A stretch of DNA of 41,372 bases from NCBI GenBank assembly GCA_019456075.1, contig VRUN01000006.1, positions 1 to 41,372 on the forward strand, written 5' to 3'. Of the stretch, positions 1-41,372 are shown piece by piece (the first letter of the stretch is position 1; every line of letters starts with the position of its first letter). The position numbers and the translations under genes were made by a program. Under the pieces are notes generated by a model. That model was not told the origin of the DNA, searched no databases, and saw only the letters and a list, made by a program, of their open reading frames with translations. The DNA comes from Candidatus Methylomirabilota bacterium. Its GTDB lineage: Bacteria; Methylomirabilota; Methylomirabilia; Methylomirabilales; CSP1-5.

Positions 1-644
1 AGGAATCCGAGGAGCGTGATGTGGTTCGGGGTGAGCGGGGTGTTTGCCATCCAGCGCATGACCGGGGAAAGGCAAAGCCGCGTCCATCGGATCATCCAGC
101 TATCCGTCGGTTTTCCCAAGGCCCGACACAAGGCCGTTGTCGCCTCCCCTGCTGTGGCGGTGGTCAGGTCGAGGCACACCGCGTTCCCGGATAGGTCCAC
201 TCCCTCGGCGGAGCTCTCGGAAGTGGGTGGGAGTGTGGGTGACCGTAATACCACTGGACATTCGGGGCCCTGTCCCCCGTTTACCTGGAGGGTTGCCCCT
301 GGGTGAAAGGCAGCTTTCATCTCGGTGAGCGCCGCTGGATTCAGCACGGTGCTGGCAGAGATAATGAAGCACGGAGAGGTCCCATTCTGTCGCAGGGCCT
401 GAGTCAGGTCGGCCTCGGAATCTCCAATCCAGCAGAGATCGCCCTGGAGTGGATATCCAGCCACCAGACGCTGCAGCCGGGGAGCGGCCTCTCCGGCGCA
501 GATGGTGACATGGTTGACCCCGGCCCGCTCCACACTGAGGAGGATCCGCGCGAGGAGGGGGACCCCGGCCAACCGCTTCGCAGCGAGCCCCCAGTCCCCA
601 TTTTCGGGAGGGAGGATAATGGCGCTTTTTCCGACGTGTTCCAT
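1..644 (-). CDS. Partial NTP-transferase-like + CDP-alcohol phosphatidyltransferase (runs off left edge)
   Basis: Own translation: MEHVGKSAIILPPENGDWGLAAKRLAGVPLLARILLSVERAGVNHVTICAG...RWTRLCLSPVMRWMANTPLTPNHITLLGF. Open to the window edge, so absent from the ORF track. TPNHITLL is typical of the CDP-OH-P-transferase N-terminus. ATG (644..642) overlaps the hpnG stop as TGATG. Confidence 0.7.
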   Translation of the reverse strand, partial: MEHVGKSAIILPPENGDWGLAAKRLAGVPLLARILLSVERAGVNHVTICAGEAAPRLQRLVAGYPLQGDLCWIGDSEADLTQALRQNGTSPCFIISASTVLNPAALTEMKAAFHPGATLQVNGGQGPECPVVLRSPTLPPTSESSAEGVDLSGNAVCLDLTTATAGEATTALCRALGKPTDSWMIRWTRLCLSPVMRWMANTPLTPNHITLLGF

Positions 645-1387
645 CACGTGTTCAACTCCTCCAGGAGGGCTTTTGTTCCCTGAGCGAGCTGGCGGGTGGC
701 AAGCCGGAGCTGGGAAGCGAGGCGGAGCATCCGAGGAATCCACGAAGGGTGCCGGAAGAGAGTGGCTGCGAGGGACACCGCCTTCAGGCGGCCGTCCTGG
801 TCCAGGAAGGACCTTGCTTCGGCTGCCCAGGGCTCGGCCGGCGTGTCTGAGACAACCCTGATCCCCAGGAACGGGACACTCTGGCGCCTCGCCGCCTCGG
901 CGAGGTAGGCGCTCTCCATGTCCACGGCCAAGATCTGCAGATCCGCCCGTCCCTCCAACCCTTCAGCCGGGGTGACGACTTCATCCACCGTGAGAATGGG
1001 ACCCACATGAAAGGGGAGACCGATAGTCTTGAGGGCGCGCGTTGCTGCCTCCAGGACGAGGGGCTCGGCGGGAAAAGAGTCGGTATTGCGCATGACATGG
1101 GACGCGACGACGACGTCCCCTAGATCAAGGCCGGGCCCCACTCCTCCACAGAAGCCTGCCGACAGGATGAGGGCGGGCTTGTCAAGGCGGACGAGAGCCC
1201 GGGCTGCTCCACGGGGGCCTATCCCCGCCTGAAGCAGGAGCACCCGATCCTCCTGGCCGCGGTACTCGATAACCTCCGCGTGCACCCCGTCCCTGCGGAG
1301 GCCAAGATGCTTGGCAATCGGGGTGGCCTCCCAAGGAAGGGCCACGACAATGGCCGCCGGGCCGGGAGCCAATTGGGAATTGCTCAC
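644..1387 (-). CDS. hpnG: Hopanoid-associated nucleoside phosphorylase HpnG
   Basis: MTA/SAH-nucleosidase-like fold (ALPWEATPIAKHLG..., LSAGFCGGVGPGLDLGDVVVA, ILAVDMESAYLAEAA); adjacent to hpnH. Confidence 0.85.
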   Translation of the reverse strand: MSNSQLAPGPAAIVVALPWEATPIAKHLGLRRDGVHAEVIEYRGQEDRVLLLQAGIGPRGAARALVRLDKPALILSAGFCGGVGPGLDLGDVVVASHVMRNTDSFPAEPLVLEAATRALKTIGLPFHVGPILTVDEVVTPAEGLEGRADLQILAVDMESAYLAEAARRQSVPFLGIRVVSDTPAEPWAAEARSFLDQDGRLKAVSLAATLFRHPSWIPRMLRLASQLRLATRQLAQGTKALLEELNT

Positions 1388-1495
1388 CTCACCGTCCTCC
1401 GACCACCCGGGATGTTCCGAGTGGCTCCCCGGGAACGCTCCCTAGAAATGGCGAGGCGCCGCGGCGAGGAATCACGGGCCCGGGCAATATCACTC

Positions 1496-1888
1496 CTAAA
1501 GATCCCCGCGTGCCTCCGCCTCGGCTCGAACCCGCTCTGCTTCGGCCCTGTGCAACGCCTCGCTCTTGGCGACCCAGCCCTCCCAGGATTTCCCAAAGGC
1601 GGTGTCTTCCCCCGTGAATTCGACGGCCACGATATCTGCGTACTGTATGACCGTGTTGCCGGAGGCTTTCTTAGGAAAAAATTGAACGTACGGCTCGGGC
1701 GCTTGCGCGTCGCGGTTGAAGACGTACCCTTCGATCGTCGTTCCGTCCTTGAGGTGGAAGGTGACATCGCCCCGATAATCAAAGGCTGCCTCGATCACCT
1801 CACACAACTCGCTGTGGTTCGCAGGACGGAAAGAGCGACCTTCCCACCGCGGTCTTTCGAATCCGTGGGCTTTCGTTTCCTGGGGCAT
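1496..1888 (-). CDS. Small conserved protein with possible Sm/LSm-like beta-barrel
   Basis: 130 aa, VTFHLKDGTTIEGYVFNRD...TVIQYADIVAVEFTGEDTA; sits between hpnG and hpnH on the same strand. Confidence 0.6.
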   Translation of the reverse strand: MPQETKAHGFERPRWEGRSFRPANHSELCEVIEAAFDYRGDVTFHLKDGTTIEGYVFNRDAQAPEPYVQFFPKKASGNTVIQYADIVAVEFTGEDTAFGKSWEGWVAKSEALHRAEAERVRAEAEARGDL

Positions 1889-1903
1889 GAAGATGTATTC
1901 CTC

Positions 1904-2920
1904 TTACGATTTCGGAAGGAGCGTCAGCCTCACGGTCCGGGCAAATCCCGACCATGAACCGAAGGTGTCATCCACCGCGCTGGCTTCGTACCCGCAGTGG
2001 ACCATGCAGTCGGCGCACTTTTCGTTCCTACTCCCGGTGCCGTACCGGTCCCACTGGGTGGTCTCGATTAATTCCTTGAAGGTCGTCGTGTAGCCGTCCT
2101 GCAACAGATAGCAAGGCTTCTGCCATCCGAAGATGTTGTAAGTGGGATTTCCCCACGGGGTGCATTCGTAGTCTCGGATCCCCATAAGAAAATCGAGGAA
2201 CAAGGGAGACTGGTTAAAGTCCCAGTGCTTTTTGCGATCCCTGAGAATGGCCGCAAAGAGTTCCTTAATGCGGTTTCGCCGAAGGAAGTGCTCTTGGTCG
2301 GGGGCCTTCTGATAACTGTACCCCGGAGAGATCATCATCCCCTCGATCCCTAAATCCATCATCACGTCGAAGAATTTCCGGACCCTGTCGGGATCGGCAC
2401 CTTCGAACAGGGTGGTGTTGGTCGTGACGCGGAAGCCTCGCTCGATCGCTGCCTTGATTGCTCTGACCGCAATATCGTACACGCCGTCGCGGCACACGGC
2501 GATGTCGTGCTCTTCTTTGAGGCCGTCCATGTGGACGCTGAACGTCAGGTATTTGGAGGGTGGATACTCCGGAAGTTTCCGCTCCATCAGGAGGGCGTTG
2601 GTGCAGAGGTAGACGTACTTCTTGCGCTCGACCAACCCTCGAACAATCTCGGGCATCTCGGGATGGATCAGGGGCTCACCGCCGGGAATACTGACGATGG
2701 GTGCCCCACATTCATCGGCGGCGGCCCAACACTGTTCCGGTGTGAGGCGTTTCTGCAATACGTGTTCGGGGTATTGGATCTTTCCACAGCCTGCACAGGC
2801 CAGATTGCAGCGAAAGAGGGGCTCGAGCATGAGCACGAGGGGATAGTGTTTATTCCCCCGCAACTTTTGTCGAAGGACGTACGTTGTCACCGTGAGCGCC
2901 TGTGACAGAGGTATTGCCAT
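1904..2920 (-). CDS. hpnH: Adenosyl-hopene transferase HpnH (radical SAM)
   Basis: [14 protein letters not shown] radical SAM motif, [13 protein letters not shown]-terminal Cys-rich segment ([14 protein letters not shown]); strong family resemblance. Confidence 0.95.
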
Positions 2921-2957
2921 GATGTTGGTCTTCCCTCCTTTGGCCCGCTTCTGTCCC

Positions 2958-3006
2958 GCTCAGGCCTGTCGAGGACCCTCGGGCTGAGCCCTGTCGAAGC
3001 CCTCGT
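2958..3006. repeat. REP-like intergenic palindromic element
   Basis: GCTCAGGCCTGTCGAGGACCCTCGGGCTGAGCCCTGTCGAAGCCCTCG contains palindrome GGGCT-G-AGCCC and near-identical CCTGTCGAGG / CCTGTCGAAG words. Confidence 0.45.
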
Positions 3007-3009
3007 CGC

Positions 3010-3921
3010 CTATTCAGGGTCCTTCCAGACGACCTTCACGGGAAGAGACCCTTTGCTGTTCGGGGGCATGCCTCCTCCTACTACAACACCTTGCCAATGC
3101 TGAAGATTCCCCCCGGACGACCTCTGGCTGTCCCGCCACCGCGCCGCCATCGTGGCCGCCAGGAGGATAGTCACAGGGCAGTAGATGAAGAGACCGGCGA
3201 GGAACAGGGTCTTCTCTCCGATCAGCCACGTGACGGTGAGTGCAAACCCCAGGACCAGGTAATAGAGGATCGGCCCATACAAGGGGCGCAGGGGAAGGCG
3301 TACCGCCCACCGGGGTAATCCGCCCTTGACCCGGCGCTCGAGGAGCGCATAGAGGGTCATGATCACGCACCCCACCACCCCCCATCCCACAAAGTTGGAC
3401 ACCGGGACCCCAAAGTAGGCCCCAGGTTCGGGGTAGTAAAAGATTTGGCCCAGGAACCAGCGATCGCCCCGGACGGCGAGGGGGTCTACCACCACATCGA
3501 TCAAGACAAAGAGGACCACAGTGAGCAGGAGGACAGGCGGGCTCAATCGGCCACGGTGCGGAAGCGAGAGCGTCCACCGTCCCTTCCCCTCCACGCTCAC
3601 CGGGAGCAGCGCCAGGGAGGCGAGGGCCCAGCTCGCGTAAGCCAGGAAAACGAACGAAATGGAATCCATGAAGGGGACACCGGCGATCCAGAGCTCTTGG
3701 TCCGCGGTCGTGGGCAGGTAGTGGTACAGGCCGAAGGGGATTCCCACCCGGATAGAGAAGAATTCGGCGGTGAAGGCTACGCTCCACCCCACCAGAGTGA
3801 ATACAAGGGTCCGCCGCCATCCCATATCCGCGACGGCAGCGAAAAGATACAGGAAGAGAAAGATGAAGACGTACGGGCGCAAGACAATGGTCCCGACCAG
3901 TAGGGCAAGGAAAGAGTCCAT
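3010..3921 (-). CDS. Carotenoid biosynthesis protein, CruF-like (DUF422 family) integral membrane protein
   Basis: Multi-TM protein with GWSVAFTAEFFSIRVGIPFGLYHY, GVPFMDSISFVFLAYASW and DVVVDPLAVRGDRWFLGQIFYYPEPGAYFGVPVSNFVGW, characteristic of this family. Confidence 0.75.
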   Translation of the reverse strand: MDSFLALLVGTIVLRPYVFIFLFLYLFAAVADMGWRRTLVFTLVGWSVAFTAEFFSIRVGIPFGLYHYLPTTADQELWIAGVPFMDSISFVFLAYASWALASLALLPVSVEGKGRWTLSLPHRGRLSPPVLLLTVVLFVLIDVVVDPLAVRGDRWFLGQIFYYPEPGAYFGVPVSNFVGWGVVGCVIMTLYALLERRVKGGLPRWAVRLPLRPLYGPILYYLVLGFALTVTWLIGEKTLFLAGLFIYCPVTILLAATMAARWRDSQRSSGGNLQHWQGVVVGGGMPPNSKGSLPVKVVWKDPE

Positions 3922-4133
3922 CAGTATCCTCGTGAGATGGGGGTAAATGTAAGAAATTAGGCTATAGTGGTTTCAAGGATTTTGCAACGGAAAAATCCTC
4001 CGGGACGAGGGACGGCGTTCGGCTCGTCTTCGCCACCAATCATCCTCTGGAGGGGGACGTACGGAGGCCAATCCCAATGACGATATTCGCATTGGTGCCC
4101 GTGTTGCGGATCCGAAAATTCCACCGCTCATCC

Positions 4134-4163
4134 TTGACATATGGCGTATTTCTATACTACTTT
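4134..4163 (+). promoter_or_regulatory. Candidate sigma-70 promoter for the mla/hpn operon
   Basis: TTGACA (4134-4139), 18-nt spacer, TACTTT (4158-4163), about 140 nt upstream of the mlaE-like gene. Confidence 0.4.
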
Positions 4164-4299
4164 TCGTGATTGCGACCGCATCCCGTAGCAGGTAAGATGT
4201 GACCTCTTTGTCCGGAATCGGGCTAGTTCGTGCGGTGGAAGCTCACTCCTTTCGTGAGGGACGGCCATAAGAATCCTGGGCCTCCTCGGCCGATGGACC

Positions 4300-5034
4300 T
4301 TGAATTCGCTCCGCGAAGGGGGCCGGATGGTGATCTTTCTGGGCTCTGCCCTCTTCTACACCTTTCTCCCTCCTCTCAAGTGGCGGCGCATGATCGCCCG
4401 GATCCACTTCATCGGGGCGAAGTCCCTCTTGGTGATCGTCGTCACGGGAGCCTTCACCGGGATGGTCCTCGGTTTGCAAGTGTTCTATACCTTGAGGAAG
4501 TTCGGGGCCGAGGGTTTCCTGGGGTCGGTGGTGGCCTTGACCCTGATCCGCGAGCTCGGCCCGGTCCTCTGCGCCTTGATGGTCACGGGGCGGGCCGGCT
4601 CCGCCTTGACGGCTGAGATCGGGATCATGCGCATCACCGAGCAGATCGATGCGCTGGACGCGATGGCGTTAAACCCGATGCGATACCTAGTCGTCCCGTC
4701 CATCCTGGCCGGCCTTATCGTGTTCCCGCTCCTCACGGCTATCTTCGATTTGGTGGGAATCTACGGGGGGTATCTCGTCGGTGTGAAGCTGTTAGGCGTC
4801 GCGGGGGGGACCTATTTTGGGGAGATGGAAACCTACGTGGACCTTCGAGACATCACCCAGGGTTTCCTCAAATCGCTGAGCTTCGGGCTGCTGATGACGT
4901 GGGTCTGCTGTTACAAGGGGTTCTATACCAGTCACGGGGCAGAGGGGGTGAGCCGGGCCACCACGCAAGCGGTGGTTCTGTCCTCGGTGTTGATCCTGGT
5001 CTGGGACTATTTTCTCGGTTCGGTACTTTTATAG
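4300..5034 (+). CDS. mlaE: MlaE-family ABC transporter permease
   Basis: GAFTGMVLGLQ...LIRELGPVLCALMVTGRAGSALTAEIGIMRITEQIDALDAMALNPMRYLVVPS. Reading frame extends upstream as ...ILGLLGRWTLNSLREGG, so the TTG start at 4300 is uncertain. Confidence 0.92.
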   Translation: MNSLREGGRMVIFLGSALFYTFLPPLKWRRMIARIHFIGAKSLLVIVVTGAFTGMVLGLQVFYTLRKFGAEGFLGSVVALTLIRELGPVLCALMVTGRAGSALTAEIGIMRITEQIDALDAMALNPMRYLVVPSILAGLIVFPLLTAIFDLVGIYGGYLVGVKLLGVAGGTYFGEMETYVDLRDITQGFLKSLSFGLLMTWVCCYKGFYTSHGAEGVSRATTQAVVLSSVLILVWDYFLGSVLL

Positions 5035-5046
5035 CTGCGGGGCGCA

Positions 5047-5793
5047 ATGGTCGAGATCCGCAACTTGCATAAGGCCTTCGAGGGGCAACAGGTTCTCCGG
5101 GGCGTGGACCTGCAGGTCGCGAAGGGGGAGATCCTGGTCATCATCGGGCGGAGTGGCGGAGGCAAGAGCGTCCTCCTGAAGCACCTGATGGGGCTGCTGA
5201 AGCCGGATGAGGGCCAGATTTTTATCGACGGCGTGGACATTACCCAGCTCCGAGGACGCGCGTTCGACCAACTCAGGGAGCGATTTGGCGTGGTCTTTCA
5301 GGGAGGGGCGCTCTTTGATTCGTTAACCGCTTTTGAGAACGTGGCCTTTCCGCTTCGGGAGAAGACCCGGCTACTCGAGGAGGCCATCCGGGAAAAGACC
5401 TTGACCCTTTTGAAACAGGTAGGCCTCGCAGATATGGGCCACAAGTATCCCGCCGAGGTGAGCGGAGGGATGAGGAAGCGGGTCGCACTGGCCCGCGCCC
5501 TGACCATGGAGCCGGAGATTATCCTGTTCGACGAACCGACAACCGGTCTCGATCCGATTATGGTTAATGCGATTCATCGGCTGATCCTCGATCTTCATCG
5601 GCGCATCGGTTTTACGGCTGTCCTGGTCAGCCACGAGATCCCCGAGATCTTCGGTCTTGCCGACCGCGTAGCAATGCTCCATCACGGGGTGGTGGTCGAG
5701 GCGGGGACTCCAGAGGCGATACAGTTTTCTGCCAATCCCGTGGTCCGACAGTTCATCACGGGTGATCCGGAGGGGCCGATCCAGCCGGACTGA
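5047..5793 (+). CDS. mlaF: MlaF-family ABC transporter ATPase
   Basis: Walker A GRSGGGKS, signature VSGGMRKRVALARAL, Walker B IILFDEPTTGLDP. Confidence 0.93.
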   Translation: MVEIRNLHKAFEGQQVLRGVDLQVAKGEILVIIGRSGGGKSVLLKHLMGLLKPDEGQIFIDGVDITQLRGRAFDQLRERFGVVFQGGALFDSLTAFENVAFPLREKTRLLEEAIREKTLTLLKQVGLADMGHKYPAEVSGGMRKRVALARALTMEPEIILFDEPTTGLDPIMVNAIHRLILDLHRRIGFTAVLVSHEIPEIFGLADRVAMLHHGVVVEAGTPEAIQFSANPVVRQFITGDPEGPIQPD

Positions 5794-5805
5794 AGGGAGC
5801 GCGCA

Positions 5806-6246
5806 ATGAAACGAGGGGGTCTGGAAGTCGTGGTGGGTGTTTTCCTGCTCCTGGGTATCTTCGCACTCGGCTGGATCTCTATTCGGCTCGGCCAGATGCA
5901 GGTTTTGGGGGTGTCCGGATACACGGTGTACGCGGATTTTCCCACCGCTGGAGGGTTGAAAGAAGGGGCCAGTGTGGAGATCGCCGGGGTGAAGATCGGT
6001 CGGGTCGAGGGTATCTCATTGATCGATTACCAGGCGAGGGTCGCCATGCGCATCGACAGTGGGGTCGAACTGCAGGAGGATACGATCGCCTCCATCAAGA
6101 CAAAGGGGCTCATCGGTGAAAAGTATATGCGTCTGAGTCCCGGAGCATCCGATGAGATCATTTCCCCCGGAGGCAAAATCCGCGAGACCGAACCGCCTAT
6201 TGATCTCGAAGATCTTATCGGGAATATCATCTTTGGCAAATTTTAA
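5806..6246 (+). CDS. mlaD: MlaD-family (MCE domain) lipid-transport protein
   Basis: N-terminal TM; YADFPTAGGLKEGASVEIAGVKIGRVEGISL, IKTKGLIGEKYMRLSPG. Confidence 0.92.
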   Translation: MKRGGLEVVVGVFLLLGIFALGWISIRLGQMQVLGVSGYTVYADFPTAGGLKEGASVEIAGVKIGRVEGISLIDYQARVAMRIDSGVELQEDTIASIKTKGLIGEKYMRLSPGASDEIISPGGKIRETEPPIDLEDLIGNIIFGKF

Positions 6247-6283
6247 AGGCCGAGTAACCCTCACGCTGCCAAGGAGGAGTATT

Positions 6284-7678
6284 ATGGCCGCCTCCCTCGT
6301 GTCCGTCATCTGTGGTGTCCTGATCCTGCTGGCGCCTCTATCGGTAGGCGCTCAGGGTGAACCGCCCGGTGAACAAAAGAAGCTGGTCATCAGTGTGCAG
6401 GATGCCATCAAAGGTACGCTTGCCGTGGACAACAGAATTAAAGAGTCCCGCGCCGGCGTGGATGCAAGGCGCGCCCAGAAGTTACAGGCCGATTCCGCAC
6501 GGTGGGCGCAACTCGAGGCCAACCTTTTCGCGGGTCCGTCTCCCGAGTCGGAGCTGATCAGCTCTTCGGGCACCATCGTCTCCAAGACGAAGACGGGAGA
6601 CCTCAATATCAACGGTGTCTTCGGCCGGGCCCTGGTCCGCGTCGTCCAGCCGATATACACCTTCGGGAAGATCAGTTCCTTCCGGGAGGCGGCCGCCCGA
6701 GGTGTGCGGGTGAGTGAGGCGGCCGTGGATCAGACGGCCTCCGAAGTGACCCTGCAGGTCCAGCAGTTTTATTACGGGGCTCTGCTGGCCCGTGATATTC
6801 GAGAATTTCTCAAAGGCCTCCGGGAGGATCTTCAGAAGGCCCTGAAGACAGCTGAACGGCGTGTGGAAGCGGGGTCCCCTGCAGCCACCTTCAGTGATGT
6901 ATACCAGTTGCGGTCCTTCGTCGCGAGGATCGACAAGGGCATTGCCGATGCCCAGGAGGGGTACACGCTGGCCCTGGACGCGCTTCGCACAGCCCTCCAG
7001 CTCGAAGCGCGAGTGAAATTCGAATTGGCGGATAAAAAGTTGACACCTGGCAAGATGGATCTGAAGGGCATCGAATCTTATTTGCAAACCGCCAAGGAGC
7101 TCCGCCCGGAGTTCGTGCAGCTCAAGGAGGGGATCAAGGCCCGGGAGGCTCTGGTGCAGGCCGCCATTGCCGACCAGTATCCAGTCTTCTACGCCGCGCT
7201 CTTGGGTGATATTGCTGGGGCGAGCAATCGGGATCGGAGTCAGGTCCCGATCATTACCGATCCGCTGAAACACACCGTTGGCGGAGTGATCGTCGGACTC
7301 AATTGGCATTTCGACTTCGGGATCACGCAGGGGAGGATCGACGAGGCCCAAGCAGATAGAATGAAGCTTGTCCACATACAGGATTTTGCCGAGCAAGGGA
7401 TCCCTCTGCAGGTGCGGAAAGCATACGCGAATTTCCGGACTGCCCAAAAGAACATCGAGAACACGAGGCGGGCCTACCGGAATGCCCGGCGATGGCTGGT
7501 GACCGCCGTGGCGAACATCGACCTCGGGATTGGTGATACCACGTCGCTCACCCAGGCGTTCATTGCCTATACCGAGTTCCGGGTCGAAAACTTCCGCGCC
7601 GTCCACGATCAGCGCATCGCCCTCGCCAACCTGTCCTTTGCGACCGGGGAGGCCGTGAGGCAGTATCCGGCGCGATAG
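6284..7678 (+). CDS. TolC-family outer-membrane protein
   Basis: Signal peptide MAASLVSVICGVLILLAPLSVGAQG; long helical TolC-like sequence (QPIYTFGKISSFREAAARGV). RBS aaggagg before ATG 6284; the track start (6152) overlaps mlaD. Confidence 0.85.
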   Translation: MAASLVSVICGVLILLAPLSVGAQGEPPGEQKKLVISVQDAIKGTLAVDNRIKESRAGVDARRAQKLQADSARWAQLEANLFAGPSPESELISSSGTIVSKTKTGDLNINGVFGRALVRVVQPIYTFGKISSFREAAARGVRVSEAAVDQTASEVTLQVQQFYYGALLARDIREFLKGLREDLQKALKTAERRVEAGSPAATFSDVYQLRSFVARIDKGIADAQEGYTLALDALRTALQLEARVKFELADKKLTPGKMDLKGIESYLQTAKELRPEFVQLKEGIKAREALVQAAIADQYPVFYAALLGDIAGASNRDRSQVPIITDPLKHTVGGVIVGLNWHFDFGITQGRIDEAQADRMKLVHIQDFAEQGIPLQVRKAYANFRTAQKNIENTRRAYRNARRWLVTAVANIDLGIGDTTSLTQAFIAYTEFRVENFRAVHDQRIALANLSFATGEAVRQYPAR

Positions 7679-7703
7679 GGAACGCGGGGGCGACCCGGGA
7701 GAT

Positions 7704-8366
7704 GTGGGCTCGCCAGGGAGCGAAAAGATGGGGCAGGTGATGCGGAAGACTTTGATCCTATGCGGGATAAGCCTTGTGGCCTTTTCGTCGTTGTCCATCG
7801 CCGATAATGGACCGACGGCCCAGGTAAAATCCACGATTGACAGGGTCCTGGAGATTTTGAAAGACCCGACGCTAAAGAACCCGAACATGGAGAAAGCGCG
7901 GGGGACACAGCTGAAAAAGGTCATCTTCGCCCGCTTCGACTTCCACGAGATGGCGAAACGCTCCTTAGGCGTGCATTGGCGCAAGCGGACTCTCCAGGAG
8001 CGGAAAGAGTTCGTGAAGCTCTATGCCGATCTGTTGGAGCTGTCCTACCGCAGGAAGATCGAACGCTATGTGGATGAGAAAATCCTGTATACGAAAGAGC
8101 AGGTGGATGAGAAGTTTGGGCTCGTCACCACAGAGATAGTGAGCGAGAAAGAGGATGTGGATATTCCCATTGAGTACAAAGTCATTCGCCGTGGCGACGA
8201 GTGGAAAGTCTATGACGTGGTGATCGACGGCATCAGCCTGGTGAGTAATTACCGGAACCAGTTCAACCGGATCATCCGACGATCCTCCTACGCGGAACTC
8301 GTGAAGAAAATGCGGATCAAGCAGGAGACCGAAGCGGAGGAAATCGACTCACCGCCAAAACGATAA
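7704..8366 (+). CDS. MlaC/HpnM-family periplasmic lipid-binding protein
   Basis: FARFDFHEMAKRSLGVHWRKRTLQERKEFVKLYADLLELSYRRKIE...YDVVIDGISLVSNYRNQFNRIIRRSSYAELVKKMR. Directly upstream of hpnN, as is usual for hpnM. Confidence 0.88.
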   Translation: MGSPGSEKMGQVMRKTLILCGISLVAFSSLSIADNGPTAQVKSTIDRVLEILKDPTLKNPNMEKARGTQLKKVIFARFDFHEMAKRSLGVHWRKRTLQERKEFVKLYADLLELSYRRKIERYVDEKILYTKEQVDEKFGLVTTEIVSEKEDVDIPIEYKVIRRGDEWKVYDVVIDGISLVSNYRNQFNRIIRRSSYAELVKKMRIKQETEAEEIDSPPKR

Positions 8367-8396
8367 TTGGAGTCGCCGAGAGGTGCAATAGCGGTC

Positions 8397-11150
8397 ATGG
8401 CTGGGCGTTGGTCTCAATTCATCCTGAAGCATCCCCGTCTCATCGTGTTCGTGGCGTGTCTGCTTGCTTTTGTCTCCCTCCTGGCGGCAACCCGATGGCT
8501 CGAGATTCGCCCAAGTCGCATGGAACTGGTCTTCTCTGGTGACCGTCTCTTGCAGCTGAAGCAGGCCTATAAGCGGGAATTTGGGGACCGAGACCGCATC
8601 GTTGTTGTGGTAGATGCCTCTGATCTTCCCCGGGCCAAGCAGTTCATCTCTGCCCTGGCCGCACGGCTCCAAAAAGATCGCGAGCACATCGCAGAACTGT
8701 TCTATCGGGTTGACGCCGCTCCCTTCGAGGCCCATGCCCTCCAGTATCTGTCTCGGAAGGAGTTGGAGAAGCTCCAACAGAGTTTGCAGGATCACCGGAC
8801 GCTGATCCGGGATCTCGCGACGTCCCCGGGACTGAATACCCTATTTCACGCAATGAATCAGGAGATGGGTCAGGCCCTGGTGGGGCATCTCTTTACCGGC
8901 TTCCTGGAAGAGAAGGAGAAGTCCGCGCAGATCGATCTTGTCTTCTTGAATTCCCTCCTCCGGCAGGTCAATAGCAGCGTGAGCGGCATCCGATCATTGA
9001 CGTCACCCTGGGGGAAGTGGTTGGGGGCGGGAGAAGAGCCGGTCTCGGAAGGGTACCTGCTCACCGAGGACAAGCGGTACCTCATCCTCCTGGCCCAGAT
9101 CCGTGGGACGGACGAGCGGTCGCTGTCGCCAAAGCAAGAGGGAATCCGCCGGATCCGGACCGCCATCGCCGAGATCGGCCGTGATTATCCAGGCATAGAG
9201 GCTGGTGTGACCGGGCCCGATGCCCTGAGGACGGACGAGATGGTGACCGCCAAACGGGACGCCATGGTGGCAACCATCGTCGCCCTCGGGGGGGTCGCCC
9301 TGCTGTTTCTTCTATTCTGGAGAGGTTTTGCTGTGCCGCTGCGCGGTCTCCTGAGCATGGCCGTGGGGGTTTCCTGGACCTTGGGGTTCATCGTCCTGAC
9401 CATCGGCTCGCTCAACATTCTGACCGCCATGTTTATCCCAATCCTCATCGGTCTGGGGATCGATTTCAACATTCATATATTGGAACGCTACGCGGAGGAA
9501 CGGGGGATGGGGGCCGCTGCGCCGGAGGCGCTCGAGGCCACCCTTATGAAGGCAGGTGGGAATATCGTCACCGCGGCGGTGACCACCGCCATCGCCTTTT
9601 ATGCGCTGCTGCTGACCGATTTTAAGGCATTGGTGGAGCTGGGCTTTATCACTGGCAGCGGCTTGCTCCTCTGCCTCGTGGCGGCATTCACAGTGCTGCC
9701 CGCGCTGTTGATCCTCCATGAGCGGCGGGCGGGCGCTTGGGTCGCCTCCCCGTCGGTGTCGTTCCTCGCGGTTATGGAACGGTGGAGTCGCCATCCGCGG
9801 ATCATCATAACCGGGGCAGGACTCCTCGCCATGGCCTCTCTCTTTGCCCTCGGCACGATTCAGCTCGAGTTCAATCTATTGGAGCTTCAAGCGGAGGGGA
9901 CCGAGTCGGTGGACTGGGAACTTCGGCTCCTCGAAGGGGGTGGAACCTCTACCTGGTATGGGGTTGTCCTGGCCCAATCTCCGGGGCAGGTGGAAAAAAA
10001 AGCCATGGCCCTGGACGCCCTCCCCTCGGTGGATCGGGTCCAGACGATCTTCTCGTTCCTCCCGAAGGCGGAGGCGGGTAAGAAGGAAGCTATTAAAGCG
10101 CTTGGACCCCTGTTGGCCGAACTTCCCGTCACGTTTGGGACGTTGCAGCCAGTGGACCTTGAAGGACTACAAAAAACCTTTGAGAGAATTCGATTCAAGC
10201 TGGGGGATACAGGGGGCTCTCCCTCTGCATCGGACAAAGAGCTGGAGGAGGCGCGGCAGCTCGTGGAGGCCGTACAAGGAAAACTTGCGAAGGGTGATCC
10301 CGCCAGGCTGACGCAGGACTTGACCTCGTACCAGGCCGCGCTCTTTGGCGACCTGGAGAAGAAAGTTGCCGTGCTCCGAAAAAATCTCCGGGCGAGCCTC
10401 ATGACCGTGGCGGACCTGCCGAAAGACATACGGGATCGGTTTATCGGCAAAGAGGGGACCTATCTCCTGAAGGTGTTTCCCCACGGGAATACATGGGGGC
10501 GGGAATCCGTCCAGGAGTTTGTGAGGGAGGTGCGGTCCGTCGATCCGAATGCCATTGGGAATCCGATCACGGCCTGGGAGTACGGCCAGAGCATGGAGAG
10601 GGGGTATCTTCTCGGGGGTCTGTACGCGGCGACCGCGATGCTGGTGGTCATCCTGTGGTCCTTCGGCAGCGTGGGACACTTGCTATTAGCCCTGCTCCCT
10701 CTCGTCGTCGGCGGGGCCTGGACCCTTGGCCTTATGGAGCTTTTCGGGATCAACTTCAATCTGGCCAACCTCATTATCCTCCCGCTCATTGTCGGGTACG
10801 GGATTATGAACGGTCTGCACATCGTCAAGCGGTGTCAACGGGAGGGGGGAAATGATTCGATCATCGCAAACAGCACGGGTCGGGCAGTCTTCCTCTCTGC
10901 CAGCACAACCATGGTGGGATTTGGGAGCCTTATGGTGGCGAACCACCGGGGGATTTTCAGCCTGGGCTTCCTCTTGTCCGTGGGGGTGGGGAGCATCCTG
11001 CTGGCTTCACTCACGGTGCTGCCGGCCCTCCTTTGGACCATTTACGGTGGAACGAAGGCTGAACCAGTGGAAAAGGTTCCTCAGCCGGCCCCGGCCCTGT
11101 CTTCCTCCAAAGGGCCCTGGGATGTGCCGGGAGGGAGGGAGCGCCGATGA
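8397..11150 (+). CDS. hpnN: Hopanoid RND transporter HpnN (MMPL family)
   Basis: Two MMPL/RND halves: PILIGLGIDFNIHILERYAEE and LPLIVGYGIMNGLHIVKRC. Alternative TTG start at 8367. Confidence 0.9.
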   Translation: MAGRWSQFILKHPRLIVFVACLLAFVSLLAATRWLEIRPSRMELVFSGDRLLQLKQAYKREFGDRDRIVVVVDASDLPRAKQFISALAARLQKDREHIAELFYRVDAAPFEAHALQYLSRKELEKLQQSLQDHRTLIRDLATSPGLNTLFHAMNQEMGQALVGHLFTGFLEEKEKSAQIDLVFLNSLLRQVNSSVSGIRSLTSPWGKWLGAGEEPVSEGYLLTEDKRYLILLAQIRGTDERSLSPKQEGIRRIRTAIAEIGRDYPGIEAGVTGPDALRTDEMVTAKRDAMVATIVALGGVALLFLLFWRGFAVPLRGLLSMAVGVSWTLGFIVLTIGSLNILTAMFIPILIGLGIDFNIHILERYAEERGMGAAAPEALEATLMKAGGNIVTAAVTTAIAFYALLLTDFKALVELGFITGSGLLLCLVAAFTVLPALLILHERRAGAWVASPSVSFLAVMERWSRHPRIIITGAGLLAMASLFALGTIQLEFNLLELQAEGTESVDWELRLLEGGGTSTWYGVVLAQSPGQVEKKAMALDALPSVDRVQTIFSFLPKAEAGKKEAIKALGPLLAELPVTFGTLQPVDLEGLQKTFERIRFKLGDTGGSPSASDKELEEARQLVEAVQGKLAKGDPARLTQDLTSYQAALFGDLEKKVAVLRKNLRASLMTVADLPKDIRDRFIGKEGTYLLKVFPHGNTWGRESVQEFVREVRSVDPNAIGNPITAWEYGQSMERGYLLGGLYAATAMLVVILWSFGSVGHLLLALLPLVVGGAWTLGLMELFGINFNLANLIILPLIVGYGIMNGLHIVKRCQREGGNDSIIANSTGRAVFLSASTTMVGFGSLMVANHRGIFSLGFLLSVGVGSILLASLTVLPALLWTIYGGTKAEPVEKVPQPAPALSSSKGPWDVPGGRERR

Positions 11151-11174
11151 GCAGCGCCCCCGGAGGACCGTGAG

Positions 11175-11810
11175 ATGAGGCGATCCGAAGGGCCGCGGGG
11201 TTTTTCCTGTTGCCGCACGCTGTGGCTCGGGATCCTTTTGCTGGGATTTGTCTTGCCGGTCTCGCTGGGGGCAGGTGAGGGGGCGCCCATCGATCGGGTC
11301 CGGGATACCCTGGAGGGGGCTATGGACATTCTCAGAGATCCCGCCTTGCAGGGTCCGGACAAGGAAGCAGCGCGGAAACAAAAGGTCCGGAAGTTAATTG
11401 CCGCCGGCTTCAACTATACGGAGATGGCGGCGCGATCTCTGGGTTCCCACTGGGACAAGCTGACCCGTAAGCAGCGTCAAGGATTCGTGGACCTCTTCGG
11501 GGACCTCTTCGAAATCTCTTACAGCCAGATGGTCTTAGAGTCGCTGCCGGATCGGCAGACGATGTACACCGGAGAATCGGTGAACCGGACACGCGCGGTC
11601 GTTAACACGGTCATCGTGGACGCGCGGGGCGATCGCCTGCCGGTCGATTATCAGGTGCAGTGCCCCCATGGCCAGTGGGAGCTGATCGATGTCGTGATCG
11701 ACGGGGTGAGCATTGTGAGGGTGTATCGATCGCAGTTCAACAAAGTCATCCGGACCTCCTCGTTCGATGCATTGGTCAAGAAAATGCGCGTGAAGAGGGA
11801 TGAGCAATGA
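11175..11810 (+). CDS. Second MlaC-family periplasmic lipid-binding protein
   Basis: FNYTEMAARSLGSHWDKLTRKQRQGFVDLFGDLFEISYSQMV...IDVVIDGVSIVRVYRSQFNKVIRTSSFDALVKKMRVK; paralogue of 7704-8366. Confidence 0.88.
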   Translation: MRRSEGPRGFSCCRTLWLGILLLGFVLPVSLGAGEGAPIDRVRDTLEGAMDILRDPALQGPDKEAARKQKVRKLIAAGFNYTEMAARSLGSHWDKLTRKQRQGFVDLFGDLFEISYSQMVLESLPDRQTMYTGESVNRTRAVVNTVIVDARGDRLPVDYQVQCPHGQWELIDVVIDGVSIVRVYRSQFNKVIRTSSFDALVKKMRVKRDEQ

Positions 11811-11846
11811 TGCCTGTTGGCCTCAACCAATGGAGGGAAGCGGCAA

Positions 11847-12503
11847 ATGAGACTGCCGTGCAGGCTCGTGCTGTTTGCGTCGGCCCTGGCGATGCTTCTT
11901 CCAAGAGGGGGGTGGGCAGCAGACACTGGATCCAGGTCGCCGGCCACCCAGGAGGCGGCGGCAGAGTTCCCGGCACGTCTCTTTGGATTGGGCACACAGG
12001 AGGTCGGGATGGTGGTCGGATATGGGTTTCCCATTCGCATCGGAGGAACCAGGGATGAAGAGCTCAGGGAAATCCAGTATATCTATGCGGCCCCGCAGTG
12101 GGGCATCGGAATCACCCACCCCATCGGCGGGGACTCCTGGTGGCGAGGCAACTTCGAGCTGGTGCTTGAAGGGACATTCATCGGAAACTTTGAGCCCAAA
12201 GGCGGCGTTGCGGTTGGGTTGACTGGACTGATCCGGTATAACTTCCTCCCCGATTGGAAGGTCATTCCCTTTCTGGAGGTCGGAGGAGGCCTCCTCTATG
12301 TGGACATGGATTTCAAGAAGAGATCAGACGGGTTGAATTTCGCGCCCCAAGCCGGATTGGGGCTTCGTTATTTCATTTCAGACCGAACGGCGATTACGGG
12401 GGAATGGCGGTTCCACCATATCTCGAATGCCGATACCAAACTTCCGAACTTCGGCATCAACTCGAGTCTGTTCCTCATCGGGATCTCGATTGTGTTAAAG
12501 TGA
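11847..12503 (+). CDS. PagL-like lipid A 3-O-deacylase / acyloxyacyl hydrolase family beta-barrel
   Basis: Signal peptide; C-terminal WRFHHISNADTKLPNFGINSSLFLIGIS matches the PagL H-S-N region. RBS ggagg before ATG 11847. Confidence 0.75.
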   Translation: MRLPCRLVLFASALAMLLPRGGWAADTGSRSPATQEAAAEFPARLFGLGTQEVGMVVGYGFPIRIGGTRDEELREIQYIYAAPQWGIGITHPIGGDSWWRGNFELVLEGTFIGNFEPKGGVAVGLTGLIRYNFLPDWKVIPFLEVGGGLLYVDMDFKKRSDGLNFAPQAGLGLRYFISDRTAITGEWRFHHISNADTKLPNFGINSSLFLIGISIVLK

Positions 12504-12546
12504 CCGGTCTGGTCCCGTCGAAGGGATCGAGGGAAGGAGGCTAAGC

Positions 12547-14457
12547 TTGTCACCTGAAACGACCGGAGACCGGCCCACCGTCCAGGTGTTGGAAGAGGCT
12601 ATCCGTCGGGCTCAGGAGTATCTCCTAAACCTCCAGCATGCTGAGGGGTACTGGCTTGGCGAACTCGAGGCGGATAGTACTCTGACGTCGGAGTACATCA
12701 TGCTCCGTCACTTCCTGGATCGGGTGGATCGGGATCGAGAACGAAAGGCCGCCAATTACCTTCGAGCCAAGCAACTGCCCGATGGGGGATGGGATCTCTT
12801 CCCGGGGAGCCCGAGCGATATCAGTGCGACGGTGAAGGGGTACTTCGCCTTGAAGCTGGTGGGACATTCCGCTGATGAGCCCTTCATGCTCCGGGCCCGG
12901 GAGAACATCCTGGCGAAAGGCGGGGTGACCAAGGTCAACGTCTTCACCAAGATCGCCCTGGCCCTCTTCGGACAATACGACTGGCAGGGGGTCCCAACCA
13001 TGCCGGTCGAGATTATGCTTCTCCCCCGCTGGTCCTACTTTAACCTCTACGAGGTGTCCTACTGGTCCAGAACGGTTATTGTGCCTCTGCTGGTCCTCAT
13101 GGATCTCAAACCGGTCTGTCCGATCCCGCCGGAGGCGGCCCTCGATGAACTGTACATTCCGTCCCGGGCGGCGGCCGATCTGCGGTTTCCCCTGACCGAT
13201 GAGCTTCTCTCCTGGAAGAATTTCTTCATCGGGCTGGATACAGTGCTCCCCGGACTGGAGCGGTGGGCCCCGCGCCCCTTCCGGGCGCGGGCACGCCAGC
13301 AAGCCTTGGCGTGGATGTTGACGCGGATGGGACCCGGGGGACTCGGGGGGATCTATCCAGCCATGGCCAGTGCGGTGATGACCCTGCACACCCTGGGGTA
13401 CTCTGAGGACCACCCGAAGATGGCCGAAGGGTTGAAAGAGATCGAGCTCTTGGGGATCGAGGAGGCCGACAGGTTTCACCTTCAACCGTGTCTTTCGCCC
13501 GTCTGGGATACCTCCCTTGCGATGAACGCCCTGGTGGAATCTGGCCTGGCCCCAGACGACCCCGCGCTGGGGACGGCCACCACCTGGCTGCTTCAGGAAC
13601 AGATCCTGCGGCGTGGCGATTGGCAGGTGAAGCGGCCGAATCTGCCCGCCGGGGGGTGGCCGTTCCAATTCCGGAATGACTTCTATCCCGACACCGACGA
13701 CAGCGCCATGGTGCTGATGGCCCTGAAGAAAGTCCAGATGCCTGGTCGAACCAATTATCAGCAGGCCATTGACAGGGGCCTCACCTGGTTTCTCGGCATG
13801 CAGTCAGAGAATGGCGGATGGGGCTCTTTCGATGCGGGTAACGTGCGTTTCGTGTTGAATCATATCCCGTTTGCCGACCACGGAGCCCTGCTCGATCCGC
13901 CCACCGAGGATTTGGCGGGACGCGGGCTAGAGACGCTCGGAACCTGCGGCGAAAGTCCGGTACATCCCGAGGCGGCCAGAGCATTGGCCTTCATCAAAGA
14001 GACGCAATGTGCGAACGGCTCCTGGTACGGTCGGTGGGGGGCCAATTATATTTACGGGACCTGGTCGGTCCTCCGGGGCCTGGGGGCCATCGGGGAGGAT
14101 TTCAACGCCCCGTACGTCCGACGGGCCGTCCGATGGCTCGAAGGCTGCCAGAATGCGGACGGGGGATGGGGGGAGACTCTTTTGAGCTATACAGATCCTG
14201 CCCTGGCCGGAAAAGGGGAGAGCATGCCGAGTCAGACCGCCTGGGCGCTCCTCGGGCTTCTTGCGGTGGGAGAGGCCAGGAGCTCCGCGGTGGCCATGGG
14301 GATTCGGTATCTGCTCGAGACCAAACGGCCGGACGGCTCATGGGACGATGCCTTCTGGAACGGGACCGGCTTCCCCCGCGTTTTCTTCCTCAAGTATCAC
14401 CTCTATCCGGTCTACTTCCCCCTCTGGGCTCTCGGCGTTTACCGCAGCACCCTTTAG
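12547..14457 (+). CDS. shc: Squalene-hopene cyclase
   Basis: DTDDSAMVLMAL catalytic DxDD motif; several QW motifs (QNADGGWGE, QLPDGGWDLFPG, QCANGSWYGRWG, RPDGSWDD). Confidence 0.97.
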   Translation: MSPETTGDRPTVQVLEEAIRRAQEYLLNLQHAEGYWLGELEADSTLTSEYIMLRHFLDRVDRDRERKAANYLRAKQLPDGGWDLFPGSPSDISATVKGYFALKLVGHSADEPFMLRARENILAKGGVTKVNVFTKIALALFGQYDWQGVPTMPVEIMLLPRWSYFNLYEVSYWSRTVIVPLLVLMDLKPVCPIPPEAALDELYIPSRAAADLRFPLTDELLSWKNFFIGLDTVLPGLERWAPRPFRARARQQALAWMLTRMGPGGLGGIYPAMASAVMTLHTLGYSEDHPKMAEGLKEIELLGIEEADRFHLQPCLSPVWDTSLAMNALVESGLAPDDPALGTATTWLLQEQILRRGDWQVKRPNLPAGGWPFQFRNDFYPDTDDSAMVLMALKKVQMPGRTNYQQAIDRGLTWFLGMQSENGGWGSFDAGNVRFVLNHIPFADHGALLDPPTEDLAGRGLETLGTCGESPVHPEAARALAFIKETQCANGSWYGRWGANYIYGTWSVLRGLGAIGEDFNAPYVRRAVRWLEGCQNADGGWGETLLSYTDPALAGKGESMPSQTAWALLGLLAVGEARSSAVAMGIRYLLETKRPDGSWDDAFWNGTGFPRVFFLKYHLYPVYFPLWALGVYRSTL

Positions 14458-14605
14458 GACGACCGCTGATTCCCCGGATAAATCTTCATGAAGTTCCGAG
14501 GCAACTCAGGCTCGGACATTGCGTCGTCATCTCGGAACGGGCACCATGAACACGCTATTGCACCACACGCGTATCTTCTAGGCGAGACGTAGTAGGGACA
14601 CACCA

Positions 14606-15871
14606 ATGTCAAGCGTGAGGACGGTACAGTCAAGAGTAACGGGGATCGTAGTCGTCGGGGCCGCATGCCTGACACTCTCCTGTGTGCAAGCCGGGGTCTC
14701 CGAGCCCGCTTCTGAGAAGGGAGCAATGCCGTTTGATCCACCGGCCGTCTACTTGACCTGGCAACGCGACCCGACGACGACAATGACAGTCCAGTGGCAT
14801 AGCGATGGCGGACGCGACGATGTTATTCAGTACCTGCGGCTCGACGAACGGGTGTGGCACACTGTCATTGGTGCGCACCACCCGATGCCTTATTCCGATC
14901 GGATTGTGCACGTGGCGGAATTGACAGGCTTAGAACCAGGGACCGAGTACCGGTTCCGCTTCGGCACAAATTCTGTTGCGTTCACATTTCGCACCATGCC
15001 CCGGGATGTAAGCAAGCCGATCCGGTTCGTCGTCGGTGGAGATACGATGGAATCGTTCGACGCACTCGACGTATGGTTTGAAGAGTGCCGCCGCCTGGTG
15101 GCTGAACAGGACCCGATGTTCACGGTCATTGGTGGCGACATCGCCTACGCCAACGGAGACCCGAAGCTCGTGAAGCGATGGTACCGTTGGCTGGCAGCGT
15201 GGAAGAAGCACATGGTCACGTCCCGTGGGCGGCTGATCCCGTTGCTGATGGTTATTGGTAACCACGAGGTTCAAGGGGGGTTTCGGCAGCGGCCTGCAAA
15301 GGCCCCGTATTTCTACAGCTTATTTGCAATGCCCGGCCAGCGCGGATACAACGTTGTCGATTTTGGCCGGTACATGAGTTTGATTTTGCTGGACTCTGAA
15401 CACACCCATGCCATCGATGGCAGGCAAACTGACTGGTTAGGTCGGACGTTGGCCAATCGGCAGGACGTGCCCCACATCTTTGGGGTGTACCACGTGCCGG
15501 CCTATCCATCGGTGCGGAAATTCAACAACCGAGTCAGCACGAAAATCCGTCAGCACTGGGTTCCTCTGTTCGAGAAGTTTGGCTTGGATGTGGCCTTTGA
15601 ACACCATGACCACGCCTACAAGCGCACCCACCTCATTCGGGCCGGCACGGTCGATCCGCGAGGGGTGTTGTACCTCGGCGATGGTGCCTGGGGTGCGTTG
15701 CCCAGAAAGACCCGGGAAGATTGGTACCTGACAAAAACCGCCAGCAGACAACACTTCATCCTCGTCACGATCGACGGCCAAAGCCGCACCTTTCAGGCGA
15801 TCGACATCAAAGGACATGTCTTTGATCAAGTTCACCAGAACGCATTGTCGCATTCGATAATAGCCCAGTGA
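14606..15871 (+). CDS. Secreted purple acid phosphatase-like metallophosphoesterase
   Basis: Fn3-like N-terminus (PPAVYLTWQRDPTTTMTVQW) and metal motifs GGD, GGDIAYANGD, GNHEVQGG, HHDHAYKR. Confidence 0.85.
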   Translation: MSSVRTVQSRVTGIVVVGAACLTLSCVQAGVSEPASEKGAMPFDPPAVYLTWQRDPTTTMTVQWHSDGGRDDVIQYLRLDERVWHTVIGAHHPMPYSDRIVHVAELTGLEPGTEYRFRFGTNSVAFTFRTMPRDVSKPIRFVVGGDTMESFDALDVWFEECRRLVAEQDPMFTVIGGDIAYANGDPKLVKRWYRWLAAWKKHMVTSRGRLIPLLMVIGNHEVQGGFRQRPAKAPYFYSLFAMPGQRGYNVVDFGRYMSLILLDSEHTHAIDGRQTDWLGRTLANRQDVPHIFGVYHVPAYPSVRKFNNRVSTKIRQHWVPLFEKFGLDVAFEHHDHAYKRTHLIRAGTVDPRGVLYLGDGAWGALPRKTREDWYLTKTASRQHFILVTIDGQSRTFQAIDIKGHVFDQVHQNALSHSIIAQ

Positions 15872-16081
15872 TGGAGGGATCTGTGAGGCTGTCTCAAGTC
15901 GTGAGCATTCATTACACACAAGCGGCTCAAGCGGTCTCACGAACCCCCTTCGCGTCGGCCCCTGATCCTCGTTACGCTTGAAACTGATCGGCTGCCATCA
16001 GCTGTCCGCCTTGTTTTTCTCGTCGTTCCGTGGTAGCTTTTGAGCCAATTGTCCGTCAGGACGGTTCGCAGGGTGGCAGGA

Positions 16082-17260
16082 ATGCTGGATCCACAAAAGC
16101 AGGCGGTGATCGAGGAGGTCGATCGTCTCCGCCCCGAACTTTTGGAGGTGAGCCGGTTTCTCCATGCTCACCCCGAGCTCGCCTTTGAAGAAGTCCAGGC
16201 GGCCGCGTTCCTCGCGCGGATCATGGAGGAGCACGACTTTTCCGTCGAGCGGGGGGTGGCAGGGCTCACGACTGCCTTCACCGCCACCTATGGATCGGGA
16301 AAGGGTCCCACCATTGCGTTCCTGGCTGAGTACGATGCCCTTCCGGAGATTGGCCATGCATGCGGGCACAATCTAATTGCGACCGGTTCGGTGGGGGCCG
16401 CGTTGGCCCTGAAAGCGCTGTTGGGAGAGGTTGCTGGCCGCGTACTCCTGGTGGGATGTCCGGCGGAGGAGAAGGGGGGAGGCAAGATCCCTCTGGTAGA
16501 GTCCGGACTGTTTCGGAGGGTGGATGCCGCGATGCTGTTTCACCCGAGCAACCGGACCGAGATGGTGAAGCAGGCCCTCGGGATGCGGGATGTCCAGGTG
16601 GAATTCTTCGGCCGGTCCTCCCACGCCGCGGCGACTCCGCATCTCGGCATCAACGCGCTGGATGCCGTCATTCTCGCGTTCAATAACATCAATGCACTGC
16701 GGCAGCAGGTGCGCTCCGATGCTCGGATCCACGGAATCATCACCCACGGAGGGAAGGCACCCAACATCATCCCGGATCATACGGCGGCCCTCTTCTATGT
16801 TCGCGCGCTAGACATCGGATACCTCGATGAACTCTACGAAAAGGTCCTCGGCTGCTTTGAGGCGGCCGCCAGCGCCACGGGGGCCAGTTACCACGTCAAG
16901 CGGGCTGGACATGACTACCACCCCCACAAAATCAACTATGCCCTTGCCCAACTCTTTCGGCAGAATCTGGAAGCGTTGGGGGGTGAGGTCGATCAGGGTC
17001 CGGAGGACGAAGACCTGGGATCCACGGATGTCGGGAACGTGAGCCGGGTCGTTCCCACCATCCAACCCACCATCGCCATTTGCGGTCCCAAGGTCAGTTG
17101 CCACATGCCCGAGTTCGCCGTGGCCGCCGCCTCGCCTTCCGGAGAGGAGGGGATGTTGCTGGCGGCGAGGGCCATGGCCCTCACCGGCCTTGATCTCTTG
17201 AGAGACCGGGATGCCTTACACAGCGTCAAGGCGGAATTTGCAGGAGGGAAACGTCCCTGA
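16082..17260 (+). CDS. M20-family amidohydrolase (AbgB/ACY1L2-like)
   Basis: FLHAHPELAFEE, AEYDALPEIGHACGHNLIATGSVGAAL, DLGSTDVGNVSRVVPTIQP. Start chosen at ATG 16082. Confidence 0.88.
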   Translation: MLDPQKQAVIEEVDRLRPELLEVSRFLHAHPELAFEEVQAAAFLARIMEEHDFSVERGVAGLTTAFTATYGSGKGPTIAFLAEYDALPEIGHACGHNLIATGSVGAALALKALLGEVAGRVLLVGCPAEEKGGGKIPLVESGLFRRVDAAMLFHPSNRTEMVKQALGMRDVQVEFFGRSSHAAATPHLGINALDAVILAFNNINALRQQVRSDARIHGIITHGGKAPNIIPDHTAALFYVRALDIGYLDELYEKVLGCFEAAASATGASYHVKRAGHDYHPHKINYALAQLFRQNLEALGGEVDQGPEDEDLGSTDVGNVSRVVPTIQPTIAICGPKVSCHMPEFAVAAASPSGEEGMLLAARAMALTGLDLLRDRDALHSVKAEFAGGKRP

Positions 17261-18435
17261 AGGTCATTGGACTCATGTCTGGGACCTCGGCGGACGGGGT
17301 TGACGCGGTCCTCGTAGAGATCACCAGAGAGTCCGACAACCCCGCGGTGAGTCTCCTCTGTTTTGAGCGTCGTCCGTATCCACCGGGGATTCGAGGTCGA
17401 ATCCTCCGCCTTCCTGAACATCCCAACGCCCTCCGCGAAGTCTGTCATCTCAACGTGTTGCTGGGGGAGCTCTTTGCCCAAGCGGCCCTCGATCTCCTGC
17501 AGACAACTGGCACCTCCCCGACCGAGGTGGCTCTCATTGGCTCCCACGGCCAGACGATCTGCCATCTTCCGATTCCGTCCACCGAGGGGGCATTCAACCT
17601 CCGGTCCACTCTTCAGATTGGTGAGCCATGTGTCATCGCTGAGCGGACCGGACTCTTGACCGTGGCTGACTTCCGCCCGAGGGACATGGCAGCTGGAGGA
17701 GAGGGGGCACCGCTGACCCCCTATCCCCATTATCTCCTCTTTCGACATCCCGAGCGGTGCCGCGTAATCGTCAACCTCGGCGGGATCTCAAATCTCACCC
17801 TGCTCCCTCCCGACACCTCGGTATCCGAGATCGTGGCCTTCGATGCAGGGCCCGGCAATGTCCTGATCGATGGAGTGGTTCGACACCTCAGTGGTGGGAC
17901 CTTAGAGTACGATACCGATGGGGCTTGGGCAGCATCGGGCAACGTGAATCAGGCCCTCCTCAAGCGTCTTCTCGGCCACCCTTTCTTCCGCCGTTCTCCC
18001 CCGCGGAGTGCCGGCCAGGAGGAGTTTGGTCCTCGGATGCTCGAAGAGATCCTGGTCGAAGCGGAGCAGAAAGGAATCTCACCGGCCGATCTGGTAGCCA
18101 CGATCTCGACCCTCTCTGTGGAGGCAGTGGTCGGGAGCCTTGAGACCACCATCTTTCCGCGGCACGCCGTGGATGAGATACTACTCTGCGGCGGCGGGGC
18201 GCGGAACCGATGGCTGAGCAGCGCGCTCGGAACCCGCCTGGCGCCCCGTCCCGTCCTCACAACCGACGACATCGGGTTTCCGGTCGGGGCGGTCGAAGCG
18301 ACGGCATTCGCCATTCTGGCCTACCTCACCCTTGTCGGACAGCCGGGGAACCTTGTGTCCGCCACTGGGGCGCGGCATGCAGTTCCGCTGGGCAAGATTA
18401 TTCCCGGCAGGAATTTTCCAGGACTGATCTCGTGA
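17257..18435 (+). CDS. anmK: Anhydro-N-acetylmuramic acid kinase
   Basis: (LKVIGL)MSGTSADGVDAVLVEI, FDAGPGNVLIDGV, LLCGGGARNRWL. Track start is ATG 17275; the conserved N-terminus and the RBS favour CTG 17257. Confidence 0.93.
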   Translation: MKVIGLMSGTSADGVDAVLVEITRESDNPAVSLLCFERRPYPPGIRGRILRLPEHPNALREVCHLNVLLGELFAQAALDLLQTTGTSPTEVALIGSHGQTICHLPIPSTEGAFNLRSTLQIGEPCVIAERTGLLTVADFRPRDMAAGGEGAPLTPYPHYLLFRHPERCRVIVNLGGISNLTLLPPDTSVSEIVAFDAGPGNVLIDGVVRHLSGGTLEYDTDGAWAASGNVNQALLKRLLGHPFFRRSPPRSAGQEEFGPRMLEEILVEAEQKGISPADLVATISTLSVEAVVGSLETTIFPRHAVDEILLCGGGARNRWLSSALGTRLAPRPVLTTDDIGFPVGAVEATAFAILAYLTLVGQPGNLVSATGARHAVPLGKIIPGRNFPGLIS

Positions 18436-18442
18436 GGAAGTG

Positions 18443-19177
18443 ATGGATCGCGACCCGTACACGGCTGCCGTGCTGAGGCTCATTGGCCGGATCGAAGAGA
18501 CGCAACAGGGAGCACTCGAGCAGGCGGTTCAGGCCATCTTTGAGTCGCTGAAACGGGACGGGGTGTTGCACGTGTTCGGCAGTGGCCATTCCATCGCGGT
18601 CGCTCAAGAGGCCTTTCACCGGGCAGGCGGATTGGTCCCGGTCAACCTGATTCAGGAGGCCATTCTGTCTCCGCTCACCCCTCCGGCCGTGAGCGGGAGG
18701 ATAGAGCGGCTCCCCGGGGTGGCCTCGATCCTTCTGGACCGGAACGATGCCCGACCCGGAGAGGTCCTGATCGTGGTATCCAACTCCGGGATCAACGCCG
18801 TCCCGGTGGAGATGGCTCTTGAAGGCAAGACACGGGGACTCTTCGTGATCGCCCTGACCTCCCTGACCCACTCGAGGGCGGTCCCGGCCCGGCACGCAAG
18901 TGGCAAGCGCCTCTTCGAAGTTGCCGACCTCTGCCTCGATAACTGTGGGGAGGAGGGGGATGCTGCCGTGGCCTATCCTGGGTGGGGCGGCAAGGTCGGT
19001 CCCACTTCGGTCGTCACCGGAACGTTCCTGATGAACCGTCTCATCTGCGGGGTGGTGGAGCGGTTTCTCGCCGAGGGTCTCAGTCCTCCGGTCTATATGA
19101 GCGCCAACCTTCCCGGGGGGGACGAGCATAACCGTCGCCTGGAGGAGCAGTACCGTGACAGGATCACACTGCTCTAA
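18443..19177 (+). CDS. SIS-domain sugar isomerase-type protein (UPF0309-like)
   Basis: VLHVFGSGHSIAVAQEAFHRAGGLVPVN, VVSNSGINAVPVEMAL, MSANLPGGDEHN. Confidence 0.85.
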   Translation: MDRDPYTAAVLRLIGRIEETQQGALEQAVQAIFESLKRDGVLHVFGSGHSIAVAQEAFHRAGGLVPVNLIQEAILSPLTPPAVSGRIERLPGVASILLDRNDARPGEVLIVVSNSGINAVPVEMALEGKTRGLFVIALTSLTHSRAVPARHASGKRLFEVADLCLDNCGEEGDAAVAYPGWGGKVGPTSVVTGTFLMNRLICGVVERFLAEGLSPPVYMSANLPGGDEHNRRLEEQYRDRITLL

Positions 19178-20000
19178 GCGAAGGCGACGAGTTCTCCTTT
19201 GCGGTCTGGTCCTGCTGCTCCTCGGTCCTGTGCTGGGGGCTTCTCAGGCGCAGTCCTCGAAGGTCGAGCGCGTGATCGACGGGGATACCGCGGTCCTCGA
19301 GGATGGCAGACGTGTTCGGTATCTCGGCATCAATGCACCCGAGCGAGGTCAACCCTACTTCGCCGAAGCGGTCACCCTGAATCGACGGCTGACCGAAGGC
19401 AAGCACGTGAGTCTCGAGGCGGATGAGGTGAGGGAGGATGGGTACCATCGCTTGCTAGCGTATGTGTATGCCGATGGACACATGGTGAATGCGCGCTTGA
19501 TCGAGGCGGGGCTTGCCCATGTCTTTGCGTTCCCGCCGAACCTCAGGTACTACGATCGGTTCCTTGAGCTGCAGCGGTGGGCGCGTGTCGCGCGGCGTGG
19601 AATATGGCAACGTGTGAGGGGTCCGTTGAAGATTACCTCGCTCAAGTTCAACGCCCCTGGCGATGATCGATTCAACCCGAACGGTGAGTATGTCCGAATC
19701 GCCAGTGTTGCCGATGAGGTCATCGATGTCCGGGGGTATGTCCTGAGCGACGCGTATGGGCACCGATACACTTTCCCCGCCCTTTCCCTGAAGCCCGGCT
19801 ATTCGGTGCTCCTCGTGAGTGGGCGGGGTGTCGATGTCACCGATCCCCTGGACCGGATTATCCTTTACTGGCAATCGAATGGTCCCATCTGGAATAATGA
19901 TGGGGATACCGCGACCCTGCGGGCCCCCGATGGTTCTCCGGTCGATAAGTTTCAGTATCAGGGGTTTCAGAGACGACGACCGACGACCGTAATCCGATGA
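19155..20000 (+). CDS. Secreted thermonuclease (SNase) with C-terminal lamin-tail domain
   Basis: VERVIDGDTAVLEDGRRVRYLGINAPE, ARRGIWQR, then FNPNGEYVRIASVADEVIDVRGYVLSDA (LTD-like). Confidence 0.85.
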   Translation: MTGSHCSKRRRRVLLCGLVLLLLGPVLGASQAQSSKVERVIDGDTAVLEDGRRVRYLGINAPERGQPYFAEAVTLNRRLTEGKHVSLEADEVREDGYHRLLAYVYADGHMVNARLIEAGLAHVFAFPPNLRYYDRFLELQRWARVARRGIWQRVRGPLKITSLKFNAPGDDRFNPNGEYVRIASVADEVIDVRGYVLSDAYGHRYTFPALSLKPGYSVLLVSGRGVDVTDPLDRIILYWQSNGPIWNNDGDTATLRAPDGSPVDKFQYQGFQRRRPTTVIR

Positions 20001-20115
20001 CCGACTACCGACGACAGCGAAAAGCTAATAGCCCTTTCGGTCGTCGGACTTCGGCGAGCTCAGTCGAGCCGTCACCGGACATCGGTCATCGAGTTGTGTC
20101 GGTCGTCGGTCGTCG
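19974..20115. repeat. 7-nt periodic intergenic tract with nested inverted repeats
   Basis: CGACGAC CGACGAC CGTAATC CGATGAC CGACTAC CGACGAC ... CGGTCGT CGGTCGT. 16-bp perfect inverted repeat 19974-19989/20100-20115, 10-bp 19995-20004/20082-20091, 7-bp 20008-20014/20041-20047. Confidence 0.85.
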
Positions 20116-20129
20116 AAATTGAGGAGATC

Positions 20130-21728
20130 ATGTACGATCTGATCATCGCCGGGGCGAGCATCATCGATGGCAGCGGATCCCCGCCTTTTCCGGGTGACAT
20201 CGGCATCATCCGGGACCGGATCGCTGCCGTCGGGAAGATCCCCGAAACCCAAGCCCGGCGGACGATTCGGGCGCCCGGGCTTGTCGCCTGTCCCGGTTTC
20301 GTGGATCTCCACTCCCACTCTGATTACTTTCTGCTGCTGAATCCCCGGGCCGAGAGCGCCGTTCGCCAGGGGGTCACCACCGAAATCGGGGGCAACTGCG
20401 GCTATTCCGCAGCGCCGATCTGGGGAGAGTGGAGAGAGGAACGTGCCCAGACCTATCGGGAACTCTATGGTCTCGAGCTCGAATGGCAGGGCGTGCGAGA
20501 TTATTTTGGGCAGCTCGCCGCCCAGGGGCTGTCGATCAACTTTGGCCTCCTCCTCGGCCACAACACCATCCGGGGCTCTGTCATGGGGGGAGCCGCAAGA
20601 CCACCCGAGGCTCGAGAGATGGAGGAGATGGTCCAGGCGGTCCGGGAGGGGATGCGGGAAGGGGCCTTGGGCCTCTCGACCGGTCTCATCTATACTCCGG
20701 CATGCTTCGCGTCATCGGAAGAGTTAGTGACGTTAGCTGGGGCTACGTGGGAAGAAGGGGGTGTGCTCACCTGCCACATGCGAAGTGAGGGGGACGGACT
20801 GTTAGAGGCGGTTCGGGAGATTCTTGATGTCGCGAGAAAGGCCCGAATCCCTCTCCAAATTTCCCATCTCAAGACATCGGGTGAGCGCAACTGGGGCAAA
20901 CTTCCGGAGGCCTTGCGACTTATTGAAGAGGCGCGGTCGCGCGGCCAGGATGTCACGGCTGATCGTTATCCCTACACGGCCTCCAATACTCAACTGCAAG
21001 CAGTCCTGCCTTCGTGGGCGCTCGAGGGAAAGCGGGTGGAACAGGTGGCTCGATTGCAGGAACCATCGGTGCGGAAACGGCTGGATCGAGAACTCGCCGA
21101 TAGGCGGTGGGACCTGATCATGATCGCCGAGGTGACGCAGGAAGGGAATACGCGGTACGAGGGATTGCGCGTCGATCAGGCGGCGGCCTTGGCCGGGAAA
21201 GACCCGTTGGAGTTCGTTTGTGACCTGCTCGTTGAAGAGGGAGGACGGGTAGACGCCATTTTCTTTACGATGTCTGAGGAGAACCTGCAGCAGATCTTGT
21301 CTCGCCCCTATGTGATGGTGGCTTCTGATAGCGGGACCCGGGCCCATGTCGGTCCGCTGAGCCGGGGTCGGCCTCATCCCCGCACGTTCGGGACGTTCCC
21401 GCGGATCTTAGGCGTGTATGTCAGGGAAAAACGACTCCTCGATCTGCCCACCGCCATCCGGAAGATGACGCTTGACCCCTGCCGTCGCTTTGGGCTTGCC
21501 GAACGGGGCCTGATTGCACCCGGCTACTCTGCCGACGTGGTCGTGTTTGATCCCGACAAGGTTGCGGATCGGGCAAGCTACGAAGAGCCGATCCAATACC
21601 CAGATGGAATTCGATACGTGCTGGTGAACGGTGTGATCAGTGTAGAAGAGGGAGAGCACACCGGTGCGAGAGCGGGCGGCGTGCTCAGGGGTTCCGGAGG
21701 CGTCACGGGGACGAGAGGTGGAGGGTAG
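20130..21728 (+). CDS. N-acyl-D-amino-acid deacylase (D-aminoacylase family amidohydrolase)
   Basis: CPGFVDLHSHSDY, RQGVTTEIGGNCGYSAAP, GALGLSTGLIYTP, ISHLKTSGERNWGK, VASDSGTR. ATG 20130 with gaggag RBS. Confidence 0.92.
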   Translation: MYDLIIAGASIIDGSGSPPFPGDIGIIRDRIAAVGKIPETQARRTIRAPGLVACPGFVDLHSHSDYFLLLNPRAESAVRQGVTTEIGGNCGYSAAPIWGEWREERAQTYRELYGLELEWQGVRDYFGQLAAQGLSINFGLLLGHNTIRGSVMGGAARPPEAREMEEMVQAVREGMREGALGLSTGLIYTPACFASSEELVTLAGATWEEGGVLTCHMRSEGDGLLEAVREILDVARKARIPLQISHLKTSGERNWGKLPEALRLIEEARSRGQDVTADRYPYTASNTQLQAVLPSWALEGKRVEQVARLQEPSVRKRLDRELADRRWDLIMIAEVTQEGNTRYEGLRVDQAAALAGKDPLEFVCDLLVEEGGRVDAIFFTMSEENLQQILSRPYVMVASDSGTRAHVGPLSRGRPHPRTFGTFPRILGVYVREKRLLDLPTAIRKMTLDPCRRFGLAERGLIAPGYSADVVVFDPDKVADRASYEEPIQYPDGIRYVLVNGVISVEEGEHTGARAGGVLRGSGGVTGTRGGG

Positions 21729-21730
21729 GG

Positions 21731-22528
21731 GTGAGCGGGCAAGAGCACGGAGTTGCTCACGGAAGGCCTTCCACACGACCTCGCATCTGTATTACCAGTG
21801 GGAGGGACCCGCTGGGCGAGCAGCCGGAGCAGCAGTACGAGCGGGTTCGTGCGGCCTACTCCGGGTGCGTGGCCGAAAGTGGCGGGATACCGTACATTTT
21901 GCCCACGCCAGGATATGATCCTGCTCTCAATGCGACATATCTCGATTTTGCCGATGGGTTGATCTTTTCGGGGGGAGAGGACATTCATCCCTCCTTTTAC
22001 GGAGAGATCGTTCTCGAAAAATGTGGAGCCATTGATGAAAAACGAGATCTCTTCGAAATCGAGCTGTTCCGGGGCGCCCTCGAGCGAGGATTGCCGGTCC
22101 TGGGCGTATGTCGGGGGATGCAGCTCATCGCAGTGGCGTTGGGAGGGAGCCTTTACCAGGACTTGTCCTATTGTCAGGACGCCGGAGCATTCCATGCCGG
22201 GGCGTGGCAAGACGGGGGAGAGATGCCATCGGTGAGACTCACATCGGGGACCCTTCTGCATCAGGTCATCGAGGAGGAGTCTCTGCCTGTCAACTGTCAG
22301 CATCATCAGTTGATCAAGGCTCTTGACCACAACTGTACGGTGAGCGCGGTCTCTCCGGATGGCATGATCGAGGGGATCGAAGTGTCAGGCAGCCCATTTG
22401 TCCTGGGGGTGCACTGGCATCCCGAGCGCTTGGCCTTACGAGATCGGTGCCATCTGGAGTTGTTCCGAGCACTGGTGAGAGCGGCGGCAGACTATTCCCG
22501 AAAAGCCGTCTCCTCGAAGCGTCCCTGA
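21731..22528 (+). CDS. Class I glutamine amidotransferase-like gamma-glutamyl hydrolase (peptidase C26, PuuD-like)
   Basis: FSGGEDIHPSFYGE, LPVLGVCRGMQLIAVALGGSLYQDL, GVHWHPERL. Confidence 0.92.
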   Translation: MSGQEHGVAHGRPSTRPRICITSGRDPLGEQPEQQYERVRAAYSGCVAESGGIPYILPTPGYDPALNATYLDFADGLIFSGGEDIHPSFYGEIVLEKCGAIDEKRDLFEIELFRGALERGLPVLGVCRGMQLIAVALGGSLYQDLSYCQDAGAFHAGAWQDGGEMPSVRLTSGTLLHQVIEEESLPVNCQHHQLIKALDHNCTVSAVSPDGMIEGIEVSGSPFVLGVHWHPERLALRDRCHLELFRALVRAAADYSRKAVSSKRP

Positions 22529-22843
22529 GGAAGGGGGGCCGGATGGCAGCGGGTGGCGGGGGGTAGTAAAAACGCTTGACATAAAGAGGAATGGGATGAT
22601 AGGAACGACGGACACTTATAGGAGTTTATCGGTGGCTGGATTTGAACAGATCCTCGTAGTAGTAGGTGTACGCGGCGCCTGCGCCCCGGCGGGCAGCCCG
22701 TAGTGCCTTTACTGCGGGCTCTGTAATTTCGCCGCGGGGCACAGGCAGATGTCCCGTGGCTTTTTGTTTGGGCCGCGGGGTCTCTTGGTTTAATGATTCG
22801 ATTTTCAACGAGGTTTGCGTCACTTTTCGGTAAGGAGGATTCG

Positions 22844-23122
22844 ATGGCTCGCAGGTGTGGTTGTGGACAAGAGTTGCGGTCGGTGATGGAGGAGTGGGGG
22901 TGTCTTCACTGTGGGGGCCTCTGTTGCCCCACCTGTGGGTATGCCCCTGAGGGCACAGCCTACTGTGCCGAATGTGCCCAGAGCCTTTTTAATGTGTACA
23001 CGAGGCAGCCGGTGGTGACCCGGCCCAAGCGCATCTCGGCCTGGTGGGAGGCGGCGACGGTGCAACCCGTGCCGCGGCATACAGAGGCGGCAAGCCTGGA
23101 CCAGCCCCAGGCGTCCGCCTGA
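22844..23122 (+). CDS. Small zinc-ribbon protein
   Basis: MARRCGCGQELRSVMEEWGCLHCGGLCCPTCGYAPEGTAYCAECAQ: four CxxC-type knuckles; aaggagg RBS. Confidence 0.7.
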   Translation: MARRCGCGQELRSVMEEWGCLHCGGLCCPTCGYAPEGTAYCAECAQSLFNVYTRQPVVTRPKRISAWWEAATVQPVPRHTEAASLDQPQASA

Positions 23123-23382
23123 CGAGCCGGTCCACACCTTCGGGGAGGCCTCGCCGAACGGGTGCGAGAGTCTCCATATGTCTATCGAGGCCCTCGACAG
23201 CACGCAGGTGTTCCGGATCCTTCCCCCTTTCCCTCCGTTTATAGCTACTCCCTCCACGAAGAAAGATTTGCGCGGGAGTCGTCCTGGCCCTATCCTGATA
23301 GCGTCGGCTGACGCCGGGGTGCCTGCCGTATCACCTCAGGCCCCTGAGCGGACCACCGACGCGTGAATGAAGGAGGCAGGGG

Positions 23383-23805
23383 ATGAATCTCATTCAGCGA
23401 TGTGTCGCCAGTATTGCTCTCTTGCTGCTCCTGGTCGTCTCCGCCCATGCCCAAAAACGCCCTTCGGAAAAGAATCTCGGTGCCCCCATTTATCCGAAGG
23501 CCACGTTCATCGAAAGCTTCACCGACGGGCCGGTGGCCCGATATCTCTTCGGCTCGAACGATATCACCATTTCGGTGACCCGGTTTTATGAAGCGAAGAT
23601 CGGGAAGAAATCTGAACGCATCAAAAGTCCCGACGGGACGGAGACGTATCGGTTCGTACTGAAAGGCAAACAGGAGGCAGCGGTGCCGGAACTCGAGGTT
23701 CGGGTGAATCACTTTCCCGGGGGCTTCCACATCCCGGATCAGCGGGGCGAGACCCGACGGTACAGGACGGTCATCATCATCAGCAAGAAGAAGAGGGAAC
23801 CGTGA
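23383..23805 (+). CDS. Secreted protein of unknown function
   Basis: Signal peptide MNLIQRCVASIALLLLLVVSAHAQ; ggagg RBS upstream. Confidence 0.75.
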   Translation: MNLIQRCVASIALLLLLVVSAHAQKRPSEKNLGAPIYPKATFIESFTDGPVARYLFGSNDITISVTRFYEAKIGKKSERIKSPDGTETYRFVLKGKQEAAVPELEVRVNHFPGGFHIPDQRGETRRYRTVIIISKKKREP

Positions 23806-23849
23806 CAGAACCTGGGTCCTGCCCTCCTCAAGGCCCACGGGAGGCCGCA

Positions 23850-24647
23850 ATGTTTGTACCGTCCAAAGCTCATCCAAAAGAGATGCGGGAAAAGATTCGG
23901 ACCGGCGAGTGGCAAGACCCCACAGCTGGATGCTCGGACGGCTACGTGCAGGCCAATCTGGTGGTCCTGCCAAAAGCCCTGGCCTACGATTTCCTTCTCT
24001 TCTGTCACCGCAATCCTAAGCCCTGCCCGTTACTGGAGGTCACCGATCCCGGTGACGCGGAGCCCAAGACCGCTGCGCCCAGTGCAGACCTTCGGACTGA
24101 TATTCCCAGGTACCGGGTTTACCGCGGCGGCAAGCTGGAGCAGGAGGTGACCGATCTTCTTCAGGTCTGGCGGACAGACCTGGTGGGCTTCCTCTTGGGC
24201 TGTAGCTTCACCTTCGATGTCGCTCTGCACAGGGCGGGCGTCCCGGTCCGTCATCTTGAGGAGGGGAAAAACGTCTCGATGTATATGACGAATCAGTCGT
24301 GCCATCCTGCTGGGGATTTCACCGGACCTCTGGTGGTCTCCATGCGCCCGATCCCGGCCCATCTCGTCCCTCGGGCGGTGGAAGTCACCGCTCGCTTCCC
24401 GCTGTCTCATGGGGCCCCGGTTCATGTGGGCGAGCCCGAGACGATCGGCATTGCCGATCTCGGTCGACCCCACTTTGGCGATGCGGTCTCGATCCGGTCG
24501 GGTGAGATTCCGGTCTTTTGGGCCTGTGGTGTGACGCCACAGGCCGTCGCCATGCATGCGAAGCCGGAGTTCATGATCACCCATGCTCCCGGTCACATGT
24601 TCATTACCGACCTGCCTGAGGAAGAGTTAACCCACTCTCTCGCGTAA
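23850..24647 (+). CDS. DUF1445/UPF0317 putative hydro-lyase (D-glutamate cyclase N-terminal-type domain)
   Basis: GEWQDPTAGCSDGYVQANLVVLPKALAYDFLLFCHRNPKPCPLLEVTDPGD, FLLGCSFTFDVALHRAGVPVRHLEEGKNVSMYMTN, ITHAPGHMFITD. Alternative GTG start 23802. Confidence 0.92.
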   Translation: MFVPSKAHPKEMREKIRTGEWQDPTAGCSDGYVQANLVVLPKALAYDFLLFCHRNPKPCPLLEVTDPGDAEPKTAAPSADLRTDIPRYRVYRGGKLEQEVTDLLQVWRTDLVGFLLGCSFTFDVALHRAGVPVRHLEEGKNVSMYMTNQSCHPAGDFTGPLVVSMRPIPAHLVPRAVEVTARFPLSHGAPVHVGEPETIGIADLGRPHFGDAVSIRSGEIPVFWACGVTPQAVAMHAKPEFMITHAPGHMFITDLPEEELTHSLA

Positions 24648-24849
24648 AACGCGCCGGGTTCCCCAGACGGGGAATTGCCCATTGCGGCTCTCCGTTCAGT
24701 CAACCTGCGTACGGATGGCCTTCCCTGCGCTCACGCTGAGAAGCTTGTTCTGGACGATGTCCGCATCCCTGGGTATACTCTTTCAATAGAGTAACGGACG
24801 TGCGCGTTTGGCGGCGGTAGACCCCCACTCGTATTGGCGAGGGCAACGG

Positions 24850-26826
24850 ATGACGACGATCGGCGTGGACGTGGGGGGGACCTTCACCGACCTGGTCTTT
24901 TTGGCCGAGGGGAGACTCTGGACCCGGAAGGTTCTTTCGACTCCTCACGACCCGGCCTGGGGTGTGCTTCAGGGACTTTCTCAGGAAGCTTTGGGAGAGG
25001 GGAGATGGCAGCTTGTCCATGGCTCCACCGTGGCGACTAACGCGCTGCTCGAGCGGAAGGGGGCCAAGGTCGCCTTGATCACCACGGCGGGTTTCGAAGA
25101 TGTGCTCGAGATCGGCCGCCAGGATCGAGCCGGGTTGTACGATTTTTTTATCGATCGGGCACCAGTCCTGGTCCCCCGTGCTCACCGTATCGGCGTCCCG
25201 GAGCGGATGGACTGCCGAGGGAGGGTCCTGGAGCCCCTCGATGATGAGAGCCTCGATCCCATCTTGGACCGGCTGAGTCAGGAGGGTGTCGAGTCGATCG
25301 CCATTTGCCTTCTCTGTTCCTATGCGAATCCTGTCCATGAGGCCCGCATCCTTCATCGGGCCTTGCGGATTGGAGTGCCGGTCTCTGCCTCTCATCGCAT
25401 CCTCCCCGAGTACCGAGAGTACGAACGGTGCATGGCCACCGTCGTGAACGCCTATGTCTCGCCCCTGATGGAACGGTACCTCGGTCGGCTCGAGGCAGAG
25501 CTCGGGGGAGGACGTCTCAGGATCATGCAGTCCAATGGCGGAAGTATCTCTGCGGCCACGGCGCGGCAGGAGGCGGTGCGGACCATTCTCTCGGGCCCGG
25601 CGGGGGGGGTTGTGGGTGCCGCCTCCATCGCGAGGGAGGCTGGATTTGAGAAAGTGATCACGTTTGATATGGGGGGAACCTCTACCGATGTCTCCCTCGT
25701 CGATGGTGGTCTCAGGGTCAGCACAGAGGCTACGGTGGGGGACATCCCCCTTCGCATTCCCCTCCTCGACATCCATACGGTGGGCTCAGGCGGTGGATCA
25801 TTAGCCTGGATCGATGAGGGGGGCGCCCTGCGCGTAGGCCCCCGGAGCGCCGGGGCCGATCCCGGGCCGGTCTGCTACGGGCGGGGAGACCAGATCACCG
25901 TCACGGATGCACACCTCGCGCTGGGACGTTTGGAACCGGACCGATTCCTCGGCGGGAAGATGCGGCTTGATGTGGAGCGGGCCGAGGGCGCCTTACAGGC
26001 CTTCTCCCGCCAGGTGAACATGGACTCTCTCCGACTGGCGGAAGGGATCGTCACGGTGGCCACTGCCACCATGGAGAAGGCCATCCGGGTCATTTCCGTG
26101 GAGCGAGGGTATGATCCCCGAGAATTCTGCCTGGTCTCTTTTGGCGGGGCAGGAGGACTGCACGCCTGTGCCCTGGCTCGATCACTGTCCATCCCCTGGG
26201 TGCTGGTTCCGCCGCACGCAGGGCTGCTGTCGGCCTACGGGATGTTGGTGGCTGATGTGGTCAAGGAGTACGCCAAGACGATCTTGCGGCCGACGGCCAC
26301 CACACCCTTCGAGGAGCTGGAGGCCGTTGTGAGCCTCCTGAGGGAACAAGGCCTGCGTGAGATGAAAGATGAGGGGATAGCGGAGGAGTCGGTCAGCACG
26401 GAAGCCTCCCTGGACATGCGCTACCTGGGGCAGTCCTACGAGCTCCGCGTCCCCTTCGGAAGAGACTTTGTCTCTCGGTTCCACGACGTGCACCGGAAGA
26501 GTTACGGCTACGCCAATCCGGCCCGGGAGACCGAGATTGTGACGGGACGCCTTCGGGTCAGGGGGGAAGTCGAGGGCCCACCCCTTCCTGAGGTGGAGGC
26601 GGGATCGGCGGATCCTGGTGCAGCCTGCCTGGGCGAGAAGCAGGTCTTTCTCGAGGACGGCTGGGTCACGGCTCCTGTCTTCGCCCGAGAGACTCTGCAG
26701 GCTGCCAACCGGATCGATGGGCCAGCCCTCGTGGTAGAGATGAGCGCCACCACGCTGATTGCACCGGGTTGGGAGGGGGAGGTGGACGAGCGGGGTAATC
26801 TTCTTCTCAAAACGCGCCAGCCCTGA
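24850..26826 (+). CDS. Hydantoinase/oxoprolinase family subunit A (HyuA-like)
   Basis: TTIGVDVGGTFTDLVF, NALLERKGAKVALITTAGFEDVLEIGRQ, SNGGSISAATARQEAVRTILSGPAGGVVGA, DMGGTSTDVSLV. Confidence 0.95.
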   Translation: MTTIGVDVGGTFTDLVFLAEGRLWTRKVLSTPHDPAWGVLQGLSQEALGEGRWQLVHGSTVATNALLERKGAKVALITTAGFEDVLEIGRQDRAGLYDFFIDRAPVLVPRAHRIGVPERMDCRGRVLEPLDDESLDPILDRLSQEGVESIAICLLCSYANPVHEARILHRALRIGVPVSASHRILPEYREYERCMATVVNAYVSPLMERYLGRLEAELGGGRLRIMQSNGGSISAATARQEAVRTILSGPAGGVVGAASIAREAGFEKVITFDMGGTSTDVSLVDGGLRVSTEATVGDIPLRIPLLDIHTVGSGGGSLAWIDEGGALRVGPRSAGADPGPVCYGRGDQITVTDAHLALGRLEPDRFLGGKMRLDVERAEGALQAFSRQVNMDSLRLAEGIVTVATATMEKAIRVISVERGYDPREFCLVSFGGAGGLHACALARSLSIPWVLVPPHAGLLSAYGMLVADVVKEYAKTILRPTATTPFEELEAVVSLLREQGLREMKDEGIAEESVSTEASLDMRYLGQSYELRVPFGRDFVSRFHDVHRKSYGYANPARETEIVTGRLRVRGEVEGPPLPEVEAGSADPGAACLGEKQVFLEDGWVTAPVFARETLQAANRIDGPALVVEMSATTLIAPGWEGEVDERGNLLLKTRQP

Positions 26827-26836
26827 GGGGATCCCG

Positions 26837-28423
26837 GTGGAGCGACCATACGATCCGATCAAACTGGAGGTCTTCAAAAATCTCTTTGCTTCAGTCGCCG
26901 AAGAGATGGGGGTTGCCCTGTGTCGAACCGGACACTCTCCCAATATCAAGGAGCGCCGGGATTACTCCTGCGCCATCTTCGACGGCGGGGGGGAGATGAT
27001 CGCACAGGCGGCCCATATCCCCGTTCATCTGGGGTCGATGCCCCTGGCGGTGAAAGGTGCGATGCAGGGGAGGCGCGTCAGCCCGGGAGATACGGTGGTC
27101 CTCAACGACCCGTACCGGGGGGGTACCCATCTCCCTGACATTACCCTTATCTCTCCTATCTTTCGAGAAGAAAGCCCCTCTCCCCTCTTCTTTGTCGCAA
27201 ACCGCGCCCATCACGCCGATGTGGGAGGGATGGCCGCCGGCTCCATGGCGGTGGCCACGGAAATCTTTCAGGAGGGAATTCGAATCCCACCGGTAACACT
27301 CGTGCAAGAGGGGAGGCTGAACCAGGATGTTCTCGATCTCCTGCTGGCCAACGTGCGGACTCCTGACGAGCGGGAGGGGGATCTGGAGGCCCAGCTGGCG
27401 GCGAACGAGACCGGGCGGAGGCGACTTCTCGAGATCGTCGCCCGGTACGGAACGGAAGAGACCCTCCGCGCCATCGAGGAACTCAAGACGTACGCCGAGC
27501 GGATGACCCGAGAGGCCATCCGGCGGATCCCGGATGGTTGCTATACCTTTGAAGATTACCTGGATGATGACGGAATGACCGATGAACCCATTCAGATCGT
27601 CGTGGCCGTGACCATAAGAGGGGATCAGGCCGTGATCGATTTTACGGGGACATCCCCGCAGGTGGCTGGCAGTGTCAATGCCGTGTATGCCGTGACGCTG
27701 TCCGCGGTCTTCTATGTCTTCCGCTGCCTCGTCGACTTTGACATCCCGTCCAATGCGGGGTGCATGATTCCCCTGACCGTGATTGCCCCGGAAGGCACGG
27801 CTGTCAACGCGAGAGCACCGGCGGCCGTGGCGGGCGGGAATGTGGAGATGTCTCAGCGGATTGTGGATGTACTCTTGGGAGCGCTCGCCAAAGCCCTGCC
27901 CGATCGCATCCCCGCGGCGAGCGCCGGGACGATGAGTAACCTCATCATCGGCGGCTCTGATCCGGAGCGCGGACGGAATTACACCTATTACGAAACTATC
28001 GCCGGAGGGATGGGAGCCCGGCCGACGCGAGATGGCATGGATGCGGTGCAGACCCATATGACCAATACCCGGAACACGCCCATTGAAGCCTTGGAACATG
28101 CCTATCCTCTCCGCGTTCTCCGCTACGAGATTCGCCGTGGATCGGGCGGGAAGGGGAGATATCGAGGGGGGGATGGGATCCGGCGTGATATTGCACTGCT
28201 CGCGGACTGCACGGTTGGTCTCCTCTCGGATCGGAGGCGATTTCGACCTTATGGGCTCCAAGGAGGAGAATCCGGTCAGGGAGGAGAAAGTATCCTCGTG
28301 ACCCCCCGTGGGGAGAGGCCCCTCGGTTCCAAGTTTCATATCCAGGCCCGCGCTGGAGAGATCATCAGTATTCGAACCCCCGGAGGAGGCGGACACGGGA
28401 AGGCGGCGGAACCCACCTCATGA
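26837..28423 (+). CDS. Hydantoinase/oxoprolinase family subunit B (HyuB-like)
   Basis: PIKLEVFKNLFASVAEEMGVALCRTGHSPNIKERRDYSCAIFD, DPYRGGTHLPDITL, RRGSGGKGRYRGGDGI. GTG start at 26837. Confidence 0.95.
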   Translation: MERPYDPIKLEVFKNLFASVAEEMGVALCRTGHSPNIKERRDYSCAIFDGGGEMIAQAAHIPVHLGSMPLAVKGAMQGRRVSPGDTVVLNDPYRGGTHLPDITLISPIFREESPSPLFFVANRAHHADVGGMAAGSMAVATEIFQEGIRIPPVTLVQEGRLNQDVLDLLLANVRTPDEREGDLEAQLAANETGRRRLLEIVARYGTEETLRAIEELKTYAERMTREAIRRIPDGCYTFEDYLDDDGMTDEPIQIVVAVTIRGDQAVIDFTGTSPQVAGSVNAVYAVTLSAVFYVFRCLVDFDIPSNAGCMIPLTVIAPEGTAVNARAPAAVAGGNVEMSQRIVDVLLGALAKALPDRIPAASAGTMSNLIIGGSDPERGRNYTYYETIAGGMGARPTRDGMDAVQTHMTNTRNTPIEALEHAYPLRVLRYEIRRGSGGKGRYRGGDGIRRDIALLADCTVGLLSDRRRFRPYGLQGGESGQGGESILVTPRGERPLGSKFHIQARAGEIISIRTPGGGGHGKAAEPTS

Positions 28424-28436
28424 GGAGACAAGGGGG

Positions 28437-28946
28437 ATGAAGGTACACGCAAGAACGGGAGTGGCAATTTGGGGGTGTGTCATTGCCGTGGGACTCTGCG
28501 TCGGCTGTTCCTCTAAGTTTAAACCTTCTCCGAGTGGTCCTGGAGTCCCCCGGATCAGCAATCTCCGCATCGAGCCGCGAGAGGTCGAGAGGGGGGAGCA
28601 GGCAACTTTACGCTTCGATTTTCGAGACACGGACGGGGATATCGTGGATGTCTATCTCGGGCTGAAAAGAAAGGTCCAGGACTTTACCATATCCAAGGGG
28701 CTTCGGCCTGAGGTGATCAGCCGCGGACGCTATTTAGGCCAGTCGGAGGGCACGGCAGAGGAGACGATCACGGTCAGCGGTGAGCGCCGATTGACGCCCC
28801 TCACCGTCGAAAAGCGGGAGTATACAGGACAGGTGGAGCCTGCGCGGTCTCCCTCGGAGCACGGCACCCGGCTCTATGAGGTTTTTGTGGTCGATGAAAA
28901 GGGACAGGTGAGCAATCGCCTTGAGGCGCAGGTGACCGTCCGGTGA
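28437..28946 (+). CDS. Small lipoprotein of unknown function
   Basis: Lipobox AVGLCVGCSSK; beta-rich Ig/Fn3-like tail (ISNLRIEPREVERGEQATLRFDFRDTDGDIVDVYL). Stop overlaps the next start as GTGA. Confidence 0.75.
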   Translation: MKVHARTGVAIWGCVIAVGLCVGCSSKFKPSPSGPGVPRISNLRIEPREVERGEQATLRFDFRDTDGDIVDVYLGLKRKVQDFTISKGLRPEVISRGRYLGQSEGTAEETITVSGERRLTPLTVEKREYTGQVEPARSPSEHGTRLYEVFVVDEKGQVSNRLEAQVTVR

Positions 28947-29887
28947 AGGGAAGCGGCTCGACTGGCGCTCTAAGAATCGGTGAGGCGGCGGATCAGGTAT
29001 GTCTCTTCCCCCGGGAAGTCCAAGGCGGGATTGAGCAGCGGTTGTATCGGGCGGCGCGGCGGCTCCAGAAGGCTCCCCTTACCTGGTTGGCCGCGTCTCG
29101 ATTGACGGAGGTCGTCAGATCGGGGGATGCAGTCGTGCTCCTCACCGGTGCAGGCGCTCCTCCTGAACTCCCGGCTGGCGAGACCGATGGTCCCCTGGGA
29201 ATCGCAGTGCTGGGGCGGGCTCTGCAACTAGGCCTGGGGGCTCGGCCCGTTGTGATCTCGGAGGAGAGAAACCTGGGACCAATTCGCGCGGCGCTAGAGG
29301 TGACGCGAGCAGCCTGCTCTCTCCTCCCCATCCCCTGTGGCCGGGAAGACCCAGGGTATCGCCTGCTAGAGGAGCTTCGCCCGACGGCCCTCATCAGCGT
29401 GGAGAAGCTGGGTCCCAATCCGAAGGGGGTCATCCACGATACGCGGGGCCGTGATGTTTCGGCAAGTCACGCGTCTGTCCGGGGGCTGTTTGATAGCGCC
29501 AGAGACCGGGGCGTCCTCACCGTGGCGGTCGGAGATCGGGGAAACGAGGTGGGCTTTGGGCTCCTCGGCGGCCCTCACGTGAGACCCCGGCTTCGCCCGG
29601 GCCGGTGTCGGTGTCCCTGCCGGGGAAGTATCGCCTGTGATATCCGGGCGGATGTCCTCGTCGTGAGCTCTATCTCTAACTGGGGAGCTTACGGCGTGGT
29701 GACCTGCTTGCAAACTCTTACCGATCGTCGCCTCCTGCACACTCCGGAGGATGAAGCGGCGATGCTCGAGGCTGCCGTCAATGCAGGGGCACGGGACGGG
29801 GTGACCCATACGGCAACCTTCACGGTTGACGGGGCCGATCTGACAGTTCAGCAGGCGGTGGTGACGCTGCTCGGTAATATTCAGTAA
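28943..29887 (+). CDS. DUF4392 glutamate cyclase-type domain protein
   Basis: VVLLTGAGAPPELPAGETDGPLGIAVLGRAL, ALISVEKLGPNPKGVIHDTRGRDVS, LTVAVGDRGNEVGFG, IRADVLVVSSISNWGAYGV. Confidence 0.9.
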   Translation: MKGSGSTGALRIGEAADQVCLFPREVQGGIEQRLYRAARRLQKAPLTWLAASRLTEVVRSGDAVVLLTGAGAPPELPAGETDGPLGIAVLGRALQLGLGARPVVISEERNLGPIRAALEVTRAACSLLPIPCGREDPGYRLLEELRPTALISVEKLGPNPKGVIHDTRGRDVSASHASVRGLFDSARDRGVLTVAVGDRGNEVGFGLLGGPHVRPRLRPGRCRCPCRGSIACDIRADVLVVSSISNWGAYGVVTCLQTLTDRRLLHTPEDEAAMLEAAVNAGARDGVTHTATFTVDGADLTVQQAVVTLLGNIQ

Positions 29888-29905
29888 GAGGGGGTACGTG
29901 CATCA

Positions 29906-30904
29906 ATGACGGAACTCAGGAAAGACCCGTTGACCAGTCGGTGGGTAATCATCTCCACGGAGCGCGCGAGCCGCCCGTCCGACTTCAACTCGGAGCGCCG
30001 TCGTCGACATGCGGGTCCCTGTCCCTTTTGCCCAGGAAATGAGGAAGAGACCCCGCCAGAGATCATGGCCTATCGGAATGGTGGCGGGCTCCCCAACACC
30101 CCGGGATGGCGCGTCCGGGTCGTCGCCAACAAGTTCCCAGCCCTCGTGACCGAGGGAGATCCTCATCGGCAGGGAGAAGGGATATACGATAGGATGCACG
30201 GGGTCGGGGCGCACGAGATCATCATCGAGACTCCCCACCACGATCAGACGATGGCCACCATGCCGGAGCAACAAATCGAGGATGTCTTATTGGCCTATCG
30301 GGATCGGATCCTCGACCTCAAGCAGAACCCCCGATTGCAATATGTGTTGATCTTCAAGAACCACGGTGAAGCCGCGGGAGCTTCGCTCGAGCATCCCCAT
30401 TCCCAGCTCATCGCGACGCCTATTATCCCCAAGTTGGTGCGGGAAGAGGTGGATGGGGCCAAGCAGTACTACGACTCCACGGAGCGTTGCGTGTACTGTG
30501 ACATGATCCGGCAGGAGCTTACCCAGAAGAAGCGTGTGATCACGGTGAACGATCATTTCGTGGCCCTGGCGCCATTCGCCTCCCGATTCCCCTTTGAAAC
30601 CTGGATCCTTCCCCGGACTCACGATGCCTTCTTTGAGGATGCGCGACGGGAAGCGTATGCGAGTCTCGCCCGGATACTTCGGGAAACTTTTCAACGGTTT
30701 GAACAGGTGCTGTCGAATCCCCCTTATAACTGGGTGATTCACACCTCTCCCTTCCGAGAGGATGATCGTCTCCACTATCACTGGCACCTCGAGATAACTC
30801 CGAGGCTGATTCAGGTGGCTGGCTTCGAGTGGGGAACCGGTTTCTATATCAACCCCACCCCCCCTGAAGAGGCGGCTCAATACCTCCGGGATGCAGGGGC
30901 GTAG
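29906..30904 (+). CDS. galT: Galactose-1-phosphate uridylyltransferase
   Basis: ELRKDPLTSRWVIISTERASRPSDF, CPFCPGNEEETPPE, VLIFKNHGEAAGASLEHPHSQLIATP, HYHWHLEITPR. Confidence 0.95.
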   Translation: MTELRKDPLTSRWVIISTERASRPSDFNSERRRRHAGPCPFCPGNEEETPPEIMAYRNGGGLPNTPGWRVRVVANKFPALVTEGDPHRQGEGIYDRMHGVGAHEIIIETPHHDQTMATMPEQQIEDVLLAYRDRILDLKQNPRLQYVLIFKNHGEAAGASLEHPHSQLIATPIIPKLVREEVDGAKQYYDSTERCVYCDMIRQELTQKKRVITVNDHFVALAPFASRFPFETWILPRTHDAFFEDARREAYASLARILRETFQRFEQVLSNPPYNWVIHTSPFREDDRLHYHWHLEITPRLIQVAGFEWGTGFYINPTPPEEAAQYLRDAGA

Positions 30905-31069
30905 GAATCTCACTCCAAATTAGATCCTGCTAATGAAACGGGCAAGGCATAGATATCTGCTTAATTCGTAGGCATGAACAGAAGGTGATGAAGGAAAAGG
31001 GGAAAGCGCTAGATCCAGCATTCTCATGAACTTTCCGTGGGTTGGGAGGTCCGGGAATGGAAAAAAGGA

Positions 31070-31086
31070 TTGGCATAGGGCTTGCT
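31070..31086 (+). promoter_or_regulatory. Sigma-54 (-24/-12) promoter upstream of glnB
   Basis: TTGGCATAGGGCTTGCT: GG-N10-GC spacing and close match to YTGGCACGNNNNTTGCW; about 90 nt upstream of glnB. Confidence 0.75.
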
Positions 31087-31106
31087 CCCTTGCGGGGCGT
31101 TGTTGA

Positions 31107-31514
<408 letters not shown>

Positions 31515-31518
31515 TTCC

Positions 31519-31588
31519 TGGTTCACGGTTCACCGTTCACAGATTGGGGTCCGCGATTGGTGTTAGGTGGTTCGTGATTAGTGGGTGA
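31519..31588. repeat. 7-nt periodic intergenic tract
   Basis: Ten contiguous heptamers: GGTTCAC GGTTCAC CGTTCAC AGATTGG GGTCCGC GATTGGT GTTAGGT GGTTCGT GATTAGT GGGTGAT. Confidence 0.75.
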
Positions 31589-31695
31589 TGGTGGACGTCA
31601 TCGAGACCTGGCTGTGGTACAAGCGGACGAAGGAGGTGGATCCGGTCCGGCTCCGGCCCCATCCGTACGAGTGTGTCTTGTATTTCGATCTATAG
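31588..31695 (+). CDS. Candidate 35-aa micro-ORF
   Basis: [35 protein letters not shown]; followed by a strong terminator; no clear RBS. Confidence 0.3.
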
Positions 31696-31715
31696 GTCGT
31701 CGCCGTCTCCTCCGA

Positions 31716-31750
31716 GGGCCCCGCGGGATCGCGGAGCCCTTTTTCCTTTT
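31716..31750 (+). terminator. Rho-independent terminator
   Basis: GGGCCCCGCG-GGAT-CGCGGAGCCC stem (one mismatch) followed by TTTTTCCTTTT. Confidence 0.9.
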
Positions 31751-31817
31751 GATTCCATTTCCAATGTCTGCATGAAGGCAGTTGACCTCATCTGGGCCTC
31801 CCAGTAATGTGGGGAGC

Positions 31818-32489
31818 ATGGGAACGCGGATCCTCGATTTTCGGTTCGGGCTCATCGATCTTGAGGGTGTGATCTTCAACCCTGGGATTCTTTACCGGCG
31901 GGAGTTCGGTCGGTTCCTGCAGGGACGGTACAATATCTCAGCGAAAGAGGCCCTCGTCTTCTACCAGGCCCATGAGGCACTCCCCCTGGAAGGGAAGTTT
32001 GATCGCCTCCTTGCCCAGCACGGCCGTCCACCGGGAGAGACGGCTGAGGCGGTTACCGCATTTCGAACGTCTGTGGCAGCGTCACGGCCGGTTGTTTCGG
32101 AAGGGGCCAGGGAGCTCTTGGAGATCCTGGTTTCTCGAGAGGCACAACTGTTTGCCCTGTCCGAGGCAGAGTCCCGGATCGCCGATGTCAAGATACAAGA
32201 GGTGGAGCTGCGGAATTTCTTTGGGCATATGATAGGGACCGAACACGCTCCGCGAGGGCGCGGGCAGATCGCGTTCTGTGGAGACGTCGTCGGGCTGCCG
32301 CTTGAAGCCTTTGCCGGGCAAAGTTTCGTTCTCGCCAGCAGCCCTGAGGATGTCGTGGCGGCGAGGGAGCTCGGGTTCTACAGTATCGGTATCGCTCATC
32401 TGTTTCCAGAGGACGCCTTGAAGGCGCATGGGGCTCACGAGGTGTATCGGCATATTGCCTACCTGTCTCTGCACCTCCGCCATGCTTAG
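31818..32489 (+). CDS. HAD-superfamily hydrolase-like protein with atypical DxE nucleophile motif
   Basis: FGLIDLEGVIFNPG in motif I position; FCGDVVG; SSPEDVVAARELGFYSIGI in motif IV position. Confidence 0.65.
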   Translation: MGTRILDFRFGLIDLEGVIFNPGILYRREFGRFLQGRYNISAKEALVFYQAHEALPLEGKFDRLLAQHGRPPGETAEAVTAFRTSVAASRPVVSEGARELLEILVSREAQLFALSEAESRIADVKIQEVELRNFFGHMIGTEHAPRGRGQIAFCGDVVGLPLEAFAGQSFVLASSPEDVVAARELGFYSIGIAHLFPEDALKAHGAHEVYRHIAYLSLHLRHA

Positions 32490-32510
32490 AACGGCTATCA
32501 GACGCAAACC

Positions 32511-32670
32511 GCTAGCAGGCTGGTAAGCTAGCATGCTGGCATGCTAGAAAACCAGGAAAGCAGGAAACATCCAGAGTTCTACCTCGCTAGCGTACTAGCG
32601 TTGTGGCTTTCCAGCCTTCTAGCGTGCTAGCCTTCTAGCTTTCTGGTGCGGACCGCTGACTGCTGGTTTT
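32511..32670. repeat. 8-nt periodic CTAG-rich intergenic tract
   Basis: Octamers GCTAGCAG GCTGGTAA GCTAGCAT GCTGGCAT GCTAGAAA ACCAGGAA AGCAGGAA ... CTCGCTAG CGTACTAG CGTTGTGG CTTTCCAG CCTTCTAG CGTGCTAG CCTTCTAG CTTTCTGG; eight CTAG tetramers. Confidence 0.85.
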
Positions 32671-32679
32671 AGGGTCGGG

Positions 32680-33258
32680 ATGCGCGAAGAGGACGCGATC
32701 ACACAATTACGGGAGGGAGAGGATATGGCACGCCGTCAGGCTGCCGACCTGCTGGGGGCGATCGGCCGGGCTCAGGCTGTGGAACCGCTGGTTCAGGCTC
32801 TACAGGATGAGGATTGGGGGGTGCGAACCATTGCCGAGCGCTCGCTGTGGCAAATCTGGTGTCGGTCTGGCGATTCAGCGGTAGATGCCCTGCTGCAGGA
32901 AGGAATCCACGCCTTGGACCAGAGCGCGTGGGCGGAGGCGGTCGCTCAGTTCACCACGGTCATTGAGAGGGCTCCCGAATTTGCCGAAGGGTATAACAAG
33001 CGGGCGACCACCTACTACGTGATGGGGGAGTATGCGCAGGCCATCGCCGACTGTGAGGCCACGGTCGCCCGGAATCCGTACCACTTCGGGGCTTTGAGTG
33101 GGGCAGCGCAGTGTTACCTGGCCCTGGGCCGGCTGGAGAAGGCCCGGGACCTATTCCGGAGGGCCTTAGCGGTAAACCCCAACATGCCGGGGGTGGAGCA
33201 GAATCTCGCTGGCGTTGAGCGTTCCCTGCGAGGCGGCGGCAATGGGTCCCATTCGTAA
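32680..33258 (+). CDS. HEAT-repeat + TPR protein
   Basis: ARRQAADLLGAIGRAQAVEPLVQALQDEDWGVRTIAERSL (HEAT) then AEGYNKRATTYYVMGEYAQAIADCEATVARNPYHFGALSGAAQCYLALGRLEKARDLFRRALAVNP (TPR). Confidence 0.85.
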   Translation: MREEDAITQLREGEDMARRQAADLLGAIGRAQAVEPLVQALQDEDWGVRTIAERSLWQIWCRSGDSAVDALLQEGIHALDQSAWAEAVAQFTTVIERAPEFAEGYNKRATTYYVMGEYAQAIADCEATVARNPYHFGALSGAAQCYLALGRLEKARDLFRRALAVNPNMPGVEQNLAGVERSLRGGGNGSHS

Positions 33259-33266
33259 GGGAAGGT

Positions 33267-33908
33267 TCAGGCGATTCGGAGGCACGAGAGCGGCTGGGCG
33301 GTGAGACCCAGAAGGACTTGGATCGTCGGGGGAAAGGGCTCGGTCTTTGTAAGAAAGCACCGGATGTAAATGGCCGTTGCCCGTTTGTTTCCTTCGAGGA
33401 TCGTCCATGTCTTTCCCCCGGGACGCCCCATCAAGATGAGTGGAAACGGGATCTCGGCCCCCTTCAGTCGATTTCGGATCTCGCGTACATGTGTGATCAC
33501 CGCATGGGCCTCTTGAGCCCAGCGGCCCTTTGCCTTGGGGGGGACGGTTTCCCTGGCGACCACGGCCGCCGCCGCTGACAGGCGCCCGGTGCCGCGGGAA
33601 AGAAGGGTCCAGGTCGGATAGTTAATCACCCGGAGCCTTCGAAATTCTTGGGGGGTGATCGCGGCTCGCCACCACTGCGTGTGTTGGGGAAGGATTCCCC
33701 AGGTGTCTCCTCGGTGAAGGTGTAACGCCTGCTGTCGCAAGAGATTTTCCCGGCGGTTGGTCAGGGTCGGCCTCTCAACGGCACGCAGGGGAAGGTGAAA
33801 CTGTTTCAGGGCCTGTACGACCCGAGGACGAAACCGGGGAGAGGAAAGCTCTGCTTTGAGCCAGCTGGCGGCGACGAGGTCGCGACTCACCTGTTCTAGG
33901 AAGATCAT
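33267..33908 (-). CDS. Hypothetical protein, possible ParB-like domain at C-terminus
   Basis: 213 aa ORF; FPLILMGRPGGKTWTILEGNKRATAIYI resembles ParB-type 'E/DGNxR' motifs. Confidence 0.5.
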   Translation of the reverse strand: MIFLEQVSRDLVAASWLKAELSSPRFRPRVVQALKQFHLPLRAVERPTLTNRRENLLRQQALHLHRGDTWGILPQHTQWWRAAITPQEFRRLRVINYPTWTLLSRGTGRLSAAAAVVARETVPPKAKGRWAQEAHAVITHVREIRNRLKGAEIPFPLILMGRPGGKTWTILEGNKRATAIYIRCFLTKTEPFPPTIQVLLGLTAQPLSCLRIA

Positions 33909-33958
33909 AGGGGGGCTGAGGCCTCATCCCTTCGTGGGTTTCGCTGTGCCCGCCCTGT

Positions 33959-34666
33959 TCACGCTCGACTGGGCTTTGTCGGTCGCATCTCGATCCGGGT
34001 AGCCATGGTTCGGGACGGGGATTTGAGCAAGGTGATCACCATATCAGCGATCTGCTCGGGGAGAATGGCCCACCCTTTTTTTCCGCTCGAAAAGTCTGTC
34101 TCCACACTCCCGGGCATGATGTGACTCACGCGAATTCCATCGTAGCGAACCTCTTGGAATAGTGCCTCGCTGAAACCGAGGAGGCCGAACTTCGACGCGT
34201 TGTAGGCGGCCATCATCGGGTGGGCGTTCGCCCCGGCGAGGGAGCCGATGTTGACGATATACCCGCCTCCTCGCGTCCGGAGGTGAGGAATGGCCTCGTG
34301 GCAACAGTAGAAGACCCCGGTGAGATTGGTGTCGATGATCTCGTGCCATTCCTCGGGCTTGAGATCAGCGACGGAGGCGGTGTGGGCGACCCCGGCGTTA
34401 TTCACGAGGATATCGAGGCCTCCGAGCTCTCGAATGGCGAAGTCAATCAGCCGCTGAACCTGGCCGTGCTCCCGGACATCGCAGGCGATCCCTACTACCC
34501 TTCCCTTTTCCCGCTCGCGACACGCCGCCACGGTCCGATCCACGTCCCGCTGGCGGCGGGAGCAGATCACGACTGAAACCTCCTCGTCGATCAAAGCCTC
34601 CGCAATGGCGCGGCCAATTCCTCGCGTGCTCCCCGTGACCACCGCCACCTTTCCTTTGAGCGACAC
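33959..34666 (-). CDS. SDR-family oxidoreductase (3-oxoacyl-ACP reductase-like)
   Basis: VAVVTGSTRGIGRAIAEAL, DILVNNAGVAHT, NIGSLAGANAHPMMAAYNASKFG. GTG start at 34666 with AGGAGGT RBS; the track start 34756 lies in the repeat tract. Confidence 0.93.
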   Translation of the reverse strand: MSLKGKVAVVTGSTRGIGRAIAEALIDEEVSVVICSRRQRDVDRTVAACREREKGRVVGIACDVREHGQVQRLIDFAIRELGGLDILVNNAGVAHTASVADLKPEEWHEIIDTNLTGVFYCCHEAIPHLRTRGGGYIVNIGSLAGANAHPMMAAYNASKFGLLGFSEALFQEVRYDGIRVSHIMPGSVETDFSSGKKGWAILPEQIADMVITLLKSPSRTMATRIEMRPTKPSRA

Positions 34667-34696
34667 GCGCTGCACCTCCTGACGACCGATAAGTGT

Positions 34697-34838
34697 AGCC
34701 GTCAGCAACTCTCCAGCGGTCAGCGGCCAGCAAAAATTCAAACCTACCAAGAGCACCCTAAGCTGATCGCTGACGGCTGATAGCTGATAGCTTCAAAAGC
34801 TGCTGACCGCTGATCGCTGACTGCTGATGGCTGGTTTT
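34697..34838. repeat. 7-nt periodic intergenic tract with inverted heptads
   Basis: GCTGATC GCTGACG GCTGATA GCTGATA GCTTCAA, then GCTGACC GCTGATC GCTGACT GCTGATG GCTGGTT; opposite-strand heptads near 34699-34732; 11-bp inverted repeat CAGCGGTCAGC/GCTGACCGCTG. Confidence 0.85.
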
Positions 34839-34867
34839 ACTATAGCGGGTTTCCTTCGCTTTGCCAA
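34839..34867 (-). promoter_or_regulatory. Sigma-70 promoter for SDR gene
   Basis: Minus strand TTGGCA-17 nt-TATAGT; predicted start near the end of the heptad tract, which would make the tract 5' UTR. Confidence 0.6.
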
Positions 34868-34982
34868 TGGGAGGAGGGTTGTTTCGGTCTCTGCAGCAGA
34901 GGTGTGGGACATTTTGACAAATCGGCATGACATTTTGGCCTGGTCGGAATCGCCAGAGGGGAGAGCAAAAGACAGGGGAGGG

Positions 34983-35681
34983 CTAGTGGAGAGGCGGGCC
35001 GAATCGGGAACCCGCCGGCAGTGGAAATGTCTCGCCGCACACGCGATCCACGAGGGTCCCGATGAGGGTAGTCTCTGACGGCCTGGGATCGAGGAACTGC
35101 ACTCCCATCCCCATAGTGGCAGCTGGGTCTACTTCATCACTTCGCATCCACACGACTCGCGCCAGAACTGAAAAGGTATGGGACAGGTGCGGCAGGTTGA
35201 ACTTGAGGGAGACCTGTGACCCCGGCTGGACCGGCTGGGTCGTTGAGATGAACATCCCGCCGCGGCTCAGGTTTATGCATGTCCCGCGACCGGCCGTCCC
35301 CGCCTCGATGTAGTCTACAGGGAACTGGACGGGAGCGCGGGTGTGAGACTGCCGTTCGGCGCGATATACCCATTGGCGGACCAGGTGTGGATCAACCGAT
35401 TGCTGGAAGGCCAATCCGTGAGGCACTTTGATCCCCACGGAGGTCGGTGTGCCGCGCTCTACCCAGACGACGTAGGCGCGCAATAGATCTCCGTCACCGA
35501 TCTGGAGTAAAACCGGCGTCCCGACCGGGAGGGTTTCGGGCAGCAGGATTTCGAGCCCGCCGGCACTGATGGATCGGGTCTTTCCCGTGACCCCTCTTGA
35601 GCGGGCGCCTCCAGGGGTCGTGCACTGAACCGGCAGGTAGACCTCAAACCGGGGGTCACCGCCCTGTGTATGGTCAGTCAT
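34983..35681 (-). CDS. Tandem PilZ-domain protein
   Basis: Two PilZ-like units: DPRFEVYLPVQC...SISAGGLEI and SHTRAPVQFPVDY...NLSRGGMFI. Confidence 0.8.
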   Translation of the reverse strand: MTDHTQGGDPRFEVYLPVQCTTPGGARSRGVTGKTRSISAGGLEILLPETLPVGTPVLLQIGDGDLLRAYVVWVERGTPTSVGIKVPHGLAFQQSVDPHLVRQWVYRAERQSHTRAPVQFPVDYIEAGTAGRGTCINLSRGGMFISTTQPVQPGSQVSLKFNLPHLSHTFSVLARVVWMRSDEVDPAATMGMGVQFLDPRPSETTLIGTLVDRVCGETFPLPAGSRFGPPLH

Positions 35682-35814
35682 GTGTCACCTCCAGCACGAT
35701 TTACGGACATATGGGGCAAGGGTCGTGCCAAATCAAGCCTTTCTTTTACACGCGGTCTACGAAAAGGTCTTCAGGCAAGCGGAGGGCTAAGGGCCGAAGG
35801 TCAAGAGGAGGGGA

Positions 35815-36594
35815 CTAGCTCATCCGCCGGGCCACCATGAAAAATCCAGTATGGGCCACCATGCGGAGCTGTGGTCGGACGCTCAACCCCTGGATCCGCC
35901 AGGGACGGTGGACCGTTTCGAAGACCTCCTGAAGCACGAGGAGCGACTCATCCTCGATGGCGGCAGCCATCGTCTGTAGTTGGGGGACCGTCGGGTAAAA
36001 GGCGAGGAGCAGTCCCCCGGGTCTGAGTGCCTGGGCCGCGTGCCTGACCGCCCGCCACCCCTCCGGCACGTCTAAGATCACACGATCGACAGAGGTCTCC
36101 TCGATCCCTTCGTAGATGTCCTTCAGCTTCGGCATCCAATGGGGCACCTTGCCCAAGAAAGCCTCGACGTTAGTCCTGGCCTGCCGCAGAAAATCTTCCC
36201 GAAGCTCATAGGTAATGACCTGTCCCTTCTCCCCCACGGCCTGGAGCAGGGCGATGGTCAGCGCCCCCGAACCGCCACCCCCCTCGACTACCGTGGTGCC
36301 CGGAAAGATGTCCCCCCAGATCAGGACCGTCGCAATGTCTTTCGGGTACAGGACCTGGGCACCCCGCTTCATCTTGAGGGCATACTCGGCAAAGGTGGGG
36401 CGGAATGCCGCAAAGGCGGCGCCTCTTGAAGAACGCAGGACGGACCCCTCCTCCCGGCCGATCATGTCGCTGTGGGGGATCGTTCCCAGGTGACTGGAGA
36501 ATTGATGTTGAGGCCGCAAGGTCAGGAGATATTTGCGCCCCTTCGGATCGATCAAGAGGACCTTATCGCCCGCCTCAAAAGGTCCGCTCCGCAT
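35815..36594 (-). CDS. trmI: tRNA (adenine-N1)-methyltransferase TrmI
   Basis: QVLYPKDIATVLIWGDIFPGTTVVEGGGGSGALTIALLQAVG, VDRVILDVPEGW. Confidence 0.93.
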   Translation of the reverse strand: MRSGPFEAGDKVLLIDPKGRKYLLTLRPQHQFSSHLGTIPHSDMIGREEGSVLRSSRGAAFAAFRPTFAEYALKMKRGAQVLYPKDIATVLIWGDIFPGTTVVEGGGGSGALTIALLQAVGEKGQVITYELREDFLRQARTNVEAFLGKVPHWMPKLKDIYEGIEETSVDRVILDVPEGWRAVRHAAQALRPGGLLLAFYPTVPQLQTMAAAIEDESLLVLQEVFETVHRPWRIQGLSVRPQLRMVAHTGFFMVARRMS

Positions 36595-36855
36595 GATTCT
36601 CTCCCATCGAGGCTAACTCTACCACACCCGTGCGTGCGCGGAAAGGGAGGTCAAGGATGCTGGTGGTCGCTCCACCGTCCAGGGCAAGTCTTTGGCTGCG
36701 GGAAGGAGATCGAGGACTGAGGAGGGAGTTGGCACAAGTAGTTGGAACGGCACTCGCGCTACTGTACCAGGAACCGGCGGCCCTTTCGACTCTCGCGCGG
36801 GCCCATCTCACGACCGGTACCGTGTGGATCCTTGATGTTTTCTTCTGTCTCCTGG

Positions 36856-37128
36856 TCAGAATCCCCTGGCATGCAGTGCCTGAAGGATGTCTTCGATCGT
36901 CACCGTAGTTTTCCGGTAGGTAATTTTGGCGAAGTGTCGTTCGAGATCCACGGTGACGTCAAGCACCCCCTTCAGTCCCTGTAAGATCCTGTTCACGTCA
37001 GCGGCCTGCTCTTTGGACTTCATGTGGGCCATGTGAATCGTGGCCTGCCCTACCGTGAGAGGCCGCAAGAGACGGAGGCAGAGCAGGAGGAAAAACGCCA
37101 AAATTGTGGCCACGACGACCCACTTCAT
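36856..37128 (-). CDS. Membrane-anchored HMA-like domain protein lacking CxxC
   Basis: TM helix then ATIHMAHMKSKEQAADVNRILQGLKGVLDVTVDLERHFAKITYRKTTVTIEDILQALHARGF. Confidence 0.65.
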   Translation of the reverse strand: MKWVVVATILAFFLLLCLRLLRPLTVGQATIHMAHMKSKEQAADVNRILQGLKGVLDVTVDLERHFAKITYRKTTVTIEDILQALHARGF

Positions 37129-37377
37129 CTGGATCCTCCTCTGCTGGTCACTTTAGCCGAGGCCCCCCCCCGAAGTCCAGATTGAAGCGGCTTTTCGAAT
37201 GATTCTTGCCTTACCATGCGGGCGTGAAGGGGCACCGTGTATATCGAGGGTCAGGTCTTGCGATCAAACGGCGGTTACTCCATTGTTCCTTGACTTCGGG
37301 AAATCCTCTGATGGCTTGACATCTCCTGGCTAAGCTAGGGATACTTAACCCGTTAGTAGGAGATGCAGGAAGGTGGC

Positions 37378-37394
37378 TTGGCACTGAAGTTGCT
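37378..37394 (+). promoter_or_regulatory. Sigma-54 (-24/-12) promoter upstream of phosphofructokinase gene
   Basis: TTGGCACTGAAGTTGCT: GG-N10-GC; matches YTGGCACGNNNNTTGCW at all but one specified position. Confidence 0.7.
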
Positions 37395-37523
37395 TGCCCC
37401 GGCCTCTTGGGGACTCCCCTTGATCGTGGGCCATTGAGGGTGGCAAAAAGGGGTACGGTTCCGCGATGGATCACGAGGCTGGGATAAACTTCATGTGGCG
37501 ACTCGTCACGGAGGATTGTAGGC

Positions 37524-38723
37524 GTGGCAGCACACAAAGGCACGATCGGGATTTTGACCGGCGGAGGTGATGTTCCCGGGCTGAATCCAGCCATCCGCGC
37601 CATCACGATTCGCGCCCTGCATGAGGGATATCGGGTACTGGGAATTCGGCGTGGCTGGGCCGGGCTGGTCGAACTGGTTCCGGACAAGGCGGCCGACAAT
37701 GACGCCCACGTCCAGGTCCTGAATGATGAGGTCGTCAATCGGACTGGGCGAACGGGTGGAACCTTCATCCATACCTCGCGAACCCGACCGAGCCGCCTTC
37801 CGAAAATTCTCGTCCCGGACCACCTCAAGACCAAGTACAAGGAGGACGTCAACGACGTTACCCCCGACGTGCTCAAGAACCTGGAGTTTCTCGGTGTTGA
37901 CTTCCTTATTTCCATCGGTGGCGACGATACCCTCAGTTATGCTCAGCGCCTTCACGAAGAGGGTATCAAAATCGTGGGGGTCCCCAAGACGATGGACAAT
38001 GATGTTCCCGGGACCGACTACTGCATCGGGTTCAGCACATGTGTCACCCGGACGATCGAGTTGACCCACAAACTTCGCACGACTGCCGGTTCACACGAGC
38101 GCTTCCTCGTCATCGAGGTCTTCGGGCGGTACGCCGGCTACACGGCGCTGGTGCCGACGATGGCTGGTGCGGCCGACCGGTGCGTGATTCCCGAGCACCC
38201 CTTTGACATTGAACACCTGGCCGAGCTCCTTGTGTACGACCGGAATCGCCATCCGAGCCATTACGCTGTCGTCTTGGTATCCGAGGGTGCACGGATGACA
38301 GGGCACGAGGAAATGACCTTCGAGGGCGAAGAAAGAGACCAGTATGGCCACCGCAAGCTCGGTGGGGTCGGCGATCAGGTGGCGGCTCGCCTCAAGGAGC
38401 TCTCCCCCAAGTTCAACCGCGGGCGCCAGATCAACGTTGTAGACCAGCGGCTCGGCTACATGGTCCGATGCGGCGATCCCGATGCGCTCGATTCGATCGT
38501 GCCTATGGCCTTCGGCAACCTCGCCTTGGACCTGGTGCTGTCGGGCACGTCGGGGCGCCTCGTCAGCCTGCGCAACGGATGCTACGACAACGTCGCGATC
38601 GACGTGGTGACGGGGCGCAAGAAGGCCGTCGATGTCCACAAATTCTACAACATCGAGCGACTCCGACCGAGGTACGAGACGCTCTTCGGTCAGTCCCTCT
38701 TTATCATGACCAGCGACGTCTAG
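37524..38723 (+). CDS. pfp: 6-phosphofructokinase, PPi-dependent type
   Basis: GILTGGGDVPGLNPAIRA, ISIGGDDTLSYA, PKTMDNDVPGTDYCIGFSTC. GGDD and the PKT(I/M)DND context are markers of PPi-PFK. Confidence 0.88.
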   Translation: MAAHKGTIGILTGGGDVPGLNPAIRAITIRALHEGYRVLGIRRGWAGLVELVPDKAADNDAHVQVLNDEVVNRTGRTGGTFIHTSRTRPSRLPKILVPDHLKTKYKEDVNDVTPDVLKNLEFLGVDFLISIGGDDTLSYAQRLHEEGIKIVGVPKTMDNDVPGTDYCIGFSTCVTRTIELTHKLRTTAGSHERFLVIEVFGRYAGYTALVPTMAGAADRCVIPEHPFDIEHLAELLVYDRNRHPSHYAVVLVSEGARMTGHEEMTFEGEERDQYGHRKLGGVGDQVAARLKELSPKFNRGRQINVVDQRLGYMVRCGDPDALDSIVPMAFGNLALDLVLSGTSGRLVSLRNGCYDNVAIDVVTGRKKAVDVHKFYNIERLRPRYETLFGQSLFIMTSDV

Positions 38724-38769
38724 CCCTGATGCGGCGGCTCGGGGACTCTCCGTTTTAGTGATTCTTTCC

Positions 38770-38798
38770 TTGCCATGCGGGTTTAAACCGGCTATATT
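38770..38798 (+). promoter_or_regulatory. Sigma-70 promoter for rnpB
   Basis: TTGCCA (38770-38775), 17-nt spacer, TATATT (38793-38798), 7 nt before the RNA 5' end. Confidence 0.75.
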
Positions 38799-38805
38799 GT
38801 TGGGT

Positions 38806-39251
38806 GGCCGGAGTGGGCCGGGTGGTCGCTCCGATCTGTAGATCGGGGAGGAAAGTCCGGACTCCGCAGGGCAGGGTGGTGGGTAACGCCCACCGGGGGT
38901 AACCCCAGGGAAAGTGCCACAGAAAATATACCTCCCCGCCGGCAGCCTTTGCTCTCTTGCTTCAAAAAGGCTGTCCGCGGGGTAAGGGTGAAAAGGTGCG
39001 GTAAGAGCGCACCAGCAGTCCGGTGACGGGCTGGCTTGGCAAACCCCACCCGGAGCAAGGCCAAATAGGTTCCGCTTCCTTGCTGTCGTTCATCGAGCGA
39101 GGGCGAGGATGAGAGCGGCCCGCTTTCATGGCCAGAAAGGCAGGCGGAACGGGTAGGCCGCTAGAGTCCCGCAGCAATGCGGGACCCAGAGGAATGATCA
39201 CCCTTCGCCTGCGGGCGAAGACAGAATCCGGCTTACAGGCCCACTCCGGCC
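38806..39251 (+). ncRNA. rnpB: RNase P RNA (bacterial class A)
   Basis: GAGGAAAGTCCGGACTCC; GGTAAGAGCGCACCAGCAG; GGCAAACCCC; ACAGAATCCGGCTTACAGGCC; perfect 14-bp P1 GGCCGGAGTGGGCC/GGCCCACTCCGGCC. Confidence 0.97.
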
Positions 39252-39426
39252 TACATTATATTTATAGTCCTTCTCCCTTCCTGTTCCCCCCCAGACGGTC
39301 CCCACCGGTCTTCTCTCGGCGTTTCAGGGGCATTTCCTGATGCAAGCGGCTGGAAACGTGTCGTTTGCGGAGAGCCAGATCTGATGGGACAGAGGCGAAG
39401 GGAGGGAGGCCGAATTTTGACAGAGG

Positions 39427-39708
39427 TCATCCCCTCGGTGGTGAAGTCCGGGAGCGGCGGGGGAAAGGTGTCCAACCGATCTTTTCAGGTTCGAGCGTGA
39501 GGCCGTAGCGGTAGCAATCCTCATGGTAGACCCGGACCCGCGCCTTCTTGTCTTCCATGGAAAGTGGATTACATCGGATCGGAAGGCCGCACCAGGCGCA
39601 GCGAGGAAAATCAGAATTCTCGGGACGCTTTTGACGCACCTTCTTGTCTCCGGTAGATGAGCGCAGGTCACGCGGTGGGATTTTTCTGGTGGAGGAGGAC
39701 TCGGACAT
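39427..39708 (-). CDS. Small treble-clef-like zinc-finger protein
   Basis: CAWCGLPIRCNPLSMEDKKARVRVYHEDCYRYG (CxxC...HxxC); overlaps the end of the upstream gene. Confidence 0.55.
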   Translation of the reverse strand: MSESSSTRKIPPRDLRSSTGDKKVRQKRPENSDFPRCAWCGLPIRCNPLSMEDKKARVRVYHEDCYRYGLTLEPEKIGWTPFPRRSRTSPPRG

Positions 39709-40363
39709 CGACCACGCTGAGGCCTTTTTCGTAGACGATGACCGGATTCAGGTCCATCTCGGCGATCTCCAGGTTTTCCTCGGCGATCTGTGAGACCTTC
39801 ATGAGAAGATCGGTGAGCCCCTCGAGATCTGCAGGTCTGCTTCCCCGAACCCCCTGGAGTATCGGGAAGGCCTTGACCTCCTGGATCATGGCGGCCGCAT
39901 CTGGCTTGGCCAGGGGGACGACCCGGAAACTCACGTCCTGATAGACCTCGACAAAGATCCCCCCCAGGCCAAACATCATCACCGGTCCGAACTGGGTGTC
40001 CTGGGTGAGACCGACAATTACCTCGGTGCCCGGCGGCTCCATGCGGCTGATCAGGACGCCCCGAACTCCCGCCTTGCGCTGGCGAGCGCGCTCCGTAATC
40101 TCTTGGTAGGCAGACCTGACCGCCGCCCCATCATTGAGGTTGAGGAGGACGCCCCCCGTCTCGGTCTTGTGCAGGATATCCGGCGAGACGATCTTGGCCA
40201 CGACCGGATAGCCGATGTCCGCCGCCGCGGCCTCGGCCTCCTCGACCGAGCTGACACACCGGTGGGAGGGTACGGGTGCCCCGTAATGCGCAAGCAGTTC
40301 GTAGGCCTCCGGCTCTAAGAGATTTCGGCCTTCCTGGATCGCCTTGCCAAGAGCAATCGTCAT
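39668..40363 (-). CDS. ADP-forming acyl-CoA synthetase, beta (ATP-grasp) subunit
   Basis: LLAHYGAPVPSHRCVSSVEEAEAAAADIGYPVVAKIVSPDILHKTETGGVLLNL, MFGLGGIFVEVYQDVSFRVVPL. Confidence 0.9.
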   Translation of the reverse strand: MTIALGKAIQEGRNLLEPEAYELLAHYGAPVPSHRCVSSVEEAEAAAADIGYPVVAKIVSPDILHKTETGGVLLNLNDGAAVRSAYQEITERARQRKAGVRGVLISRMEPPGTEVIVGLTQDTQFGPVMMFGLGGIFVEVYQDVSFRVVPLAKPDAAAMIQEVKAFPILQGVRGSRPADLEGLTDLLMKVSQIAEENLEIAEMDLNPVIVYEKGLSVVDVRVLLHQKNPTA

Positions 40364-40372
40364 TATGGTTCC

Positions 40373-41372
40373 CTAGCGGAGGAGTGCGCCCAGGGCTCGA
40401 ATTCCCCGTTCGGGTGTCGGAAAGACAGGGATGCCTTTCCGGTGGAAGAGGAGTCGCTCCTGCCGCTCTACCTCTGCTCCTCCCAGATATATGACAAGCT
40501 GGAGAGGATCGGTGCCGACCACCTCCGAGGCGCCGGGAATCGGATCGCCAAAGATCAGGGCGATGATATCGAAGTGGGGCGCGGCGGCCTCGACGACCTG
40601 CCGGTACATCTGCGCGTTGGCATCCCCGGTGAGGTCCAGGGGGTTCGCCACGATGCAGTGCTTGGGCAGGACCTCGCGGAGCCTTCCGGCCACCTCAGGT
40701 GGAAGGGGGGCGACGTCCAGGCCGGTCATTTCCGCCATATCGGTGGCCAGGATGCCGGAGCCGCCCGAGCTGGTTACGATGAGAAGCCGGCGACCCTTGG
40801 GAGGGGACATATGGGACAACGCCTTGCTGAAGTCGTACAGCTGCTCCAGATCTCTCGCTCGGTGAATCCCGAACTGACGGAAGACTCCCTCGTACACCTC
40901 GTCCCGGCCTGCGAGAGACCGGGTGTGGGATTCAGCCGCCTTGCGTCCCTTGGGCGTCCACCCCGCCTTCAAGATCACGAGTGGCTTTTGACATTGGCGG
41001 ACGGCTTCGAGGAATTTGGAAGCAACCTTGACCCCTTCCATGTACATGGCAATAGTATTGGTATGGGGGTCCTGGGCAAAGTAGTGAATCAGATCGGCCT
41101 CGTCTACGTCTGCCCGGTTCCCGAGGCTCACGAACGTGGACACCCCCAGCTCTTCCTGCGACGCCCAGTCCATCAGCGCGGCCCCGACGGTCCCGCTCTG
41201 GGAGATGATCGCCACCCCACCTCGCCGGGTGAGGAGGGGCCAGGAGGCGCACAGGGGGTGGTGCGGGTTGTTGACTCCCTGACAGTTTGGTCCGATGACG
41301 GCTACCTTGGCCTCCTGGGCCGCCTGGAGCAGTTGGCCTTGGAGCACCTCTCCCTCTGGTCCGGTCTCGCTG
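40373..41372 (-). CDS. ADP-forming acyl-CoA synthetase, alpha subunit (partial, runs off right edge)
   Basis: AVIGPNCQGVNNPHHPLCASWP, IISQSGTVGAALMDWA, KAGWTPKGRKAAESHTRSLAG (phospho-His region). Frame open to 41372 (SETGPEGEVLQ...). Confidence 0.92.
   Translation of the reverse strand, partial: SETGPEGEVLQGQLLQAAQEAKVAVIGPNCQGVNNPHHPLCASWPLLTRRGGVAIISQSGTVGAALMDWASQEELGVSTFVSLGNRADVDEADLIHYFAQDPHTNTIAMYMEGVKVASKFLEAVRQCQKPLVILKAGWTPKGRKAAESHTRSLAGRDEVYEGVFRQFGIHRARDLEQLYDFSKALSHMSPPKGRRLLIVTSSGGSGILATDMAEMTGLDVAPLPPEVAGRLREVLPKHCIVANPLDLTGDANAQMYRQVVEAAAPHFDIIALIFGDPIPGASEVVGTDPLQLVIYLGGAEVERQERLLFHRKGIPVFPTPERGIRALGALLR

Follow-up and report, generated by a model that had tools for sequence, protein, structure and literature searches.

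The stretch of DNA analysed here (the window, 41,372 nucleotides in length) belongs to a genome of the bacterial phylum Methylomirabilota that is assembled to 1.78 Mb in 102 contigs and is 93% complete. Within it, the spacer between two codirectional genes, the first encoding a protein of 235 residues and the second a HEAT- and TPR-repeat protein, is mostly occupied by a tract in which the tetramer CTAG begins at positions 32512, 32528, 32544, 32587, 32595, 32619, 32627 and 32635 (eight occurrences in 127 bp), and in which the remaining points of the same lattice, at 32520, 32536, 32552, 32611 and 32643, are taken by CTGG or CCAG. An earlier note on this DNA had described such a lattice of eight CTAG tetramers, spaced by 8 bp within about 130 bp and filled in by CTGG and CCAG, and both parts of that description were borne out: ten pairs of these tetramers are separated by exactly 8 bp, whereas in 2000 dinucleotide-shuffled versions of the tract the number averaged 0.13 and never exceeded 3, and no place in the window that does not overlap the tract was among the best for this spacing. 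The GCTAGC and GCATGC palindromes that the note mentioned were likewise found. Its remark that CTAG is rare, making its density here striking, also stands, and CTAG is not common in this DNA: within the window, to which (together with the pattern searches) these counts apply, the tetramer is depleted (27 observed, 75.5 expected), and eight of the 27 lie in the tract.

Table 1. Layout of the tract, its flanking remnants and the adjoining genes in the window
Feature	Positions	Strand	Description
Upstream gene	31782..32489	+	235 aa; no Pfam match; stop codon 21 bp before the left arm
Outer left period-7 lattice remnant	32490..32510		GGCTATCAG...; identified from its sequence and from orthologous spacers
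Left arm	32511..32566	+	GCTRGNAN octamers: five clear (32511-32550), then two decayed (ending at 32566)
Centre (loop) between the arms	32567..32575		Edges approximate, because the innermost units are decayed
Right arm	32576..32646	-	GCTRGNAN on the opposite strand (NTNCYAGC on the + strand)
Outer right period-7 arm remnant	32650..32666		GGACCGCTGACTGCTGG, GCTGAYN units
Downstream gene	32680..33258	+	192 aa; HEAT and TPR repeats; ortholog in 7/7 genomes of the genus

The phase shift reported in the middle of the tract is real, but it proved to mark the point at which one arm gives way to another of opposite orientation (Table 1). The clear octamers of the left arm read, in order, GCTAGCAG, GCTGGTAA, GCTAGCAT, GCTGGCAT and GCTAGAAA, and the right arm consists of two blocks (32576-32599 and 32608-32639), separated by a single decayed unit, and a final CTGG at 32643. 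Outside the left arm, where the window retains only a remnant, the genomes G002 and G006 carry an intact arm of RTCAGCN units. An Rfam search of the window gave no match to the tract and matched only RNase P (a class A RNA at 38810-39251 on the + strand); a search of a plasmid collection likewise gave no match to the tract, and the sign of a terminator in the window was limited to a single weak site of 5 pairs within the right arm, with 0.2 expected. Another period-7 palindrome, GGTTCACGGTTCACCGTTCAC ... GGTGTTAGGTGGTTCGTGATTAGTG, lies about 1 kb upstream of the tract (31520-31592), and two identically oriented blocks of GCTGAYN heptads lie between two genes at 34761-34835, matching an RTCAGCN lattice pattern that is found across the order.

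A search for similar 8-nt lattices, as the note had suggested, showed that inverted octamer arrays form a dispersed intergenic family, to which the tract contributes one copy; the note had recognized the unusual 8-bp lattice, and had missed the inverted arms, the location between genes and the family. Further copies in the same genome were found in the hisH-hisA spacer (gene names assigned from sequence) on contig C4, and on contigs C85, C97, C1 and C45. A three-unit pattern matched all seven genomes of the genus, between 5 and 71 times each, with no match to a reversed control pattern; it matched 0-2 times in other sampled genomes of the order and not at all in the rest of the class sampled. 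The genus was judged to include NC10 bacterium CSP1-5, NC10 SPGG6, Methylomirabilis sp. MAG-BB-18 and isolate nzgw238, and three loci from other families of the order (L044, L053 and L054) appear to be genuine inverted elements. CTAG lattices elsewhere in bacteria are mostly one-directional, and those of Psychromonas, Stenotrophomonas, Vibrio and some Deltaproteobacteria, which are one-directional tandem repeats, look unrelated. In Nocardia, Amycolatopsis, Mycobacterium and other Actinobacteria (L074, L078, L088, L094, L103, L111 and others), the sequence GCTAGCATGCTAGCAAGCTAGC, with three CTAG tetramers spaced by 8, was observed just before the start of a gene, where the start region on the opposite strand contains a conserved CAGTTCAACGT; this sequence may be the operator of an autoregulated small DNA-binding protein. 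No description of CTAG or octameric lattices, or of repeats in NC10 bacteria, was found in the open-licence literature, and a family of mirror-image repeat arrays in this uncultured group is apparently undescribed.

The comparisons that follow use the sequences alone, from incomplete assemblies with mechanically called genes, and because the elements were gathered by pattern, their conservation is partly ascertained. In units that follow two perfect ones, and that were themselves left unconditioned, conservation is 81-97% at positions 1, 2, 3, 5 and 7, position 4 is usually a purine, and positions 6 and 8 are nearly free; CTGG stands in place of CTAG in approximately 36% of units. The variable letters are hardly shared between neighbouring units, and simple tandem duplication alone was ruled out on that ground.

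The arms contain 2-10 units each, with a median loop of 33 bp and a median span of 100 bp, and their relative orientation is strongly biased: among 72 neighbouring pairs less than 130 bp apart, 67 are convergent, four direct and one divergent. By the mechanical gene caller, 57 elements lie between genes that are codirectional (42), convergent (10) or divergent (5), with divergent spacers under-represented relative to other spacers of at least 50 bp (single-test p = 0.049). Between codirectional genes, the array begins at a median of 7 bp after the stop codon and ends at a median of 23.5 bp before the next start; one element (L194) lies, by inspection, between two tRNA genes. Although 52 of 69 elements stop all six reading frames, a function in providing such stops was rejected, since an 8-bp spacing of CTAG produces them in any case and, read in one direction, certain replacement lattices have none. 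The elements do not resemble intrinsic terminators, which are GC-rich hairpins with a T run behind them: a T run adjoins an end in 7 of 69.

Across 13 locus pairs, with small counts, one comparison of orthologous arms gave a divergence of 3.5% at core positions, 19% in the flanks and 29% at variable positions, and a second gave 9.1%, 24% and 38%, respectively; in the closest pair, none of 190 core sites and three of 115 variable sites had changed, with flanks diverged by 4.3%. The faster-evolving positions of the unit are R4, N6 and N8. Whole 8-bp units have been gained and lost between G003 and G006, and at one locus (L206/L275) a 47-bp centre has opposite orientations in different species, between flanks that have remained collinear. 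The loops of non-orthologous copies have no convincing homology, their matches being between orthologs except for a few of 11-15 bp. At one G006 locus (L256, compared with L211 of G003), an insertion of approximately 195 bp with several hairpins, ATTATTCAC...GTGAATAAT, adjoins a GCTAG inside an open reading frame; it is unrelated to the lattice and possibly a small mobile element. At another (L259), homology with L205 and L212 is limited to the flank on the right, and gene order appears to break at the lattice-filled spacer.

Orthologous spacers differ in content between relatives: they may hold an octad array, one of several heptad lattices, both types in a nested arrangement, or no array (all heptad lattices except RTCAGCN were identified by eye). 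In the spacer that precedes the TPR gene, octads flanked externally by heptad remnants are present in G000 and G004; in G005 heptads lie beyond an octad arm; G001 retains a short remnant; G002 and G006 have an RTCAGCN palindrome made of heptads alone; and no array is present in G003. In the seven genomes, the hisH/hisA spacer contains octads accompanied by a heptad remnant, heptads of the RTCAGCN type, or RTCAGCN arms that enclose or adjoin GAGACNG heptads, and the spacer before a gene starting MAKKV (probably rplK) contains octads in G001, heptads in G003 and G005, and a nested arrangement in G004. An ATCACNA-like lattice stands instead in G000 at the L193 spacer, by inspection in an atp-type operon, and G001 and G005 have different lattices at L190/L280 despite approximately 94% identity at the locus. 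Where G003 has octads (L216), a G006 locus (L261) contains CTCTCCG-like and CGAAATY-like heptad lattices. Heptad arms that lie outside octad arrays share their orientation in all 12 cases, with none opposed. When the octad arms were removed, the spacers of the genus still displayed autocorrelation peaks at 7, 14, 21 and 28, with none at 7, 14 or 28 in coding DNA; the RTCAGCN lattice was found in 29 of 60 genomes searched, throughout the order, and in no sampled genome from the remainder of the class. Allelic exchange with other lineages may account for some of the replacement: at the TPR site, G003 differs in the end of the upstream gene as well. The swaps between close relatives point to an active process that would operate at the level of DNA.

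Whether the arms act by pairing with each other was examined in registers set from their outer ends. The elements fold much better than their shuffles (mean z -4.3; -2.76 for the tract in the window), and fold slightly worse than copies in which R4, N6 and N8 had been redrawn (mean z +0.44, s.e. 0.10). Selection for pairing in a transcript would leave R4 free in the 5' arm and T3 free in the 3' arm, through G.U wobble, yet the two arms behave alike: R4 shows no difference between them in its use of A and G (p = 1.0), its combinations comprise 40 A.C and 39 G.U, and T3 is nearly fixed. RNA-wobble selection at R4 was ruled out on this evidence. In a DNA cruciform T3 and R4 would be equivalent, yet T3 is nearly fixed and R4 free; pairing between arms at N6 and N8 was not found in registers from -4 to +4. 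This asymmetry would be best explained by recognition of an oriented GCTRGNAN in DNA, and from the behaviour of the variable positions we infer oriented arrays of DNA-level sites arranged in a palindrome, rather than an RNA hairpin.

The reading that we favour, with a probability of roughly 0.4, is that the octamers are oriented sites in double-stranded DNA for a sequence-specific, cooperative factor, and that the convergent arms form a palindrome that is acted upon. Each octamer would be read by the factor, which would bind cooperatively along the array in the manner of ribbon-helix-helix proteins on operator arrays of 7-bp or 8-bp units; the factor, or a recombination machinery, would then act on the palindrome. 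Slippage would cause arrays to grow and shrink, inversion would occur through the arms, and arrays of other unit sequence would replace the octads, sometimes in nested form. This reading is favoured because of the excess of convergent over divergent arms, the constraint on the core, the equal behaviour of R4 in both arms, the finding that redrawn copies fold slightly better, and the gain and loss of units, the inversion and the replacement described above. Against it stand the failure to detect RHH_1 in the window's own genome, the setting of arm registers from the outer ends, the partial ascertainment of conservation and the possible origin of some swaps by allelic exchange. A further difficulty is that a convergent layout shared by arrays of differing unit sequence is easier to understand if pairing itself matters.

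That difficulty introduces the main rival, a purely structural role, in which the arms would pair into an interrupted stem (in intercistronic mRNA, or in single-stranded or cruciform DNA) that protects the 3' end of the upstream message or tunes the next gene, such that lattices could be swapped freely as long as they pair. The convergence of 67 of 72 arm pairs, the folding of the elements, their location just behind stop codons with fewer divergent spacers than expected, and the persistence of complementarity among lattices of different sequence all fit such a role, which is nevertheless opposed by the lack of selection for pairing at variable positions and by the way R4 varies alike in both arms and T3 in neither, at odds with both RNA wobble and DNA pairing; we regard it as possible, though distinctly short of even odds. 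An origin as non-autonomous mobile elements of the REP or MITE type, spread by a transposase, would account for dispersed copies that are optional between species, for the empty spacer in G003 and for nested arrays, but the unrelated loops of non-orthologous copies leave no common master copy, a GTRG head lies within 8 nt outside an end in only four of 69 elements, and the Y1 transposase family (PF01797), present in five other genomes of the genus, was not detected in the window's genome or in G004. Such an origin is judged unlikely, and membership of the REP/RAYT class proper was ruled out, since the head, the transposase (in the window's genome) and a shared interior are all missing.

Neutral expansion and decay of functionless tandem repeats would accommodate both the whole-unit differences between G003 and G006 and the perfect, recent repeats that form some arms (such as that of G005:C132). 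It is opposed by a core that diverges less than its flanks in orthologous copies, by the differing rates of core and variable positions, by variable letters hardly common to adjacent units and by a convergent order of 67 to 1, and we consider it improbable. Nor is the tract a product of simple microsatellite decay, which the earlier note had named as a possible refutation, because most unit positions are under constraint in dozens of copies from several species. Least plausible of all, and very improbable indeed, is the idea raised in the same note that a CTAG-specific methylase or Vsr-type repair acts on the tract or gave rise to it: the concentration of an otherwise depleted CTAG in the tract would agree with it, but CTAG is only one state of GCTRG, more than a third of units having CTGG, and lattices free of CTAG occupy the same, orthologous spacers.

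The contiguous units of 7 or 8 bp with fixed and free letters, a trait of ribbon-helix-helix operator arrays, recall two known systems. The met boxes of MetJ are tandem 8-bp operator units that are bound cooperatively; the met box is itself palindromic and is found in a few met promoters, whereas the unit described here is asymmetric and its arrays lie behind stop codons. The omega (ParB) protein of plasmid pSM19035, a ribbon-helix-helix protein, has six sites on a single plasmid, composed of 7-10 contiguous, non-palindromic WATCACW heptads, in which some letters are fixed and others free, arranged as both direct and inverted repeats (PMC9499535); the present family resembles these in its units, but occupies dozens of chromosomal sites with the unit GCTRGNAN. 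RHH_1 (PF01402), the sole ribbon-helix-helix family searched for, was not detected in the window's genome or in G004, so the resemblance is one of likeness and not of membership.

Among dispersed repeats, REP and BIME elements are similarly intergenic, palindromic and mosaic, variable between close strains, and separated by unrelated sequences (PMC2817692). A REP is formed by a single imperfect palindrome that carries a GT(A/G)G head and has a RAYT transposase linked to it; here the arms are instead arrays of degenerate 8-bp units without that head, in a genome where the transposase family was not detected. The TAACTGA heptamers of Beggiatoaceae also form many short intergenic sets, of unknown function (PMC4679880), but they are nearly all exact direct copies of one fixed unit, upstream of start codons and without inverted arms; assignment of the present family to that type was rejected, its unit being GCTRGNAN in inverted arms. 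Double-hairpin and palindromic repeats of mitochondria (PMC7218506, PMC2800124) are likewise optional intergenic palindromes of short repeats that vary between close species, but they are organellar, those of Fusarium consist of mononucleotide runs, and they contain no degenerate lattice of 7-8 bp.

Small intergenic palindromes are usually ascribed to a transposase or to RNA structure, and neither fits well here, because conservation of the core is that of an oriented DNA site, nearly all arms converge, and close relatives can carry arrays of different sequence at the same gene junction. As a tentative proposal, held at less than even odds, Methylomirabilales may possess a dedicated and undescribed system that fills gene spacers with nested, exchangeable palindromic arrays of degenerate 7- and 8-bp units, with at least half a dozen unit sequences; the position would be kept while the identity of the array turns over, so that an active machine would be working on these sequences at the level of DNA, and they would not be fixed regulatory sites. 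Should an active process be responsible for the exchange of arrays, it would represent a new way for the operon spacers of bacteria to evolve; a protein that reads the lattice, if there is one, would act genome-wide in an almost entirely uncultured phylum that contains methane oxidisers.
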